Positions 1 to 64,000 of a DNA stretch of 64,000 nucleotides are shown here, in pieces (position 1 is the stretch's first letter; each line of letters starts with the position of its first letter). The position numbers and the translations under genes were made by a program. The stretch comes from Bacteroidia bacterium (GTDB taxonomy: Bacteria; Bacteroidota; Bacteroidia; B-17B0; Aurantibacillaceae): positions 62,001 through 126,000 of the forward strand of contig JAGNIU010000005.1 in NCBI GenBank assembly GCA_018000995.1. Reading direction: 5' to 3'. The notes beneath the pieces are model-generated. The model worked only from the letters and a program-made list of their open reading frames with translations. It had not been told where the DNA came from and did not search any database.

Positions 1-459
1 CGCGTTCAACAAAGTTGTGATATCACTGAATCCAATTAACACTTTGGGACTATTAGTAATGGTTTTGTAATCCAGTAATTCCAAAATACGGGCACTTCCC
101 CAACCACCTTTCATACAAAAGATCCCTTGTATATCAGTATTAGCGAATAATGTATTTAATTCTTCCGCTCTCTCTTCATCAGTCCCTGCAAAATAACCTG
201 TCTTCAAACTTAAAGATTGCCCTAACAAAACTTTAAACCCAAAACCTTTTAATATGTTTGAGAATTTTTCAATTTGAGTTTCATCCCAAACTGCTCCTGC
301 CGGAGATGTAATAACTACAGTATCGCCAGATTTTAATCGTTTGGCTTTTATCTTATCTCCTGTGTCAGAAAATTCTTCTAATCCTTTAAATGATTGATTT
401 AAAACAGCCAAGGAAGAAAGTAAAGCAGTACTTTTTACAAAATTGCGACGTGAGCTCAT
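1..459 (-). CDS. LD-carboxypeptidase (peptidase S66), C-terminus beyond window
   Basis: The reverse-strand frame from the ATG at 459 gives 153 residues and is still open at the window edge. S66 LD-carboxypeptidases cleave the L,D bond of muropeptide tetrapeptides during murein recycling; the related MccF enzymes hydrolyse peptide-nucleotide antibiotics. Visible hallmarks are TSPAG near residue 52, GYFAGTDEERAEELN near residue 90, MKGGWGSARIL near residue 117 and the nucleophile motif GFSDIT with Ser at about 145. The N-terminus SSRRNFVK followed by a hydrophobic stretch fits a twin-arginine export signal, so a periplasmic location is inferred. It starts 1 nt after the stop of the upstream glycosyltransferase, so the two probably share a transcript. 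The catalytic Glu/His half lies outside the window. Confidence 0.88.
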   Translation of the reverse strand, partial: MSSRRNFVKSTALLSSLAVLNQSFKGLEEFSDTGDKIKAKRLKSGDTVVITSPAGAVWDETQIEKFSNILKGFGFKVLLGQSLSLKTGYFAGTDEERAEELNTLFANTDIQGIFCMKGGWGSARILELLDYKTITNSPKVLIGFSDITTLLNA

Positions 460-460
460 T

Positions 461-1918
461 TTAATTATTTAATTTTTCGGTTATACTTAGAAGTTTAGCG
501 TTATCAAAACTCTCGATAACTGTGTATTTATATCGTTTGTCAATTATGCCTATCAAACTATCATCACACACTAAAACTTTATCACTGATGTTAAAATCGT
601 TCTGTTTCACAATTGTAATAGATTGGTTAATTGCTTTCAATTTATATTTATAAAACAATAATGAGCCCTTATAAACACTATAGTAAACCTTTATTCCATC
701 TAGGTTTTGACTTCTATTCATTTTATGAAATATAAATCTTTCGTTTGCCTCCAGTCGTTTTTCTTCTGGATGAATTGTATTAGATTGAGCTTTGTTAAAC
801 ATTGAATAGTATGGATAAACAAAAATTAATATAAGAAGCAAGCTTGCTTTTCTTAGGTCTACAAGTGATTCGGTAGTATTAAAATAATTAAGAATTTTAA
901 AAATCGCAGCTGCTGCAATTACAGATAGTAAAGGGTATAAAGGCATATCATACCACTCAACTTTTGTTGCAGTGAGAGAGATAATTGTTAAATAAGCAAA
1001 TACAAGTAAAATACAATAGCCGGTAAATTTTTTAAATCCGGATTTTAGTTCATTAAATGAAACAATAAAACCTAATAGTAATAAAACAAACCAAATTGAA
1101 AATCTGGATTTAAAAAGATTGTCAATGTAAAAAACGAATGGTTTATTATGTTTTTCAATAACATTAACCAATCTACCCACGTCTTTATAAAATATTTCAT
1201 GTAAATAGCCGGGTGTTTCTTTTTCCCTTAACCAAATTAAAGCAACGGACGAGAAAATTAGGGTTATTATTCCTATAAAAAAATTTCTATTCATCAAAAA
1301 CTGCTTCAATTGCTTTTCCCGAATTAAAATAAAAAGATATGCCGGCGTAAATAATAGAGCGGAATATAACTTAGTTGCAAAAGCAAGCGTTATGAAAGTA
1401 AAAAACAAAAGTATATTTCGGCTTTCCTTCCTTTCTAAGTACTTAAAGAAATAAATATTTGAACACAAAAGAAATAAAGTGAGCAAGGCGTCAGAATCTG
1501 CAGTTCGACCCGTATGAAAATGAATGAAGCCAGAAGAAGTAAGCAACACCATGGCACTAATCCAAGCATAAATTAAATTGTAACGTTTAGATAAAAAAAG
1601 AAATAAAATAATTACTGTTAATGCAGCCGCAATTGCAGAAGGTAAGCGAACCGCCAATTCATTAAAGCCAATAAGCTTTATAAATACGATTTGTATCCAA
1701 CAACTTAATGGGGGTTTAGTGGTGTATAAATCAGGATTACCATCAAGAAAACGAGAAAAGTAATTTCCATTTTCTATCATTTCATAATCATTAACTGCAA
1801 ACATGGATTCATCCCACCAACGCATATGGAAAGAATCAAGTTTTACAAAAAGAACAAAGTAAATAAGGGTAAATAGTAAAACCAGATGATAATATATATT
1901 GTACTTCGATTCTTTCAT
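461..1918 (-). CDS. GT39 (ArnT/PMT-like) membrane glycosyltransferase
   Basis: A polytopic membrane protein of 485 residues that probably transfers sugar from a lipid-phosphate carrier to a lipid or protein acceptor at the outer face of the inner membrane. The first extracytoplasmic loop holds WWDESMFAVNDYEMIENG with the acidic pair typical of the family, followed by TTKPPLSCW and RLPSAIAAA, the usual PMT_2 signature order. About ten hydrophobic segments follow. An in-frame TTG lies 9 nt further upstream, but the TATAATTG box at 1925-1932 overlaps it, so the ATG at 1918 is preferred. The downstream LD-carboxypeptidase follows after 1 nt. The acceptor cannot be told from sequence. Confidence 0.85.
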   Translation of the reverse strand: MKESKYNIYYHLVLLFTLIYFVLFVKLDSFHMRWWDESMFAVNDYEMIENGNYFSRFLDGNPDLYTTKPPLSCWIQIVFIKLIGFNELAVRLPSAIAAALTVIILFLFLSKRYNLIYAWISAMVLLTSSGFIHFHTGRTADSDALLTLFLLCSNIYFFKYLERKESRNILLFFTFITLAFATKLYSALLFTPAYLFILIREKQLKQFLMNRNFFIGIITLIFSSVALIWLREKETPGYLHEIFYKDVGRLVNVIEKHNKPFVFYIDNLFKSRFSIWFVLLLLGFIVSFNELKSGFKKFTGYCILLVFAYLTIISLTATKVEWYDMPLYPLLSVIAAAAIFKILNYFNTTESLVDLRKASLLLILIFVYPYYSMFNKAQSNTIHPEEKRLEANERFIFHKMNRSQNLDGIKVYYSVYKGSLLFYKYKLKAINQSITIVKQNDFNISDKVLVCDDSLIGIIDKRYKYTVIESFDNAKLLSITEKLNN

Positions 1919-1924
1919 GATAAA

Positions 1925-1932
1925 CAATTATA
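1925..1932 (-). promoter_or_regulatory. Putative Bacteroidota -7 box for the GT39 gene
   Basis: TATAATTG on the minus strand is one mismatch from TAnnTTTG and ends 6 nt before the ATG at 1918. The same 5-6 nt distance recurs at four better boxes in this window. No clear -33 TTG was assigned. Confidence 0.45.
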
Positions 1933-1984
1933 CGAAAAAATAATGTTTATCCGAATTTACAATATCTCCGGTTTAAATTAAATA

Positions 1985-2014
1985 AAAAAGGCTGTCTTTT
2001 TGGGACAGCCTTTT
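1985..2014 (-). terminator. Rho-independent terminator of the T9SS propeller gene
   Basis: AAAGGCTGTC and GACAGCCTTT form a perfect stem with a short loop. Read on the minus strand it is followed by a run of T and lies 18 nt past the stop at 2032. Confidence 0.85.
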
Positions 2015-2031
2015 GAAAGAGAAATGATTGG

Positions 2032-3378
2032 TTATTGAATAATAATTTTTTTAGTTTCAACACCTGTTGGGCGAGAAATATTTACTGAATAAATTCCTTT
2101 TGCAAAACCTTCTAAGTTTAAACTGTATTTTTCAAAACTTCCGTTTTTTACATTTTCAGTATAAACTGTTTTTCCCATTGCATCAATTACAGTAATAATT
2201 GCACCATGTTTAGATGGGGCTAAATTAATAGTTACTAAACCTGAACTTGGATTAGGATAAACATCATTATTGGCTAAAGGAGTGCTGTTAGAATTAATTC
2301 CTAATACAGCTCCGTTATATTTAAACATTCCGTCTAAACCAACTGTTGTAAAATCAGAAAACCCACCTGCGTAACCTGTAGTGTTATCAACAAATTCAAT
2401 ATGTAAATATTGTACGTTCATTCCACCCCAGCTATTCCAGGTAGCTCCATCATCAGTCGAATAAGAAATTACATTATTCCCTGTACCTGCACCACAAGAA
2501 GCATACCAGCTTGTACCAGGTATTGCACAAATACTATTTAATCCCATGTTTGGATCTATTGATGGAATTTGAGTCCAAGTTGAACCACCGTTGCTTGTCG
2601 TGTAAGCAGTGTTTGAGTTGGTCATTACAATTCCATTCATTGCATCACGGAAAGCTATATCATTAACATAAGGAGTAGCGCCAATTGAACCAACTGTCCA
2701 AGTTTGACCTTGATCGTTTGAGTGATAAACGCGACCTAAATTAGTTCCAAACCAAACATCATTTGCACCAAATCGTGTATAAACATCTGTTAAACCATAC
2801 TCACCACCAAGCGGTGCAGGAATATTTGCACCCGGAACTTTTGTCCATGTCATACCACCATTAGTAGTTCTGTGAATTTCAAAATCTCCACCAACAGGAT
2901 CTCCCATTGTAATTCCAACTAAAGGTGTAAAGAAAGTAGTAATGTTAGCAAATGAAGCACTGTTTGTATACATACCAACTGGTGTCATATTTGTCCATGT
3001 AACACCACCGTTAGTAGTTTGATGAATAGCACCCATATTTCCTGCTGTTAAATAAGCCGTTACCCAAGCTGTATCAGCATTTAAAGCTTCAATACTTGCA
3101 GGGAAATAAGTAACAGTACTTGAATAAATTGGTCCTGAAACATAATTTGCTCCTCCATTAATAGTTCTTGTGAACTCATTAAAGTTTGCTGTAGCAACTG
3201 TTCCATTATAACCAACCGCCCAAACAACATTTGGATTTACAACATGCATGTAACGGATACCTGCAGAAGTAATAGAAAAATTAGAGTTTTGATTAGTCCA
3301 AAACGGACTTGGCGTAACCTGAGCTTTTGTTCCTAATGAAAGGACAGCAATCGCAATAATTAGTAAAGATTTTTTCAT
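2032..3378 (-). CDS. Secreted BNR/Ycf48-like beta-propeller with T9SS type A sorting domain
   Basis: A protein of 448 residues beginning with the signal peptide MKKSLLIIAIAVLSLGTKAQ. The body has repeated TTNGGxTW/SNDGGxTW blades (for example TTNGGVTWTNM, SNDQGQTWTVG, TSNGGSTWTQI and STDDGATWNSW), typical of sortilin/Ycf48-type propellers. The last 75 residues form a T9SS type A sorting domain: YPNPSSGLVTINL, then DAMGKTVYTENV, then a GIYSVNISRPTG...KKIIIQ end. It is therefore inferred to be exported across the outer membrane and released or anchored at the surface. The propeller alone does not reveal an enzymatic or adhesive role. It is a single-gene unit with its own terminator. Confidence 0.88.
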   Translation of the reverse strand: MKKSLLIIAIAVLSLGTKAQVTPSPFWTNQNSNFSITSAGIRYMHVVNPNVVWAVGYNGTVATANFNEFTRTINGGANYVSGPIYSSTVTYFPASIEALNADTAWVTAYLTAGNMGAIHQTTNGGVTWTNMTPVGMYTNSASFANITTFFTPLVGITMGDPVGGDFEIHRTTNGGMTWTKVPGANIPAPLGGEYGLTDVYTRFGANDVWFGTNLGRVYHSNDQGQTWTVGSIGATPYVNDIAFRDAMNGIVMTNSNTAYTTSNGGSTWTQIPSIDPNMGLNSICAIPGTSWYASCGAGTGNNVISYSTDDGATWNSWGGMNVQYLHIEFVDNTTGYAGGFSDFTTVGLDGMFKYNGAVLGINSNSTPLANNDVYPNPSSGLVTINLAPSKHGAIITVIDAMGKTVYTENVKNGSFEKYSLNLEGFAKGIYSVNISRPTGVETKKIIIQ

Positions 3379-3443
3379 GTTATGGTTTTAAAGTTTTACC
3401 GAAGATATGAAAAATATGAGACTTAAAAAGCGTTTTAACAATG

Positions 3444-4355
3444 TTAACCTATTAAATCTTCAATACAAATCTGCATAGTTTTAAACTTAAATTCAAAACC
3501 TTCTTTATTGGCGCGATCAGAAATAACATTTCTGCTTTTTAAAATGAGCTCAGTTTCAGTACGCATAAAAAAAGCAGCAATTTCTAACATCCAGTCAGCT
3601 GCAGGTAAGCCAAAAGGAACACCGAGTGATTTTCTGTAAACCTTCATCATCTCTCTATTTCGAATCGGAGTTGGAGCGGCGAAATTATATGGACCTGTTG
3701 CATTTTTATTTTCAATTAACCAATCCACAAATCTGCAAAAATCAGTTTCATGAATCCAACTAACATACTGTTTACCGCTTCCCATTGTTCCACCTAAAAA
3801 ACATTTGGTGAGATGGCGCAATACAGGAAAAACTCCCCCGTTCTTTCCCATCACCATCGAGATACGCAAATTTATTTTTCTTGTATTGGGAGTTGTCGAT
3901 TCAACAAAAACCTTTTCCCATGCCTTAATTACTTCGATTGAAAAACCTGTCCCTGTTTCTTTATTAGATTCTGCCATTACTTTATCTTCACTGTAACCGT
4001 AAATTGTTGCGGCAGAAGCATTCATCCAAACTTTTGGCGGGAATTTACAATTAGCAATTGCTGTTCCTAAAATAGCTGTTGAATCTAAACGTGATGAAAA
4101 TATTAAAGCTTTGTTTTTTTCAGTATAACGACAATCCACACTCTTTCCGCATAAATTAATAATGCATTCAGCTCCTTCAAGGTGCTTCGACCAATCACCG
4201 AGTGTTTTTGCATCCCACACTACATGCTTAAGATTGCCTTTGTCTTGTTTTGGACTTCTGCTAAGAATGACATATTCATCAAACTTATTGCCAAAATAAT
4301 TAATAAGCGCATCGCCTAGAAATCCTGTCCCCCCTGCTATGACTAACTTTTTCAT
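3444..4355 (-). CDS. TIGR01777 family NAD(P)-dependent epimerase-like protein
   Basis: A protein of 303 residues with an N-terminal Rossmann motif GGTGFLG, then the family-typical VVWDAKTLGDWSKHLEGA and INLCGKSVDCRYTEKNK. The middle carries WMNASAATIYGYSED (extended-SDR active-site region with a Tyr) and the C-terminus has SWIHETDFCRFVDWLIEN and GPYNFAAPTPIRN, as in the YfcH/SulA-like group with the C-terminal DUF1731. The substrate of the group is not established. It is divergent from mtaB with 71 nt between start codons, so the two promoters share this region. Confidence 0.87.
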   Translation of the reverse strand: MKKLVIAGGTGFLGDALINYFGNKFDEYVILSRSPKQDKGNLKHVVWDAKTLGDWSKHLEGAECIINLCGKSVDCRYTEKNKALIFSSRLDSTAILGTAIANCKFPPKVWMNASAATIYGYSEDKVMAESNKETGTGFSIEVIKAWEKVFVESTTPNTRKINLRISMVMGKNGGVFPVLRHLTKCFLGGTMGSGKQYVSWIHETDFCRFVDWLIENKNATGPYNFAAPTPIRNREMMKVYRKSLGVPFGLPAADWMLEIAAFFMRTETELILKSRNVISDRANKEGFEFKFKTMQICIEDLIG

Positions 4356-4413
4356 ATGAATTTAGCATTAAAGTTACCTCAACAATTGTACAAAAATGTA
4401 ACCAAGTTTTAAT

Positions 4414-4421
4414 TATCTTTG
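4414..4421 (+). promoter_or_regulatory. Bacteroidota -7 box of mtaB
   Basis: TATCTTTG matches TAnnTTTG exactly and ends 5 nt before the mtaB ATG at 4427. If transcription starts a few bases downstream, as known for this promoter class, the mRNA is effectively leaderless. Confidence 0.65.
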
Positions 4422-4426
4422 CACCC

Positions 4427-5770
4427 ATGCCTTTTTCAGGAAAAACAGTCGCTTTTCATACCCTCGGATGTAAATTAAATTTCTCTGAGACCTCAACCAT
4501 TGCACGGTTAATGGTAGAGAAAGGCTTTAGTAAAGTGAATTTCTCAGAACCTGCCGATGTTTATGTGATTAATACTTGTTCTGTAACCGAAAATGCAGAT
4601 AAAGAATGTAAGCAAATTGTAAAATCCGCTTTAAATAGTAATCCGGAAGCTTTTGTGGCGATTGTTGGTTGTTATGCACAATTAAAACCGGAACAGATTG
4701 CAAAGATTGAAGGTGTTGATGTGGTTTTAGGTGCGACTGAAAAATTCAAGCTTCTAAATTATATCAATTTCAGTAAAAATGATGTTACACAAATTCAAGC
4801 TTGTGAAATTGGTGATGCTGATTTTTTTGTAGATGCTTATTCGGTTGGAGATAGAACGCGTTCGTTTTTAAAAGTGCAGGATGGTTGTGATTACAGTTGT
4901 ACGTTTTGTACAATTCCTTTAGCGAGAGGAAAAAGCAGAAGTGATATTATAGAAAATGTTGTAGCCAACGCCAATAAAATTGCAGCGAGCGGTGTTAAAG
5001 AAATTGTTTTAACCGGAGTTAACATTGGTGATTTTGGTTATGGCAGAGATATTGATGGTGATGTAAAGAAGAGAAAAGAATACAATTTCCTTGATCTTGT
5101 AAAAGAATTAGATGCCGTTGAGAAGGTGGAACGTTTCCGTATTTCCTCAATAGAACCCAACTTATTAAAAGATGAGATCATTGAATTTGTAGCGAAGTCA
5201 CATAGATTCATGCCACACTTTCATATTCCATTACAAAGTGGGAATAATGATTTGTTGAAGAGAATGAAACGTCGTTATTTAAGAGAATTATATTCTGACC
5301 GCGTTACAAAAATAAAAAGTGAAATGCCGGATTGTTGTATTGGTGTGGATGTGATTGTTGGTTTTCCGGGTGAGACTGAAGAACAATTTTTAGACACTTA
5401 TAATTTCATAAATGGTTTAGATGTTTCGTATTTGCACGTCTTCACTTACAGCGAGCGTGATAATACAGAGGCTATCTCGATGGAGAATCCGGTGCCGATG
5501 GCAGAACGTAAAAGAAGAAATAAAATGTTACGGATTCTTTCTGCAAAAAAACTAAGAGCATTTTACGAAACACAATTAGGAAAAACTCAAACTGTAATTT
5601 TTGAAAACGAAAGCAAAGGAGAATTTATGTTTGGTTTTACTGAGAATTATGTAAAAGTGAAATATCCCTACTCCGCTGAATTAGTGAATACTTCTTTAGA
5701 TGTTACTTTAGATTCTTTTGATGAAGAAGGGAATGTTTTGGTGAAACTGAAAACAGAAATTTTAGTTTAA
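4427..5770 (+). CDS. mtaB: tRNA t6A37 methylthiotransferase MtaB
   Basis: A radical-SAM enzyme of 447 residues that converts t6A37 to ms2t6A37 in tRNAs decoding ANN codons. The N-terminal UPF0004 domain carries the three auxiliary-cluster cysteines C15 (HTLGCKLN), C51 (INTCSVT) and C82 (VGCYAQ). The SAM cluster CDYSCTFC has C154, C158 and C161. Later motifs include ISSIEPNLL, HIPLQSGNNDLLKRMKRRY and DVIVGFPGETEEQF. The HTLGCKLN and RRY(L)REL signatures favour MtaB over MiaB or RimO. A TRAM-like C-terminal part follows residue 380. Its stop codon overlaps that of the convergent ispE. Confidence 0.94.
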   Translation: MPFSGKTVAFHTLGCKLNFSETSTIARLMVEKGFSKVNFSEPADVYVINTCSVTENADKECKQIVKSALNSNPEAFVAIVGCYAQLKPEQIAKIEGVDVVLGATEKFKLLNYINFSKNDVTQIQACEIGDADFFVDAYSVGDRTRSFLKVQDGCDYSCTFCTIPLARGKSRSDIIENVVANANKIAASGVKEIVLTGVNIGDFGYGRDIDGDVKKRKEYNFLDLVKELDAVEKVERFRISSIEPNLLKDEIIEFVAKSHRFMPHFHIPLQSGNNDLLKRMKRRYLRELYSDRVTKIKSEMPDCCIGVDVIVGFPGETEEQFLDTYNFINGLDVSYLHVFTYSERDNTEAISMENPVPMAERKRRNKMLRILSAKKLRAFYETQLGKTQTVIFENESKGEFMFGFTENYVKVKYPYSAELVNTSLDVTLDSFDEEGNVLVKLKTEILV

Positions 5771-6573
5771 GAACAAAAACTCAAATAATTTTCCGGAAAA
5801 CTTATTTCAGGTTTGGATTTAAAAATCCCGAACACTGCACTTCCACTTCCACTTAATGAAGAATAAATAGCACCGTTTTGATACAAAGTATTTTTCAGGC
5901 TTTCAATTTCAGGATACTTTTTAAAAATGCTTTTCTCGAAATCGTTAAACAAAACATTCCTCCAGTTTTCAATAGACTCGTTAATGACAATATCTTTTAC
6001 AGATTTAGTGGGCTCTGTTGGGATGACCCCATCGTATGCTTCTTTGGTGTTGGAGTTAATTCCGGGATAAACTACTAAAATATGGTATTGGCTTAAGTCA
6101 ACATTTATAGTTTCGAACTCATCACCCTTTCCCTTTGCGAAAACCGGGGTATTTTCAATAAAAAAGGCGCAATCCGACCCTAATTTACGGGCTATTTCTG
6201 TTAATTTTTCTGTTGATAAATTGAGTTTTAGCTGTTTATTGGCCAATTTTAAGAAAAAGGCGGCATCCGAACTGCCTCCGCCTAGTCCGGCTCCCATTGG
6301 TAAAACCTTGTGCAAATACACTTTTAGGTTAGGTAATTTAGCTTCCTGAGCCAGTAATTTATAAGCCTTAAAAACGATGTTTTCCTCTATATTTCCCTCA
6401 ACTTTTAGTCCGGATATTTGGAGCTCAAAAACCTGGTTTCCGCCCTCAATAATTTCGATAGAATCTCTCCAATTTACGGGGTAAAAAACGGTTTCTATAT
6501 TATGGAAGCCATCCGGTCGTTTTTGAGTAACGTTTAAGCCTAAATTTATCTTACAATTAGCGAAATCTATCAT
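5767..6573 (-). CDS. ispE: 4-diphosphocytidyl-2-C-methyl-D-erythritol kinase IspE
   Basis: A GHMP kinase of 268 residues in the non-mevalonate (MEP) isoprenoid pathway; it phosphorylates CDP-methylerythritol at the 2-OH. The start MIDFANCKINLGLNVTQKRP carries the substrate Lys and Asn, DGFHNIETVFYPV is the family signature, the ATP loop PMGAGLGGGSSDAA lies at 92-104, and SSLSGSGSAVFGIF near residue 240 is GHMP motif 3. Length is close to the usual 260-290. It converges on mtaB and the two stop codons interlock in a single TTAA at 5767-5770. No terminator separates the pair, so read-through antisense RNA into either 3' end is possible. Confidence 0.94.
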   Translation of the reverse strand: MIDFANCKINLGLNVTQKRPDGFHNIETVFYPVNWRDSIEIIEGGNQVFELQISGLKVEGNIEENIVFKAYKLLAQEAKLPNLKVYLHKVLPMGAGLGGGSSDAAFFLKLANKQLKLNLSTEKLTEIARKLGSDCAFFIENTPVFAKGKGDEFETINVDLSQYHILVVYPGINSNTKEAYDGVIPTEPTKSVKDIVINESIENWRNVLFNDFEKSIFKKYPEIESLKNTLYQNGAIYSSLSGSGSAVFGIFKSKPEISFPENYLSFCS

Positions 6574-6644
6574 TTTTTTAGCCTTTTTTGGCTTGCTAAA
6601 TATTTTTCACTAAATTGCATCAAATTATTTAAAAAAGCACAACC

Positions 6645-7682
6645 ATGAAAAATAAAAAGTTTACTATTGGTTTAACCTTATTAATGGCAGGTTCTCTGTT
6701 TTTAACAAACTGTACTAAAAACAAAACCAATGAAGCTCCATCTCCTGATTATGAAGTTGAGTCTACTCAAGAAATGAATAGAATTCAAATGATTGTAAGT
6801 GATATTCACGAAATGGGCGCTGTTGCCGGTGACCAGTTTACAAATTTATTCGGATGGATGAGTCATACTCCTTTATCTATCATGCAAGGTACAACCACTA
6901 TTAACAGTACCAACGCAGTTATTTTTTATGACTTAATTGGTAAATATTATACTATTACTTTTAACAATACAGTTGGTAAAGATGGTCATGTAAGAAATGG
7001 TTTATTAACTTTTAATTACGGAGCTACAACTACAGTTTCAGCAGTTGATTATTATCGTCAACCAGGTTTTACTGCAAGTGTTACTGCTACCGGTTACTCT
7101 GTAGATGATTATTCAGTGGCTATTAATAATATGTTAATTACTAACACAACTCCTATTGGATTTCCTGTTGCGCCTAATACTCCTACAAACGTTAACATGA
7201 CTTGGAGTCAAGTTTCTGATGTTTCAATTTCACAAGCAGTTGGTACAACTACTGTAACTAATACTTGGAACGGAACTATCAACAAAACTTTATTAAACAC
7301 AAGAATTGGTACTATGGTTCCTATGCCAATTGCAAGCCCACAAACATTTACAGTTTATCCAACTCCTTTCGGTTCTTCTTTAAATTGGGCTAAAGCTTGG
7401 ATTAGCTACTCTGGTCAAGGTTCAGGAAATTTACATTATACCGGACCTTATAGTTTAACAATGAGTGGTGTTACCCGTAACATGAACAGTTCTCCTGAAG
7501 TTTTCTATTCAAGTGCAGGTATGTTTGTTAGTCCTGAAAGACATCCTTTCTTATCAGGCTTTATGAGCTTCAAACCAGGTTCAAAACCAACACGTGATGT
7601 TGACTTTGGTGCCGGTGAAAATGTTGATTACAACGTAAAAGTTACAATTGAAGGCGTTACTTACGACGTAGATTGTAAATAA
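6645..7682 (+). CDS. Lipoprotein of unknown function, paralogue of the gene at 39517
   Basis: I do not recognise the 345-residue product as a named family. It has a lipoprotein signal peptide with Cys at about 23 (LFLTNC), then a variable linker. The body shares an ordered series of motifs with the protein encoded at 39517-40449: YRQPGF, a YSVDDYSVAI block, ITNTTPI, NxTW, a KTLxNT stretch, NWAKAWISYSGQGS, LTMSGVTRNM, a HPFLSGFMSFKPGSKPTRDVDFG segment (quoted in part) and a closing VTIEGVTYDVD. Gene and terminator form a single unit. An outer-membrane lipoprotein is inferred; nothing suggests an enzyme. Confidence 0.75.
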   Translation: MKNKKFTIGLTLLMAGSLFLTNCTKNKTNEAPSPDYEVESTQEMNRIQMIVSDIHEMGAVAGDQFTNLFGWMSHTPLSIMQGTTTINSTNAVIFYDLIGKYYTITFNNTVGKDGHVRNGLLTFNYGATTTVSAVDYYRQPGFTASVTATGYSVDDYSVAINNMLITNTTPIGFPVAPNTPTNVNMTWSQVSDVSISQAVGTTTVTNTWNGTINKTLLNTRIGTMVPMPIASPQTFTVYPTPFGSSLNWAKAWISYSGQGSGNLHYTGPYSLTMSGVTRNMNSSPEVFYSSAGMFVSPERHPFLSGFMSFKPGSKPTRDVDFGAGENVDYNVKVTIEGVTYDVDCK

Positions 7683-7703
7683 TATAAAAGAGATTTAATT
7701 AAA

Positions 7704-7738
7704 AACCCTCCCAACAGAATTGTTGGGAGGGTTTTTTG
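7704..7738 (+). terminator. Strong rho-independent terminator
   Basis: AACCCTCCCAACA and TGTTGGGAGGGTT pair perfectly over 13 bp around the loop GAAT, followed by TTTT. It ends the lipoprotein transcript. An inverted-repeat element begins directly after it. Confidence 0.93.
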
Positions 7739-7836
7739 TTTTTACCACGTAGGACTTTCCGGTGAAATTTATAAGGCTCAAAGCTTTGAATTTAGGTACT
7801 GAATAATCATAATTATATAGTCCAACGTAGTAAAAA
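7739..7836. repeat. Copy A of a 97-98 bp element with 20-bp terminal inverted repeats
   Basis: The left end TTTTTACCACGTAGGACT (from 7739) pairs with the right end AGTCCAACGTAGTAAAAA (7819-7836) with two mismatches. A second copy with nearly the same ends but unrelated interior lies at 46897-46993. The interior, roughly 7761-7815, is AT-rich without an ORF. It sits between a terminator and the 3' end of dnaJ. The size and ends resemble a non-autonomous mobile element (MITE) or a REP-like hairpin; no target duplication is clear. Confidence 0.7.
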
Positions 7837-7851
7837 CATATCTCTTAAATT

Positions 7852-9006
7852 CTATTCGAAGTATTCTTTCATTCTATCGAAGAAGCTTTTCTCCCTTTTA
7901 TTAAGATTAGGTTGGAAGTTTTTAGCTGTCTTTAAGCCTTCCATTAATTTCTTTTCTTCTGCAGATAAATTAGCGGGCGTATAAATATTTACATCCACTA
8001 ATAAATCACCTTTACCATAACCATTAATTTCAGGAATACCTTTTCCTTTTAATCGAAGCATTTTACCACCTTGAGTTCCTGCATCAATCTTAATTTTTAC
8101 TTTACCATCAATGGTAGGAATTTCAACTTGTGTACCTAAAGCGGCATCAGGGAAACTGATGAATAAATGATAAATTAAATTATTGCTTTCGCGTTTTAAT
8201 TCCGGATGCTCTTCTTCTTCAATTAATATCAATAAATCACCATTAACACCGCCACGAGGAGCAGCATTACCTTTTCCATTCATGGATAGTTGCATGCCCT
8301 CAGCAACACCCGCAGGAATGTTTACCGATATAACTTCTTCGCCACGTACAATACCGTCGCCATGGCAAGTGTTACACTTATCTTTAATTATCTTTCCTTC
8401 ACCGTGACAAGAACTACATGTTGTTTGGGTTTTCATAGCTCCTAAAATAGTTTGTTGGACACGAACCTGAGTTCCTGTACCATTACATATTTTACAAGTA
8501 TCGTAATTGCCGTTTTTAGCGCCTGAGCCCTTACAAGTATTACAAGATACATGTTTGGTCACCTTCAATTTTTTCTCAACGCCATTAGCAATTTCGTGAA
8601 GATTCAATTTTACTTTAATACGAAGGTTAGAACCACGATTTACTCTTCGTCCGCCGCCACCGCCTCCGAAACCTCCACCACCAAATCCGCCTCCGAAAAT
8701 ATCTCCAAACTGACTGAAGATATCATCCATATTCATGCCACCACCATAACCACCACCGCCGCCACCTTGGCCGGAAGCGCCACCAACACCTGCGTGACCA
8801 TATTGATCGTAACGCTGACGTTTTTCGGCATTGCTTAATACCTCGTATGCTTCAGCTGCTTCTTTAAATTTTTCTTCAGCAGCTTTATCGTCGGGGTTTT
8901 TATCAGGGTGAAATTTAATAGCAAGCTTACGGTATGCTTTTTTAATTTCATCCTCACCTGCGCTCTTCGATACGCCTAGTATTTCGTAAAAATCTCTCTT
9001 AGCCAT
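7852..9006 (-). CDS. dnaJ: Chaperone protein DnaJ
   Basis: A type I Hsp40 co-chaperone of 384 residues that delivers unfolded protein to DnaK and stimulates its ATPase. It has a J domain with HPD at 33-35 ([10 protein letters not shown]), a long Gly-rich linker at about 72-125, four CxxCxGxG zinc motifs ([32 protein letters not shown]) and a complete C-terminal substrate domain. The frame extends 15 nt upstream, but [11 protein letters not shown] is the family start and leaves a 4-nt gap to grpE. It is the second gene of a grpE-dnaJ operon; dnaK is not here. Confidence 0.96.
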
Positions 9007-9010
9007 AATC

Positions 9011-9547
9011 TTAATTTGCAACCACTACTTTTGCGTAGCGAATTACTTTATCACCTAGTTTATATCCCTTTTCAACTTCATCCACAACCTTACCTTTTTG
9101 ATTTTCATCAGTAGCAGGAATATGTGTTATTGCCTCCATAGTATCTGCATTAAAATCCTGACCAATACTTTCAAAAGCAGTTAAACCCTTTAATTGAGTG
9201 CTGTTTTTTAATTTATTATAAATCAGAGCAATGCCTTCTTTAATTGGAGCTGGGTCTGTAACCACTTCATTGGCCTTAATTGCTCTTTCAAAATCATCTA
9301 TAACAGGTAAAACAGCCTTTAAAACATCCTCAGAAGCAGTCTTAATTAACTCTGATTTTTCTTTAATAGTCCGTTTTCTGAAGTTATCAAATTCAGAATA
9401 AAGCCTTAGATACTTATCATTAAGTTCGGCAACCTGTTTTTTGAGTTTTTCTTCCTCTGTAACTGACGTATTTTCATTGTTTGTGTCAGTAACCGGCTTT
9501 TCTTCCTCGCTTAAATTTTGCTCGTTATTTGTATTCTCTTCGTTCAT
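9011..9547 (-). CDS. grpE: Nucleotide exchange factor GrpE
   Basis: A protein of 178 residues that releases ADP from DnaK. An acidic low-complexity N-terminus (about 1-30) precedes a long coiled coil, [20 protein letters not shown], and the conserved [12 protein letters not shown]. The beta-rich C-terminus has the family's signature region, here [20 protein letters not shown], then [16 protein letters not shown]. It is the first gene of a grpE-dnaJ operon with a good promoter (9578-9585). No CIRCE element was seen, so heat regulation, if any, is by another route. Confidence 0.95.
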
Positions 9548-9577
9548 AGCTATATCGCCATATTAATTATGGGCGTG

Positions 9578-9585
9578 CAAAGATA
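9578..9585 (-). promoter_or_regulatory. Bacteroidota promoter of grpE-dnaJ
   Basis: TATCTTTG on the minus strand matches TAnnTTTG exactly. A TTGG at 9603-9606 gives a -33 element with an 18-nt spacer. The leader to the grpE ATG is about 30 nt. Confidence 0.7.
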
Positions 9586-9627
9586 AGCAATCAATAATGT
9601 TGCCAAGGAAATAATAAGGAAATATTG

Positions 9628-10926
9628 TCAGTTTTTAATGAAATTGAACTCAGTACGGCGGTTAAACTCATGTTCTTTGTCAGAACAATCAACCCCATTT
9701 AAACAGCGGTTCTTTATGGCAGATTCTCCCATACCAATAGCTTTCAAACGGGTTTTATCCAGACCTTTTGAGCTTAGATAATCAATTACAGCATTAGATC
9801 GCTTTTGAGATAAAGTAAGATTAGAAGCATCATCGCCACGGGCATCCGTGTGTGAGATAACTTCAAGTTTTACTCCGGGATTTGCATTTAAAATCACCAT
9901 CACTTTATCCAACACCAATTCATCTTCAAGGGTGATTTTGAATGTGCCTGTTTCATAATAGATGTTCTCTGAGGTTAACAAACTTTTCTGTCCCGATTTA
10001 TCAAACTTTTTATACTTCAATGTAATATCATCTTCATCTTCTATTGGTGACAGAACCACAATATCCGCCTTCAGTAATTTGTATTCGAAATCGCCTTTAA
10101 TTGTTTTTTTAAGCTCCGTAATGATTTCGCCGGTTAATTTGGCCAGAAAAACCACAGGGCCATTCTTTACTTTTTCAGTTGGCGCGATACGAATGGTTAA
10201 AGCTTGCGAAGTATCTACTTTAGTGAATGTGAAATCACCATAAGCGTCAGTCTTAGTTGATTTGATAGTGTCTTCTTTATGATTCAATAAATAAACAAAA
10301 TGCTGAATCAAAGGTGTTTTTTCTTTTTCTCCCACTAAAACTTTACCGGCAATATCAGCTGTAGAACTTGATGCATTGGTTTTACATATACTTCTGAAAG
10401 CATCTTCTAATTCCTGAGCGTTATCTGTCTCTAGCCATAAGCGTCCTTTAGGATTTACTAAAAAGAACGACGGGAACTTATCGGCACCAAATGCTTTTAC
10501 TACCTCGTCTTTAATTCCTTTTTTTGCTAAGTAGTTTGTTTTTTTACCATTAAACTTTGAGTTTAATAAATTCCCATCTTGCAAATATTTTTTCCAAACC
10601 TCCGGTTTTTCTTCTGTACAAATGGTAATGAATTCGATTTCGGAAGCCCCTTTGCAAGCGTTATTTTGAAAGCGGTTTAGGGTTTGCTCAAGCTTTTGAT
10701 TTATTTCTACAATTTGCTTAAGAGGTTGTTGGGTATTGAAAAACAAAACCAAAACAAATTTATCAATAGCCGTTTTTCCATTGGGCAAATCAACATCTGT
10801 TTTTTTATCCTCGGTATTAAATAACGCCACTTTTGAAAATGGAATTTTTTCGCCAACACGCAGTTTTTTCTGTCCGAATCCAATCAGAGATGAAAGCATT
10901 AAGACAGAGACAATATAATTTTTCAT
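9628..10926 (-). CDS. Thioredoxin-fold/OmpA fusion protein (redox-dead), copy 1
   Basis: A protein of 432 residues: signal peptide MKNYIVSVLMLSSLIGFGQ; a thioredoxin-like domain at about 25-185 with LVLFFNTQQPLKQI where the CxxC would be and the cis-Pro loop KFPSFFLVNPKGRLW; a middle CarboxypepD-reg-like segment at about 190-235 (IAGKVLV...TKTDAYGDFTF); and a C-terminal OmpA domain (ISHTDARGDDASNLTLSQKR, then GMGESA, then NRRTEF) expected to bind peptidoglycan non-covalently. There are no redox cysteines. It is translationally coupled to the paralogue upstream: that gene's TAA and this ATG share one base. A structural or sensory periplasmic role is inferred. Confidence 0.82.
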   Translation of the reverse strand: MKNYIVSVLMLSSLIGFGQKKLRVGEKIPFSKVALFNTEDKKTDVDLPNGKTAIDKFVLVLFFNTQQPLKQIVEINQKLEQTLNRFQNNACKGASEIEFITICTEEKPEVWKKYLQDGNLLNSKFNGKKTNYLAKKGIKDEVVKAFGADKFPSFFLVNPKGRLWLETDNAQELEDAFRSICKTNASSSTADIAGKVLVGEKEKTPLIQHFVYLLNHKEDTIKSTKTDAYGDFTFTKVDTSQALTIRIAPTEKVKNGPVVFLAKLTGEIITELKKTIKGDFEYKLLKADIVVLSPIEDEDDITLKYKKFDKSGQKSLLTSENIYYETGTFKITLEDELVLDKVMVILNANPGVKLEVISHTDARGDDASNLTLSQKRSNAVIDYLSSKGLDKTRLKAIGMGESAIKNRCLNGVDCSDKEHEFNRRTEFNFIKN

Positions 10927-12152
10927 TAGGGTTTGTAAAACTTGAGCTCAGTTCTAACGTTTTCGGCGTGCTCTTCTTCTGTACAAGTTACTTTGTTCTT
11001 ACACTTGTTTTTAAGTTCTGTTTCGCCTTTACCAATTGGTTTCATTCTGGTAGGTGCAATACCTTTAGAAACTAAGTATGCTTTCACCGAACTGGAGCGC
11101 TTCTTGGTTAATTCCAAATTATCAGCGTCATCACCTTTACTATCGGTATGTGAAATAATTTCTAAGGTGTAGTCTTTATTCTTGCTTAGCATCGTTGCTA
11201 CCTTATCTAACTCAACGTTGGAACTTGATTCTAACTCAGAACTATTCTTTTTAAAAGTAATGTTAGCATTAAATGAAATAGCATTTTTTGTAGACGAGGC
11301 ATCTTTATTAATTCCGCTAAGTTTAGCCACATCGCCCAAACTCAATAAGTATTCAAATTTACCAGATGCTTTTGGTACGTTAGCAAAAACAGCTCCTGAT
11401 GCAGTACTTAAGTAAGCTTTTTGTTTTCCGATTAAATCACCTGTTGTATCTGCTTTAATAATATACTCAGGTAGATATTTAACACTAAAATAAGTAAACA
11501 ATCCGCTATTATCGCTTAGTGTTCTGCTGATGGTATCATTAAATTTATTCATCATTACCATTTTCTGATTTTTCACAGCATCATTAGGTGCTTCCGAAAA
11601 AAGTAAACGACCTTTTAAATCGCGGGTATTTTGTGGAGAGTTTTTCTTCCCATCCAAAACATCTTCAATTTGAATCATGGTTGGATTGATTAATAATACA
11701 GCTCCTAATTCGTCTACCAAAATTGTAACCGGCAATTGTGTGAGCTTGTAATTTCTAACTGATAAATCATTATAACCTTTATTGGCTATTAAATTCATCA
11801 TTTTATCCATTTTAAGACTTGTTAGGTCTTGATTCCAAGCGCCTTTATCACTTTGTATAGCTACCGTTATAACTTCAAAACCTTCTGCATTACGATATGT
11901 GGCTGTGCTGTAACGTTCGTATAAATCAACGGCACGTGGTATAAACAATTTAGATTTTGCTACTGATGAAGCCCAAAAATGAATAAGTACAATTTTATTG
12001 ATATGTGGAAATGTAACACTTTGCAAAGTGAACTGGTTATTATTTAAAACTAATGGTGGGGCCTTATCGCCGATTTTTAAACCGCAATTTTGAGCTGCAA
12101 CCGTTAAGCTTATCAGAACTAAAAAAAGTATTTTACAAAATTTCAATTTCAT
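10926..12152 (-). CDS. Thioredoxin-fold/OmpA fusion protein (redox-dead), copy 2
   Basis: A paralogue of the next gene, with 408 residues in the same order: a signal peptide ending AAQ at about 21, an AhpC/TSA-like domain (GDKAPPLVLNN, then IVLIHFWASSVAKSKLF), a cis-Pro stretch QLPVTILVDELGAVLL, a middle segment KGRLLFSEAPND onward, and a C-terminal OmpA domain (ISHTDSKGDDADNLELTKKR, then PIGKGETELKNKC, then NVRTELKF). WASWCRPC of active TlpA reads WASSVAKS here, so both redox cysteines are gone. It begins 1 nt after the stop of an active-looking TlpA protein, suggesting duplication from that neighbour followed by fusion. Confidence 0.82.
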   Translation of the reverse strand: MKLKFCKILFLVLISLTVAAQNCGLKIGDKAPPLVLNNNQFTLQSVTFPHINKIVLIHFWASSVAKSKLFIPRAVDLYERYSTATYRNAEGFEVITVAIQSDKGAWNQDLTSLKMDKMMNLIANKGYNDLSVRNYKLTQLPVTILVDELGAVLLINPTMIQIEDVLDGKKNSPQNTRDLKGRLLFSEAPNDAVKNQKMVMMNKFNDTISRTLSDNSGLFTYFSVKYLPEYIIKADTTGDLIGKQKAYLSTASGAVFANVPKASGKFEYLLSLGDVAKLSGINKDASSTKNAISFNANITFKKNSSELESSSNVELDKVATMLSKNKDYTLEIISHTDSKGDDADNLELTKKRSSSVKAYLVSKGIAPTRMKPIGKGETELKNKCKNKVTCTEEEHAENVRTELKFYKP

Positions 12153-12153
12153 T

Positions 12154-12738
12154 TTATTTTTCCTTCAAATTTTCAAGTGCCTTTTCCAAATCTACACCTC
12201 TTAAAGCTTTTCCAATAATAATGCCGTCACCATCAATTAAATAATTGGTTGGAATGCCCTGTACTCCATATTTTAAAGCGGCTGAATTATTCCAACCTAA
12301 TAAATCACTTACATGGCTTGACCATAAAAGACTATCCGCTGCAATTGCATTTTGCCATCCATCTTTATTTGAATCAAGTGAAACACTATAAATTGTAAAC
12401 CCGTTTCCGTTTTTTAATTTCTGATCCTTATACTTTTTATGTACAGCAACAACATTCGGGTTTTCCAGTCTACACGGGCGACACCAGCTGGCCCAGAAAT
12501 CTATCAATACTATTTTTCCTTTTAAAGAAGAAAGTTTTATAGCTTGTCCTGCGGGATCCATCATTTCAATTTCAGGCGCTTTGTTACCAAGGTTTAAACC
12601 TTCTACAACTAAAACAGCCTGTGCAGCTTCAGCAATTTCCTTCTTCTTCTTTCTTTTTGATTTTTTTTCTTGCGCAGAAAATGATAATGTGCAAACACAT
12701 AACATCAAAACTAAAACGGTATGAATGTTTATTCTCAT
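12154..12738 (-). CDS. TlpA-family thiol-disulfide oxidoreductase
   Basis: A protein of 194 residues with a signal peptide (LMLCVCTLSFSAQ), a very basic stretch KKSKRKKKKE at 25-34, then a thioredoxin domain: GNKAPEIEMMDPAGQ, LIDFWASWCRPCR with C86 and C89, and the cis-Pro loop VQGIPTNYLIDGDG. Family members act as periplasmic reductants in cytochrome c maturation or in repair of oxidised cysteines. It overlaps murA by 4 nt and is followed 1 nt later by a cysteine-free relative fused to OmpA. The electron donor is not identified here. Confidence 0.88.
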   Translation of the reverse strand: MRINIHTVLVLMLCVCTLSFSAQEKKSKRKKKKEIAEAAQAVLVVEGLNLGNKAPEIEMMDPAGQAIKLSSLKGKIVLIDFWASWCRPCRLENPNVVAVHKKYKDQKLKNGNGFTIYSVSLDSNKDGWQNAIAADSLLWSSHVSDLLGWNNSAALKYGVQGIPTNYLIDGDGIIIGKALRGVDLEKALENLKEK

Positions 12739-14039
12739 TTTCTTATAATTTCTGCACCAATTGCATTTAAACGGCCATCAATATTCTGATAACCGCGGTC
12801 GATTTGATTAATATTAAAAATAGTACTCTTGCCTTTTGCACTCATAGCAGCGATTAATAAAGATACACCAGCGCGAATATCAGGAGACGCCATTTGAATT
12901 GCTTTTAGCTGAACTTTTTTATCTAAACCAATTACAGTTGCACGATGAGGATCACATAAAATAATTTGAGCGCCCATGTCAATTAATTTATCGACGAAGA
13001 ACAAACGGCTCTCGAACATTTTTTGATGAACTAAAATATTTCCGCGGGCTTGTGTGGCTGTAACTAAAACAATACTTAATAAATCAGGCGTGAAGCCCGG
13101 CCAAATAGCATCAGCCACTGTTAAAATAGAGCCATCAATAAAAGTATCAATCTCGTAATGCGATTGTGATGGAATATAAATGTCATCACCCCTCCGCTCC
13201 ATCTGAATTCCTAATCTTGAAAATACACGTGGGATACAACCTAAATTATCGTAAGACACATTTTTTATAGTGATTTCAGATTGTGTCATGGCTGCTAAAC
13301 CAATAAACGATCCTATTTCAATCATATCAGGTAACAAACGGTGTTTAGTTCCTCCAAGAGAAGTTACACCTTCGATGATTAACATGTTTGAACCAACACC
13401 TTGAATTTTTGCCCCCATACCAATCAACATTTTACAAAGTTGTTGAATGTAAGGTTCACAAGCTGCGTTATAAATAGTTGTAGTTCCTTCTGCTAAAACA
13501 GCAGCCATTACAATATTTGCTGTTCCTGTTACTGAAGCTTCGTCCAATAACATATAAGAGCCTTTAAGCTTCTTTGCTTCTACTTTAAATACTTCGTGTT
13601 CATTATCGTATTCAAACTTCGCACCTAAACTTTCAAAACCGATAAAGTGAGTATCCATTCGGCGGCGACCAATTTTATCTCCTCCCGGTTTTGGCATGTA
13701 GGCGCGACCGAAACGTGCTAACATTGGACCGATAATCATAACAGAACCGCGTAATCCTCCGCCTTTCTTTTTAAATTCAGGGGAAACTAAATAATCTACC
13801 TTTACATCATCCGATTGAAATGTATATTCTTCGTGACCGGTTTTTTCAACCTTCACACCTAAATCGCGCAATAAATCAATTAATTTATTGATATCAACAA
13901 TATCAGGGATATTGCTAATTGTTACTTTTTCTTTGGTGAGTAAAACGGCGCAAATGATTTGCAAAGCTTCGTTTTTGGCGCCTTGTGGTGTAATGTCTCC
14001 TTTTAATTGTCTGCCGCCTGTTACTTCAAAAATGGCCAT
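12735..14039 (-). CDS. murA: UDP-N-acetylglucosamine 1-carboxyvinyltransferase MurA (Asp variant)
   Basis: A protein of 434 residues that catalyses the first committed step of peptidoglycan synthesis, transferring enolpyruvate from PEP to UDP-GlcNAc. GAKNEALQI at 20-28 holds the Lys-Asn pair; LRGSVMIIGPMLARFGRA and PKPGGDKIGRRRMDTH follow. In E. coli the equivalent loop is PGGCTIG, with Cys115 attacked by fosfomycin. Here the position is Asp121 (codon GAT, 13677-13679). Asp at this site keeps activity in other bacteria, so the enzyme is expected to be active but fosfomycin-insensitive. DUF4290 lies 17 nt upstream and the TlpA gene overlaps its 3' end by 4 nt. Confidence 0.95.
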   Translation of the reverse strand: MAIFEVTGGRQLKGDITPQGAKNEALQIICAVLLTKEKVTISNIPDIVDINKLIDLLRDLGVKVEKTGHEEYTFQSDDVKVDYLVSPEFKKKGGGLRGSVMIIGPMLARFGRAYMPKPGGDKIGRRRMDTHFIGFESLGAKFEYDNEHEVFKVEAKKLKGSYMLLDEASVTGTANIVMAAVLAEGTTTIYNAACEPYIQQLCKMLIGMGAKIQGVGSNMLIIEGVTSLGGTKHRLLPDMIEIGSFIGLAAMTQSEITIKNVSYDNLGCIPRVFSRLGIQMERRGDDIYIPSQSHYEIDTFIDGSILTVADAIWPGFTPDLLSIVLVTATQARGNILVHQKMFESRLFFVDKLIDMGAQIILCDPHRATVIGLDKKVQLKAIQMASPDIRAGVSLLIAAMSAKGKSTIFNINQIDRGYQNIDGRLNAIGAEIIRK

Positions 14040-14056
14040 AGGGATAAGTGCAGTTT

Positions 14057-14710
14057 TTAATGTTTTTTATTATGCTTATGAAAATGCTTTTTGTGTTTGT
14101 TGTTCTGGAATTTGTGACGAGGCTTATTACTTCCTCCACTTCCGACTGAATTATTAGTTCTTACTAATTCCTGATGAGAACTTAATGCAACAGATTCATC
14201 TAATTTCAATTCACCATCCGATAAATCGGTTAAGTTTTTAAAAATAACATCATCCGTAATCGAATCTTTATTCCAGTTGATGTAAGATTTTTTAAGATGA
14301 TTGGCAATTAAACGGGTTAACTCATCTTTTTCCGGACCATCCTTTAGAGCTTTGGCTTTTTTAATAATAGCCTCTATAGTTTTACCGTAATGTTTAAATT
14401 TAATTTTACCAACAGGATAAGTTAACCTTGCCGGTTTTTCTTTAAACGTCTCCGGTTTTGGTCTTGGATACGGAGAATCAACGTCTAATCTGAATTCAGA
14501 AATAATGAATAAATGATCCCAAAGTTTATGGGTAAAATCAGCCACATCACGTAAATGCGGATTTAATTGTCCCATCACCTGAATAATGGCTTTTGCACAT
14601 AAATTACGCTCTTCACGGTCCTTTAATTCGCAGCAATAGTCTATCATACTCTGCACGTTACGCCCGTATTCGGGTATAATCATTTTCGGTCTTTCTGTAT
14701 TGTATTCCAT
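14057..14710 (-). CDS. DUF4290 domain-containing protein
   Basis: A protein of 217 residues from the ATG at 14710. The start MEYNTERPKMIIPEYGRN is characteristic of DUF4290, a family known only from Bacteroidota and of unknown function. The frame is open 57 nt further upstream, but those residues do not resemble the family. The central part has HLRDVADFTHKLWDHLF and a run of charged helices; the last 30 residues are very rich in His, Lys and Asn. There is no signal peptide, so it is probably cytoplasmic. It sits 17 nt upstream of murA and probably heads that operon, a link often seen in this phylum. Confidence 0.85.
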   Translation of the reverse strand: MEYNTERPKMIIPEYGRNVQSMIDYCCELKDREERNLCAKAIIQVMGQLNPHLRDVADFTHKLWDHLFIISEFRLDVDSPYPRPKPETFKEKPARLTYPVGKIKFKHYGKTIEAIIKKAKALKDGPEKDELTRLIANHLKKSYINWNKDSITDDVIFKNLTDLSDGELKLDESVALSSHQELVRTNNSVGSGGSNKPRHKFQNNKHKKHFHKHNKKH

Positions 14711-14839
14711 CATTATTTTGAAAGTATAAATATAGCGAAAAATAGGGCTGTTTTTAAAGTTTTTCACTATTTATTAACCAATGCCCTGTTTATTTCTTGT
14801 TTTTTTATTTTTACAGTCTTAATACTAAAACTAAAAATT

Positions 14840-15277
14840 ATGGATTTAAAAGTAGTGGTTACTAACATTGCAACACGATGGAATTACAAAGTAGATGAAA
14901 TTTCTCCTGGAATTTTCAGAATTGATGTGGCAATAAAAATGAAAGACGGAACTTTCCGTTATCAGTTTGTTTATGTTTGGATTATTGCCGGCCGTTATTT
15001 TGGTAAAGATGTTGTTTACATGAACAGCCGTTGTGGCGAGTTTACTCAAAATTTGAACTTATATAAATTGATTAAAGAAGGCGGTTACGGAACATTCTCT
15101 TCTGTTACTGTTACTACTGATAAACGTGCAGATGGTTCTCCGTGTGAAACTGTTATTGTACAAGCTGTTCAACCTATTGAGTTTACCAGCGAAGCCATCT
15201 TAAACGAAGCTATTTACGATGTGGCATTTAACGCAGATGCTATCGAATCACTTTATTTTGGCGGCGATAAAAATTAA
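14840..15277 (+). CDS. Conserved hypothetical protein, possible YbjN/type III chaperone-like fold
   Basis: A protein of 145 residues with no signal peptide or membrane segment. I do not recognise it securely. The pattern is short alpha/beta: VVVTNIATRWNYKVDEISPG, then FRIDVAIKMKDGTFRYQFVY, a WIIAGRYFGKDVVYMNSRCG strand region, and a helical C-terminus EAILNEAIYDVAFNADAIES. This layout recalls small YbjN-like chaperone folds, which is only a guess. It is a single gene on the plus strand, divergent from the DUF4290-murA operon and followed by an AT-rich inverted repeat before sucD. Confidence 0.7.
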   Translation: MDLKVVVTNIATRWNYKVDEISPGIFRIDVAIKMKDGTFRYQFVYVWIIAGRYFGKDVVYMNSRCGEFTQNLNLYKLIKEGGYGTFSSVTVTTDKRADGSPCETVIVQAVQPIEFTSEAILNEAIYDVAFNADAIESLYFGGDKN

Positions 15278-15284
15278 GTTAAAA

Positions 15285-15370
15285 GGTTAATGGTTATTGG
15301 GTTATTAAGTTATAATTTGACTATAAAAATAAACTGTTAACCATTAACCTATAACTAATAACTATTAACC
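15285..15370. repeat. AT-rich imperfect inverted repeat (GTTATTGGTTAT type)
   Basis: The left arm GGTTAATGGTTATTGGGTTA and a right arm ending AATAACTATTAACC are imperfect reverse complements built from GGTTA/TAACC words. It lies 36 nt upstream of the sucD ATG. Similar elements precede prmA and parA. Confidence 0.6.
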
Positions 15371-15406
15371 AAAAAAACCTATCTTAGCACTTCTAAAACT
15401 AAAACT

Positions 15407-16291
15407 ATGTCAGTACTCGTAAACAAAAACTCGAAAATAATTGTACAAGGATTTACCGGAGGTGAAGGTACTTTTCACGCTTCCCAAATGATTGAATATG
15501 GTACTAATGTTGTTGGTGGTGTTACTCCTGGAAAAGGTGGTACTCAGCACTTAGACAGACCTGTATTTAACACTGTTGCTGAAGCTGTAAAAACTACCGG
15601 TGCTGATGTATCTATCATTTTTGTTCCGGCTGCTTTTGCTGCGGATGCCATTATGGAAGCTGCTGACGGTGGAATTAAAGTTATTGTTTGTATTACAGAG
15701 GGTATCCCTGTGAAAGACATGATAATTACGAAAGAATACTTAAAGGGAAAAGACACCCGTTTAATTGGCCCGAATTGCCCTGGTATTATTACTGCCGGTG
15801 AAGCGAAAGTTGGTATTATGCCGGGCTTCGTTTTCAAAAAAGGTAAAATTGGTATTGTTTCTAAATCAGGAACTTTAACATACGAAGCTGCTGACCAAGT
15901 TGCGAAAGCAGGTTTAGGAGTTACAACTGCTATTGGAATCGGTGGAGATCCTATTATTGGAACTACTACTAAAGAAGCGGTTGAATTACTAATGAATGAT
16001 CCGGAAACTGAAGGTATTGTTATGATTGGTGAAATTGGTGGAAATCTTGAAGCTGATGCGGCACGTTGGATTAAAGCTAACGGAAATAAAAAACCTGTAG
16101 TTGGCTTCATCGCCGGACAAACTGCTCCTAAAGGCCGTACAATGGGCCATGCCGGTGCAATTGTTGGTGGTGCTGATGATACTGCACAAGCTAAGATGGC
16201 TATTTTGCGCGAGAACGGAATTCACGTTTGTGAAAGTCCTGCTGATATTGGAAAAACTATGGCTAAGGTTTTAGGCAAGGTGCCTGCTTAA
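15407..16291 (+). CDS. sucD: Succinyl-CoA ligase subunit alpha SucD
   Basis: A protein of 294 residues that forms succinyl-CoA synthetase with SucC in the TCA cycle. The N-terminal CoA-binding domain has [20 protein letters not shown] and [29 protein letters not shown] and [10 protein letters not shown] are family signatures; the phosphorylated His is H248 in [10 protein letters not shown]. All parts are present and the length is normal. sucC is not adjacent, so the subunits are encoded apart, as in many Bacteroidota. A terminator follows at 16341. Confidence 0.96.
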
Positions 16292-16295
16292 CCTG

Positions 16296-16316
16296 ATGGT
16301 TCGGCAAGCTCACCAT
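16296..16316. repeat. Short GC-rich palindromic repeat
   Basis: ATGGT and ACCAT flank TCGGCAAGCTC just after the sucD stop. The word resembles dispersed GGTGAGCTTGCCGAACC-type elements common in Bacteroidota intergenic DNA; only one copy was seen in this window. Confidence 0.45.
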
Positions 16317-16340
16317 GACGCTGTCACATAAATGAAATTA

Positions 16341-16370
16341 AACCTCAACAGAAATGTTGGGGTTTTTTGT
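16341..16370 (+). terminator. Rho-independent terminator of sucD
   Basis: AACCTCAACA and TGTTGGGGTT pair (one T-G) around the loop GAAA, followed by TTTT. It also lies just before the stop of the convergent patatin gene. Confidence 0.88.
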
Positions 16371-16372
16371 TT

Positions 16373-18673
16373 CTAATCGATTGATTTTTTGTTGAAGATT
16401 ATATATCCGAAGTGGAAGAAGAATGAAAAACTATTCGGATTCTTATCATAATAATTCACACCAATACTTACCGGACCAACAGGTGTATTATAAACCAAAG
16501 CTACAAGCCCAATAAAATTACGGTATAAAAACGGCTCAGTGTATTTTGCTTTTTGATCATTAGTTGAAACAATAGAAGTAATGGGTTGAAATAAATAACC
16601 TTCAAAACGGATATCAAATTTTTTCCATGGTGTTGTAATCGCTTTTATTCCACCGGCTACGTATTGATGCGCTCTGTATTGAGGAATAAATAAAGTCTGA
16701 CTCTCGAGTGTTGGATTAAAAGCCGGTGCCGATAAAATACTGGAAGTATAATTTCTAAAAAACGGCTGGGTTGAATACACTCCCTCAGCAAACACACCTA
16801 TTTTAAATCCTTTGAAGGTGCGTATGTAACTATCGATTGTTAACTTAAATTGAAACCAATTATGATATGGATAATTTTTTGTTCCCACCGAATCTAATGA
16901 AGTTGTTCCGGGATAAAAACTTTCTGCTCCATCAATGAATTTAGCTTTAAAATGAACTTTAGTACCGTCGGTTGCATATTGCTTTCTATTTAACGTGTTC
17001 AGTTCGTACGAAATTTGTGCGTAACCAAAATCAAAATAACTTACATCCGCGGTATCCAATTTCGTGAAGTTATCTGCTTGGTAATACCTATTTACCCACT
17101 CAGCATAACCTCCGGACACAACAACTTTTGAAACGTTTCCTAATGGTAATCCAACATTCAATTCACCAAAAATATCTTCCTGTAATAAATAGGCAGGCTT
17201 CTCGAAATCATAAAATAAAGCGCTACTTCTGAAATAATCCCAGCGTGAATACGTGAAACTTGGCTCTATATAAAAAGGGATTTTCCCAGGAAAATCAAAA
17301 CGCAATTTAGAATGACCACCCCCATGTAATTTTCCATAATAGCCATTAGCATAAGCAGTAAAACCAATTTTACCTATATAATTATACTGCAATCCTAAAA
17401 AAGCTTCACTAATCGGTCGGTTAGAAATATTTCCACCGAGGTCGACAAAAAAACTTTTTTCTTTTTTAGCCATTAGTTTCAGTTTATAAAACCCGGAACC
17501 CATGGTATCTTTTTCAGCGATAGGATAAACTGATTTTATCTTATCATCACTCGTTAGTCTGAAATATTGTTTCTTTAAACGTGATAATGAAAAAGGTTTA
17601 CTTTGATGAAAAATACTGCTCTTAATAAAACTCTCTATTTTTTTGGTCACACCATAAACCTCTACTTTGTCGAAAATAATACTGTCTTTATTAGCTTGTG
17701 CTCTAAAAATAGCGCGACGGTTTTTCAGTGCTTCATTATCTGCCATACGTTCAACACATAATTTTATTTTTGGCATATTACGTATGGTTGCAACATAACC
17801 ACTATCAATCAAACGTTTTGCTTCCTCGAAATTAAAAATATTCACATCACACCAAGGCTCTATCAAAACACCGTTTTCACAAACCGGATTAAAATTTGTT
17901 TGAGTCATTAAAAGATGACGAAGTTGCAAATACAAATTATCATCCGATGGCGATTGTGATCTTTCTGCAACAGAAGAACCAATAATAAAATCGGGATAAA
18001 ATTCATCATACATAACATCGGTGGGCAAATTATTATACAAGCCACCATCAAATAGTAATTTTCCATTAATGGGAATTGGCCTTAAATAGAATGGATAACT
18101 CATGGAAGCGCGAATGGAAGAAGATAAATCGCCATTTCTGAACGTAACAATTTCTTTATTTTCAATATCTGAGGCCAAACAACGGTAAGGAATCATCAAA
18201 CTGTCGAAATTATTTTTGGCGTATGCATTAACTCCCGCAAAAGTTTCCATCAAATAATAATCAATGGGCACCGAATTAATGACGTTGGTTGGAAGGTTAT
18301 TGAGCAGGTTTGTATTGAAAGCTACCTTAAATGTTTGCCATGAAGCGTAATCTTCTCTCTTTTTTAAGAAATAAGTGTATTTGGCGGGCATATCGCCTCG
18401 TGTTATTTGCTGAAAAAAACCTGATTTAACAAGTTCTTCCATATCGGCAGGTGTATAACCGGCAGCATAGTATGCCCCAATTAAACTCCCAATAGAAGTA
18501 CCAGTAATATAATCAATAGGAATATTGTTTTCTTCAAGTGCTTTAAGTACACCAATGTGGCATAATCCACCAGAGCCTCCTCCGCTTAAAACAATACCCA
18601 CTTTTTGAGCAAAAAAGCTATTCATGCAAAACACTAATGCTAAAAGGAAACTGTATTTGGTTTTTGGTATCAA
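16373..18673 (-). CDS. Patatin-like phospholipase with BamA/TamA-type beta-barrel
   Basis: A protein of 766 residues. A signal peptide (ending FFAQ at 23) precedes a patatin lipase domain with oxyanion loop SGGGSGGLCHIG, nucleophile GTSIG with S60, and the catalytic Asp in DGG at 209-211. A POTRA-like segment follows (about 325-390, KVEVYGVTKKIESFI) and then a barrel of Bac_surface_Ag type ending in alternating aromatic residues (GPVSIGVNYYDK, then SFFFHFGYIIF). The layout matches PlpD-type (type Vd) proteins, whose barrel may expose the lipase at the cell surface. The start codon is TTG; no ATG precedes the signal peptide. Confidence 0.88.
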   Translation of the reverse strand: MIPKTKYSFLLALVFCMNSFFAQKVGIVLSGGGSGGLCHIGVLKALEENNIPIDYITGTSIGSLIGAYYAAGYTPADMEELVKSGFFQQITRGDMPAKYTYFLKKREDYASWQTFKVAFNTNLLNNLPTNVINSVPIDYYLMETFAGVNAYAKNNFDSLMIPYRCLASDIENKEIVTFRNGDLSSSIRASMSYPFYLRPIPINGKLLFDGGLYNNLPTDVMYDEFYPDFIIGSSVAERSQSPSDDNLYLQLRHLLMTQTNFNPVCENGVLIEPWCDVNIFNFEEAKRLIDSGYVATIRNMPKIKLCVERMADNEALKNRRAIFRAQANKDSIIFDKVEVYGVTKKIESFIKSSIFHQSKPFSLSRLKKQYFRLTSDDKIKSVYPIAEKDTMGSGFYKLKLMAKKEKSFFVDLGGNISNRPISEAFLGLQYNYIGKIGFTAYANGYYGKLHGGGHSKLRFDFPGKIPFYIEPSFTYSRWDYFRSSALFYDFEKPAYLLQEDIFGELNVGLPLGNVSKVVVSGGYAEWVNRYYQADNFTKLDTADVSYFDFGYAQISYELNTLNRKQYATDGTKVHFKAKFIDGAESFYPGTTSLDSVGTKNYPYHNWFQFKLTIDSYIRTFKGFKIGVFAEGVYSTQPFFRNYTSSILSAPAFNPTLESQTLFIPQYRAHQYVAGGIKAITTPWKKFDIRFEGYLFQPITSIVSTNDQKAKYTEPFLYRNFIGLVALVYNTPVGPVSIGVNYYDKNPNSFSFFFHFGYIIFNKKSID

Positions 18674-18767
18674 TTTTTTATTTGTGTAAAAGTAAACTTT
18701 ATCTAAAAACAGTTTTATATCCGCTTAATTTTTATTTAATTAGCACTTTGTTCAAAACCCAAGTTTT

Positions 18768-19844
18768 GTGTTAAAATTTATTGCCAAAAAAGTCTTTTAC
18801 GGTATTGTTGTACTACTTGGTGTAATCACTACAGTTTTCTTCCTATTTAACGTATTACCAGGCGATCCTGCCTCTATTATGTTAGGACAACGCGCCAATA
18901 AAGAGGCAGTTGAAGCTATACACCGTGATTTAGGTACCAATTTACCGGTAATGGAACAATATGCCCTTTATCTTAACGATTTGTTTGTGGTTTCTGTGCA
19001 TGATTACGAAGATACGGAAAGCCATTGGTATCTGAACCCAGATAAGTATTCATGGTTCTCACTTTTTAAGGTGGGAAGTTCGAAAGTAGTTGTACTTAAA
19101 GTGCCTTATCTCCGACGATCCTACATTACCAAAAGGCGGGTATCTGATATTATTCTTGAAACATTACCTGAAACAGCCGTTTTAGCCTTTACTTCTATCA
19201 TTATTGCCACCATTATTGGTGTGTTTTTGGGAATTGTAGCGGCCGTTAAACGCAATACCTTTTACGATAAACTCTCACTCGTCCTATCCGTTTTAGGAAT
19301 GGCCGCCCCTTCATTCTTTATTGGATTGATTATTGCCTGGTTGTTTGGGTATGTGCTTACAAAATACACTGGACTCTCACCTACCGGAAGTTTATATGAT
19401 ATTGATGTTTGGAATGGTGAGGTGTTGAAACTTCAGAATTTAATTTTACCATCCATCACTTTAGGAATTCGTCCTTTAGCCATTGTAGTTCAGTTAATGC
19501 GTAGCTCTTTGTTAGATGTGATGTCGCAAGATTATATCCGTACAGCAAAAGCAAAAGGTTTAGGTTTTTATAAGATTATTTTGAAGCATGCTTTGAAGAA
19601 TGCATTAAATCCTGTTGTAACGGCTATCTCTGGTTGGTTTGCAGGTTTAATGGCGGGTGCAGTGTTTGTTGAATTTATTTTTAGTTGGAAAGGTATCGGA
19701 TACGAAGTATTTGAAGCCTTAACAAAAAACGATTTACCTGTTGTAATGGGAGCAACATTAATCTTCGCTACCATTTTCGTATTCATCAATATCCTTGTAG
19801 ATATTACTTACGGTATTCTCGATCCGCGTGTAAGAATTAAATAA
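18768..19844 (+). CDS. DppB-like ABC transporter permease (peptide/nickel type)
   Basis: An inner-membrane permease of 358 residues. MLKFIAKKVFYGIVVLLGVI, FFLFNVLPGDPA and the EAA-loop region MSQDYIRTAKAKGLG followed by HALKNALNPV identify a BPD_transp_1 permease of the DppB/OppB group. Compared with E. coli DppB it has a longer loop at about 75-115 after the first membrane segment. Start is GTG. No DppC-like permease, ATPase or binding protein gene is nearby; the next gene, tpiA, follows after 2 nt. The substrate is unknown and the partner subunits must be elsewhere. Confidence 0.87.
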   Translation: MLKFIAKKVFYGIVVLLGVITTVFFLFNVLPGDPASIMLGQRANKEAVEAIHRDLGTNLPVMEQYALYLNDLFVVSVHDYEDTESHWYLNPDKYSWFSLFKVGSSKVVVLKVPYLRRSYITKRRVSDIILETLPETAVLAFTSIIIATIIGVFLGIVAAVKRNTFYDKLSLVLSVLGMAAPSFFIGLIIAWLFGYVLTKYTGLSPTGSLYDIDVWNGEVLKLQNLILPSITLGIRPLAIVVQLMRSSLLDVMSQDYIRTAKAKGLGFYKIILKHALKNALNPVVTAISGWFAGLMAGAVFVEFIFSWKGIGYEVFEALTKNDLPVVMGATLIFATIFVFINILVDITYGILDPRVRIK

Positions 19845-19846
19845 TC

Positions 19847-20602
19847 ATGAGCAGACAAAAAATTGTTGCCGGTAATTGGAAAATGAACAAAACACTTAGC
19901 GAAGCTATTGAGTTGGTTTCTGCTATTTCTAAAAACCCGGGCGATAATTCAGTCACCAAAATTGTATTTCCTCCTTTTCCTCTTATCTCGGCCGTTACTA
20001 ATTTTATTGGCGCTACAGGTAATTTTTACACAGGCGCTCAAAATTGCAGCGAGCATGCTTCCGGTGCTTTTACCGGTGAAGTTTCTGCTGCTATGATAAA
20101 ATCTGTTGGTTGTAAATTTGTTTTAGTTGGTCATTCAGAACGTCGTGAGTATTTTAATGAAACCGACCAGCAATTAATTTCAAAACTAAAATTAGCGTTC
20201 GATAATAATTTAAAACCGGTTTTTTGTTTTGGTGAAAAATTAACTGAACGCAAAAACAATTCACATTTTAAAGTGGTGAGTGAACAATTAAAAAATGTAC
20301 TTGGTGTTTTTTCTGATAAAGATTTATCTCAACTCATTTTAGCTTACGAACCGGTTTGGGCTATTGGTACCGGCGAAACAGCAACTCCTCAACAAGCACA
20401 GGAAATGCATCAACATGTTAGACAAACTATAAAAGAATTATTTTCGGCTGAGGTGGCTTTACAAATTCCCATTTTATACGGCGGAAGTTGCAATGCACAA
20501 AACGCATCCGAATTATTTGCTTGTGCTGATATTGATGGCGGATTAATTGGTGGCGCATCTTTAAAGGCCGACGATTTTAGCAAAATCATCCGTTCGTTTT
20601 GA
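19847..20602 (+). CDS. tpiA: Triosephosphate isomerase TpiA
   Basis: A protein of 251 residues that interconverts dihydroxyacetone phosphate and glyceraldehyde 3-phosphate. N10 and K12 in GNWKMNK, H96 in LVGHSERREYF, E168 in AYEPVWAIGTG and the phosphate loops YGGSC and GGLIGGASL are all present. It starts 2 nt after the permease stop, so both are probably on one mRNA, an odd partnership for a glycolytic gene. Confidence 0.97.
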   Translation: MSRQKIVAGNWKMNKTLSEAIELVSAISKNPGDNSVTKIVFPPFPLISAVTNFIGATGNFYTGAQNCSEHASGAFTGEVSAAMIKSVGCKFVLVGHSERREYFNETDQQLISKLKLAFDNNLKPVFCFGEKLTERKNNSHFKVVSEQLKNVLGVFSDKDLSQLILAYEPVWAIGTGETATPQQAQEMHQHVRQTIKELFSAEVALQIPILYGGSCNAQNASELFACADIDGGLIGGASLKADDFSKIIRSF

Positions 20603-20605
20603 AAA

Positions 20606-20697
20606 AGTTATTGGTTATACAGTTATCAGTTATTCGTTACACTATTATAACCTTATAACTAACAACCAATAACCTAATAACTATATAACCGATAACC
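20606..20697. repeat. AT-rich imperfect inverted repeat (GTTATTGGTTAT type)
   Basis: AGTTATTGGTTATACAGTTA on the left mirrors right-arm words TAACAACCAATAACC and ATATAACCGATAACC. It fills the whole gap between tpiA and the prmA start codon, so it would lie in the leader of a tpiA-prmA transcript. Confidence 0.65.
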
Positions 20698-21525
20698 TTG
20701 AACTACATTCAATATACTTTTACGGTTTCTCCTCCTGAACCAGGTTCCGATATTTTAATTTCTTCTATTGCCGAAATGGGTTTCGATAGTTTTGAAACTA
20801 ATGATAAAGGTTTCATCGCTTATATTCCCGAAAATCTAAATTCTAATATCAACTTAAACGAATTTACGTTCGAAGATTTTAAATACACTTTCACCACCGA
20901 AAAGATGGCGCAAGTGAATTGGAATGAAGAATGGGAAAAGAACTTTTCACCGGTTATTGTAAATGATGATTGCATCATCCGCGCTCCGTTTCACGAGATA
21001 GAAAAAAAGTATAAGTATGATATTATCATCATGCCTAAGATGAGTTTTGGTACCGGACATCACGATACCACTTGGCTCATGTGCAAAAATATGCTCGACT
21101 TCGATTTTAAAAACAAAACTGTTTTTGATATGGGTTGCGGCACAGGTGTATTAGCTATTCTCGCTAAAAAATTAGAAGCAACAAACATTACCGGAAACGA
21201 TATTGATGAATGGTCGGTTGAAAATGCAATCGAAAATTGCGCCACTAATAATTGTAGTGATATTAAAATTGAGATGGGTGATGCCAATCTTTTAACTACA
21301 AAAAGTGCTTACGATTTCATTTTAGCGAACATCAATAAAAATGTATTAAAGTCTTATATACCTGATTTAGCCAAATCATTAAAAACGGGTGGTCATTTGT
21401 TTATTTCCGGCTTCTTTAAAACAGATTGTGAAGAGTTAATCAATTTAGCTTCAAGTCATTATTTAACCCTGCATAAACAAGAGGTTAAGGGTGATTGGGC
21501 TATGTTATGCTTCCTAAAAAAGTAG
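20698..21525 (+). CDS. prmA: Ribosomal protein L11 methyltransferase PrmA
   Basis: A class I SAM methyltransferase of 275 residues that trimethylates ribosomal protein L11. The N-terminal domain begins MNYIQYTFTV and has EMGFDSFET; WNEEWEKNFSPV and PKMSFGTGHHDTTWLM are the linker and substrate signatures; DMGCGTGVLAI is SAM motif I and DFILANINKNVL the catalytic-region motif. The start is TTG, directly after the inverted repeat; no ATG gives a full N-terminal domain. Confidence 0.93.
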   Translation: MNYIQYTFTVSPPEPGSDILISSIAEMGFDSFETNDKGFIAYIPENLNSNINLNEFTFEDFKYTFTTEKMAQVNWNEEWEKNFSPVIVNDDCIIRAPFHEIEKKYKYDIIIMPKMSFGTGHHDTTWLMCKNMLDFDFKNKTVFDMGCGTGVLAILAKKLEATNITGNDIDEWSVENAIENCATNNCSDIKIEMGDANLLTTKSAYDFILANINKNVLKSYIPDLAKSLKTGGHLFISGFFKTDCEELINLASSHYLTLHKQEVKGDWAMLCFLKK

Positions 21526-21606
21526 TTTCCGTTTAGAAATACCCTTTTCTACCCTTAATTATTCATAAAATCTGAAAATTATCACCTTTATCTCCTAATC
21601 TTCAAT

Positions 21607-21614
21607 TAAATTTG
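21607..21614 (+). promoter_or_regulatory. Bacteroidota -7 box of trxB
   Basis: TAAATTTG matches TAnnTTTG and ends 25 nt before the trxB ATG at 21640. Confidence 0.55.
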
Positions 21615-21639
21615 CAGCGAAATAAACTTGAACTTTACT

Positions 21640-22581
21640 ATGTCTTCTGATAATATTCTTAAATGCCTAATCATAGGCTCTGGTCCTGCCGGATACACCG
21701 CGGGCATATACGCAGCACGCGCCGATTTAAAACCTGTAATGTATACAGGAATGCAGCCTGGCGGACAACTAACTATTACAACTGAAGTTGAAAATTATCC
21801 CGGTTACCCAAAAGGAACTCAAGGTCCGGAAATGATGGAAGACTTTAAACAACAAGCTGAACGTTTTGGTACAGATGTACGTTTTGGTTACGTAAGTAAA
21901 GTTGATTTTACAGGACCCGTTCATAAAGTTTGGGTTGATGAAAAAACTGAAATACAAGCACACACTGTTATTATTGCAACAGGGGCTTCTGCAAAATGGT
22001 TAGGTATACCAAGTGAACAACGTTTAAACGGATTTGGTGTTTCTGCTTGTGCGGTTTGTGATGGTTTCTTTTTTAAAGGACAAGATGTTGCTATTGTTGG
22101 TGCGGGTGATACTGCGGCAGAAGAAGCAACTTACTTAGCAAAACTTTGTAAAAAAGTTTACATGATTGTTCGTCGCGGTGAAATGCGTGCCAGTAAAGCT
22201 ATGCAAACCCGTGTTTTAAATACACCAAACATTGAAGTGCTTTGGGATTCTGAAACACAAGAAATTTTAGGTGATAAAGGAGTTAGCGGCGCATTAATTA
22301 AAAACATTAAAACAGGTGAAGTACGTAACATAGCTGTTACAGGTTTCTTCGTTGCTATTGGCCATACACCCAACACCGATATTTTTAAAGGTTGGATTGA
22401 TATGGATGAGCAAGGTTATATTAAACCTTTACCTGGTACAAGTAAAACAAATATTAAAGGTGTGTTTGCAGTAGGTGATGCAGCCGATAAAGTTTACCGT
22501 CAAGCCGTAACTGCCGCAGGTAGCGGATGTATGGGTGCATTGGATGCAGAACGTTATTTAGCAGACATTGGCATACATTAA
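21640..22581 (+). CDS. trxB: Thioredoxin-disulfide reductase TrxB
   Basis: A flavoprotein of 313 residues that reduces thioredoxin with NADPH. It has the FAD motif IIGSGPAGYTAGIYAAR, the active-site CAVCDG (C137, C140), the NADPH motif VGAGDTAAEEATYLA, the HRRxxxR-like VRRGEMRASK, and the C-terminal FAD motif GVFAVGDAADKVYRQA. An in-frame TTG 12 nt upstream exists, but the ATG at 21640 fits the family. It could supply electrons to cytoplasmic thioredoxins, which in turn serve TlpA-type proteins such as the one at 12154 through a membrane shuttle. Confidence 0.96.
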   Translation: MSSDNILKCLIIGSGPAGYTAGIYAARADLKPVMYTGMQPGGQLTITTEVENYPGYPKGTQGPEMMEDFKQQAERFGTDVRFGYVSKVDFTGPVHKVWVDEKTEIQAHTVIIATGASAKWLGIPSEQRLNGFGVSACAVCDGFFFKGQDVAIVGAGDTAAEEATYLAKLCKKVYMIVRRGEMRASKAMQTRVLNTPNIEVLWDSETQEILGDKGVSGALIKNIKTGEVRNIAVTGFFVAIGHTPNTDIFKGWIDMDEQGYIKPLPGTSKTNIKGVFAVGDAADKVYRQAVTAAGSGCMGALDAERYLADIGIH

Positions 22582-22620
22582 TTGTTTAATACAGCGATTT
22601 TTAGTAAATTTATATACAGA

Positions 22621-23349
22621 ATGCGTTTAATAGTTTTAATATTCATTTTTAGTTTAAGTTCAATGGTTGGATTTGCACAGCGTTTTGCCGATCAGATACC
22701 GGGCATTAAACGTTATACTGTAGATGAGGCTTTTGATCCGAGTTTAGGAATTAAAATGTATAATAAATTAGTTCCGTCAATTGGTGGCGATTCTATCCGT
22801 TACAATAACGCCGGTTACAATTTACAAGGCTGGCAGGAAGATTATTACATAAACGGAAAACTTTTACACAAAGGTTTTTATGTAGATGGTCAAATAAAAG
22901 TGTTTAAGAATTTTTACGAGAACGGACAAATTGAAAGAAGTATTATTGTTTCTGATCCTGCGCGTTGTTCGGTAGATATTTATTATCCGAGTGGAACTGT
23001 TCGTACTCAAATATTATATTTTAGCGGCAATGCTCAAAACGAATATTCTTTCTTCCCAAATGGAAATAAAGCAGCGGTTATTGAAAAAGATAAAGAGGCT
23101 CAGTATATTTATAAAGACAGTCGCTTTTACGAAAACGGCGCCCCAGCAAAAGAATTTTCTATTGTAGATAAGAAGACCAAAAAATACGTAGAGAAAGAAT
23201 ATTACGAAAACGGTAAAGTAAAAGTAGAAGGTTATATGAGTTACAAGCCTGAATCAAAAGACTTCCAAAAAGAAGGCGAATGGGCTTATTACAACGAAAA
23301 AGGCCAAATCGTTAAAAAAGAAAAATACAAAAACGGACAACTTCAATAG
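22621..23349 (+). CDS. Secreted MORN/YwqK-type repeat protein
   Basis: A protein of 242 residues with signal peptide MRLIVLIFIFSLSSMVGFAQ. The body is made of repeated units of the pattern YxNGxxxxxGxYxxG (YINGKLLHKGFYVDG, FYENGQIERS, YYPSGTVRTQ, FYENGAPAKE, YYENGKVKVEGY, YNEKGQIVKKEKYKNGQ), as in MORN_2/YwqK families. These repeats form beta-hairpin stacks; the name 'antitoxin YwqK' given to relatives is not evidence of a toxin system here, and no toxin gene is adjacent. It follows trxB by 39 nt on the same strand. A periplasmic location is inferred. Confidence 0.83.
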   Translation: MRLIVLIFIFSLSSMVGFAQRFADQIPGIKRYTVDEAFDPSLGIKMYNKLVPSIGGDSIRYNNAGYNLQGWQEDYYINGKLLHKGFYVDGQIKVFKNFYENGQIERSIIVSDPARCSVDIYYPSGTVRTQILYFSGNAQNEYSFFPNGNKAAVIEKDKEAQYIYKDSRFYENGAPAKEFSIVDKKTKKYVEKEYYENGKVKVEGYMSYKPESKDFQKEGEWAYYNEKGQIVKKEKYKNGQLQ

Positions 23350-23357
23350 TTTTGTCA

Positions 23358-23377
23358 GGTCGAGCGTAGTCGAGACC
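23358..23377. repeat. Short GC-rich palindromic repeat
   Basis: GGTCGAGCGTAGTCGAGACC is an imperfect palindrome just after the MORN gene stop. The word is of a type dispersed in Bacteroidota intergenic regions; the element at 62020 carries a related GAGCGTAGCCGA core. Confidence 0.5.
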
Positions 23378-23467
23378 GTAATCAACACTCTCCCTTTAAC
23401 ATCTTATTTAATTTTAACCCTATTCAGAGGTTTATTTTTTGAACTTTAATCTGAATTAAAATTACCC

Positions 23468-24904
23468 ATGCGCATATTATTATTTTTATTACTTCCATTT
23501 TTATCCTTTTCACAAACTGTTACGATTGAACAGGTAGTTGAAACATGGAAAGCCGATAAAGTTTTAGCGAACAGTACTTTTGCTTTTTGTGTTTTAGATG
23601 CAGAAACAGGAACCATGTTAAAGGAACACAACCAACATGTTTCTGTAATACCCGCTTCAACATTAAAAGTTATTACAACCGGCGCAGCTTTAGGTACACT
23701 AGGGAAATTTTACCGCTACGATACCCGCATTTATTTTACCGGAACATTTGATAAAGAGACCGGCGTTTTAAATGGTGATATTATTATTCGTGGTTCGGGC
23801 GACCCCACCTTAAACTCAGAGTTATTCTCCAATAAAAAAGACACAACCGATATCACATACAAATGGGCTGAGGTGTTAGCCAAAAAAGGACTCAAAGAAT
23901 TAAAAGGGAAAATTATAGGCGATGCTTCTTGTTACGAACAACACATTCCTGCCAATTGGATTTGGGGCGACATAAGTAATTATTTTGGAGTTGCACCTTG
24001 CGGTTTATCTTTCAACGATAATTTGTACAGTATTATTTTTCAAAGTAAAGAAACAGGAAGTAAAGCCACTATATTGGATGTAAAACCGAAATACAAAAGC
24101 ATAACATTAGAACACGATGACGATGTGAAAGCTGCAGGAAAAGAAGATGACGCTTATGTAACAGGCGATCCTTTCGGGAATAAAAAAAGAATAAAAGGAA
24201 CAATTCCTCCAAACAAAAAAGAATTAGAAGTGCGAGCTGCCCTACCCGACCCGGCTTTATTATGTGCTGAGTTTTTAGAAACATCATTAAATACTTTAGG
24301 AATTAAAACCCCTTCACTTTGTGCAAAAAGTAATTACGATAACGAAAATCCGGATGTGAAAAGAGAAAAACTATTAATGCATTCTCATTATTCACCGGCT
24401 CTCGAAAAAATAGTTTTTTACACTAATCTTACCAGCAATAATTTGTTTTGCGAAACCCTTTTAAAAACTATGGGTAAAGGCAGTAATTATTCAGGTATCG
24501 AAAAAGCAAAAGAATATTGGAAAGGTAAAGGTCTCGATGTTTCCGAATTATATATGGTAGATGGAAATGGTTTATCTAGAGCTAATACTGTTACTACCAG
24601 TTTTGAAGCCAACTTACTTTACAAAATGTATCACGATTCTGTTTTATTTAAACCTTTTTATAATTCATTACCACAAGCCGGAATTAGTGGCAGCATGCGG
24701 AATATTGGTAAAGGTACTTTCATTGAAAAAAACATGAAAGCTAAAACCGGTTACATAAGCAGAGCCCGTGGTTATTGCGGTTACGTGAAAACTAAAGCAG
24801 GTAAGGATTTATGTTTTTCGGTACTATTCAATAATTACAACTGCAATCCAAGCGAAATGAAGGCTAAAATAGAGACTTTTCTCATTGCGCTTGCTGACTT
24901 ATAA
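23468..24904 (+). CDS. dacB: D-alanyl-D-alanine carboxypeptidase/endopeptidase (PBP4 family)
   Basis: A class C penicillin-binding protein of 478 residues that trims or cuts peptidoglycan cross-links in the periplasm. The signal peptide is MRILLFLLLPFLSFSQ. The active-site triad is visible: SxxK at 64-67 (PASTLK), SNN at 323-325 (TNLTSNNLFCETLL) and KTG at 426-428 (KAKTGYISRARGYCGY). IRGSGDPTL and VDGNGLSRANTV are further S13 signatures. The insertion domain between motifs 1 and 2 is typical of PBP4. YihY follows after 18 nt but has its own promoter. Confidence 0.93.
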   Translation: MRILLFLLLPFLSFSQTVTIEQVVETWKADKVLANSTFAFCVLDAETGTMLKEHNQHVSVIPASTLKVITTGAALGTLGKFYRYDTRIYFTGTFDKETGVLNGDIIIRGSGDPTLNSELFSNKKDTTDITYKWAEVLAKKGLKELKGKIIGDASCYEQHIPANWIWGDISNYFGVAPCGLSFNDNLYSIIFQSKETGSKATILDVKPKYKSITLEHDDDVKAAGKEDDAYVTGDPFGNKKRIKGTIPPNKKELEVRAALPDPALLCAEFLETSLNTLGIKTPSLCAKSNYDNENPDVKREKLLMHSHYSPALEKIVFYTNLTSNNLFCETLLKTMGKGSNYSGIEKAKEYWKGKGLDVSELYMVDGNGLSRANTVTTSFEANLLYKMYHDSVLFKPFYNSLPQAGISGSMRNIGKGTFIEKNMKAKTGYISRARGYCGYVKTKAGKDLCFSVLFNNYNCNPSEMKAKIETFLIALADL

Positions 24905-24908
24905 TTCG

Positions 24909-24916
24909 TATTTTTG
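24909..24916 (+). promoter_or_regulatory. Bacteroidota promoter of the YihY gene
   Basis: TATTTTTG with a TTG at 24885-24887 (spacer 21 nt). It ends 6 nt before the ATG at 24923, implying a leaderless or nearly leaderless transcript. Confidence 0.65.
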
Positions 24917-24922
24917 TAGAGT

Positions 24923-26242
24923 ATGGCAAATGTAGTCACCGTTTTTAAAAAAGGATGGAGTTTCTTAACTGAACGTCTCTGGGTAGTTCGTTTAGATAAG
25001 ATGAATAAACGTCATGGTTTTTTTGTAAAGCAATTACGTGTTTTTTCTTTAGCGATAAAAGGATTTAACGAAGACAATTGTTTAACCCGCGCAACTGCTC
25101 TTACCTTTTATACTTTATTTTCAATTGTACCTGTGTTAGCCGTGGTGTTTGCCATTGCAAAAGGTTTTGGTTATGATGAAACTTTAAAACAACAAATAGC
25201 CACAGGAGCCTCAGAATATTCTACCGTATTAAACCAAGCTTTCATTTATGCTGACTCTATGTTAGAAAATGCTAAGGGTGGAGTCATTGCCGGTATTGGA
25301 GTATTATTATTATTATGGTCGGTTATATCTTTATTAATAAACATTGAAAATAGTTTTAATGATATATGGGAAATAAAAATCGGAAGAACCTGGTACCGTA
25401 AATTAACCGATTACACTACTATCATGATTGTGGCGCCTATCTTCTTAATTGTATCAGGTGGTTTAACGGTTGCCATTCAAACCAAAGTATTAGACCCTTA
25501 CTTTTTTTCGAATGCCGCGCCAATCGTTTTAAAACTAATTTCGTTTTTCATGATTTGTTTGGTGTTCACATTTCTATACATCGTTTTACCAAACACGCGC
25601 GTCACTTTTAAATCCGCTTTTACTGCTGCTGTTTTCGCTACTATTTTATTTGAATTATTAGAATGGGCTTATGTCAGCTTTCAAATTGGCACCATGCGCA
25701 TGAATGCTATTTATGGAAGTTTTGCTGCTCTGCCTTTATTTTTAATTTGGATTCAATACAGTTGGTACATTGTTTTATTTGGTGCAGAGTTGGCTTTCGC
25801 TAACCAAAATGTTGACCATTACGAATTAGAAAATGAAATCAAGAACATCAGCGTTCGTTACAAACGTGTTATTGCTTTAATGGTTTGTAATAATGTGGTG
25901 AAGAAATTTCAAACCGGAATAAAACCTCCTACAGCTTTTGAAATTGCACAAGCTTTAGATTTACCTGTACGTTTAGCCAGAACCGTTATTAACGAATTAG
26001 TAGAAACAAAACTATTATCGGAAGTAAAAACCACAAACGATAAAGAAATCGCATATCAACCGGGTATTTCAGATTCACTTCTCACCATAAAATTTGTAAT
26101 TAACCGCTTGGATGAAAAAGGTGTTAATGAATTACCAATTACTGATGAAAAAGAATTAGCCATCATTAACCGCCTGTTAAAAGATCTGGATAATGTGATG
26201 AGCGATGAAAAAGGAAATGTTTTAGTAAAAGACATTGCGTAG
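24923..26242 (+). CDS. YihY/BrkB family inner-membrane protein
   Basis: A protein of 439 residues. About six membrane helices between residues 40 and 290 carry the family signatures LTRATALTFYTLFSIVPVLA, GIGVLLLLWSVISLL, NDIWEIKIGRTWYRKLTDY and GSFAALPLFLIWIQYSWYIVLFGAELAFA. A cytoplasmic winged-helix-like tail follows (about 310-430, PPTAFEIAQALDLPVRLAR), as in longer family members. The function of the family is unresolved: a ribonuclease BN annotation was withdrawn and transport or lipid roles are proposed. Its TAG stop overlaps the GTG start of the next gene by one base. Confidence 0.88.
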   Translation: MANVVTVFKKGWSFLTERLWVVRLDKMNKRHGFFVKQLRVFSLAIKGFNEDNCLTRATALTFYTLFSIVPVLAVVFAIAKGFGYDETLKQQIATGASEYSTVLNQAFIYADSMLENAKGGVIAGIGVLLLLWSVISLLINIENSFNDIWEIKIGRTWYRKLTDYTTIMIVAPIFLIVSGGLTVAIQTKVLDPYFFSNAAPIVLKLISFFMICLVFTFLYIVLPNTRVTFKSAFTAAVFATILFELLEWAYVSFQIGTMRMNAIYGSFAALPLFLIWIQYSWYIVLFGAELAFANQNVDHYELENEIKNISVRYKRVIALMVCNNVVKKFQTGIKPPTAFEIAQALDLPVRLARTVINELVETKLLSEVKTTNDKEIAYQPGISDSLLTIKFVINRLDEKGVNELPITDEKELAIINRLLKDLDNVMSDEKGNVLVKDIA

Positions 26243-26829
26243 TGCATAAATTTAAATTCATATTTTTTATTGCTTTTGTTTTTTCTAGCTCGACTGCTTT
26301 TTCACAAAGCGATACCGTTAAAGTTGATAACCTGCCTGCCGGCAAGGCAGGAAAGAAAAACAAGAAAGCTATTTATGGTGAAGCGCGCAAAGCTACTATC
26401 ATGAGCGCTATTGTTCCCGGTTTAGGACAAGCATACAACCGCAAGTGGTGGAAAGTGCCTATTGTTTATGCAGGCTTGGGAGGATTTGGTTATTTGCTTT
26501 ATACCAATCAACAAAACTTTTCTTACTACGGAAAAAATCTAAAAGCGGAGAACGACGGCGACCCAAACACTATTAACGAAACTAAATACAGTAGCGACCA
26601 ATTATTAAGTTTAAAAAACGATTTCCGAAAATACCGCGATTTAGGAGCTATTGGTTGTGCCATTATTTATGTATTGAATATTGTTGACGCCAACGTGGAT
26701 GCACATCTTAAAACATTTGATGTAAGTGATGATTTAAGTCTGGAGTTAAAACCCTACAACAACGTGTATTGTTTTAATAACAAGGTGGGAATGCAAACAG
26801 GTGTTTCAATAAATTTAAAATTCAAATAA
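26242..26829 (+). CDS. DUF5683 domain-containing protein
   Basis: A protein of 195 residues with a GTG start and signal peptide MHKFKFIFFIAFVFSSSTAFSQ. The DUF5683 core is clear: KATIMSAIVPGLGQAYNRKWWKVPIVYAGLG (quoted to show order, split here as KATIMSAIVPGLGQ and AYNRKWWKVPIVYAG), a membrane helix, then DDFRKYRDLG-like KNDFRKYRDLGAI and VLNIVDANVDAHLKTFDVSD. Function unknown; the family is confined to Bacteroidota. Residues 31-37 (LPAGKAG) are encoded by a palindromic repeat inserted in frame. dapB follows after 4 nt. Confidence 0.87.
   Translation: MHKFKFIFFIAFVFSSSTAFSQSDTVKVDNLPAGKAGKKNKKAIYGEARKATIMSAIVPGLGQAYNRKWWKVPIVYAGLGGFGYLLYTNQQNFSYYGKNLKAENDGDPNTINETKYSSDQLLSLKNDFRKYRDLGAIGCAIIYVLNIVDANVDAHLKTFDVSDDLSLELKPYNNVYCFNNKVGMQTGVSINLKFK
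26331..26351. repeat. Palindromic repeat inserted in frame in the DUF5683 gene
   Basis: CCTGCCTGCCGGCAAGGCAG plus a final G is a near-perfect 21-bp palindrome (one mismatched pair), far more GC-rich than its surroundings. It is read as LPAGKAG between the signal peptide and the first conserved motif. Confidence 0.75.
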
Positions 26830-26833
26830 GATT

Positions 26834-27550
26834 ATGAAAATTGTTTTGTTAGGTTACGGAAAAATGGGAAAGGAAATTGAAAAAATTGCTGTTGCCCGTA
26901 AACATGAAATTATTTTGAAAGTGGACGAGAACAACCACAACTCCATTACCAAAGAACAATTAGCTGCGGCTGATGTTGCCATTGAATTTAGCACCCCTCA
27001 CACCGTAGAAGAAAATATTTACAAATGTTTTAATGCCAACTTACCAATTGTTGTTGGGACAACCGGTTGGTACGATAATTTTGAAAAGATAACATCAGAT
27101 TGTAAAAAAGGAAATCACGCTTTATTTCACGCTACCAATTTTAGCGTTGGTGTGAATTTGTTTTTTAAAGTGAATAAATATTTAGCGGAACTGATGAACA
27201 ACTACCCTGATTACAATGTCAGCATGGAAGAAATTCATCACATTCATAAATTAGATAAACCAAGCGGAACAGCTATTACATTGGCGAATCAAGTCATTGA
27301 AAAAATAAACCGTAAAACAAACTGGAGTATAGATCCAGCAAAGAAACAGGATACTCCAACACTTTTTATTGAAGATAAAAGAGAAGGCGAAGTACCGGGC
27401 ACGCATATTTTAAAATACACTTCTCCAATAGATGACATCGAAATAATGCACAAAGCCCACAACCGCAAAGGCTTTGCATTAGGCGCCGTAATGGCCGCTG
27501 AATTCCTTCATAATAAAAAAGGGATTTATACGATGAGTGATTTGATTTAG
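26834..27550 (+). CDS. dapB: 4-hydroxy-tetrahydrodipicolinate reductase DapB
   Basis: A protein of 238 residues that makes tetrahydrodipicolinate in the lysine/diaminopimelate pathway, feeding peptidoglycan. The NAD(P) motif GYGKMG lies at 7-12, EFSTPHTVEEN and GTTGW precede the active site, and the substrate motif EEIHHIHKLDKPSGTA holds H135, H136, K139 and K142. FALGAVMAAEFL is the C-terminal signature. It lies 4 nt after DUF5683, a pairing conserved in Bacteroidota. Confidence 0.95.
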   Translation: MKIVLLGYGKMGKEIEKIAVARKHEIILKVDENNHNSITKEQLAAADVAIEFSTPHTVEENIYKCFNANLPIVVGTTGWYDNFEKITSDCKKGNHALFHATNFSVGVNLFFKVNKYLAELMNNYPDYNVSMEEIHHIHKLDKPSGTAITLANQVIEKINRKTNWSIDPAKKQDTPTLFIEDKREGEVPGTHILKYTSPIDDIEIMHKAHNRKGFALGAVMAAEFLHNKKGIYTMSDLI

Positions 27551-27582
27551 GGATTTTGGCATGGTTGTTGTAAAATATAAGT

Positions 27583-29109
27583 ATGAAAAAACTTTTTACA
27601 CTAATATTGTTTTTAACTCTTAATTCGTTTTCTCAAAATTGCGTTAATGCAGATTTTGAAGAAGGTTCTTTAACCAATCCTACAACTCCAAGTACAATTG
27701 TTGTTACTACAATTAATGCTGTTAACGGTTGGACTATAAATGGCGGGGTAAATTCGGGAGGAGTTAATTCTTGCAACCTAAATTTATGTTGCCCTTCAAA
27801 TCCAAGCAACGTGAAATTAATGTCAACCTCCCCGACTATTGGTTATATTGATCCAAACATTGGCCCCACTTATCCAATATTTTCAGTATACGGTCCCTTT
27901 TCAAATCCGAATTCAAATCCATATTCACTTAGTCATGGGAGTTGGTTTTGTAAATTAAACGATGACGTAGGTAATAACGCAATTCAAAGAATTAGGAGTA
28001 CCGACTATTTTAATCAGCCCTTTTATCGTTTCAAATATGTAGCAATTCTACCCGTAATGCATGGTGTTAATCACTCCTGCTGCACTGCCCCTGTAATGAA
28101 AATTGTTCTAAAAGATGCATTTGGAAACCCAATAAGTGTTCCTAATTTTTCAATAACACCAACAACAGCCTGTTCAACACCTTTCACTTGGTCAGTATGT
28201 CCTGGAAATAGCAATTATGTGTTTTCACCTTGGAAAATAATATTACTCCCGCCTTCAACTACTACAATTAGTGTAACAGAGATAACTGTAGCTGATTGTG
28301 GAGATGGGCTTCATTCAGCTTATGCGTATGTAGATTATGAATGCGAAACCTTCTTTTGGTATCCTGTTAGCACTGGCCCTCCATCCCCTAACAATGTTCC
28401 TATAACTATATGTGGTAGTACATGTACCCCTTTATCCGGGCCACCTGGACTAAGTTCTTATTTATGGAGTGGGCCAGATGTAAATGTTAATGGAGCGACA
28501 ACACAATCAGTTAATGCATGTGTAAGCGGTGCATATACATTAACTGTAAACGCTCCTACCTTTATTAACCCCGTACCTATGACATTTACTTTGAATTTTG
28601 TTCCTTCACCGACTGTGTCATTAACATCCTCTCAATCCACAGCCTGTGTTGGAGGAAACACAATTTCATTAACAGGTTCTCCTTCTGGTGGGTCTTATAC
28701 CGGCTCTTTTGTAACAGGAAATACTTTTAATCCTTCTTCCGTCGGAAATTATTCTGTAAGCTATACTTATACAGATACCAATGGTTGTTCTGATACAGCT
28801 TCATCAAATATTAATATTATTACATGCGCTACTGGAATAAATAATTTAGCATCATCACATTTCAATGCAGACTTATATCCTCAACCAACAAAAGATGTTG
28901 TAAATATTAATTTGATAAATTCTTTCAATAAAAATATTGAAGTAAAAATATTTGATATCACCGGAAAAGAAATTGAGAAAAAAGAATTAGAAGTTTCTCA
29001 AAGTAAAACTCAATTTTCAACTCTACATCTATCAAACGGAATCTACATCCTCCAACTAAAAAATTCTCAAGGACAGGTTGCTGTTAAGAGATTGGTTGTT
29101 TCAAGGTAA
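27583..29109 (+). CDS. Large secreted protein with T9SS type A sorting domain
   Basis: A protein of 508 residues with signal peptide MKKLFTLILFLTLNSFSQ. The first 250 residues form a Cys-, Pro- and Asn-rich domain I do not recognise (NCVNADFEEGSLTNP at the start suggests a galactose-binding-like sandwich). Ig/PKD-like segments follow (PITICGSTCTPLSGPPGLSS; GNYSVSYTYTDTNGCSDTA). The C-terminal sorting domain is YPQPTKDVVNINL, FDITGKEIEKKEL, LSNGIYILQLKN and KRLVVSR. Export to the surface by T9SS is inferred; the role is unknown. Confidence 0.83.
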   Translation: MKKLFTLILFLTLNSFSQNCVNADFEEGSLTNPTTPSTIVVTTINAVNGWTINGGVNSGGVNSCNLNLCCPSNPSNVKLMSTSPTIGYIDPNIGPTYPIFSVYGPFSNPNSNPYSLSHGSWFCKLNDDVGNNAIQRIRSTDYFNQPFYRFKYVAILPVMHGVNHSCCTAPVMKIVLKDAFGNPISVPNFSITPTTACSTPFTWSVCPGNSNYVFSPWKIILLPPSTTTISVTEITVADCGDGLHSAYAYVDYECETFFWYPVSTGPPSPNNVPITICGSTCTPLSGPPGLSSYLWSGPDVNVNGATTQSVNACVSGAYTLTVNAPTFINPVPMTFTLNFVPSPTVSLTSSQSTACVGGNTISLTGSPSGGSYTGSFVTGNTFNPSSVGNYSVSYTYTDTNGCSDTASSNINIITCATGINNLASSHFNADLYPQPTKDVVNINLINSFNKNIEVKIFDITGKEIEKKELEVSQSKTQFSTLHLSNGIYILQLKNSQGQVAVKRLVVSR

Positions 29110-29110
29110 C

Positions 29111-29245
29111 CCCCTCCCCCTGCGGGTACTCCCCCTTAAACAAGGGGGAGAGTTATTTAGTACATAATAAAAAAAGTAAAATGTTTTTTCTCCCCTTTTT
29201 TAATGGGAGACAGCCGATTTTGCTGAAAGCAAAAGGCAGAGGGGT
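29111..29245. repeat. Composite palindromic element between convergent genes
   Basis: Three hairpins lie in series: CTCCCCCTT/AAGGGGGAG at 29129-29150, TCTCCC/GGGAGA at 29189-29210, and GCC-TTTTGCT/AGCAAAA-GGC at 29213-29237. The outer flanks CCCCCTCC and GAGGGGTC are also complementary. It fills the gap between a T9SS gene and a methyltransferase gene and could stop transcription from both sides. The word style is typical of dispersed repeats in Bacteroidota genomes. Confidence 0.7.
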
Positions 29246-29246
29246 C

Positions 29247-30008
29247 TTACTTCCTACACAAATAAATCATCTCACCTGCAGGTAATCTGTATCTATCTAC
29301 TAAATCTGCGCCTAGGGTATTTACAAAATCATCTACAGTCACTTTAAATCCTGCTGCAGCTAATTTATCTTTGTAATCCAAACCGAATAAACGAAGGTGA
29401 TCTTTTTGCCAAAAATGTTTTTCGCGGTCTTCTTCACTGGTTATTGTTTTGTCTTCGTAGGTTGTAGCTCTTGTAGTATCTAAAGGCACTTGAAAAATTC
29501 CCCAACCCCCGGGTTTCATAATGCGGTATAATTCACGCATACATTGGTCAGCATCTTCAACATGTTCTAAAACGTGATTACAAAACACTACATCAAATGT
29601 ATTATTCTCAAACGGCGCATTGTGCAAATCAAAATGTATATCAGCTATTGGCGAATTATAATCACCTGTTGTGTAATCTAAATTTTTCATGGCTCTGAAC
29701 AATTTATAAAAACATTGTTCGGGAGCAATATGTAAAACTTTATGCTTATCTGTAAAGAAATTAGTTTTCTGTTTTAAATACAACCACAATAAACGGTGAC
29801 GCTCTAAAGATAAACTACCGGGACATAAAACGTTTTTACGTTTAGCGCGACCACTGTAACCATAAGGTAAAAACTTGCGGTAGGTTTTGCCGCTAATAGG
29901 GTCTTCGTAACGGGTACCGTAATATAATAAAGGCGCAATTTTACTAAACCACAAGCTAAACGTGATAAGTATAGGGCGAGGTATGGTACGGAGTAGAAAG
30001 TGAAACAT
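29247..30008 (-). CDS. Class I SAM-dependent methyltransferase
   Basis: A protein of 253 residues. A basic N-terminal third (RYEDPISGKTYRKFLPYG, GRAKRKNVLCPGSLSLERH) precedes a Methyltransf_11 domain: VLHIAPEQCFYKLFRAMKNL for motif I, IADIHFDLHNAPFENNTFDV and CNHVLEHVEDADQCMREL for the central motifs, and MKPGGWGIFQVPL. The CPxC-like start (VLCPGSLSLERHR) resembles proteins that methylate polysaccharide or lipid intermediates, but the substrate cannot be assigned. It is divergent from a GT39-like gene. Confidence 0.87.
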   Translation of the reverse strand: MFHFLLRTIPRPILITFSLWFSKIAPLLYYGTRYEDPISGKTYRKFLPYGYSGRAKRKNVLCPGSLSLERHRLLWLYLKQKTNFFTDKHKVLHIAPEQCFYKLFRAMKNLDYTTGDYNSPIADIHFDLHNAPFENNTFDVVFCNHVLEHVEDADQCMRELYRIMKPGGWGIFQVPLDTTRATTYEDKTITSEEDREKHFWQKDHLRLFGLDYKDKLAAAGFKVTVDDFVNTLGADLVDRYRLPAGEMIYLCRK

Positions 30009-30080
30009 TTCGGACGTAAAAATACGGCTTATTCCTGTTATTTTAACCTATAAATTCAATTTAAAATATACATATTTTGC

Positions 30081-30088
30081 TACATTTG
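30081..30088 (+). promoter_or_regulatory. Bacteroidota -7 box of the GT39-like gene
   Basis: TACATTTG matches TAnnTTTG exactly and ends 5 nt before the ATG at 30094, implying a leaderless transcript. Confidence 0.6.
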
Positions 30089-30093
30089 CAGGT

Positions 30094-31773
30094 ATGAGTA
30101 AAACGGCTGCTAAAGCAAAAACAACCGCTAAAAAACCGGCTGAAGGTCTGGTTAAATTCGAGAACTGGTTTATTGCCAATAATACCAAAGTATTTTATTC
30201 GCTTACTGCTTTATGTGCACTATTTTCTATTCTGTTTTTTAATGCGCGCATTAGTGAGGCTCATGATGACGCTTTATACATTGAAGCAGGCTGGCGTTAC
30301 GTTAACGAGTTCCCAAAATATTTCTATACTCAAAATGCCCCACTCTATCCATTATTTTTAGGATTACTCACTAAATTTTTCGGCACCAATTTAATTGTCT
30401 TCAAAATTTTCTCTTTACTGTTTAATGTTGGTGGATTTGTTTTGTTTTATAAATCTTTCGAGAAACGTATTCCATTTGTAGTATTTATTCCAGTAGCTGT
30501 TTTTGCGGCTATGAACCATTTAATTTTGTATTACGCCAGCATGACTTTTACTGAGGCGTTTTATTTTTTCTTACAAGGCTTATTTTTCTTTTACGCCACC
30601 AAAACTATGGATGCCGTTAATAAAGAAAACGTAAACTTTGGCACACAGTGGAAAACCTGGTTGATGTTAGGCTTAAGTATGTTTTTAATGGGGACTGCAA
30701 AAAGTTCGGCCGTTGTTGTTGTACCTGCTATTATGTTGTTTTTCTTTTTAGAAAAAAATTGGAAAGCACTTGGTGCCAGCTTGGCTTCATATTTAGTTTT
30801 CAAAATTGCTTATGAAGGAATTGTTAGATTAGTGTGGGGTGCGCAAAATCAATTTAGCGGACAAGGAAAAATTTTATTACAAGTCGACCCTTACGATGTG
30901 AGTAAAGGTAATGAAGATATTGGCGGTTTCATTCAACGCTTTTTTGATAATAGTGATTTATATCTTTCTAAACGTTTCTTTCAAATAATTGGTTGGAGAG
31001 ATGAAATGTCGGTAGAGGTTTACGGCATGCTTGCTTTTTTAGTGGCAGTGATTACTTTGTTAGGTTTATACTTAGTGTTCAAACAAAAAAATAAACCATT
31101 ATTATTATTCGGATTCTTTTCGGGTGCTCAAGCTTTATTATCATTTATCATTCTACAAGCGCGTTGGGACCAACCGCGTATTATTTTAGTGTGTATGCCG
31201 GTAATGTTATTGTTGATTTTTTATGCTTTCTATCACTACACTAAAAATGGCGGTATGGGAAAATTAATTTACACTGCTGTAATTGTGATGGTAATTGGTT
31301 CAGTGTTTTTATCGAGTGTAAAACGTGGATTTGCTAATTTACCAATCGTAACTAAAAATTTAAAAGGTGATAAATATTTTGGATATACCCCCGACTGGCA
31401 AAATTATTTACGTTGTAGTGAATGGTGTGCCGATAGTTTAAAGAAAGAAACCTTAGTAGCTTGTCGTAAAGCCCCGATGAGTTTTGTTTATGGAAAAGGT
31501 AAAAAATTCTTCCCTATTTACAGTGTCATTAAAAAAGATTCTTTAACACAACAATCGCATCCTGATAGCGCCTTAGCGTTCTTTAGAAAACAAAATGTAA
31601 CGCACATTATGGTGGCGAGTTTAAGAATTGATCCAAGTAAAAACACCGGACAAATCATTAACACAGTTCACAATATTGTTCAGCCTATCATGGAGAAATA
31701 TCCAACCAAGTTAAAATTGGTTCACACCGAAGGCTTAAGTGAGCAATGTTATTTGTTTGAAATAGGACAGTAA
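30094..31773 (+). CDS. GT39/ArnT-like multi-spanning membrane protein
   Basis: A protein of 559 residues. A Lys/Ala-rich cytoplasmic N-terminus (about 1-22) precedes roughly eleven membrane helices. The first periplasmic loop has ISEAHDDALYIEAGWRYV with an acidic pair, then YTQNAPLYPLFLGLL, corresponding to the catalytic and KPP-like regions of PMT_2/ArnT enzymes. The C-terminal soluble part (about 435-559) holds RCSEWCADSLKKETLVACRK and VTHIMVASLR. A lipid-linked sugar transferase is inferred; overall similarity to named enzymes is weaker than for the gene at 461. It converges on a T9SS gene with a 4-nt gap. Confidence 0.72.
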   Translation: MSKTAAKAKTTAKKPAEGLVKFENWFIANNTKVFYSLTALCALFSILFFNARISEAHDDALYIEAGWRYVNEFPKYFYTQNAPLYPLFLGLLTKFFGTNLIVFKIFSLLFNVGGFVLFYKSFEKRIPFVVFIPVAVFAAMNHLILYYASMTFTEAFYFFLQGLFFFYATKTMDAVNKENVNFGTQWKTWLMLGLSMFLMGTAKSSAVVVVPAIMLFFFLEKNWKALGASLASYLVFKIAYEGIVRLVWGAQNQFSGQGKILLQVDPYDVSKGNEDIGGFIQRFFDNSDLYLSKRFFQIIGWRDEMSVEVYGMLAFLVAVITLLGLYLVFKQKNKPLLLFGFFSGAQALLSFIILQARWDQPRIILVCMPVMLLLIFYAFYHYTKNGGMGKLIYTAVIVMVIGSVFLSSVKRGFANLPIVTKNLKGDKYFGYTPDWQNYLRCSEWCADSLKKETLVACRKAPMSFVYGKGKKFFPIYSVIKKDSLTQQSHPDSALAFFRKQNVTHIMVASLRIDPSKNTGQIINTVHNIVQPIMEKYPTKLKLVHTEGLSEQCYLFEIGQ

Positions 31774-31777
31774 GATT

Positions 31778-33403
31778 TTACTCCTTAATAAACTTACTCG
31801 AATAATTTTTTCCTTCAGAAGTAATCTGCAATTGATACACACCTTGTTCTAAGGCTTCAATATTAATGTGAGATTTATTTCCTTTTAGTTCTAAAACTTT
31901 TCTTCCGGTAATGTCTAAAATAATTATTGCCTCAATTGTATTGCTACTTAAGTTTTCAATATTCAAAATGTTTGTTGCCGGATTTGGGTATAATTTAATT
32001 TGAGAGTCAATTGTTGCATGACTTTTAATACCTGTTACAGCACATTGAGAAAGTATATCAGCCTTTGGTAAATAACCACTTCTTTTTTGATCGTAACGAA
32101 ACATTAACCACTCCGGACAAGTACCAACTCCTCCTTTAACCATAAAAGCTTTTCCTGTTGCATTTGGATTAACAGTATAAGTTCCGTATCCCATAACAAA
32201 GAAAACATCCAACATTCCGTCTCCATCAAAATCAGAAACTAATGGTGCATTGTCGGCCGATATATAAGGAGTTGTACTTGGATAAGTAGGAAAATAAGAA
32301 AGCGCATCAAACGTCCAAAGATTTCCAAGGAAAGGTTCTACTGCATACACTTTGCCCATATAATGAGAAGACACCAAATCTAATTTTCCGTTTCCATTTA
32401 AATCACTTACAACACTACCTCTAAAAGAACCTTGTAATGGTACAGGATAATTCCATTCTGATTTGGCGTTGAATCCATTTATAACTTCGATACCGGTATT
32501 AGTATTAAGGCGATGGTAAATTACATCCAGTGTATCATCAGCGTTTACATCAGCAATAGAAACCGGACCAAAACATGAACCTCCTGTACTTGCCTTTGTC
32601 CATAAGATAGAGCCGTCTTCCGTATTAAATGCTTTTACAACTCCATCATTTGTACCTAATACATATTCCAATTTTCCGTCTTTATCTACATCTGCTAAAG
32701 CACCACCGTGGTATGCATAAAAACTACCAACTGCTGTTTCGGTGTGCGTCCATATAGGAGTTGCAGTAGTGTAATCGTAACAATGAAGATAATAAGTGCC
32801 GGCAGTAGCAAAATAACTTCCTACAATAAAATCTAATTTACCATCGCTATTTGCATCCACCAAAACCGGATCAGTTTGAATTGTATTTGTAAACACTTGC
32901 ACACTTTTCGCTAAAGAGCCATCCTCTCCGTTAAGAATTCGTACTTGTCCCGAAAAATTTCCAAAAACTATTTCAGGTTTTCCATCAGCATCCATGTCTG
33001 CAATAGTAGCCGGAGAGTCGCCACCACCGGAGGCCACCGACCATGTAAGAACGCCTGTATTTCCTTTTATACAAAAGGCAGTAGGATTGCACGACCCATT
33101 TACAAAAACATCTAATTGTCCGTCTAAATCTAAATCGTAAATATTTAAAGCTACATCGCCACAACCACCAATATTGTACGACCAATTTAAACTACCGTTT
33201 TCTGCATTTAGACAATATACTTTTCCATCATCATTATAAGTTGCGAATACAATTTCTTTCTTTCCGTCATTGTCCAAATCAGCAGCAGCGGCACTTCCAA
33301 AGCAGGCTGAATTTATTCCAAATGTCCAGGTTACCGCTGGTGATGTTTGTGCATTTATTTTGATACAAAATAATAGCAAGAGAATTATCAAGGATTGTTT
33401 CAT
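31778..33403 (-). CDS. FG-GAP/VCBS beta-propeller protein with T9SS sorting domain
   Basis: A protein of 541 residues starting at the signal peptide MKQSLIILLLLFCIKINAQ; the frame stays open 33 nt upstream without adding a plausible signal. The body has at least six blades with calcium-binding DxDxDG loops: DLDNDGKKEIVFA, DLDLDGQLDVFV, DMDADGKPEIVFG, DANSDGKLDFIVG, DVDKDGKLEYVLG, DLNGNGKLDLVSS and DFDGDGMLDVFFV. Some blades also read like PQQ/quinoprotein strands (LNAENGSLNWSY). The sorting domain is YPNPATNILNIENL, LDITGRKVLEL and QGVYQLQITSEG. A surface adhesin or integrin-like role is possible but unproven. Confidence 0.88.
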   Translation of the reverse strand: MKQSLIILLLLFCIKINAQTSPAVTWTFGINSACFGSAAAADLDNDGKKEIVFATYNDDGKVYCLNAENGSLNWSYNIGGCGDVALNIYDLDLDGQLDVFVNGSCNPTAFCIKGNTGVLTWSVASGGGDSPATIADMDADGKPEIVFGNFSGQVRILNGEDGSLAKSVQVFTNTIQTDPVLVDANSDGKLDFIVGSYFATAGTYYLHCYDYTTATPIWTHTETAVGSFYAYHGGALADVDKDGKLEYVLGTNDGVVKAFNTEDGSILWTKASTGGSCFGPVSIADVNADDTLDVIYHRLNTNTGIEVINGFNAKSEWNYPVPLQGSFRGSVVSDLNGNGKLDLVSSHYMGKVYAVEPFLGNLWTFDALSYFPTYPSTTPYISADNAPLVSDFDGDGMLDVFFVMGYGTYTVNPNATGKAFMVKGGVGTCPEWLMFRYDQKRSGYLPKADILSQCAVTGIKSHATIDSQIKLYPNPATNILNIENLSSNTIEAIIILDITGRKVLELKGNKSHINIEALEQGVYQLQITSEGKNYSSKFIKE

Positions 33404-33504
33404 GGGGTTTTGCTTTAAATTGAAATAAATATACAAAAAATACAGATGCTTTCATTTGAGCCTTAAACATCAATAAGATTAGTTACTAATCCCGAAAATT
33501 CTCG

Positions 33505-33512
33505 TATTTTTG
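33505..33512 (+). promoter_or_regulatory. Bacteroidota -7 box of tRNA-Ser
   Basis: TATTTTTG matches TAnnTTTG and ends 11 nt before the mature 5' end of tRNA-Ser, leaving room for a short 5' leader removed by RNase P. Confidence 0.65.
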
Positions 33513-33523
33513 CGCCTCGTTTA

Positions 33524-33609
33524 GGAGACTTGTCAGAGTGGTCGAACGAGCACGCCTGGAAAGTGTGTATACCCAAAAGGTATCGAGGGTTCGAATCCCT
33601 CAGTCTCCG
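33524..33609 (+). tRNA. tRNA-Ser(GGA)
   Basis: An 86-nt class II tRNA. Acceptor GGAGACT pairs with AGTCTCC and G33609 is the discriminator. The anticodon stem CACGC/GTGTG encloses CTGGAAA with anticodon GGA at 33558-33560. The long variable arm has a TACC/GGTA stem, and the T arm reads GAGGGTTCGAATCCCTC. No CCA is encoded. Confidence 0.97.
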
Positions 33610-33621
33610 CTGATAAATATT

Positions 33622-33646
33622 AAAAAGCACCGAAAGGTGCTTTTTT
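33622..33646 (+). terminator. Rho-independent terminator of tRNA-Ser
   Basis: AAAAAGCACC and GGTGCTTTTT pair perfectly around GAAA, followed by T. It lies 12 nt past the tRNA. Confidence 0.92.
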
Positions 33647-33812
33647 CGTTTTCTGCAACGTTGAAAATCTTGGTTTTAATAAGTGGAGGAAAATGAAAAA
33701 ACGTGTCTGAAAGACCGCTTTTAGTATTGTGACTCCGGGAGAAAACGGGATCAACGTAGTTAATCTATTTCTTATTTTTCCTATATTCACTCTCTCAAAA
33801 ACAGTACTTTTT

Positions 33813-35486
33813 ATGCTCGATAGTCGCTTACAGGAAAATGAGGTGTTACGCTATACTGTTACGTTTGAAGAAGCGGAATCATTTGCAGTAATTGCTTTGT
33901 TTGATGAGGGCTTCAAAAAAATACAAAGCGTAAAATTAAAAGTATTAAAAGCCGAAGACCTTTATTCGAAAATCGACAAACAAGAAGATTTTAGTCTGAA
34001 TAATGTTTACATCAATAATTTCTCTTTAACTGAATTCCGACGCAAACGTGAATTAAAAGAACATGATTACGTTACGATAAAAAACTTCAACGCCAACACT
34101 GTGTTTTTTGATTGCGAACAGGAAACAGATTTCTCCTATGCCAAATTTGAAGGTGACGCGGTTCTATTTAACAACAGTGTTTTTGGTAATGGCTATGTAA
34201 ATTTTACTTACGCCGATTTTGGTCATTCGAAAGTTGGATTTAAAAAAACGCGTTTTAGTAACGGAACTAAAAATTTCCAGTCGGTTATTTTTGGTGATGG
34301 GGATATTTCATTCAACAGCGCTAATTTTGGAAGTGGTAATTTAACTTTTGCTGATGCTTCGTTTAGCAATGGAAATGTGGATTTTAAAAATACGCTGTTT
34401 GGGAACGGGACAGTTGATTTTAAGTTCGCGAAATTCAGAGAAGGAAGTATTTCATTTGAGCGTGCGATTTTTGGAAAAGGGAAAAAAGATTTTAAGAATG
34501 TTGAATTTGGTGGCGGAAGAATAGATTTCCGTCGCGTGAGTTTTAATGATGGCGATGTTTCTTTTGAAGGCACTGAATTTGGAAACGGAAAAGTAACATT
34601 CAAAGGTTCTTCTTTTGGGGCAGGACATAAAATATTTGATTTGTCGGATTTTGCGGAGAGTGAAGTGAATTTTGATAATGTTGATTTTGGAAGTGGCAGT
34701 ATTAGTTTTAATCAAGCCAACGCTACTAATATTTCGTTTAACGCATGTTCGTTTAATTGTTTTACGGATTTCAGATTTAGTAAATGTAATTCGTTAAACC
34801 TAGCCAATTCGGTAGTGCGTGATATTATTGATATGGTTCCGGAAAACAATGCTGTAGCAATTCATGAAGTGAAAATGATTAACATGCGGATTGTCGGACG
34901 AATTTTTATTAATTGGCGCGACAATGGTGTGATTAAATTAATTTATAATCAAAAAGACTCAACCTGGTTTCAAAAAGCTGAACAGTTCAGAATTTTAAAA
35001 GAGAACTTCCGCGTTAACGGACAATACGAAGACGAAGATTTATCTTACATAGAATTTAAACGATGCGAAGCCAAAGCTGATTTAGAAGATGATTTAAAAT
35101 CTACAACTTTTAAAAAAATATTTGCTTATCCTAACTTCTATTTTCAGAAATACGTTTTTGATTATGTGGGGCGTTATGCAACTTCTCCAATACGGGTTTT
35201 ATTAAACGGCATCTTAACTATTTTTATTTTTGGGATTCTTTACTATTTGGTAAATACATTTTCAAACGGATTGGGTTCAATAGAAAGTACTTTACCGAGT
35301 CACCTTAATCGTTTTCAAGATTTCGGAAATAGCATTTACTACAGTGCTATTACTTTTTTCACCATAGGTTACGGAGATTACTTCCCAAATGGGATTTTAA
35401 AATTTGTTGCCGCTTTCGAAGGTTTCAGCGGTGTGTTCTTAATGAGTTACTTTACTGTAGCTTTTGTGAGGAAGATATTGAGATAA
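33813..35486 (+). CDS. Two-TM potassium channel with N-terminal 12-residue repeat solenoid
   Basis: A protein of 557 residues from the ATG at 33813; the frame is open to a GTG at 33729 but the extra residues are hydrophobic and unlike the rest. After about 110 residues, sixteen tandem 12-residue units of consensus FGxGxxxFxxxx run from 34146 to about 34722 (FGSGNLTFADAS, FSNGNVDFKNTL, FGNGTVDFKFAK and so on), resembling but not equal to pentapeptide repeats. A linker of about 140 residues leads to TM1 (LLNGILTIFIFGILYYLV), a pore helix and filter FTIGYGD (35361-35378) and TM2 (GFSGVFLMSYFTVAFV). A K+ channel with a cytosolic beta-solenoid, possibly a gating or scaffold domain, is inferred. 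Confidence 0.87.
   Translation: MLDSRLQENEVLRYTVTFEEAESFAVIALFDEGFKKIQSVKLKVLKAEDLYSKIDKQEDFSLNNVYINNFSLTEFRRKRELKEHDYVTIKNFNANTVFFDCEQETDFSYAKFEGDAVLFNNSVFGNGYVNFTYADFGHSKVGFKKTRFSNGTKNFQSVIFGDGDISFNSANFGSGNLTFADASFSNGNVDFKNTLFGNGTVDFKFAKFREGSISFERAIFGKGKKDFKNVEFGGGRIDFRRVSFNDGDVSFEGTEFGNGKVTFKGSSFGAGHKIFDLSDFAESEVNFDNVDFGSGSISFNQANATNISFNACSFNCFTDFRFSKCNSLNLANSVVRDIIDMVPENNAVAIHEVKMINMRIVGRIFINWRDNGVIKLIYNQKDSTWFQKAEQFRILKENFRVNGQYEDEDLSYIEFKRCEAKADLEDDLKSTTFKKIFAYPNFYFQKYVFDYVGRYATSPIRVLLNGILTIFIFGILYYLVNTFSNGLGSIESTLPSHLNRFQDFGNSIYYSAITFFTIGYGDYFPNGILKFVAAFEGFSGVFLMSYFTVAFVRKILR
34146..34722 (+). repeat. Sixteen 36-bp coding repeats (12-residue units)
   Basis: The periodicity is in the protein (Phe at positions 1 and 8, Gly at 2 and 4); nucleotide identity between units is low, so the array is old and held by selection on the protein. 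Confidence 0.8.
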
Positions 35487-35614
35487 ACATGTATTTAATA
35501 TTTCCTTTGTTTCACATAAATTCGATAATTTGCTAATTTCATCCTGTTATTTGTAGCTTTTTCTACTAATTTCATTATACTTGTAAGTATTATTTAGACT
35601 TTAAATATATTAAT

Positions 35615-36319
35615 ATGAAAAAAGTAGCTGCAATTTGTTTGATAATACTCACAATGTGTTTGAATGCTCAGATTCCAACCACCAATAAGAAAACAAACAA
35701 TTCAAATAAGCCTATCCAAAAAGCGCCTTTGAAAAAGCCAATAGCGGGATACAAATATCTTAACTTGAAAGGCAAGGTGAAATCAATAGAGGATAAAACG
35801 CTAATGAACGGAAAATTGCATTACATTCATCTAATTACTTTTGATAAAGATGGTAAGATTCTAAAAGATATTAATACAATTACTTCTTTTGGCGTGATTG
35901 ACGAAACAACTTACACCTACAACGAGGCTGGTTTTGTAGAAACTGAAACCTTTATAAGCAAGGACAAAGAAGGAACTAAGGAATACATTTATAAAGAAGA
36001 ATATGATATAAACGGGAACAATATTGCCACTTTAATCTTGGGCGATAATTCAAAAACAAATAGGGTGTTTGATGACAAGGGATATGTGATTAGTGAAAGT
36101 AATGAAGAAAATGGAAAAATATCAAGTGTTAAAACATATATAAACAACAAACATGGCGATCCAACTTTCGAATCAGATTCATATGGCGGAACCAATATTT
36201 ATACTTATAAATACGACACCAAATTTAATTGGATTGAATGTAACAAAATGGCCAAAGCAAAAGAAGACAATACCACGGGCTATAACTTTAAATCATTTAG
36301 AACAATCCAATATTATTAA
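35615..36319 (+). CDS. Secreted YD-repeat-like protein of unknown function
   Basis: A protein of 234 residues with signal peptide MKKVAAICLIILTMCLNAQ, a basic Asn/Lys/Pro-rich linker to about 45, and then beta-hairpin units resembling RHS/YD repeats (YNEAGFVETETFISKD, YDINGNNIATLILGD, FDDKGYVISESNEENGK, YKYDTKFNWIEC). No catalytic motif is seen. It precedes another secreted protein by 33 nt; the two may be co-transcribed. Codon use and AT content resemble the neighbouring genes. Confidence 0.72.
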   Translation: MKKVAAICLIILTMCLNAQIPTTNKKTNNSNKPIQKAPLKKPIAGYKYLNLKGKVKSIEDKTLMNGKLHYIHLITFDKDGKILKDINTITSFGVIDETTYTYNEAGFVETETFISKDKEGTKEYIYKEEYDINGNNIATLILGDNSKTNRVFDDKGYVISESNEENGKISSVKTYINNKHGDPTFESDSYGGTNIYTYKYDTKFNWIECNKMAKAKEDNTTGYNFKSFRTIQYY

Positions 36320-36351
36320 ATTTTGAATTAGTTAAAATTGACATGGTTAAA

Positions 36352-37404
36352 ATGAAAATAAGTAAAATAATTCTATTCATAACTTTAAATTGTTCCTTTT
36401 GCTTTAGCCAAATTAAAGACGGAAAGTGCTATATAACCCCACCCATCCAAACCTCCTCGCAAATACATTTTAAATATGCTTATTCAATTGCTTCAAGTAT
36501 GTATGTTGGCCAAACTTTTACTTTTAGAGCTACCAATGTTAGCACTAATAGGATTCGCGCAAAATTTGATCTCATTGCTTTAACCAATTGCAATACAGAA
36601 GTAAAAGAAAGTTTTGATATTATGGTGGAGCAAAATGAAAGCATTGGATTTGGAGAGGCTTTTTTTGATAATAGTTATATTGCATCAGTCACTAAAAATC
36701 ATTGCGCACAGGATGTGGTTGTTGACTACTCTTTTAAGGGTAAAATTATTAAGGGCAAGAATAGAATAAAGGACGTATATATAAGAAATCTTGTCGTTAA
36801 TCCGATTCCAAAGAAAATAGCTAAGTCTGCAAATTCACAAAGTAAAAAAAATTCATCAGTAGACGAACATAATCAATCCATTATGAGCGAATTAGAAAAA
36901 AACTTTAATGAGCCAAGTATTAAAAAGACCTCTAATGATACAAAGAAAGATAACTCAATTGAAGATAAATCAAATACTTCGAATAAAGATAAGGTAACTA
37001 TTCATTCTTATAAAGAAGGATTTGTAAATAATCAATTTAAACTAATAAAAGGTTCTATAGTTTACAATAGTAGTAAGAATGAAACTGAAGCTTTATTAGC
37101 CGAAGATGTAACTTTCAAGATACAAGATTGTTTTGGTACAATAATTTCGAGTAAAGCTGGGACTATAATTAGATTTAGCGGTAGTCTAGATAAAAATAGT
37201 CTAGTTACTAATTGTGTTCTTGGTAAAACAACTAATTTACCTATATATCATTATAGGGGTGATGATTCAAAGATAGAAGAAGTAAAAGAAGGCACTGTTA
37301 TTTTCTTCAATCCGGGTTTTTATCATCATTTAGGAAAAGGGTTACATAAGTCTAATCCTAACTATAAGGATTGGGATCCAGAACGTATAATATACATTAA
37401 ATAG
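36352..37404 (+). CDS. Secreted protein of unknown function with Ser/Lys/Asn-rich linker
   Basis: A protein of 350 residues from the ATG that starts the signal peptide MKISKIILFITLNCSFCFSQ; another ATG lies 9 nt upstream. An N-terminal domain with four cysteines (to about 160) is joined by a low-complexity K/S/N/D linker (about 160-220) to a C-terminal domain containing FKIQDCFGTIISSKAGTIIR and GTVIFFNPGFYHHLGKG. I recognise neither domain. It converges on an OmpA-family gene with a 10-nt gap. Confidence 0.68.
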   Translation: MKISKIILFITLNCSFCFSQIKDGKCYITPPIQTSSQIHFKYAYSIASSMYVGQTFTFRATNVSTNRIRAKFDLIALTNCNTEVKESFDIMVEQNESIGFGEAFFDNSYIASVTKNHCAQDVVVDYSFKGKIIKGKNRIKDVYIRNLVVNPIPKKIAKSANSQSKKNSSVDEHNQSIMSELEKNFNEPSIKKTSNDTKKDNSIEDKSNTSNKDKVTIHSYKEGFVNNQFKLIKGSIVYNSSKNETEALLAEDVTFKIQDCFGTIISSKAGTIIRFSGSLDKNSLVTNCVLGKTTNLPIYHYRGDDSKIEEVKEGTVIFFNPGFYHHLGKGLHKSNPNYKDWDPERIIYIK

Positions 37405-37414
37405 AATAATCCCC

Positions 37415-38098
37415 CTACTCCTTCACCACCTTCAAACTCGTTCTTCTGTTTTTTGCTTTGCCGGCATCCGTTCCATTATCAGCAACAGGCATTGTTGGTC
37501 CGTAACCTTTAGATGTTACGCGTGAGGCTTCAATTCCTTTTGAGACTAAATATTTTCGCACTTCATCAGCTCTGTCTTGCGAGAGTTTCATGTTCTCTTC
37601 GTCTTTCCCAACATTATCGGTGTGACCTTGAATTTCTACTACCATTGTGTTTTTAATTTTCAAAATCTCTACTAAATCATTTAAAGCTTTAAACGAATTT
37701 GTTTTTAAAGACGATTTCCCTGATTCAAAATAAACATTCTCTAAAACAAAATCTTTTGGCGGGTCAATTTTAATACCGACTTCGTAAGTGGCTTCTTTAT
37801 CCGCAGGCACTTCCATTTTTGTATAATCTACATCATTTGTAAAATTTTTATAACGTAAAGCATAAACCGCACCAACAGGAATCAGAACTTCAAATTTTCC
37901 GGCGGCATCGGTATTTACCTTGTAGGAGATTTTGGTTTTTTCGTTGTAGAGAATGATAGTTTCCTTGGCTAAAATCTTTCCTTTAAAATTTGTTACTGAT
38001 CCCTTTAATAAAGCTAATTTATCAGTAGGTTTTAAAGTTTGAGAAACGGTTGCGCTTCCAAAAAAAACAAACGACAAAAAAAGTAAAATGTATTTCAT
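37415..38098 (-). CDS. OmpA-family peptidoglycan-associated protein
   Basis: A protein of 227 residues: signal peptide MKYILLFLSFVFFGSATVSQ, a CarboxypepD-regulatory-like beta domain at about 30-110 (LLKGSVTNFKGKILAKETII), and an OmpA C-terminal domain with the peptidoglycan-binding pattern VYFESGKSSLKTNS, VEIQGHTDNVGKDEENMKLS and GYGPTMPVADN...NRRTSL. It is the short form of the layout seen at 9628 and 10926, without the thioredoxin-like domain. It is inferred to sit in the periplasm bound to the wall. ubiX lies 40 nt upstream on the same strand. Confidence 0.85.
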   Translation of the reverse strand: MKYILLFLSFVFFGSATVSQTLKPTDKLALLKGSVTNFKGKILAKETIILYNEKTKISYKVNTDAAGKFEVLIPVGAVYALRYKNFTNDVDYTKMEVPADKEATYEVGIKIDPPKDFVLENVYFESGKSSLKTNSFKALNDLVEILKIKNTMVVEIQGHTDNVGKDEENMKLSQDRADEVRKYLVSKGIEASRVTSKGYGPTMPVADNGTDAGKAKNRRTSLKVVKE

Positions 38099-38137
38099 AA
38101 TAATAGGTTTAATGTATAACGCAAAAACAGAAAGAAG

Positions 38138-38731
38138 TTACTTCTTCAAACGACTTCCTTCTCCACCCCAACGATAAGTATCAATTTCAATTCCCGCAAT
38201 ATCAATAACCCTATCCACCACTGTAGCGGCCAAAGCTTCAAAATCGGCAGGACCGGAATAAAAAGACGGAGAAGCCGGACAAATAATGCCTCCAGCTTCG
38301 GTAACAGCTTTCATATTATTAATATGAATTAAACTTAAAGGTGTATCGCGTGTTACTAAAATCAGTTTTCTTCTTTCCTTTAACATAACATCAGCAGCAC
38401 GTGTAATTAAATCGTTACTAATACCGGTAGCGATGCGTGCTAAAGTGCCCATACTACATGGACAAATAATCATACAATCAAATTTAGAAGAACCCGATGC
38501 AAAAGGCGCATTAAAATCTGTTTTACTATAAGATGTAAACGGATAGGATGTATAGCTGTCGGATTTCAATTCATGTTTCCAAACATCTTTAGCGTTATCG
38601 CTCATTACTATGGCAACAGTTTCTAATTGTTCTGAAGCTTTTTGTAATTTATCTAAAAGTACTTTAGCATAAACACTTCCGCTGGCACCGGTAACGGCGA
38701 CTACTATTTTATATTTCTTCTTTTGGTTCAC
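38138..38731 (-). CDS. ubiX: Flavin prenyltransferase UbiX
   Basis: A protein of 197 residues that joins dimethylallyl phosphate to reduced FMN, giving the prenylated cofactor used by UbiD-type decarboxylases. VAVTGASGSVYAKVLLDKL is the N-terminal flavoprotein motif; ICPCSMGTLARIATGISNDL, RRKLILVTRDTPLSLIHINN and GGIICPASPSFYSGP are the family signatures. No ubiD gene is in the window. The start overlaps the end of the upstream beta-barrel gene by 23 nt; no later start would keep the first beta strand. Confidence 0.94.
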   Translation of the reverse strand: MNQKKKYKIVVAVTGASGSVYAKVLLDKLQKASEQLETVAIVMSDNAKDVWKHELKSDSYTSYPFTSYSKTDFNAPFASGSSKFDCMIICPCSMGTLARIATGISNDLITRAADVMLKERRKLILVTRDTPLSLIHINNMKAVTEAGGIICPASPSFYSGPADFEALAATVVDRVIDIAGIEIDTYRWGGEGSRLKK

Positions 38732-39383
38732 TTGGCTGACGTTCTTTTTTTGAGGTTATTTTATAGGTAAATGCAATTTGTAGAACGTTGTTGTAGCTGC
38801 CTTTATTAAAGTAACGCGCAACCGGATTATTATAATAAGGAACACCAAAGCCAGTAAAAGGTCGAATGGTTACGATTGAATTATTAGTTCTTACTTCTAC
38901 TCCAATCTTTGGCCTAATCATCATACCAATACCTAAGTTTAAACTATACTCGGTTGAACGGAACGGATACATGCCGGTTAAATTTCCAATTTCACTCGAT
39001 TCGTAGTAATTAATTAAGTAAGCAAAAGAACCTCCTACAGTAAAAAAGAATTTATTGGGTTGCCATCTTAATAATAAAGGCACTTCAACATAATTGAGAT
39101 TTAAATAATAAAAGCGGTAATCGAACTTCTCCGGGTTTTGATTTCTACGTGCACCTTTCTGAACAAAAATAATTCCGAGTTCTAAAGATGTTTTTTCTTT
39201 TAAAGCTGCGTTAACATATAAGCCTCCCACAAAACCAAGCTTATTATATCCACTATAATTATCGCCATGAACCTGACTGGCACTTATACCTAAAGTGGGT
39301 TTTAATGAAAACTTGCTGGTTCTCTGTCCTTTAACTACCGAAAAAGTGATTAAAAATAGGATTATGAATACTCTGAAAGTCAA
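38709..39383 (-). CDS. Outer-membrane beta-barrel protein (PorT-like family fold)
   Basis: A protein of 224 residues with signal peptide MTFRVFIILFLITFSVVKGQ, then an eight-stranded barrel pattern: LKPTLGISASQVHGDNY, GFVGGLYVNAALKEKTSLEL, FYYLNLNYVEVPLLLRWQP, FFFTVGGSFAYLINYYES and a final VLQIAFTYKITSK. This matches the OMP_b-brl_2/'porin family' group. It lacks enough similarity to call it the T9SS component PorT itself. Start codon TTG; no ATG is available upstream of the signal peptide. It overlaps ubiX by 23 nt. Confidence 0.8.
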   Translation of the reverse strand: MTFRVFIILFLITFSVVKGQRTSKFSLKPTLGISASQVHGDNYSGYNKLGFVGGLYVNAALKEKTSLELGIIFVQKGARRNQNPEKFDYRFYYLNLNYVEVPLLLRWQPNKFFFTVGGSFAYLINYYESSEIGNLTGMYPFRSTEYSLNLGIGMMIRPKIGVEVRTNNSIVTIRPFTGFGVPYYNNPVARYFNKGSYNNVLQIAFTYKITSKKERQPSEPKEEI

Positions 39384-39516
39384 TATAAAGGTCTTATTTA
39401 TACCAAATTTACCCCTTTTTTTAAAAATTTCTTACATTAGATTAAACCTTTAACAAGTATTGTGGTCAAACCCATAAATAAGCAAATATTTAAATTTATA
39501 TAAAACCAAAAAACCT

Positions 39517-40449
39517 ATGAAAGCGAAACAATTAATCTTAACCCTTAGCACTTTAGTATTAGCAGGTTCGTTAATGCTTACAAGCTGCAGAAAGAAAACC
39601 AAAGAAGAAGAAGATCCGGATTCTGACCAATCGACAGCACAAGAAAATCAGATTGCTGAGAACATGACTAACGACATTGCAGGCATTGGCTCGCAAGGTT
39701 CTGAGAACGGTACTTTAACTACTTACAAAATGGATCCTAGTTTAGATATTTCAGGTATCTCTTCAGGAACTGTAACTTTAGGTGTAAAAACATTTACTGT
39801 TGACTTTGGTCCTTTACCGGGTGTAACTTGTGCAGATGGAAGAAAGCGTTCAGGTATGTTAATGTTTGATTATTCAATTTCAACAAACACTATAATGCCA
39901 ATTTTCTACCGCACTCCGGGTTTCAAAATGTCTATTCAATCTTCAAACTATACTGTTGATGATTATACAGTAGCTATTGGAAGCAAAACTATTACTAATA
40001 CAACACCAATTAGTATTCCAACAGGAACAAACCCTGGTACCAATTTAACTTGGAATATTACGGCTAACATCACTATAACAAAACCGGCTTCAGCAGGTGG
40101 TGGAACAATTACTTGGAGCTGTAACCGTACAAAAACTTTAGTAAACACTAACGATCCTTTATGTTACCAAGGACAAGGTTCACCAATTTTATGGAACAAA
40201 GCACGTGTACAAATTGATGGTACAGCTTCAGGAACAACTGCAAGCAACGAAAGTTATACTTCTGTACTTAGTGGTTTAACCAGAGATTTTGGAACTTGTG
40301 GTGCTTTCTTAAAATACCCGTTCATTAAAGGTACTATTGAGTTCACCCCAGGAACAAAAGCTACACGTTACATTGATTTTGGTACCGGTACTTGTGACAG
40401 AGGTGCAACTATCACTATTAAAGGTGTGACTTACTCCTTCAATTTCTAA
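39517..40449 (+). CDS. Lipoprotein of unknown function, paralogue of the gene at 6645
   Basis: A protein of 310 residues with a lipobox LMLTSC (Cys about 24) followed by RKKTKEEEDPDSD, an acidic stretch after the Cys that resembles the Bacteroidota lipoprotein export signal, so surface exposure is possible. The body follows the same motif order as the 6645 protein: FYRTPGF, YTVDDYTVAIGSK, ITNTTPI, NLTWNI, KTLVNT, LWNKARVQIDG, LSGLTRDF, FIKGTIEFTPGTKATRYIDF and a closing ITIKGVTYSFNF. The family function is unknown. A terminator follows. Confidence 0.75.
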   Translation: MKAKQLILTLSTLVLAGSLMLTSCRKKTKEEEDPDSDQSTAQENQIAENMTNDIAGIGSQGSENGTLTTYKMDPSLDISGISSGTVTLGVKTFTVDFGPLPGVTCADGRKRSGMLMFDYSISTNTIMPIFYRTPGFKMSIQSSNYTVDDYTVAIGSKTITNTTPISIPTGTNPGTNLTWNITANITITKPASAGGGTITWSCNRTKTLVNTNDPLCYQGQGSPILWNKARVQIDGTASGTTASNESYTSVLSGLTRDFGTCGAFLKYPFIKGTIEFTPGTKATRYIDFGTGTCDRGATITIKGVTYSFNF

Positions 40450-40468
40450 TAAGAGATTAATATAAATT

Positions 40469-40507
40469 AAAAAGCCCTGAAGGAATTTTTCTTCAGGGCT
40501 TTTTTTA
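40469..40507. terminator. Bidirectional rho-independent terminator
   Basis: AAAAAGCCCTGAAG and CTTCAGGGCTTTTT form a 14-bp stem around GAATTTTT, with T-runs on both strands. It separates the convergent lipoprotein and T9SS genes. Confidence 0.92.
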
Positions 40508-40517
40508 TGGATCAAAT

Positions 40518-42353
40518 TTAGTTCTTAATTAATTTCTCAGTTGAATATACTTTCTTGTCGGAAAATATTTTTAAGAAATAAATGCCTTGAGGTAAAGGAC
40601 TCAATGAAAAACTAAATTGTTGTTTACCCGGTTTGATATATTCTTTCATTAAAATTTTTACTTCTTTTCCGGTTACATCGTACAAAATAAAATCCATATA
40701 CTCACCTTCCGCATTTTCAAAATTAACTGAAACAAAATTACTAAACGGATTAGGAAATGCTTTTGCAGATGCCTCAGTAATTTTATTTTCAGGAACAGTT
40801 GTTAAAATCGGATTCAAACCAATCTCTGCAATCCAAGTAGCGTGTCTTCTTCCACCGCCAACAATGTATCCGTAATAACCATTCACCCAAACTTTACCAC
40901 TTTCATTGTATTTACGTTGTGAACCTGAATAATCTCCCCAACGTTCTTGATTTCCAACTAAAACATCAACATAAGAAGTTCCGTTTTTAATATTTAAACG
41001 TGCCGAATAATTTCCTTGCGCATCCGATTTCATTGCTGATACACCGGCACTAACGGTTGGGGCACAATGATCGAAATTTATTATGGAAGTGTGATCACCT
41101 ACTCCTGCTCCGATATATGAAATGTTTGGATACCCTAAATCTAAAATCACATCCCCAATAATATTTCCGGTTACTGTTGGTGTTGACGTGGCATAACCAT
41201 CAATCACACCATGATAAACTGCACAAAAATTAGTGGCAGGATCTTTTGTGTTATGAACGTATTGAATTTTATTATTCTCAACAAATGCTCCTAAAATTCT
41301 AGCATCATTCGTTGCAAATAAGTGCGGAGCGTTTTGTCTGGCATCCGGCGGCATATTATAAGTTTTATCAGCGTAAGTTAATTTTGTTGTTAAGGTTTGT
41401 CCGGGCGCATTAATGGTATCCGAAATATCAATTACAAAAACAGAATCTGTATTCACACCAAAATTTTTATTACTTAAAAAGAATTGTTGTGGTCCGTATA
41501 AAGTACTTCCGCCTTTAACGGGACAAATATTACGGACGTTGTTACCAGAGTATTGAATATTATTATGAAGTTGCGTTGTTAAAGGTAAACCGGCATAGCC
41601 ATTACTTTTATTTATTTGCCAGATTAAAGTTTCAGCAAAACCTGTTTGCCATGGCATACTTGGAATAATTAAATTAATAGTGAGGAATAATTCTTTTTGA
41701 GAAAATGCAATCATAGGATAATCGCTCCATAAATTATTATTGAACGGATTACCAGGTAAAACATAAAAATTCCAAGCCCCTAATGGATTATTAGTTTGAG
41801 AAAATGCAACAACGATACTACTTGTAGATGGAGCAAAGCCATTTAAAAATACCAATGCAAATCTATCAGCAACCGGATCGTAAGCCACTTTAGGATCGAA
41901 AGCTTGGGAGAATGTTCCGAAAGAAGAAGAAAATGCTGATAAAGAAACAACGCCTTTTGCAGAATCAACCACACAATCGTGAAAATAAATATTGGTGTTA
42001 CACACTGAAACTATTTTACAATTATTTGAAATAGCCATGTCGTTATCGTTAGGAGTTGAATTACCATAAGGATTTCCGAAAAAATTCTTGCCTAAATAAA
42101 TGGGCGGCAAAGTACCTGTTGGTGCCGCCGTTTTGTTAGAAGTATAATTCCAATCAACAGCTGGTTTTTGCGGGATGCCGCCGGGTATTGGTTTCTCGAC
42201 ACATTGGTTAGTGACAAAATAATCTTCCTTAATATCACTAACAGTAATAGTCGCTTTTTTAGGGAAAATAAATGTGGTTTTATTGCTTGTGCTTTGCGCG
42301 AAAAACGAAAATGGTAAAGCAATAATAAAGGCGATAAGTAAATTTTTTAGCAT
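40518..42353 (-). CDS. Large secreted protein with T9SS type A sorting domain
   Basis: A protein of 611 residues with signal peptide MLKNLLIAFIIALPFSFFAQ. The N-terminal part contains ATITVSDIKEDYFVTNQC; the central part reads like a propeller or hydrolase-like repeat region (GNPYGNSTPNDNDMAISNN, DPKVAYDPVADRFALVFLN, NNLWSDYPMIAFSQKELFL, GVGDHTSIINFDHCAP, NQERWGDYSGSQRKYNESGK). The sorting domain is FPNPFSNFVSVNF, LYDVTGKEVKIL and QGIYFLKIFSDK. I cannot name the central domain. Secretion through the outer membrane is inferred. Confidence 0.83.
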   Translation of the reverse strand: MLKNLLIAFIIALPFSFFAQSTSNKTTFIFPKKATITVSDIKEDYFVTNQCVEKPIPGGIPQKPAVDWNYTSNKTAAPTGTLPPIYLGKNFFGNPYGNSTPNDNDMAISNNCKIVSVCNTNIYFHDCVVDSAKGVVSLSAFSSSFGTFSQAFDPKVAYDPVADRFALVFLNGFAPSTSSIVVAFSQTNNPLGAWNFYVLPGNPFNNNLWSDYPMIAFSQKELFLTINLIIPSMPWQTGFAETLIWQINKSNGYAGLPLTTQLHNNIQYSGNNVRNICPVKGGSTLYGPQQFFLSNKNFGVNTDSVFVIDISDTINAPGQTLTTKLTYADKTYNMPPDARQNAPHLFATNDARILGAFVENNKIQYVHNTKDPATNFCAVYHGVIDGYATSTPTVTGNIIGDVILDLGYPNISYIGAGVGDHTSIINFDHCAPTVSAGVSAMKSDAQGNYSARLNIKNGTSYVDVLVGNQERWGDYSGSQRKYNESGKVWVNGYYGYIVGGGRRHATWIAEIGLNPILTTVPENKITEASAKAFPNPFSNFVSVNFENAEGEYMDFILYDVTGKEVKILMKEYIKPGKQQFSFSLSPLPQGIYFLKIFSDKKVYSTEKLIKN

Positions 42354-42422
42354 GTGATGGGTTTGAAATTATTAATCTAATTTACAAAAAAAGCGCACAC
42401 CGCGAAATTAATAGAAAGAATA

Positions 42423-43301
42423 CTACTTTGGTTGCTCTTTAGGTTGATCGAATTTAACATCACAACCAGGTAACATGGCTTTCACTTCATCAATATATTC
42501 CTTTGAGAATGCACAACCTCTAACATCCAACAAAGCGAGGTTTTCCATTTGTGAAATAGTAACAGGTAACTTGGTAATTTTGGTGTTACGAATAGATAAT
42601 AAACGTAAATTCTTAGCCAAATAAATAGTGTTTGGTAAAGAAGAAATTGGATTGTCTTCCAAAATCATAACTTCCAAATTAGGCAAGCGTTCAAAGTGAG
42701 TTGTTAAAGAATAGGTATTGGTTTTTGATAAGTACAAAAATTTAAGGGAAGACACTCTGAAAATTTGTCGGGGAAAACTATCCATAATACAGTTTTCAAT
42801 CTGAATATCCTGTAATGATTTTATATAACGCAAGGTAGTTGGTAATTTCAAAGTATCGTCTGTATCGGTAAACTTTATGGTTTTAAGTTTTGATAAGTAT
42901 GCTATGGCAGCGGGAATGCTATCAATTTTAGTATGACTTAATTCGATATGATTAAGGTTATACATTTTTTTAATGTCTTCAGGAAAAGAAGTAAAAGGAT
43001 TATTATAACTGGCGATGTAAACCAGATTAAATAAATCATTAAAGTTTTTTGGGAACTCAGTTACCTCGTTGCCGCTTAATTTTAAAACCTGTAAATCTTT
43101 TAGCTTACTTAATTTCTGATAATCTTTCGGGTCGAGTTTTTTATAACTCAAATCCATTTTATAAACCCCTGCCCCAACAGCTAAAGCTTCTTTTAAATCA
43201 ACATAAACACGACTTCCCATGGGACCATATTTTTCAAATTCTTTTTGTGCGGAAAGAGAAGTTGAAAGAAGAGCTAGAGCTATGATTAGTTTTTTCAGAA
43301 T
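42423..43301 (-). CDS. Leucine-rich repeat protein with signal peptide, non-canonical start (ATT or CTG)
   Basis: The first ATG in frame (43220) begins inside the mature protein. Upstream the same frame encodes a clear signal peptide, LKKLIIALALLSTSLSAQKE, preceded by ATT (43301) and CTG (43298) but no ATG, GTG or TTG before the in-frame TAA. With ATT as start the product has 292 residues. The body holds about eight 23-residue leucine-rich repeats (LKDLQVLKLSGNEVTEFPKN, YNLNHIELSHTKIDSIPAAI, LRLLSIRNTKITKLPVTI) ending MLPGCDVKF. Such repeats bind protein partners. Either the gene starts at a rare codon or the start codon has been lost recently. Confidence 0.72.
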   Translation of the reverse strand: MLKKLIIALALLSTSLSAQKEFEKYGPMGSRVYVDLKEALAVGAGVYKMDLSYKKLDPKDYQKLSKLKDLQVLKLSGNEVTEFPKNFNDLFNLVYIASYNNPFTSFPEDIKKMYNLNHIELSHTKIDSIPAAIAYLSKLKTIKFTDTDDTLKLPTTLRYIKSLQDIQIENCIMDSFPRQIFRVSSLKFLYLSKTNTYSLTTHFERLPNLEVMILEDNPISSLPNTIYLAKNLRLLSIRNTKITKLPVTISQMENLALLDVRGCAFSKEYIDEVKAMLPGCDVKFDQPKEQPK

Positions 43302-43457
43302 TATAAATTTAATACATTAAAAATAATTCATTAATTATAAAGAATGGAGCTTTCTGTTTTTTATAATAAAGTAGTTTTCAACATCTAAGGACGCTAAATC
43401 CATTACAAAAGGCGAAATCGAATTTTAATACTATATTTAAAGCTCAAAATTAAAGAG

Positions 43458-44531
43458 ATGAAAAAATATTTACTTGTATTGTTTGCAACACTATGCGGCG
43501 TAAGTTTCGCTCAAAGTCCAATTACATTATCAAATTCAAACATGCCGGGCAGTGGGGATACATTACGCTACAGCAATGTTCAATTAAGCACAATTGGTAA
43601 CTATACGCAAACAGGAATTAATTACAATTGGAATTTTTCTTCTGTTATTATTACCAGTCAGGGTCGCCGCGATTACAAATCTGCATTTAGTACACCTTAT
43701 GCTTTTTTCTTTATTGGCTTTAATGAGTATGGCGAAAAAGTAAATGATACCATAAATCTTGGTCTTATAACTTTAACTGACGTATATAATTTTTATAAAA
43801 AATCAACTTCACCAAACGCTTATTTAGTGGATGGTTTAGGAATGAAGATAAGTGCTATTCCCGTACCTTCATATTATTCTGATAAGGACGAGTTGTATAT
43901 GTTTCCTATGACTTATCCTAAATACGACAGCACTACATTTAAATTTTCAACGCCAACTACAACATTATTGCCTCTTACTTATTCAAAGAAAGGATACAGA
44001 GTAACAGTAGTTGACGGTTGGGGAAATATTACAACTCCTTATGGTACCGCTCCTTGTTTAAGGGTTGTAACCACACAATACTCTCAGGATACTATTAAAA
44101 ACTCATTACTACCTTTTCCGATTGGCTTTCCAAACAATCAAAGAAGTTATCAATGGCTAACAACAACTTCAAAAATTCCATATTTAGAGGTGAATGGTAG
44201 TTTAATAGGCAACAATTTTACACCAACGCAAATACGTTTCAGAGACAATTACAGAAACTTAACAGGCGTAAATACGGTGGGAGAAGAAGAAGAATTAGTT
44301 ACTGTTTACCCAAATCCGGTTAATGATAAATTGTTTTTGAATTTTAAGAAGGACGCAAAATATTCAGTTCAGATTTTTGATATGAATGGAAAATTGGTTG
44401 CGGATTATTCGGTTGAGCAAATGAAAAACAACAAGCAGTATTTATCAGTAGAAAATTTAGCTCAAGGCTTATACACCGTAAAGATTTTAGAAAACGATAA
44501 GCCAAACGTTATCAAATTCGTGAAGCAATAA
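43458..44531 (+). CDS. Secreted protein with T9SS type A sorting domain
   Basis: A protein of 357 residues with signal peptide MKKYLLVLFATLCGVSFAQ. The region 20-280 begins SPITLSNSNMPGSGDTLRYS and contains DGWGNITTPYGTAPCLRVVT, a pattern found in many Bacteroidota secreted proteins of unknown function. The sorting domain is VYPNPVNDKLFLNF, IFDMNGKLVADYSV, LAQGLYTVKILEN and a final VIKFVKQ. Its stop codon abuts the stop of the convergent HMG-CoA lyase gene with no base between them (TAATTA at 44529-44534). Confidence 0.84.
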   Translation: MKKYLLVLFATLCGVSFAQSPITLSNSNMPGSGDTLRYSNVQLSTIGNYTQTGINYNWNFSSVIITSQGRRDYKSAFSTPYAFFFIGFNEYGEKVNDTINLGLITLTDVYNFYKKSTSPNAYLVDGLGMKISAIPVPSYYSDKDELYMFPMTYPKYDSTTFKFSTPTTTLLPLTYSKKGYRVTVVDGWGNITTPYGTAPCLRVVTTQYSQDTIKNSLLPFPIGFPNNQRSYQWLTTTSKIPYLEVNGSLIGNNFTPTQIRFRDNYRNLTGVNTVGEEEELVTVYPNPVNDKLFLNFKKDAKYSVQIFDMNGKLVADYSVEQMKNNKQYLSVENLAQGLYTVKILENDKPNVIKFVKQ

Positions 44532-45386
44532 TTAGTGATAATTATTAAACACCTTCCAGCTTAGTTCGTACGATTTTAATAATTCAGTAGTGTTTAAATT
44601 AAGCGCTATTGAATTGTTATTAGCATACAGTTCTAAATCTTCTGTTGCCATGTTACCCGTTAAATCATCTGCTGCCATTGGACAACCACCGAAACCGTGA
44701 ACCGCGACATCAAAACTACGACAACCACTTTTGTAGGCGGCTTCAATTTTCTCCATAGCTTTTGCTTTGGTGCTGTGTAAATGTGCGCCTATTTGTACGT
44801 TTTTAAATTCAGGAATTAAATTTGAGAATAAATACGTAATATTTTCGGGCGTAGAACAACCGATTGTATCGGCAAGAGCAATAATTTTTATTCCCATCTC
44901 CGATAACTTTTTGGTCCAATTAATAACAATATCCGAATTCCAAACATCATTATATGGATTTCCGAATGCCATCGAAATATAAACTACCATTTCTTTTTTA
45001 TGTTGAATGCAAAGGTTTTGAATTTCTTCAACACGAATTAAAGATTCAGCAATCGAAGAATTTGTATTGCGTTGCTGAAAGGTTTCTGAAATCGAGAACG
45101 GAAAACCTAAATAGTTTATTTCTTCAAACTTACAAGCATCTTCAGCACCGCGAGTGTTAGCGATAATGGCTAATAATTTTGAATTGGTTTTTGATAAATC
45201 TAATTTCTTTAATACTTCAGCTGTATCCTGTAATTGAGGAATTGCTTTTGGTGAAACAAAACTTCCAAAATCAATAGTATCAAAACCAACTTTCAATAAT
45301 TGATTTAAATACTCCGCCTTTAAATCGGTTGGTATAAATTGTTTTATGCCTTGCATGGCATCGCGTGGACATTCAGTAATTCTCAT
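44532..45386 (-). CDS. Hydroxymethylglutaryl-CoA lyase
   Basis: A TIM-barrel enzyme of 284 residues that splits HMG-CoA into acetyl-CoA and acetoacetate at the end of leucine degradation. [12 protein letters not shown] holds the catalytic R8 and D9; AHLHST holds the metal ligands H202 and H204; [15 protein letters not shown] holds C235 of the mobile catalytic loop; [11 protein letters not shown] is the last signature. ISMAFGNPY and [10 protein letters not shown] also match. It overlaps pyrD by 4 nt (ATGA), an unusual pairing of leucine catabolism with pyrimidine synthesis. Related aldolase-type lyases share the fold, but the CP(M)A loop favours HMG-CoA lyase. Confidence 0.9.
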
Positions 45387-46426
45387 TTCAAAATATTTTG
45401 AGCAACGAGTGCTTTATTAATTCTTTTAATTAAACCCGGACCTTCATAAATAAATCCTGTGTACAGTTGGATAAGATCAGCTCCTGCATTTATTTTTTCG
45501 ATGGCATCTTCAGCGCTGTGAATCCCTCCTACTCCAATTACAGGAAACGCGTTATTCGATTTTTGTTTTAAATATTTTATGACTTCGGTGCTGCGTTTCG
45601 TTAAAGGTTTTCCACTTAAACCACCCATTCCAATCTTTTCAATTTCTTCTTTAGAATAATTTAATCCTTCCCTGCTAATAGTTGTATTAGTAGCAATAAC
45701 ACCTTCAATTTTTGTAGTCTTTACAATATCAATGATATCATCCAACTGCGAATCGGTTAAATCAGGTGCAATTTTTAAAAGTATCGGTTTTGGATTTGCT
45801 TTCGCGTGATTTAATTCCTGTAAGCGATTTAATAATTTAGTGAGAGGTTCTTTTTCTTGGAGATCTCTTAGTCCGGGTGTATTTGGAGAACTCACATTCA
45901 CCACAAAATAATCAACCACATCAAACAACTCGTTAAAGTTGATTTCGTAATCTTTGGTCGCATCTTCGTTAGCGGTTACTTTATTCTTGCCAATGTTTCC
46001 ACCAATAATAACCGATTTATCTTTCCGGTTTTTTAATCTGATGGTCGCTGCTTTTACCCCTTCATTATTAAACCCCATTCTATTAATAAGGGCGTCGTTT
46101 TTAGGGAGGCGGAACGAACGGGGTTTATCGTTGCCCGGTTGTGCTAAAGGGGTAACTGTCCCAATTTCAACAAAACCAAAGCCCATATTCCCGAATTCAT
46201 TGAACAATTTGGCGTCCTTATCCATACCAGCCGCCAAACCAACGGGGTTCTTAAAACGGAGTCCGAATAGCGTTTTTTCGAGTTTTGGGTGTTCAAAACC
46301 ATAAATTATCTTCAAAATGGGGGCAATTCCCGGTATTTTATGCAAGAATTTGATTAAAGAGAAGGTGAAGTGATGGGCTTTCTCGGGGGCCATTAAAAAA
46401 AGAAAGCTTTTTATAATTTTATACAT
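45383..46426 (-). CDS. pyrD: Dihydroorotate dehydrogenase (quinone), class 2
   Basis: A membrane-associated FMN enzyme of 347 residues in pyrimidine synthesis that passes electrons to quinone. The amphipathic N-terminus ([20 protein letters not shown]) is the class 2 membrane anchor. Further signatures are [60 protein letters not shown], the catalytic Ser in [10 protein letters not shown] (S180), KIAPDLTD and [12 protein letters not shown]. All expected parts are present. Confidence 0.96.
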
Positions 46427-46509
46427 ACTCTACAAAAGTAACTTTTACGGGCTAAGAACCTCACCCTCACTGTTCAAATGTTGAAAAAAAAAGACAGATT
46501 TTAAGGTTT

Positions 46510-46542
46510 TTTGTAATTTATTTCAAAATATATATATCTTTG
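46510..46542 (+). promoter_or_regulatory. Strong Bacteroidota promoter of the small lipoprotein gene
   Basis: TTTG at 46510-46513, a 21-nt spacer and TATCTTTG at 46535-46542 match both elements of the flavobacterial consensus. The leader to the ATG at 46579 is about 30 nt. Confidence 0.78.
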
Positions 46543-46578
46543 CCCCCAAATTAAACTTAAACAAAAAAAACTCAACAA

Positions 46579-46845
46579 ATGAAAAAAGTATTATCAATCG
46601 TAGCTGTTGCCGCTTTAACAGCGTCTTTCGTAGCTTGCGGACCATCAAAAGAAGAAATTGAAGCAACTGAAAAGCACAAAGCTGATTCAATCGCTGCAAT
46701 AGAAAAACAAAAAACTGATTCTATTGCTGCTGCTGAAGCTGCTGCTGCTGAAGCTGCTGCTATCGCTGAAAAAGCTAAAGCTGATTCAACTGCAATGGCT
46801 GATTCATTAGCTGCTGCTGCTGCAAAAGGTGGAAAAAAGAAATAA
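46579..46845 (+). CDS. Small Ala/Lys-rich helical lipoprotein (11-residue repeats)
   Basis: A protein of 88 residues. Signal peptide with lipobox ASFVAC (C20) and Gly at +2, then an almost pure helix of 11-residue units: KHKADSIAAIE, KQKTDSIAAAE, AAAAEAAAIAE, KAKADSTAMAD, ending SLAAAAAKGGKKK. Length, lipid anchor, helical repeat and Lys-rich C-terminus recall Braun's lipoprotein, although the sequence is not homologous and the covalent link to peptidoglycan is unproven. The strong promoter and terminator suggest abundant expression as a single gene. Confidence 0.8.
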   Translation: MKKVLSIVAVAALTASFVACGPSKEEIEATEKHKADSIAAIEKQKTDSIAAAEAAAAEAAAIAEKAKADSTAMADSLAAAAAKGGKKK

Positions 46846-46864
46846 TTTCTAACCCCTAGCATTT

Positions 46865-46897
46865 AAAAAACCCTGCAGTTTGTGCGGGGTTTTTTAT
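46865..46897 (+). terminator. Rho-independent terminator of the small lipoprotein gene
   Basis: AAACCCTGCA and TGCGGGGTTT pair over 10 bp (one T-G) around GTTTG, followed by TTTT. Inverted-repeat copy B begins where the T-run ends. Confidence 0.9.
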
Positions 46898-46993
46898 TTT
46901 TACCACGTAGGACTTTCCTGTAAAGATCATTATGGTAAAATTGGGGGTTATCATTTTATCACTCCATAATAGTAAAGTCCAACGTGGTAAAAA
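46897..46993. repeat. Copy B of the 97-bp terminal-inverted-repeat element
   Basis: The left end TTTTTACCACGTAGGACTTT (46897 onward) and right end AAAGTCCAACGTGGTAAAAA (to 46993) are complementary at 20 of 22 positions. The left end is identical to copy A over 22 bases; the interior is unrelated. The last A of the element is the first base of the DUF2752 ATG. Confidence 0.75.
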
Positions 46994-47298
46994 TGTTACA
47001 ATGGCTTCAAGATAACGCTCCCGGCTGCTTTTTTAAAAGTTTGTTTGGAATAGATTGTCCCGGTTGCGGTATGACCAGGGCTTTTTTCGCATTAATTAAG
47101 GGGAATATAATGGAATCTTTAGCCTATAATCCCGGCTTAATCCCCTTTCTCATTACCGCAACAGCCCTTTTGATTCAACTTAAATTAAAACATCCCAGAG
47201 GTGGTTTTATTATTATGTGGATGTTTATTATCACCACCATTATTACCGTAATAAATTTCTCTGTAAAGCAATATATGGGGATTTCATTACCCGCTTAA
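46993..47298 (+). CDS. DUF2752 domain-containing membrane protein
   Basis: A protein of 101 residues. FGIDCPGCGMTRAFFALIKG is the DUF2752 signature, followed by YNPGLIPFLITATALLIQLK and a second membrane helix MWMFIITTIITVINFSV. The CPxCGMTR cysteines suggest metal or redox chemistry in the membrane, but no function is established. An in-frame GTG at 46984 lies inside the repeat element; ATG 46993 is preferred. The gene's upstream region consists entirely of repeat copy B, so its promoter must lie inside the repeat or transcription must read through the preceding terminator. Stop codon interlocks with the convergent flippase gene. Confidence 0.85.
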   Translation: MLQWLQDNAPGCFFKSLFGIDCPGCGMTRAFFALIKGNIMESLAYNPGLIPFLITATALLIQLKLKHPRGGFIIMWMFIITTIITVINFSVKQYMGISLPA

Positions 47299-48530
47299 AA
47301 AGCCTGTTTTATATTTTGGACGTCGGCCTTAAAATTGAAGAATTGATAAAGGCTCAATTTGTTTTTCACAACAAATCCAAAAAACAATCCTAAAGAAGAA
47401 ATAAAATACCCAACATTAGCGGCCATTGCAGCGCCTATTAAATTATACTTATCAATTAAAAATGGAGCTAGACAAATTGAGCAAAGGAAACCCATAAAAT
47501 TACAACCGGCAATAAATCTCAATTTTCCTAAGCCGCTAAAATAATGGCTTATGACAGTAGAAAAACTAATACATAAAATCCCCGGAGAAAGGTATAGCAT
47601 GATGCGCTTGGTTTCAGAAAAATCTTTTCCCAATAAATAAGTAAACAACTCGAGCGGAATAAACCATAACACCAAAATAGCCAAACAACTTAAGGCAAAT
47701 GCAATTTTAGCGAGTGTAATGGTAATCGCTCTGTTAAAAACAGTATCACCGGTATTCGAAATTTTGGATAAGATGATTGGCGTTATCCCCGACGATACAA
47801 TCCAAACGGATTCGATTAAAGATGAAGCCGCCGAATATAATCCCACCAATGCGCTAGAGCCGAAAAAATACCAGCTAAATCTGTTAACCATAACGTGGAA
47901 ATAACCGGCTAGTTGACAAAAAATACCATTTTCGAAAATGGAATTTAGTGAGAATTCGGTTTTACTTTTATCGGCCACAATATATTTAAACACTGTAATC
48001 GACGAAATAATAAAAGAAACAGTAAACGAAATATACAATGGAATTACATATGCTTTAAATGTAAAATCGTTCATGTATAAGGTGTAGAAAAGAATTCCGC
48101 ACACCAATAAAAACGGTTGTAATATGCTTAGGAAATTATAAAGCTTCACGTTTTCTTTAGCTAAAATAATTACCATGTTAAACGTATTTAAAATAACCAA
48201 AACCGAAAGAAAAAACATATCCCATTCATAACCGGGAATCTCTTTATTTAAAATAAAAAAAATAAGGTTCGAAACTGAAGTCGCTAAAATAGTCCAAACC
48301 ACCCCGTTCATCACCAGCTTTTTTAAGTTAAATTTTGGAACAAAGTACACGAGTGAATAACCGGTATATATTTCGTTTATGATTTGGATATTAGCAATAT
48401 TGAGAACAAATAAACTAATCTCACCGCGGGTAGTAACGCCCAGGTATTTAGCCGAAACTATTAGAATAACAAAGTTAATAGCCGCCACAAAGCCTTTGGT
48501 GAAAAGTGTTTGTATGATGTTTTTAATCAT
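47295..48530 (-). CDS. Polysaccharide flippase (MOP superfamily, Wzx-like)
   Basis: A protein of 411 residues with twelve or so hydrophobic segments. KGFVAAINFVILIVSAKYLG, TTRGEISLFVLNIANIQIIN, SALVGLYSAASSLIESVWIV and YLSPGILCISFSTVISHYFS follow the pattern of Polysacc_synt/MOP flippases, which move lipid-linked sugar intermediates across the inner membrane. No glycosyltransferase genes are directly adjacent, so the transported glycan is unknown. Its stop interlocks with the DUF2752 stop in a TTAA at 47295-47298. Confidence 0.85.
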   Translation of the reverse strand: MIKNIIQTLFTKGFVAAINFVILIVSAKYLGVTTRGEISLFVLNIANIQIINEIYTGYSLVYFVPKFNLKKLVMNGVVWTILATSVSNLIFFILNKEIPGYEWDMFFLSVLVILNTFNMVIILAKENVKLYNFLSILQPFLLVCGILFYTLYMNDFTFKAYVIPLYISFTVSFIISSITVFKYIVADKSKTEFSLNSIFENGIFCQLAGYFHVMVNRFSWYFFGSSALVGLYSAASSLIESVWIVSSGITPIILSKISNTGDTVFNRAITITLAKIAFALSCLAILVLWFIPLELFTYLLGKDFSETKRIMLYLSPGILCISFSTVISHYFSGLGKLRFIAGCNFMGFLCSICLAPFLIDKYNLIGAAMAANVGYFISSLGLFFGFVVKNKLSLYQFFNFKADVQNIKQAF

Positions 48531-48607
48531 TAAGGCCGTTTGTGAGGGTTAAAAATACATTATAAAACGGATTTTTAAATAATATATTACTTAAAGTAAA
48601 AATTTAT

Positions 48608-48615
48608 TACATTTG
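48608..48615 (+). promoter_or_regulatory. Bacteroidota -7 box of tRNA-His
   Basis: TACATTTG matches TAnnTTTG and ends 12 nt before the tRNA-His 5' end, almost the same spacing as at tRNA-Ser. Confidence 0.65.
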
Positions 48616-48627
48616 CAGTCCTAAAAT

Positions 48628-48702
48628 GGTAGATGTAGCTCAGTTGGTTAGAGCATCGGTTTGTGGTACCGAGGGTCGTGGGTTCGAATCCCATCATTTA
48701 CC
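48628..48702 (+). tRNA. tRNA-His(GTG)
   Basis: Acceptor GTAGATG pairs with CATTTAC; the extra G at 48628 faces C48702, the G-1:C73 pair that marks tRNA-His. The anticodon stem TCGGT/ACCGA encloses TTGTGGT with anticodon GTG at 48663-48665. The D arm (AGCTCAGTTGGTTAGAGC) and T arm (GTGGGTTCGAATCCCAT) are standard. No CCA is encoded. Confidence 0.96.
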
Positions 48703-48712
48703 CTTCTAACAG

Positions 48713-48740
48713 AAAAGCCCTGCAAATGCGGGGCTTTTTT
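48713..48740 (+). terminator. Rho-independent terminator of tRNA-His
   Basis: AAAAGCCCTGCA and TGCGGGGCTTTT pair (one T-G) around AA, with a T-run. The hairpin lies 10 nt past the tRNA. Confidence 0.9.
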
Positions 48741-48761
48741 AGTTTTAATAACGCTTTTATT

Positions 48762-49424
48762 CTAATGACAAGCTTCCCTTAAAAATTCTAAAAACGGATA
48801 CATTGCCTTAAAGCCATTCGCTGTAAATTTTTCGAAGTCTTTAGATTTGAAATTCTTCTCGCTAATCTTATGGTAAACGATAAAACTTTTTAGCTTCAAA
48901 TACTCCAAATATTTAGCATCCTTATCAAATCCTTTTGGAGCCGTTTTCAGTTTATCTTCATCAGATAAATCATCAAAATAGGTTTGAAATGCTTTCGATT
49001 TCATAAGCTTCATAAGCTTATCCCCATTATAATCCACTTCCTGTCGTATTGCCTGCAATTGTTCAGGTTCAGGATGCCAATTACCACCCGCTAAAAACAT
49101 ATTGCCGGGTTCAAAGTGAAAGTAATATCCGGCATCGCTCGACTTTTTACCACCCGGACTAAAATACGCCCCAAAATGAGATTTGTAAGGGGTTTTATCT
49201 TTGCTAAAACGAACGTCTTTGTAAATTCTGAAAACACAATTTTTTGCTTGTAAATCGGCGCCAATTTTTTTATCGAATTTATTTATAGCTACTATTAAGT
49301 GCTGAACAAACACTTCAAACTCAGCTTTCGCTTCAAGATACTTTGGCTTATTTTTCTCGAACCAATCGCGGTTATTATTGTTTTTTATTGCTTTTAAAAA
49401 GCTAATTGATTTTTCGAAGGGCAT
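48762..49424 (-). CDS. DUF2461 (TIGR02453) family protein
   Basis: A protein of 220 residues with no signal peptide. The start (FLKAIKNNNNRDWFEKNKPKY, of which NNRDWFEKNK is the key motif), NCVFRIYKDVRFSKDKTPYK, SHFGAYFSPGG, YYFHFEPGNMFLAGGNW and PEQLQAIRQEVDYNG are the conserved blocks of the family, known in bacteria and fungi but without a defined biochemical activity. It follows the AI-2E transporter gene by 2 nt on the same strand. Confidence 0.9.
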   Translation of the reverse strand: MPFEKSISFLKAIKNNNNRDWFEKNKPKYLEAKAEFEVFVQHLIVAINKFDKKIGADLQAKNCVFRIYKDVRFSKDKTPYKSHFGAYFSPGGKKSSDAGYYFHFEPGNMFLAGGNWHPEPEQLQAIRQEVDYNGDKLMKLMKSKAFQTYFDDLSDEDKLKTAPKGFDKDAKYLEYLKLKSFIVYHKISEKNFKSKDFEKFTANGFKAMYPFLEFLREACH

Positions 49425-49426
49425 AT

Positions 49427-50527
49427 TTAATCTGTTATTTTCTCTGTTATTTTTCTAAAGAATTTAAATTGAGTTAAAAATTCTTTTGCGACAATTCTTA
49501 CCAATGTGTAAACAGGAATAGCAACAACCATTCCTCCTATTCCGGCTAAAGTTCCTGCCATTAATACCACCAAAAATATTTCGAGCGGATGTGCTTTAAC
49601 TGTATTTGAAAAAATATAGGGTTGAAAAAATAAAGCATCTAAAATATTAATACTCATTAAGGCAATAAATATTTTTGTTATCACATTTGAGATTTGATCG
49701 TACTGCCCTACTTCAATACAACCACTTACTCCTAAAAACAAAGCAAAACACAAAGTAATCATTGGTCCGATATAAGGCACTACATTAAACAAACCGGCAA
49801 CAAAACCAATTATTAAGGCGTTCTTTATTCCTAAAATCCACAAACTAGCGCCGGCTAAAACACCCACAATTAAAACGTCAATTATTAAACCAATAAAATA
49901 TTTACTCAGCATTTTTTTAGAAGTGGTTAAGATTTCCTTCACTTCACTTTCGATTTTTGGTGGCGTTAATAACAAAATGGTACGGCTAACCATGTACTCA
50001 TCTTTTAATAGGAAAAAAGTAATAAATAAAACACAAAATAAACCACCAATAAAACCACTTAGATAACTGATTAAGTTGTTTAATATAGCCGATACATTTC
50101 CGAAATTAAATACTGAGTTAAATTGTTCGTTTATGGTGGCTTTCATGGTTTCTTCAGTTCCTAACTGCGAAAACATATATTTAAACGAAGGATATTGATC
50201 TAAAATACCATGCAAAACATCGTAAAAATTAAGATCCGACATAAACGACACTTGCTGAATTAATGGTGGTAAAATAAGAATGAAAAAGAGATAAAATACA
50301 CTGAACATTATAATTAAAGTAGCTAAGGCTGCGATTCCACTGTTTATTCTTTTACCTCCAATTTTAAACTTTTGGATAACATTTGATAATGGATTACCAA
50401 TCAAGAACAAAACCAAAGAAATAACAAGGTAAATGAGCACCGAAGAAAATAACCAAGCACTTAAAATTACAGCAACTGCAATTAATATCGGAAATATGTA
50501 ATTTTTAGTTTTCAGAATGAGAAACAA
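49427..50527 (-). CDS. AI-2E family transporter
   Basis: A protein of 366 residues with seven to eight membrane helices. Signatures include VISLVLFLIGNPLSNVIQ, GLFCVLFITFFLLKDEYMV, IGLIIDVLIVGVLAGASLWI, VAGLFNVVPYIGPMITLCFA and PLEIFLVVLMAGTLAGIGGM. The family exports autoinducer-2 or exchanges cations in studied cases; the substrate here is unknown. The longest frame begins at a TTG (50527) that lies inside a TACATTTG promoter box, so translation may begin at the ATT at 50518 instead. The divergent GWxTD gene starts 39 nt away. Confidence 0.86.
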   Translation of the reverse strand: MFLILKTKNYIFPILIAVAVILSAWLFSSVLIYLVISLVLFLIGNPLSNVIQKFKIGGKRINSGIAALATLIIMFSVFYLFFILILPPLIQQVSFMSDLNFYDVLHGILDQYPSFKYMFSQLGTEETMKATINEQFNSVFNFGNVSAILNNLISYLSGFIGGLFCVLFITFFLLKDEYMVSRTILLLTPPKIESEVKEILTTSKKMLSKYFIGLIIDVLIVGVLAGASLWILGIKNALIIGFVAGLFNVVPYIGPMITLCFALFLGVSGCIEVGQYDQISNVITKIFIALMSINILDALFFQPYIFSNTVKAHPLEIFLVVLMAGTLAGIGGMVVAIPVYTLVRIVAKEFLTQFKFFRKITEKITD

Positions 50528-50532
50528 ATGTA
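50525..50532 (-). promoter_or_regulatory. Bacteroidota -7 box overlapping the AI-2E start region
   Basis: TACATTTG on the minus strand overlaps the TTG at 50527-50525 and lies 6 nt before an in-frame ATT (50518), the same spacing as at leaderless starts elsewhere in this window. Confidence 0.5.
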
Positions 50533-50566
50533 CTAAAAGTTTAACTTTATACTCAATTTACGCCAT

Positions 50567-51841
50567 TTGTTAAAATTCACAACATACGCTTTTCTTTACC
50601 TGATGATAGTATCAGCTTTTGGTAGTTGTACAAGTTCGAAGGAAGCGTATCACTCGAAAGAAAATCTATATAAAAAAACGAATCAGGAATTACACACTAA
50701 ATTATTAGCTTATCATATTAATGATTCAGTGACTCAAATCTATTTTAGTTTCGATAATGAAAATTTATTGTATAAACGACCGGATACTACCAATTATTTT
50801 TATGCGGCGGTTAAAATAAAATATTTCACTTACACCAACGCAAAAACACGTCAGTTATTAGATAGCGGAAGCGTTACAATTTTAGATAGGCAAAGTGATA
50901 AATTAGATTTGAAAAATATAAAAGGAAGTCTGTTTTCAAAATGCAGAATGGGACAAAGTTATATTTGCGAGGTATTTGTTTTTGATTTGAATAAGAAAAC
51001 TAAAATACCTTATGTGTTTCCGATTGACAAAACAACAACCGGTACACGACAAAGTTTTTTAATTCAGAAAACTAACGGTTCGAATCTTTATGATTATTAC
51101 TTAAAAGCAGGAGATACAGTTGTAATTAAAAGTTTTATTAATGCCGAAAATAATTTTGTTGTTGATTATTTTAAGAGGGAATTTCCGTTGGCGCCGCCAC
51201 CCTTTTCATCAATAGAAAGAGTTGCGTTTAATTACACACCTGATAGTTTTTTTGTGATTAGTAAAAGTCGCGGATTACTTAAAGTTGTAATTCCTCCTAA
51301 AGGATTTTATCATATTGTAACGGATAAAGAAACAAAGAAAGGATTAACCTTATATTCTGTTGATGCTTCTTATCCGGGCATAAAAGATGAGATGGAAATG
51401 ATAAAGTGCGTGCGGTATATAACCACAACAGTGGAATACAATGCGCTGTTGAATTCAGAAAATAAAAAGCATGCTATTGATGAATTTTGGAAAGAAAAAG
51501 GAGGAAGTAATGAGCGCGCAAAAGAATTACTGAGAAAATACTATGCAAGAGTTCAACACGCGAATAAATTATTTACCTCATTTCAGCAAGGTTGGCAAAC
51601 CGACAGGGGGATGATATACATTGTTTTTGGGGCACCAACCAAAATGTACAAGTATGCGAACAACGAAATATGGGTTTATGGTAGCGAAACACAAGCCAAC
51701 TCAATACGGTTTACATTTTTAAAAGTGATAAATCCATTTACCGAAAACGACTTTATTTTAGAGCGCAACGAATATCACAAATTTCCTTGGCACCAGGCTG
51801 TTAGCGGGTGGAAAGACGGTCACGTTTTTATGGATAATTAA
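50567..51841 (+). CDS. GWxTD domain-containing lipoprotein
   Basis: A protein of 424 residues starting at TTG, with a lipoprotein signal MLKFTTYAFLYLMIVSAFGSC (C21; quoted region 21 residues long in the gene, key part SAFGSC). An N-terminal beta-rich domain spans about 30-260 and the C-terminal GWxTD domain contains FQQGWQTDRGMIYIVFGAPT and NEIWVYGSE, ending in a basic RNEYHKFPWHQAVSGWKDG. GWxTD proteins are frequent in Bacteroidota and related phyla and have no settled function. It is inferred to face the periplasm or the surface. Confidence 0.86.
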   Translation: MLKFTTYAFLYLMIVSAFGSCTSSKEAYHSKENLYKKTNQELHTKLLAYHINDSVTQIYFSFDNENLLYKRPDTTNYFYAAVKIKYFTYTNAKTRQLLDSGSVTILDRQSDKLDLKNIKGSLFSKCRMGQSYICEVFVFDLNKKTKIPYVFPIDKTTTGTRQSFLIQKTNGSNLYDYYLKAGDTVVIKSFINAENNFVVDYFKREFPLAPPPFSSIERVAFNYTPDSFFVISKSRGLLKVVIPPKGFYHIVTDKETKKGLTLYSVDASYPGIKDEMEMIKCVRYITTTVEYNALLNSENKKHAIDEFWKEKGGSNERAKELLRKYYARVQHANKLFTSFQQGWQTDRGMIYIVFGAPTKMYKYANNEIWVYGSETQANSIRFTFLKVINPFTENDFILERNEYHKFPWHQAVSGWKDGHVFMDN

Positions 51842-51926
51842 GCCATTATTTTAGCGAATTTTAGGAAATAAGCGTTTGATTTTTCGGCTTAAAAACCTAA
51901 CTTTATCCAAATTATTAATCCTTATT

Positions 51927-52529
51927 ATGAAAAACCTATTTGTAGCCATTTTAACAATTGCATCAATAAGCGCATTTGCCCAGCCTGGAAAAAAAGGTAA
52001 AGAACCTACAATGACTCCTGTTTTTGTACCGGGATATTATTTAAATCAGAAAAATGATACCGTTAAAGGTGAAGTTCAATCTAATATGGAGAAAGAAAGT
52101 GACTATTATCTTTCTTTCAAATTTAAAGTAAAAGGAGTTGGAAAAGGTGCTGAAATTAATACCAAAAAAGCAAAAGGCTATGGTTTTGAAGGCAATCATT
52201 TTACCACTTTGCATATGGATCAAAATGATGTTTATATCAAATATTTGGAACAAGGCCGTTTAAATTTAATGGAGTGGAAATATCCGGGTGTTGGCGACGA
52301 TGCGGGTAAAACTATGGCTGTTTATTTTGTTGTTGATACCAGAGCTGCGGCGGATGACAAAAACAACTTAAACGTTTTAACTCAATTAAACGAAAAAAGT
52401 CACAAGAAAATTTTAAAACCATTTTTTAAAGATCAACCTATACTTTTAGAGCAAGTAGATAAATGGTTCTTTAAAATTGATGAAGTTCGTAAAGCTGTTC
52501 AAGAGTTTAACGCCCTGTATACAAACTAA
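51927..52529 (+). CDS. Secreted protein of unknown function
   Basis: A protein of 200 residues from the ATG of the signal peptide MKNLFVAILTIASISAFAQ; upstream codons to 51876 do not form a plausible start. The mature part has TPVFVPGYYLNQKNDTVKGE, a beta-rich middle and a helical C-terminus (KILKPFFKDQPILLEQVDKW). The start VPGYYLNxKNDTVKG recalls Bacteroidota secreted families that begin with a GYIITxxGDTIxG strand pair, but I cannot assign one. It lies 85 nt after the GWxTD gene and has its own terminator. Confidence 0.75.
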   Translation: MKNLFVAILTIASISAFAQPGKKGKEPTMTPVFVPGYYLNQKNDTVKGEVQSNMEKESDYYLSFKFKVKGVGKGAEINTKKAKGYGFEGNHFTTLHMDQNDVYIKYLEQGRLNLMEWKYPGVGDDAGKTMAVYFVVDTRAAADDKNNLNVLTQLNEKSHKKILKPFFKDQPILLEQVDKWFFKIDEVRKAVQEFNALYTN

Positions 52530-52554
52530 TTCAGAATAATCTTATTTCAATACT

Positions 52555-52585
52555 AAAACCGCTAACTCTGTTTAGCGGTTTTTTT
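52555..52585 (+). terminator. Rho-independent terminator
   Basis: AAAACCGCTAA and TTAGCGGTTTT pair over 11 bp around CTCTGT, followed by TTT. Confidence 0.92.
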
Positions 52586-52733
52586 ATGCCCTTATCCTCA
52601 ATTTTCTCTCCTTTTCCACGATTTTTTTTATTAACACTCTATCTCATAAATAGCCTGTATTGTTAAAAAGTTAGCCCCCCTAAAAACCCTTATTAGTTTA
52701 ACTTTACAGAAATATCGCTTTTTAATCTGATTT

Positions 52734-53414
52734 ATGAACATTACGTATTACGGTCACTCTTGTTTTGGTGTAGAAATTCAAGGAAAGCATATTGTATTCG
52801 ACCCTTTTATCAGTCCTAACGAATTAGCTAAAAGCATTGACGTTAATACCATAAAAGCTGATTATATTTTGATTAGTCACGGTCACGAAGATCACATTGC
52901 CGATGCCGTGGCGCTTGCTAAACGTACCAATGCCAAAGTAATTTGCGCTTGGGAAATAAACGTTTGGTTAGGAAAACAAGGCGTAGAAAATATTCACCCT
53001 ATGAATACCGGTGGAAAAGTGAAGTTAGATTTTGGGAATGTAAAATGTGTAAGCGCAATACACAGCAGTAGTTTACCTGATGGCTCCTACGGTGGTAATC
53101 CAATGGGTTTTGTGGTTGAAAGTGAAGAAGGAAATTTTTACTACGCAGGTGATACAGCACTAACCTACGATATGAAACTGATTGGCGAATACAGAAAAAT
53201 TAATTTCGCGTTTTTACCAATTGGCGACAATTTTACAATGGGAGCTGAAAATGCAATTATTGCCAGTGAATTTATTCAATGCTCAGATATAATTGGCATG
53301 CATTACGATACTTTTGGTTACATAAAAATTGATCATAACGAAGCGCAGAACAAATTTAAACGATCAGGCAAAAACTTGACCTTAATGAAAATAGGAGAAA
53401 CAATACAAAAATAG
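52734..53414 (+). CDS. UPF0173 metal-dependent hydrolase (MBL fold)
   Basis: A protein of 226 residues. MNITYYGHSCFGVEIQGKHI is the family start; the metal-binding motif SHGHEDHIAD gives H49, H51, D53 and H54; SAIHSSSLPDGSYGG, YYAGDTALTYDM, LPIGDNFTMG and GMHYDTFG complete the metallo-beta-lactamase fold of the YtkL/UPF0173 group. The substrate is unknown. It lies 67 nt upstream of parA, separated by an AT-rich inverted repeat. Confidence 0.92.
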   Translation: MNITYYGHSCFGVEIQGKHIVFDPFISPNELAKSIDVNTIKADYILISHGHEDHIADAVALAKRTNAKVICAWEINVWLGKQGVENIHPMNTGGKVKLDFGNVKCVSAIHSSSLPDGSYGGNPMGFVVESEEGNFYYAGDTALTYDMKLIGEYRKINFAFLPIGDNFTMGAENAIIASEFIQCSDIIGMHYDTFGYIKIDHNEAQNKFKRSGKNLTLMKIGETIQK

Positions 53415-53475
53415 TTTATAGGCTATAGTCTATAGTGTAACAAACTATAAACTATCAACTATAAACCATAAACTT
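53413..53475. repeat. AT-rich imperfect inverted repeat upstream of parA
   Basis: AGTTTATAGGCTATAGTC on the left mirrors right-arm words ACTATAAACTATC and ATAAACCATAAACTT. It ends 6 nt before the parA ATG and has the same build as the elements before sucD and prmA. Confidence 0.6.
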
Positions 53476-53481
53476 AAAACT

Positions 53482-54330
53482 ATGGGAAAAATAATCGCAA
53501 TAGCTAATCAAAAAGGCGGAGTAGGAAAAACCACAACTGCCATTAATCTTGCAGCCAGCTTAGCTGTTTTAGAATATAAAACATTATTAATTGATGCCGA
53601 TCCGCAATCGAATGCAACATCCGGTGTTGGTATCGATCCTAAAAACGTGAAAGCAGGTTTATATGAGTGTATCATTGATAGCATGCACCCAAAAGATGTA
53701 ATTCTTAAAACGGATACTCCTAACCTATTCTTACTTCCTACCAATGCCGATTTAGTTGGTGTTGAGTTAGAACTCGTGAACTTGAGTAACCGCGAGTACA
53801 TGATGAAAAAAGCTTTAGAGAAAATTAAAGATAAATACGATTTCATCATTGTAGATTGTTGTCCTTCACTCGGACTAACGGTTATCAACTCTCTATCTGC
53901 AGCTGATAGCGTAATTATTCCGGTACAATGTGAATACTTTGCTTTAGAGGGAATGGGTAAATTATTACAAACCATTAAAATTATTCAAACACATTTAAAT
54001 CCTAATTTAGATATTGAAGGTGTTTTATTAACCATGTACGACGGACGTTTACGTTTAGCGAACCAAGTGGTTGAAGAAGTGAAAACGCATTTCCAAAACA
54101 TGGTGTTTAATACTTTAATTCAGCGTAACACAAAATTAGCTGAAGCGCCAAGCTTCGGAAAAACTATTATAATGCACGATGCCGTTGGAAAAGCTTCTCT
54201 AAACTATTTGAACTTAGCCCGCGAAATTTTACAACGTAATGGTTTAACAAAAATCAGCGACGAAGAAAGAACTATCGGATTAAATCCTGAAAGCGTATCA
54301 GAAGAACAAGAATTAAGCGAAGACATTTAG
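53482..54330 (+). CDS. parA: Chromosome-partitioning ATPase ParA (Soj)
   Basis: A deviant-Walker ATPase of 282 residues that positions replication origins with ParB. IIAIANQKGGVGKTTTAINL holds the Walker A; LLIDADPQSNATSGVG the A' motif; FIIVDCCPSLGLTVINSL Walker B. YDGRLRLANQVVEEVKTHF and RNTKLAEAPSFGKTII complete the family pattern. An acidic C-terminal tail follows. parB is 45 nt downstream. The usual chromosomal neighbours rnpA, gidA/B and dnaA are absent, as is common in Bacteroidota. Confidence 0.96.
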   Translation: MGKIIAIANQKGGVGKTTTAINLAASLAVLEYKTLLIDADPQSNATSGVGIDPKNVKAGLYECIIDSMHPKDVILKTDTPNLFLLPTNADLVGVELELVNLSNREYMMKKALEKIKDKYDFIIVDCCPSLGLTVINSLSAADSVIIPVQCEYFALEGMGKLLQTIKIIQTHLNPNLDIEGVLLTMYDGRLRLANQVVEEVKTHFQNMVFNTLIQRNTKLAEAPSFGKTIIMHDAVGKASLNYLNLAREILQRNGLTKISDEERTIGLNPESVSEEQELSEDI

Positions 54331-54375
54331 AAGTACGATTGAAGAGGGACGATTTACGAATTAAGAACTAAAAAA

Positions 54376-55269
54376 ATGAGCAGTACAAAAAAACCGGCAT
54401 TAGGAAGAGGATTAAGTGCATTACTTGAAAATGCCAAAACAGATATTACCACAAAACAAGTTGGAGACAATACTCCTATTGTTGGTTCTGTTTCAACTAT
54501 CAGAATTAAAAATATTGAAACCAATCCGTTTCAACCAAGAACTAATTTTGAAGAAATTGCTTTACAAGAACTTTCTGATTCTATTAAACTACATGGCATT
54601 ATTCAACCAATAACACTTCGTAAATTAGGTTACGATAAGTATCAATTAATTTCAGGTGAACGTCGTTTCCGCGCTTCACAAATGGCTGGATTAGTAGAAG
54701 TGCCGGCTTATATCCGTGTTGCTGATGACCAAGCGATGTTAGAAATGGCATTGGTAGAAAATATTCAGCGTGAAGATTTAGATCCTATGGAAGTGGCTTT
54801 ATCTTACAAACGTTTAATCGACGAATGTAGTTTAACGCAAGAAGCATTAAGCGAAAAAGTAGGAAAACAACGTAGCACTGTAACTAATTTTTTACGCTTA
54901 TTAAAACTACCTGCTCCAATACAAAAAGCCATCCGCGACCGCGAAATAACAATGGGTCACGCCAAAGCTTTAATCAATATTGATAACGAAGATCGTCAGT
55001 TAGCCATTTTTGCTTTAGCATTAGAGCAAGATTTATCTGTTCGCCAAATTGAAGATTTAGCTCGTGGTGAAAAATTAAAATTCACACCAAAAGTTACACG
55101 CGTTGAAAAACCATTAAGTATTGAAGACAAAGAAGTACAGAAAAAATTAACTAAAATTTTCGATAAATCTTTCTCCTACAAACGTAACGGTAAGGCAGGA
55201 AGCATCACCCTAACTTTCAAAAACGATACAGAACTACAAAACATTTTATCTTATTTCGGAATCGAATAA
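54376..55269 (+). CDS. parB: Chromosome-partitioning protein ParB
   Basis: A protein of 297 residues that binds parS sites, spreads on DNA as a CTP-dependent clamp and stimulates ParA. N-terminal KKPALGRGLSALLE, then RIKNIETNPFQPRTNFEE, the CTP-binding stretch LISGERRFRASQMAG, NIQREDLDPMEVALSYKRLI and the helix-turn-helix LTQEALSEKVGKQRSTVTNF. IKKL-like dimerisation residues close the protein. No 16-bp parS palindrome was noticed in the window. Confidence 0.96.
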   Translation: MSSTKKPALGRGLSALLENAKTDITTKQVGDNTPIVGSVSTIRIKNIETNPFQPRTNFEEIALQELSDSIKLHGIIQPITLRKLGYDKYQLISGERRFRASQMAGLVEVPAYIRVADDQAMLEMALVENIQREDLDPMEVALSYKRLIDECSLTQEALSEKVGKQRSTVTNFLRLLKLPAPIQKAIRDREITMGHAKALINIDNEDRQLAIFALALEQDLSVRQIEDLARGEKLKFTPKVTRVEKPLSIEDKEVQKKLTKIFDKSFSYKRNGKAGSITLTFKNDTELQNILSYFGIE

Positions 55270-55289
55270 TTTTCAATTCATAATCAACT

Positions 55290-56921
55290 ATGCCAAAAGG
55301 AATTTACAAAGTACCTGTTCCAATTAACGAACCGGTAAAACAATACGCATCAGGAAGTGCTGAGCGTAAAGAATTACAAGCGATGCTAAAAACTCTACGC
55401 AGCAAACAGCTTGACATCCCAATGTATATTGGAAGTAAAGAAGTAAGAAGCAACAATAAAATCCGTCTTGCACCTCCTCACGATCATAAACACACTTTAG
55501 GATATTTCCACAAGAGTGATAAAAAACATATTGAACTAGCTATTACTGCTGCATTAGCTGCAAAAGAAGATTGGGCTAATTTAGCTTGGGAACACCGCGC
55601 TGCTATCTTCTTAAAAGCTGCCGATTTAATTGCCGGACCATACCGCGCTAAATTAAACGCTGCAACCATGCTTGGACAAAGTAAAAATGCGTTTCAAGCG
55701 GAAATTGATAGTGCTTGCGAAATCATTGACTTCTTACGCTTCAACGTAAGTTATATGCAAGAAATTTATGCGGATCAACCCATTTCATCACCAGGTGTTT
55801 GGAATCGTTTAGAATGGCGTCCGCTTGAAGGATTTGTTTACGCATTAACACCTTTCAACTTTACAGCCATTGCAGGTAATTTACCTACAAGTTGTGCCAT
55901 GATGGGTAACGTTGTTGTTTGGAAACCAAGTAACACACAAGTGTACAGTGCAAATGTGTTAATGGAGATTTTTAAAGCAGCAGGCGTTCCGGATGGCGTA
56001 ATAAATTTAATTTACCCAAGTGGTCCTGATGCAGCTGATGTGATTTTCAATCACCGTGATTTTGCAGGAATTCACTTTACTGGAAGTACAGAAGTATTCC
56101 AAAATATTTGGCAAACTATTGGTAACAACATTCACAAATACAAATCGTATCCGAAAATTGTTGGAGAAACAGGTGGAAAAGATTTTATCATGGCGCATAA
56201 ATCAGCCGATGCTAAAGTTGTAGCGACTGCAATTTCTCGTGGGGCATTTGAGTACCAAGGACAAAAATGTTCAGCGGCATCACGTGCTTACATTCCAAGT
56301 AATTTATGGGAAGACGTAAAAAAATATTTAATCGCTGATTTGAAATCCATGAAAATGGGTCCGACAGAAGATTTCACTAATTTTATTAACGCAGTAATTG
56401 ACGAAAAGAGTTTTGATAAATTATCGAAATACATTTCAGCTGCGAAAAAAGATAAATCGGTTGAAATAGTTGCTGGTGGAAAATGTGATAAGACAAAAGG
56501 TTATTTCATTCAACCAACTATTTTAAAAGCAAGCAATCCTAAATACGTTACCATGTGCGAAGAATTATTCGGACCGGTATTAACGATTTATGTTTATAAA
56601 GAAAATAGATTTAAAGAAACTTTAGAGTTAGTTGACAAAACATCAAACTATGCATTAACAGGCGCTATTATAGCACAAGACCGTTACGCGATTGAGGTGG
56701 CAACAAAAAAATTACAACATAGCGCAGGTAACTTCTATATTAACGATAAATGTACAGGTGCAGTTGTTGGTCAGCAACCATTTGGCGGTGCCCGTGGAAG
56801 CGGAACTAATGACAAAGCAGGTGCTAAAGTGAATTTACTACGTTGGGTGAGTCCACGTACTATAAAAGAAACTTTTGTTCCCGCAACGGATTATAAGTAT
56901 CCGTTTTTACAAGCGGATTAG
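55290..56921 (+). CDS. pruA: L-glutamate gamma-semialdehyde dehydrogenase PruA
   Basis: A protein of 543 residues that oxidises glutamate semialdehyde (from proline) to glutamate using NAD. The catalytic Glu is in VGETGGKDFI and the catalytic Cys near residue 327 in YQGQKCSAASR. ALTPFNFTAIAGNLPT and NDKCTGAVVGQQPFGGARGS are signatures of the stand-alone delta-1-pyrroline-5-carboxylate dehydrogenases (TIGR01236-type) typical of Bacteroidota and eukaryotes. It follows parB by 20 nt but the two are functionally unrelated. A terminator follows at 56935. Confidence 0.94.
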   Translation: MPKGIYKVPVPINEPVKQYASGSAERKELQAMLKTLRSKQLDIPMYIGSKEVRSNNKIRLAPPHDHKHTLGYFHKSDKKHIELAITAALAAKEDWANLAWEHRAAIFLKAADLIAGPYRAKLNAATMLGQSKNAFQAEIDSACEIIDFLRFNVSYMQEIYADQPISSPGVWNRLEWRPLEGFVYALTPFNFTAIAGNLPTSCAMMGNVVVWKPSNTQVYSANVLMEIFKAAGVPDGVINLIYPSGPDAADVIFNHRDFAGIHFTGSTEVFQNIWQTIGNNIHKYKSYPKIVGETGGKDFIMAHKSADAKVVATAISRGAFEYQGQKCSAASRAYIPSNLWEDVKKYLIADLKSMKMGPTEDFTNFINAVIDEKSFDKLSKYISAAKKDKSVEIVAGGKCDKTKGYFIQPTILKASNPKYVTMCEELFGPVLTIYVYKENRFKETLELVDKTSNYALTGAIIAQDRYAIEVATKKLQHSAGNFYINDKCTGAVVGQQPFGGARGSGTNDKAGAKVNLLRWVSPRTIKETFVPATDYKYPFLQAD

Positions 56922-56934
56922 TGAAAGAATCACA

Positions 56935-56962
56935 AAAAAGCCTCTCTGTTTGAGAGGCTTTT
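56935..56962 (+). terminator. Rho-independent terminator of pruA
   Basis: AAAAGCCTCTC and GAGAGGCTTTT pair perfectly around TGTTT. Confidence 0.9.
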
Positions 56963-56981
56963 CCTCCTAGCGGCGGACAGG
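56963..56981. repeat. Short GC-rich palindromic repeat
   Basis: CCTCCTAGCGGCGGACAGG, a GC-rich near-palindrome directly after the pruA terminator in an AT-rich background; it resembles dispersed Bacteroidota repeats of the CCTCCGCTGGCGGACAGG type. Confidence 0.45.
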
Positions 56982-57018
56982 TATTTTTCGTACCTTTAAA
57001 CAACCAATTTCGCTAAGT

Positions 57019-57936
57019 GTGAAAGCAAATTTTAGAGCATTTATTTTAATTACAGTCTTTGCTTTTGCTTGCTTATTTTCAAACGCACAAACTTTATCGG
57101 CATTTAAAGTTGGAAACAAATGGGGCTTTAAAAAAGGAGAAGCTGTTGTTATAGAACCACAATACGATTCCGTTTTTGGCTTCGATCAAACCAATCAAAT
57201 TTGTTTAGTGGGAAATGAAGATGCTGCAAAACGTAGCATCAACTCATTAACCAAACAAGTACGACGCGAATACACCTTTAATTACATCAACACTAAAAAT
57301 CAGAAACTATATTTTAAAGCGCCAATGGCTTTAGATTCGAGTTGTGTGGTGAATGTAAATAAACAAACAGGTTCTTTGTATTTAAATAATAGTCAGATTT
57401 TCGTTGCAGCCATAAACGGCAAAAAAATACTCACCACAAAAAAGGGAGTTCAAATTTCTACTGGCACCTACGACAATATTAATTTCACTAAAGTTCCCGG
57501 GTTTTATGCATTCGAAATTGGTTCGTTATGGGGATTAATGGATGAGGCCTCAAAACAAATTATAGCTCCTACCTACTCCAAAATAAGTTTTAATGTTTAT
57601 GATTCTGTTATTTATTGTTGCACTGCAGGCAGTAAATTTAATGGCAACGATGATATTTATAATTATAAAGGTGAGAAAACACATACCAGTTCAAAACACA
57701 TACAATGCGCGGGAAAAAATTACGCTGTTTACCGCTTATTTGAATCGGAAAATGAATTTGTGATTTTTGACTTGAAAGAAAAAAAAGAAAAGCACGTTAA
57801 AGCAGAATACATTTACTATTTAAAAAACGATACCGTAGCTTTGTTGGATGACGATTGGTTTTTGTATGATTTAAAAAACGATAAACGCACACCATTAGAT
57901 AAAAAAATAATTAAATACCTGAAACTCGATGAGTAA
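57019..57936 (+). CDS. Secreted WG-repeat-like protein
   Basis: A protein of 305 residues with a GTG start and signal peptide MKANFRAFILITVFAFACLF (cleavage after FSNAQ). WG-type units are visible: VGNKWGFKKGEAVVIEPQYD with SVFGFD, and IGSLWGLMDEASKQIIAPTY with SKISFN, plus degenerate units later (YAVYRLFESENEFVIFDLKE). WG repeats form beta-hairpin solenoids of unknown ligand. The gene overlaps gapA by 8 nt (ATGAGTAA), so translation of gapA is probably coupled to it. Confidence 0.78.
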   Translation: MKANFRAFILITVFAFACLFSNAQTLSAFKVGNKWGFKKGEAVVIEPQYDSVFGFDQTNQICLVGNEDAAKRSINSLTKQVRREYTFNYINTKNQKLYFKAPMALDSSCVVNVNKQTGSLYLNNSQIFVAAINGKKILTTKKGVQISTGTYDNINFTKVPGFYAFEIGSLWGLMDEASKQIIAPTYSKISFNVYDSVIYCCTAGSKFNGNDDIYNYKGEKTHTSSKHIQCAGKNYAVYRLFESENEFVIFDLKEKKEKHVKAEYIYYLKNDTVALLDDDWFLYDLKNDKRTPLDKKIIKYLKLDE

Positions 57937-58927
57937 AATTAAAATTGCCATAAATGGCTTTGGGCGAATTGGTCGCTGCTTTTTTAGAATTGCACACACG
58001 CAATCTAATTTTGAAATTGTAGCTATTAACGATTTAACCGATACAAAAACACTAGCGCATTTATTAAAGTATGATTCGGTACACCGTGGCTTTAAAGGCG
58101 AAGTGAGTCACGATGAACATCATTTAATTGTAGATGGTAAAAAGATAAGAGTGGTTGCCGAAAAAGATCCTTCTACTTTACCGTGGAAAGAATTGAATGT
58201 AGATTATGTTATTGAGTCAACCGGACATTTTTTAACCACTGAATCGGCTAACAAACATATTAAAGCGGGTGCAAAAAAAGTAATTATCTCTGCTCCTGCC
58301 TCTGATGAAACAAAAACAATTGTATTAGGTTGTAACGATGGTATTTTAAATAAGAGTGATATTATTGTTTCAAACGCATCTTGTACTACTAATTGTGCAG
58401 CTCCAATGTTGAAAGTGTTAGAACAATTTAATATCGAAGAAGCTTATATCAGTACCGTTCACTCTTACACCGGCGACCAACGTTTACACGATGCGCCGCA
58501 TAAAGATTTACGTCGCTCACGTGCAGCGGCTATGAGTATTATTCCAACCACAACAGGTGCAGCAAAAGCAATTACAAAAATATTTCCTGAGTTAGCAGGT
58601 AAAATTGGTGGTTGCGGTATGCGCGTTCCTGTTCCTGATGGTTCATTAACGGATATTACTTGTGTGTTAACAAAAATTCCAACTGTAAAAGAAATTAATG
58701 ATGCTTATAAATTAGCATCTGAAACACATTTAAAAAATATTTTACAATATACCGAAGACCCGATTGTATCTGTTGATGTGATTGGAAATACTTACAGCGT
58801 TGTTTTTGATTCTGAATTCACGAGTATTGTAGGAAATTTGGTAAAAATTATTGGCTGGTACGATAACGAATGGGGCTATAGCTCGCGTTTAGTGGATTTA
58901 ATTAATAAAATGGAATCGTTAAAGTAA
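57929..58927 (+). CDS. gapA: Type I glyceraldehyde-3-phosphate dehydrogenase
   Basis: A protein of 332 residues that oxidises glyceraldehyde 3-phosphate to 1,3-bisphosphoglycerate. INGFGRIGRCFFR is the NAD-binding start, ASCTTNCAAP holds the catalytic C152, STVHSYTGDQ the catalytic H178, and RRSRAAAMSIIPTTTGAAKA and WYDNEWGYSSRLVDL are signature motifs. Asp at about 35 (INDLTD) points to NAD rather than NADP. It is sandwiched between a WG-repeat gene (8-nt overlap) and a glycosyltransferase gene (1-nt overlap). Confidence 0.96.
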   Translation: MSKIKIAINGFGRIGRCFFRIAHTQSNFEIVAINDLTDTKTLAHLLKYDSVHRGFKGEVSHDEHHLIVDGKKIRVVAEKDPSTLPWKELNVDYVIESTGHFLTTESANKHIKAGAKKVIISAPASDETKTIVLGCNDGILNKSDIIVSNASCTTNCAAPMLKVLEQFNIEEAYISTVHSYTGDQRLHDAPHKDLRRSRAAAMSIIPTTTGAAKAITKIFPELAGKIGGCGMRVPVPDGSLTDITCVLTKIPTVKEINDAYKLASETHLKNILQYTEDPIVSVDVIGNTYSVVFDSEFTSIVGNLVKIIGWYDNEWGYSSRLVDLINKMESLK

Positions 58928-60069
58928 TGCTCCAGAAGAAAGTTGCATATGTTACGGTTACCGACCCGCACAACAAACATTCGTGGAGCGGTACTGATCA
59001 TTACGTTTGGAAAAGTCTGCAACCTCATTTTTCTCAAATTGATTTATTAGGTCCGGCTGAACCGAAGTTTACGGTTTTCATTTGCAAAATCATTCACGCA
59101 TTTTCGCTTTTAGTTGGGAAACGATTTGATTACCGGCATTCCACCATATATGCAAAAGCTTGCGCAAGATTATTTTCAAAAAAGCTTGAAGGAAAAAATT
59201 ACGATTTAATAATTTCTCCAGCCGGCGTTGCTTACATTGGTTATTTAAAAACTAAGACTCCTAAAGTTTTGGTATTAGACAGAACTATTGCGGGCACTAT
59301 CAACTATCACAACATTTTTAAAAAGCTTTGGAAGTTTTCGGAACAACAAAGTATTAATACCGATAAAGTGGCCATGCACAATTGTGAGTTGATTGTTTTC
59401 TCTTCACAATGGGCCGCTGATACCGCTATTAAAGAATACAAATTACCAAAAGAAAAAACACTCGTTATACCATTTGGTGCTAATATGGACGTGTTGCCAT
59501 CGGCGGAGTTTGTATTTGCAAATCGTAAGCCATCTGCATGCAATTTGTTATTAGTTGGTACATATTGGGAGAACAAAGGTGTTGACATTGCTTTAAATGC
59601 CATGAACGAATTGGTGAAAATGGGATTTGATGCTAAACTAACGGTTTGTGGCTGTACCCCTCCGGAAGAAATCAAGAACGAAAGATTAACCATCATTCCC
59701 TTCATAAATAAAAACACAGAAGAAGGCCGTAAACAATTAGAAGAGTTATTTTTATCACATACCTTTTTCATCCTACCTACCCGATTTGATTGTACGCCTA
59801 TAGTATATTGTGAAGCCAGTGCTTATGCCTTACCAATACTATCGGCTAACACAGGTGGTGTGGCGGGTCATATCACCGAAGGGAAAAATGGTTTTTTAAT
59901 TGACTTTAATGATACCGGAAAAGCCTACGCTCAAAAAATCAGTGATATCCTCTCTGAAAAAGGTCGTTATGAAACACTAAGCAAAACCACCCGCGAAGAA
60001 TATGATGCCCGTTTAAATTGGGCAAGCTGGTCGGAAACCTTTACTGAAAAAGTAATCACTATTAAATAA
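58927..60069 (+). CDS. GT-B glycosyltransferase (GT4-like)
   Basis: A protein of 380 residues. The N-terminal half has AYVTVTDPHNKHSWSGTDHY and a GT4-type acceptor domain; the C-terminal half has LLVGTYWENKGVDIALNAMN, LTVCGCTPPEEIKNERL, the FILPTRFDCTPIVYCEASAY donor-site motif with the E of EX7E, and LSANTGGVAGHI. It resembles cytoplasmic sugar transferases that build glycans or glycolipids; donor and acceptor unknown. Its ATG overlaps the gapA TAA by one base (TAATG). tadA converges after 11 nt. Confidence 0.87.
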   Translation: MLQKKVAYVTVTDPHNKHSWSGTDHYVWKSLQPHFSQIDLLGPAEPKFTVFICKIIHAFSLLVGKRFDYRHSTIYAKACARLFSKKLEGKNYDLIISPAGVAYIGYLKTKTPKVLVLDRTIAGTINYHNIFKKLWKFSEQQSINTDKVAMHNCELIVFSSQWAADTAIKEYKLPKEKTLVIPFGANMDVLPSAEFVFANRKPSACNLLLVGTYWENKGVDIALNAMNELVKMGFDAKLTVCGCTPPEEIKNERLTIIPFINKNTEEGRKQLEELFLSHTFFILPTRFDCTPIVYCEASAYALPILSANTGGVAGHITEGKNGFLIDFNDTGKAYAQKISDILSEKGRYETLSKTTREEYDARLNWASWSETFTEKVITIK

Positions 60070-60080
60070 CTGAATATCAG

Positions 60081-60521
60081 TTATTTATCCCTTTTAGAAG
60101 AAAAGAATTTTTTTATGATTTCAGAGCAGGCTTGCTCTTGAATTCCATTTACAACAATAGTTTTAGGGTGTAACATTGAATTACTAATGGTAGTAAATCC
60201 ACGTTTTGCATCAGAAGCACCATAAACCACTTTAGTAATTTGAGCCCAATTAAGAGCACCCGCACACATCGGGCAAGGCTCAAGGGTAACATATAATGTA
60301 CATTCGTGAAGGTATTTCCCTCCCAAAGCATTGGCTCCGGCAGTAATAGCCTGCATTTCGGCATGAGCCGTTACATCGGTTAAACGCTCGGTTAAGTTAT
60401 GTCCGCGTGCTATTACCTTATTATTAGCAACAATTACAGCGCCAACGGGAACTTCATCAGCATCAAAGGCTTTTTGTGCCTCTTTTAATGCCTCGTTCAT
60501 AAAATAATTATCGTCGTACAT
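60081..60521 (-). CDS. tadA: tRNA-specific adenosine deaminase TadA-like nucleoside deaminase
   Basis: A zinc deaminase of 146 residues. The HAE motif (TAHAEMQAI, H53 and E55) and PCPMCAGAL (C83 and C86) bind zinc and activate water. ALKEAQKAFDADEVPVGAVI and KVVYGASDAKRGF are the TadA pattern: it deaminates A34 to inosine in tRNA-Arg(ACG). Guanine deaminases share part of the pattern, but the KRGA-like AKRGF and overall length favour TadA. Confidence 0.92.
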   Translation of the reverse strand: MYDDNYFMNEALKEAQKAFDADEVPVGAVIVANNKVIARGHNLTERLTDVTAHAEMQAITAGANALGGKYLHECTLYVTLEPCPMCAGALNWAQITKVVYGASDAKRGFTTISNSMLHPKTIVVNGIQEQACSEIIKKFFSSKRDK

Positions 60522-60543
60522 AATTAAGCATAAAGATAAGGGC

Positions 60544-60622
60544 TGTTGGACATAAAACTCAGTTATTAATGCCTTAAAATTTATCAGACAAACTTAACAA
60601 AATTGAGAATTTAGTCCTACGT
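60544..60622. repeat. Possible degenerate third copy of the inverted-repeat element
   Basis: TGTTGGAC at 60544-60551 and AGTCCTACGT at 60613-60622 match the inner parts of the two ends of copies A and B in reverse orientation, 79 bp apart. The outer TTTTTACC parts are missing. Chance is possible. Confidence 0.3.
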
Positions 60623-60648
60623 CCTGAAGCCTGTTTCATCTAAAATAT

Positions 60649-60656
60649 TATATTTG
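60649..60656 (+). promoter_or_regulatory. Bacteroidota -7 box of the lipoprotein gene at 60683
   Basis: TATATTTG matches TAnnTTTG and ends 26 nt before the ATG. Confidence 0.55.
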
Positions 60657-60682
60657 TTCAAGTTTTTAAAAAATTAATCGAA

Positions 60683-61546
60683 ATGAAAAAATTAAGCCTT
60701 GTTTTACCCCTTACTTTGGGTGTTTTATTATTTTCTTGCGGTGGCAATAAAGATGCTGAAGATGCAGGTGAACACGTAGATACTACAGCGTACACCGTAC
60801 CTGAAGATACTACACCGGTTACAGTTAACGAGGAAATTAAATTTAAATTCGATTTCGCAATCGCAAACATTCCTTCTCCGGTTAATATGATTAATGATAT
60901 CTCTAGTTGGGGTGTTGATTATGACAATTCACTTTTAAATGATCCTAAAAAATCAAATAATTATAAAGACGAATTTACTAAGTCGGTTACTTTAGGAATT
61001 TACAATATTGACATGGCTTATGCTATGGTAAATAACCAAGGACAAGATGTAATGAAATACATGAAAACTGTTTTAGTTCAATCTGACAACTTAGGTTTAA
61101 AAGGTGCAGTTGACCGCATGGTTGGTAAACGTGCTGAAACAAACTTAGGAAGCAAAGATTCGTTACTAACTATTTTAAGTGACATTTTTGTAAAAAGCGA
61201 TTCATACTTAAGAACTAACGAACGTGTTTATACTGCATCAACTGTTTTTGCAGGAACTTGGATTGAAGGTTTATATTTAACTTGCAAAATTGGCGAGAAC
61301 ACTTCTAACGCCGATGCAAAATTAAAAGCCCACAAAGCAGTTTGGGATCAACGTTTTTATTTAAAGAACTTAATTGATTTGTTAGAAGATTACAAAGACA
61401 AAAAAGAAGCAGTTGCTTTAAATGATGAATTCAAAAAAATTCATGCAGAAATTAACGAGATTAAAGACGCGAAAGATATTGACGATGCAAAATTCAAATC
61501 TATCAGCGAGAAGATTTATAGTTTACGTAACAAAATCACAGGGTAA
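60683..61546 (+). CDS. Lipoprotein of unknown function
   Basis: A protein of 287 residues with lipobox LLFSCGGNK (C19) and an acidic stretch after it (KDAEDAGEHVD) that resembles the surface-export signal of Bacteroidota lipoproteins. The rest is mostly helical: IANIPSPVNMINDISSWGVD, GIYNIDMAYAMVNNQGQDVM, ASTVFAGTWIEGLYLTCKIG and a charged coiled-coil-like C-terminus (KIHAEINEIKDAKDIDDAKF). Conserved-looking but not a family I can name. A terminator follows at 61564. Confidence 0.78.
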   Translation: MKKLSLVLPLTLGVLLFSCGGNKDAEDAGEHVDTTAYTVPEDTTPVTVNEEIKFKFDFAIANIPSPVNMINDISSWGVDYDNSLLNDPKKSNNYKDEFTKSVTLGIYNIDMAYAMVNNQGQDVMKYMKTVLVQSDNLGLKGAVDRMVGKRAETNLGSKDSLLTILSDIFVKSDSYLRTNERVYTASTVFAGTWIEGLYLTCKIGENTSNADAKLKAHKAVWDQRFYLKNLIDLLEDYKDKKEAVALNDEFKKIHAEINEIKDAKDIDDAKFKSISEKIYSLRNKITG

Positions 61547-61563
61547 TTAATTTGAATAATATT

Positions 61564-61592
61564 CAAAGCCTCACTGAAAAGTGGGGCTTTTT
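61564..61592 (+). terminator. Rho-independent terminator
   Basis: AAAGCCTCAC and GTGGGGCTTT pair (one T-G) around TGAAAA, followed by TTT. Confidence 0.88.
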
Positions 61593-61670
61593 TGTTTCAA
61601 TAATCTGTGACAAAAATCAATCCAAATACCTCAATAATTATCCTACCTTTACCCAATAAATTTTATTACT

Positions 61671-62018
61671 ATGTCAGCTGAACTTCCTCCATGTCCGAAA
61701 TGTAAATGTGAATACACTTATCAAAGTGGTACAACAATTGTTTGTCCGGAATGTTTCCATGAATGGATTCCCGGAAAGGAAGTTGTTGAAGAAGTAGTAG
61801 ACACCTCGGTTGTGAAAGATTCTAACGGCAACGTTTTAACTGAAGGCGATACTGTAATTATAATTAAAGATTTACCTGTAAAAGGTTCTACTAAATCTGT
61901 AAAAGCCGGCACTAAAGTGAAAAACATCAAACTAGTTGATGGCGATCATAACATCAGCGCGAAAGTAGATGAATTTGGTGCAATGGGATTGAAGTCGGAG
62001 TTTGTAAGAAAGGCTTAA
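61671..62018 (+). CDS. Zinc-ribbon PhnA/YjdM family protein
   Basis: A protein of 115 residues. An N-terminal zinc ribbon has C8, C11, C25 and C28 (PPCPKCKC and VCPECFHEW), followed by an SH3-like PhnA domain: VKDSNGNVLTEGDTVIIIKD, LPVKGSTKSVKAGTKVKNIK, LVDGDHNISAKVD and FGAMGLKSEFVRKA. Despite the name 'alkylphosphonate utilisation protein', family members do not act in phosphonate degradation as a rule and the role is unclear. No phn genes are near. Confidence 0.92.
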   Translation: MSAELPPCPKCKCEYTYQSGTTIVCPECFHEWIPGKEVVEEVVDTSVVKDSNGNVLTEGDTVIIIKDLPVKGSTKSVKAGTKVKNIKLVDGDHNISAKVDEFGAMGLKSEFVRKA

Positions 62019-62019
62019 C

Positions 62020-62070
62020 GGTCACTTCGACTCCGCTCAGTGTCCGGTGTCTGAGCGTAGCCGAAGACAC
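62020..62070. repeat. GC-rich inverted repeat between convergent genes
   Basis: CTTCGACTCCGCTCAGTGTC and the reverse complement of GTGTCTGAGCGTAGCCGAAG match at most positions, forming a long imperfect hairpin. It fills the gap between the PhnA-like gene and the convergent DUF4258-like gene and is of a type dispersed in Bacteroidota genomes. Confidence 0.6.
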
Positions 62071-62071
62071 T

Positions 62072-62470
62072 TTACTTACAATCGCACTTCACATTCTTGT
62101 CTTGAATATTTATATCTAAAATCTTAGATACAGAGTCACAATCATTAATTACAAAATCGAATTTGTATTTAGACCAGAATTCCTTTTTTGGTTGGATAAA
62201 ATAAGTTCCGCAAGGGTCAGCATGAACCTGGGTCAAATCGTAATTCACTTCAAAGTTGCGCATTTCAATTTTCAGAAGTTGTTCGTTGTACACTAAACAT
62301 TTCAATTTGCATTGAGCTTTTTCGCTGAATTCAAATGGTTGGAAAACTAATTCCTGCATTTTCATTTCGTTGGTGGTAACACAACTTCTGTTTCCTACCA
62401 TTGCATAAACAATGAGGCAACCCATTCCAAAACCAATACCGTAAAATTTTAATCGCTGTAAGAATTTCAT
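62072..62470 (-). CDS. DUF4258-like small membrane-anchored protein
   Basis: A protein of 132 residues with an N-terminal membrane helix: FLQRLKFYGIGFGMGCLIVY is typical of a Bacteroidota family annotated DUF4258. The rest is a small alpha/beta domain with cysteines (AQCKLKC, ADPCGTYFI, VINDCDSVSK, VKCDCK). No function known. It converges on the PhnA-like gene across the repeat at 62020. Confidence 0.7.
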   Translation of the reverse strand: MKFLQRLKFYGIGFGMGCLIVYAMVGNRSCVTTNEMKMQELVFQPFEFSEKAQCKLKCLVYNEQLLKIEMRNFEVNYDLTQVHADPCGTYFIQPKKEFWSKYKFDFVINDCDSVSKILDINIQDKNVKCDCK

Positions 62471-62516
62471 TTTGTATTAAAGTCTAAAAATACGAATAGG
62501 TTTAATAAAATTTGAA

Positions 62517-62524
62517 TATATTTG
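62517..62524 (+). promoter_or_regulatory. Bacteroidota -7 box of the TPR sensor gene
   Basis: TATATTTG matches TAnnTTTG exactly and ends 5 nt before the ATG at 62530, implying a leaderless transcript. Confidence 0.6.
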
Positions 62525-62529
62525 GTTTT

Positions 62530-64000
62530 ATGATGAACAAAAGCCCGTTTTTCGTCTTTATAATCCTTGTGTTAGCCATTATCTCCCAGAACCCGGCTAA
62601 TGCGCAAAATAACAAATGGTGGGAAGACTTTAACAACCCGAAATTACACGATACAACAAGGCTAAAAGCCATTCACAATGCCGCATCAGATAGATCAGCG
62701 TCTAATCCTGACTCCGCCCTCTTAATGGCTAAGTATGAATTTGAGCTTGCCAAAAAACTAAAGAACAATCTGTATGCCGGCAGAGCCAAAGGCATTATGG
62801 CAATCGTGTATATTAATGAAGGAGATAATACTAAAGCTATTGAATTAGGACTGGAAGGACTGAAATATTTAGAACAAACCAACGAAAAAAAACACATTGC
62901 TGCAGCATACAACAATACGGGCGTGGCTTATTATAATATTGGAACCTTTGATAAAGCACTTGAGTTCGCACAAAAAGCTTTATCTATCCGCCAAACACTT
63001 GGTGATAAAAACGGTATAACTGCAAGTTATAATAACATCGGAAATGTTTACCTAAACCTCTCTAATTTTACCGGGGCGCTTGAATACTATTTAAAAGCCC
63101 TGCAAATGCGGGAGTTGATAGGAGACAAGTACGATATCGCTTCCTCTTTAAATAATATCGGGAATGTTTATACGAAGCAATCAGACTTTAAAAAAGCGAC
63201 AGATTATTATTCTAAAGCACTAAAAATCCGTGAGGAGATTGGAGATAAAGATGGGATTGCATCCTGTTACTCAAACATTGGTGTAGTATATCAATTTGAA
63301 AAAAAATATGACAAAGCCCTGGAATACTATTTCAAAGCCATAAAAATAAATGAAGAGTTAAACGATATTTTTGGACTTGCTTTAACTTATGGCGCTATAG
63401 GCGATGTGTATAAAGAACAATCGAAATTTGAACAATCGCTTCCTTATCTTTTTAAATCCCAACAGCTTTGCGAGCAATCAGGCGACAAGTATGGCTTAGC
63501 TACCACTTATAACAGTATTGCCGGAGCTTACAATCAAATGAAGAAGCCCACAGAAGCAAATAAATATGCACAGCTCTCATTAAAATTAAACAAAGAGATA
63601 CAGGATATAGAAGGATTGCGACTTAATTACCAAAATCTTTCGATAGCGAACGCCAATTCAAATAATTATAAGGATGCTTTTTTATATCATGTGAAGTATA
63701 AAGATTTAACGGATAGTGTTTTTAATTTAGAGAATACCAAACAACTCAGCGATATAAAAACCGGTTTTGAGGTTGAAAAAAAGGAAGCGGAATTAAAAAT
63801 AAAATCGGAAGCCGAGCAGGAGAAACTAAAAACAATTTCACGGGAAGAGAAAAAGCAGCAACAAATTATCATAGCTGCGGTAGTTGGTATATTAGCTATT
63901 GTTTTGATTTTCTCTTTCTTTCTTTATAAACGTTTCCGTTTAACCACGAGACAAAAAGCAATAATTGAAAGGCAAAAACATATTGTTGAAGAAAAGAATA
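62530..64000 (+). CDS. TPR-repeat sensor protein, C-terminus beyond window
   Basis: The frame from the ATG at 62530 stays open to the window edge (490 codons). A signal peptide (VFIILVLAIISQNPANAQ) is followed by at least seven tetratricopeptide repeats between about 75 and 400 (IAAAYNNTGVAYYNIGTFDK, ITASYNNIGNVYLNLSNFTG, IASSLNNIGNVYTKQSDFKK), a coiled coil (about 415-450), one membrane helix (IIIAAVVGILAIVLIFSFFL) and a cytoplasmic coil reaching QKHIVEEKN. In Bacteroidota this layout continues into a SpoIIE/PP2C phosphatase, a histidine kinase or a LuxR-type domain; VEEKN favours the SpoIIE type, but that part is not in the window. Confidence 0.82.
   Translation, partial: MMNKSPFFVFIILVLAIISQNPANAQNNKWWEDFNNPKLHDTTRLKAIHNAASDRSASNPDSALLMAKYEFELAKKLKNNLYAGRAKGIMAIVYINEGDNTKAIELGLEGLKYLEQTNEKKHIAAAYNNTGVAYYNIGTFDKALEFAQKALSIRQTLGDKNGITASYNNIGNVYLNLSNFTGALEYYLKALQMRELIGDKYDIASSLNNIGNVYTKQSDFKKATDYYSKALKIREEIGDKDGIASCYSNIGVVYQFEKKYDKALEYYFKAIKINEELNDIFGLALTYGAIGDVYKEQSKFEQSLPYLFKSQQLCEQSGDKYGLATTYNSIAGAYNQMKKPTEANKYAQLSLKLNKEIQDIEGLRLNYQNLSIANANSNNYKDAFLYHVKYKDLTDSVFNLENTKQLSDIKTGFEVEKKEAELKIKSEAEQEKLKTISREEKKQQQIIIAAVVGILAIVLIFSFFLYKRFRLTTRQKAIIERQKHIVEEKN

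Follow-up and report, generated by a model that had tools for sequence, protein, structure and literature searches.

Gene organization and genomic neighborhood

The gene described here encodes a two-transmembrane (two-TM) potassium channel of 557 amino acids that is fused to a solenoid. It occupies positions 33813–35486 on the forward strand of the window, by which we mean the entire 64,000-nucleotide stretch of DNA that was analyzed, and it is translated without internal stops. The start methionine aligns with that of 18 close relatives, and the family has 70 distinct full-length members. An ORF tool gave a longer frame with a GTG start at 33729, which is unsupported, as the start methionine of the relatives matches 33813.

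Between the channel and an upstream FG-GAP gene are a tRNA-Ser (GGA; 33524–33610) and a hairpin (33622–33645) that is terminator-like in both directions. The FG-GAP protein (31778–33436, reverse strand) carries a sorting tail for type IX secretion (Por_Secre_tail), and an open reading frame at 43398–44528 on the forward strand is related to it. Two tandem predicted secreted proteins of 234 and 353 amino acids are encoded at 35615–37404, neither matching a Pfam or NCBIfam family above cut-off. The initial annotation of this DNA had pointed to two secreted genes following the channel; the tandem pair is indeed present but is not a conserved neighbor. We rejected an operon with the channel, as these genes do not lie beside it in the 18 relatives. 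No recurrent neighbors of any kind were found across the 18 loci. The genome from which the window comes encodes three other Ion_trans_2 proteins.

Structure and conservation of the pore and linker

The C-terminal part of the protein matches Ion_trans_2 (PF07885) at residues 468–555 with 49 bits (cut-off 22.5, E = 6e-13), as do all 19 members of set A1. TM1 (residues 459–483; 35187–35261) was assigned from hydropathy and a predicted helix. It is followed by the pore helix and selectivity filter (residues 500–522; 35310–35378), in which the helix is predicted at 500–516 and the filter, TIGYGD, spans 517–522, and by TM2 (residues 529–556; 35397–35480). The filter is kept as T[IV]G[YF]G in all 70 members. 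The complete two-TM pore with TIGYGD reported in the initial annotation is therefore confirmed by the 49-bit Ion_trans_2 match. TM2 ends one residue before the protein does, leaving no further cytosolic domain on the C-terminal side. Pfam also detects no RCK/TrkA or CNBD domain in the protein, which bears out the earlier remark that the usual RCK or cyclic-nucleotide regulators are not present.

Conservation across the family is highest in TM2 (0.82), followed by the filter region (0.73), a hairpin linker (0.69), the repeat array (0.62), and the turret (0.39). The final TM2 residues, MSYFTVAFVRKILR, form a nearly invariant inner end, and the last 14 residues are identical in 56 of the 70 members. 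Conservation of this inner end together with the last residues (543–557; 35439–35483) exceeds that of the filter region, seemingly an uncommon pattern among K+ channels.

Preceding the pore is an alpha-hairpin linker (residues 385–428; 34965–35096; QFRILKENFR..GQYEDED..Y.EFKRCE), predicted as helices at 385–401 and 405–428 and common to pentapeptide channels (linker-only profile, E = 1.2e-6). Another predicted helix, with the conserved motif FD..G.YAT.P.RV, lies immediately before TM1 (residues 432–455; 35106–35177) and is a candidate slide helix. By hydropathy, no segment N-terminal to residue 455 is strongly hydrophobic. From this and the topology of the pore, we place the solenoid in the cytosol, and as a two-TM K+ channel the protein is a putative tetramer.

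A regular array of 12-residue repeats

The N-terminal half begins with an alpha/beta domain and the start of the solenoid (residues 1–98; 33813–34106), which AlphaFold2 models with high pLDDT and which is moderately conserved. Sixteen units of the form F-G-x-G-x-V-x-F-x-x-A-x then occupy residues 112–303 (34146–34721). Counting from residue 112, phenylalanine is at unit positions 1 and 8 in 16 of 16 units each, glycine at position 2 in 10 and at position 4 in 13, and valine, isoleucine, or leucine at position 6 in 13. The repeat count and a shuffle test thus uphold the sixteen 12-residue repeats originally noted, and the pattern described as strict is so for phenylalanine but less so for glycine.

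Over residues 123–303, there are 58 identities among 169 pairs at lag 12, compared to 15.8 ± 3.7 when the residues were shuffled 10,000 times (with at most 33 in any shuffle), so the period of 12 far exceeds chance. The autocorrelation of the family profile is positive at multiples of 12 only, with a value of 1.94 at lag 12 and −0.13 at lag 5. The array therefore has a period of 12 and lacks the 5-residue period of pentapeptide proteins. The array is 179–183 residues long in all 70 members, and nearly all of its phenylalanines are kept. Copy number in repeat proteins often varies, and the near-constant length suggests a domain of set size whose length matters.

Exposed positions of the array are most conserved in repeats 8–12 and the start of repeat 13 (residues 196–264; 34398–34604). 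The exposed conserved patch is modest and concentrated in repeats 8–12, and it includes the charged residues D238, R241, K260, and R264, each with a weighted frequency of 0.86–0.91 in the family. Irregular C-terminal coils (residues 304–372; 34722–34928) containing the conserved residues D319, D337, W368, and N371 are predicted to close the solenoid.

Solenoid structure and coil length

An AlphaFold2 monomer model built with 19 sequences has a pLDDT of 85 for the whole chain and 91 for residues 1–375, with a pTM of 0.88. Structure prediction was among the checks proposed in the initial annotation, and it models the array confidently (pLDDT >90), as short strands that pass into the irregular coils at 304–372. 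The correlation between strand positions in the model is 0.77 at lag 24, above the values at lag 12 (0.57) and lag 36 (0.64).

As a test independent of the model, we used covariation, calculated as APC-corrected mutual information among the 70 members (effective number, 37) and averaged by sequence separation. Past short range there is a single dominant peak at lag 24 (z = 9.3), with a smaller value at lag 48 (z = 2.7) and none at lag 12 (z = −3.1) or lag 20 (z = −0.8). In each of 60 random half-samples, lag 24 again ranked first. Because lags 12, 36, and 60 pair the same repeat positions yet show no peak, the lag-24 signal does not come from repeat composition. The peak at 24, with none at 12 or 20, therefore points to two repeats per turn. 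From the covariation (37 effective sequences) and the DSSP strings of the predicted model, we conclude that the coil is likely 24 residues long, which would give about eight turns. A 12-residue coil with one repeat per turn was rejected on the negative covariation at lag 12, and the four-sided pentapeptide coil of 20 residues has no counterpart in the data, which peak at 24.

In cross-section, the solenoid probably has four sides, as in pentapeptide proteins, of 5, 7, 5, and 7 residues, although the assignment of sides is inferred. In such a plan, the F-x-x-A-x-F stretch would keep pentapeptide spacing, and F-G-x-G-x-V-x-F would have two extra residues at the turn. Phenylalanine and valine or alanine probably face inside, with the G-x-G turns lengthening two of the sides from 5 to 7 residues. 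The initial annotation had also suggested a solenoid different from the classical pentapeptide helix, and the period of 12, the 24-residue coil indicated by covariation, and the lack of a Pfam pentapeptide match at E < 1 all agree with this.

Foldseek searches with the whole model and with the solenoid alone gave no PDB match at E ≤ 0.001, and the whole model likewise had no match among viral models at this threshold. The nearest folds, all weak, are right-handed beta-helices (AlgE4 and polygalacturonase) and NleL. Pentapeptide proteins of the Qnr/MfpA type are absent from the top 50 matches; in their place there is just NleL, as a weak match. The Knotted Solenoid fold was set aside; it is formed by Brevundimonas proteins that are dimers of knotted triangular coils (PMC13123833).

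Distribution of the family

We identified 70 distinct full-length members in Bacteroidia, with identity down to 34%. The fusion of the repeat to Ion_trans_2, for which the initial annotation had suggested a search, is thus confirmed; fusions with pentapeptide solenoids also exist and are annotated. A scan of genome contigs gave 18 full-length relatives, all from Bacteroidota assemblies, whose overall identity with the window protein is 53–77%. In the order to which the window belongs, a match is present in 38 of 87 genomes and is full length in nearly all of them. In a sample of the class, about 18 of 296 genomes carry a full-length copy. In a sample of the phylum (also 296 genomes), the only full-length copy is in the window's own genome, and the others are pore-only matches to other channels. 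Phages and viral contigs gave no match, and a phage origin was rejected.

A search of the class with the repeat only found the array solely in frames of channel size (552–600 amino acids), and almost all of those genomes already had a full-length channel match. The array was therefore not seen apart from the pore within the sampled class. Four channel relatives (L066, L118, L128, and L137) have in-frame stops and look like decayed copies, frameshifts, or assembly errors. A further group of channels from Bacteroidota (L071, L073, L074, L076, L080, L081, L083, and L084) has beta-helix-like N-termini, a related-looking linker (K.RGD..S.NACYVEMK), T-L-G-[YF]-G filters, and a long additional stretch that separates the pore from the first hydrophobic helix. 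In genome G109, a channel of this group (L076) occurs alongside an ortholog of the window channel.

Relation to pentapeptide-repeat proteins and channels

The window protein has no match at E < 1 to the Pfam pentapeptide families PF00805, PF13599, and PF13576. Two of 19 relatives, L013 and L014, exceed the Pentapeptide_3 (PF13576) cut-off of 27 with 45.8 and 41.6 bits, respectively; the unit described for this family has 5 residues versus 12 in the window channel. A tblastn search of the repeat against plasmids returned 81 records, 68 of them from Streptomyces, most annotated as “pentapeptide repeat-containing.” Two Streptomyces proteins (WP_329583145.1 and WP_266430634.1) are built of the 12-mer F-x-G-G-x-V-x-F-x-x-A-x and match Pentapeptide_3 strongly. 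This is the same 12-mer as in the window channel, with ~28–38% identity over the array. However, the two proteins have an N-terminal hydrophobic segment and no pore, and they contain 24 and 19 strict units versus 11 in the window channel. As both the Streptomyces 12-mers and L013 and L014 match Pentapeptide_3, databases already file this repeat as pentapeptide. L107, L108, and the ~68 Streptomyces plasmid records have very regular F-S-G-G-T-V-x-F-x-x-A-x arrays, and the examined ones contain as many as 24 strict units. The Streptomyces arrays follow an N-terminal hydrophobic segment and often occur in several places per plasmid.

Channels in which a pentapeptide or pentapeptide-like domain precedes an Ion_trans_2 pore are found on haloarchaeal plasmids, in Aeromonas and Priestia, and in another Bacteroidota genome (L079). 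Where annotated, they are called “pentapeptide repeat-containing” or “potassium channel family.” These proteins, such as Halalkalicoccus jeotgali WP_081461395.1, have the same order as the window channel, with an N-terminal beta-solenoid, a hairpin, and a two-TM pore, ending after TM2, and they share the linker motifs AE.YR.L.. and YG..P.R. Their solenoids are built of true pentapeptides (PF00805, E = 2e-29 in P0002), whereas the window channel has a 12-mer, a 24-residue coil, and a fixed length.

Profile-to-profile comparison of the linker plus pore against the pentapeptide channels gave 99.7% probability and E = 8e-27. The linker alone gave 91% probability and E = 1e-6 against the haloarchaeal and Aeromonas channels, in a comparison that took in the distant channels except those with degenerate filters. 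Single-sequence hhalign of the linker against the distant channels gave no significant match. The window protein therefore shares the whole fusion architecture of N-terminal solenoid, homologous hairpin, and C-terminal pore, and homology of the linkers implies that linker and pore form a module that keeps its form across phyla while the solenoid varies. In two haloarchaeal pentapeptide channels, L140 (Actinarchaeum halophilum) and L142 (Haloarcula sp. JP-L23), the K+ filter is degraded or missing (it reads TIMDGG in one and is absent from the other), and these are perhaps non-conducting subunits.

The earlier idea that the array stands apart from pentapeptide channels does not survive these results, as the Streptomyces 12-mer is filed under Pentapeptide_3, two close relatives score above its cut-off, and homologous fusions are widespread. 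The window protein is a variant, without earlier description, of annotated but uncharacterized pentapeptide-repeat channel fusions. A literature search that took in few subscription papers turned up no experimental work on any channel fused to a pentapeptide or 12-mer array.

Proposed mechanism and alternative explanations

We propose, at about even confidence, a tetrameric two-TM K+ channel in which the rigid, fixed-length cytosolic solenoid at the N-terminus of each subunit is a regulatory domain acting on the gate. A signal would bind to, or be sensed by, the solenoid, for which the likeliest site may be the conserved charged surface around repeats 8–13. In the predicted structure, the solenoid passes into the alpha-hairpin and then into the amphipathic helix that joins TM1, and movement of these two elements against the inner end of TM2 could open or close the pore. 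Since all of the cytosolic mass lies before TM1 and nothing follows TM2, the signal would arrive at the gate from the N-terminus. We know of no solved example of such a gating layout. The hairpin and TM2, which would be the coupling path and the gate, are conserved about as tightly as the filter. We count this in favor of gating, but the conservation of the hairpin and TM2 end could also reflect assembly or lipid contacts, and the modest size of the exposed conserved patch counts against gating. No conserved neighbor gene in the 18 loci points to a gating role. A fuller proposal combines two ideas: that the array is a distinct, structurally undescribed class of beta-solenoid, with two 12-mers per 24-residue turn in a broadened version of the pentapeptide plan, and that it serves as a lever of fixed length or as a ligand sensor, gating the K+ pore from the N-terminus through the hairpin. 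This proposal is tentative and, taken as a whole, rather unlikely.

The main rival to gating is that the solenoid is a scaffold for assembly or localization, tethering the channel to a partner or to other channels, with a pore that is constitutively open or gated independently by pH, voltage, or lipid. This is a serious possibility, though we would not expect it. Beta-solenoids, including pentapeptide proteins, often act as binding surfaces, and the fixed length and conserved charged patch would also suit docking. However, the hairpin is more conserved than the solenoid and is common to distant pentapeptide channels, which exceeds what a tether needs, and no conserved partner gene was found nearby in the 18 loci. 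We find it improbable that the channel is a defense or stress effector that opens on infection and depolarizes the cell, with the solenoid sensing the trigger. Membrane-pore effectors are common in bacterial defense, and the patchy presence of the gene in its order (38 of 87 genomes) would fit one, but the loci lack recurrent neighbors, the K+-type filter is kept across the family, and membership in a defense system was rejected, as PADLOC gave no match.

The remaining explanations concern the repeat itself. Scores of the Streptomyces 12-mer proteins and two close relatives above the Pentapeptide_3 cut-off, together with channel fusions that carry true pentapeptide solenoids, could mean that an ordinary quadrilateral pentapeptide helix with 20-residue coils has been taken for something new. 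We rejected this geometry on the 12-residue period, with its negative autocorrelation at lag 5, and on the covariation at lag 24 rather than 20; the top 50 Foldseek matches, with NleL appearing weakly and no Qnr/MfpA-type protein, also speak against it, and we regard it as very improbable. Equally far-fetched is a calcium-sensing channel whose G-x-G turns bind calcium as RTX beta-rolls do. RTX beta-rolls are built of the nonapeptide GGxGxDxUx, with aspartates as ligands, and F-G-x-G-x is superficially like the motif G-G-x-G-x-D. The window repeat, with a period of 12 rather than 9, has aspartate at the corresponding place in only 2 of 16 units, often with lysine, threonine, asparagine, or serine instead, and Pfam shows no RTX family match, so a calcium roll of this type was rejected.

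Solenoid-fused K+ channels are spread over archaea and several bacterial phyla, and we found no paper on what any of them does. Three features of the window family make function testable: the solenoid has a constant length, the linker and the end of TM2 are sharply conserved, and sequence covariation alone is enough to read off the coil length. Furthermore, proteins labeled “pentapeptide repeat” probably include one or more solenoids whose coil differs, having 24 rather than 20 residues.

Comparison with other known systems

The window channel shares its two-TM K+ pore and filter with MthK and with inward-rectifier and KirBac-type channels, and structures of MthK and Kir gave weak, pore-only matches. 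The helix before TM1 may correspond to the slide helix of Kir and KirBac-type channels, which it resembles. However, the regulatory domains of these channels (RCK in MthK, the C-terminal domain in Kir) follow TM2, whereas the cytosolic mass of the window channel is all before TM1. A 12-residue repeat in a beta-solenoid is also known from the Tenebrio molitor antifreeze protein, a cysteine-linked beta-helix with a 12-residue coil and one repeat per turn. Unlike that protein, the window array would have two repeats per turn, and it has two phenylalanines per repeat and no regular cysteine. Both the repeat and the type of fusion are already in databases under the pentapeptide name, and what is new in the window channel is a different solenoid on a shared hairpin-pore module.
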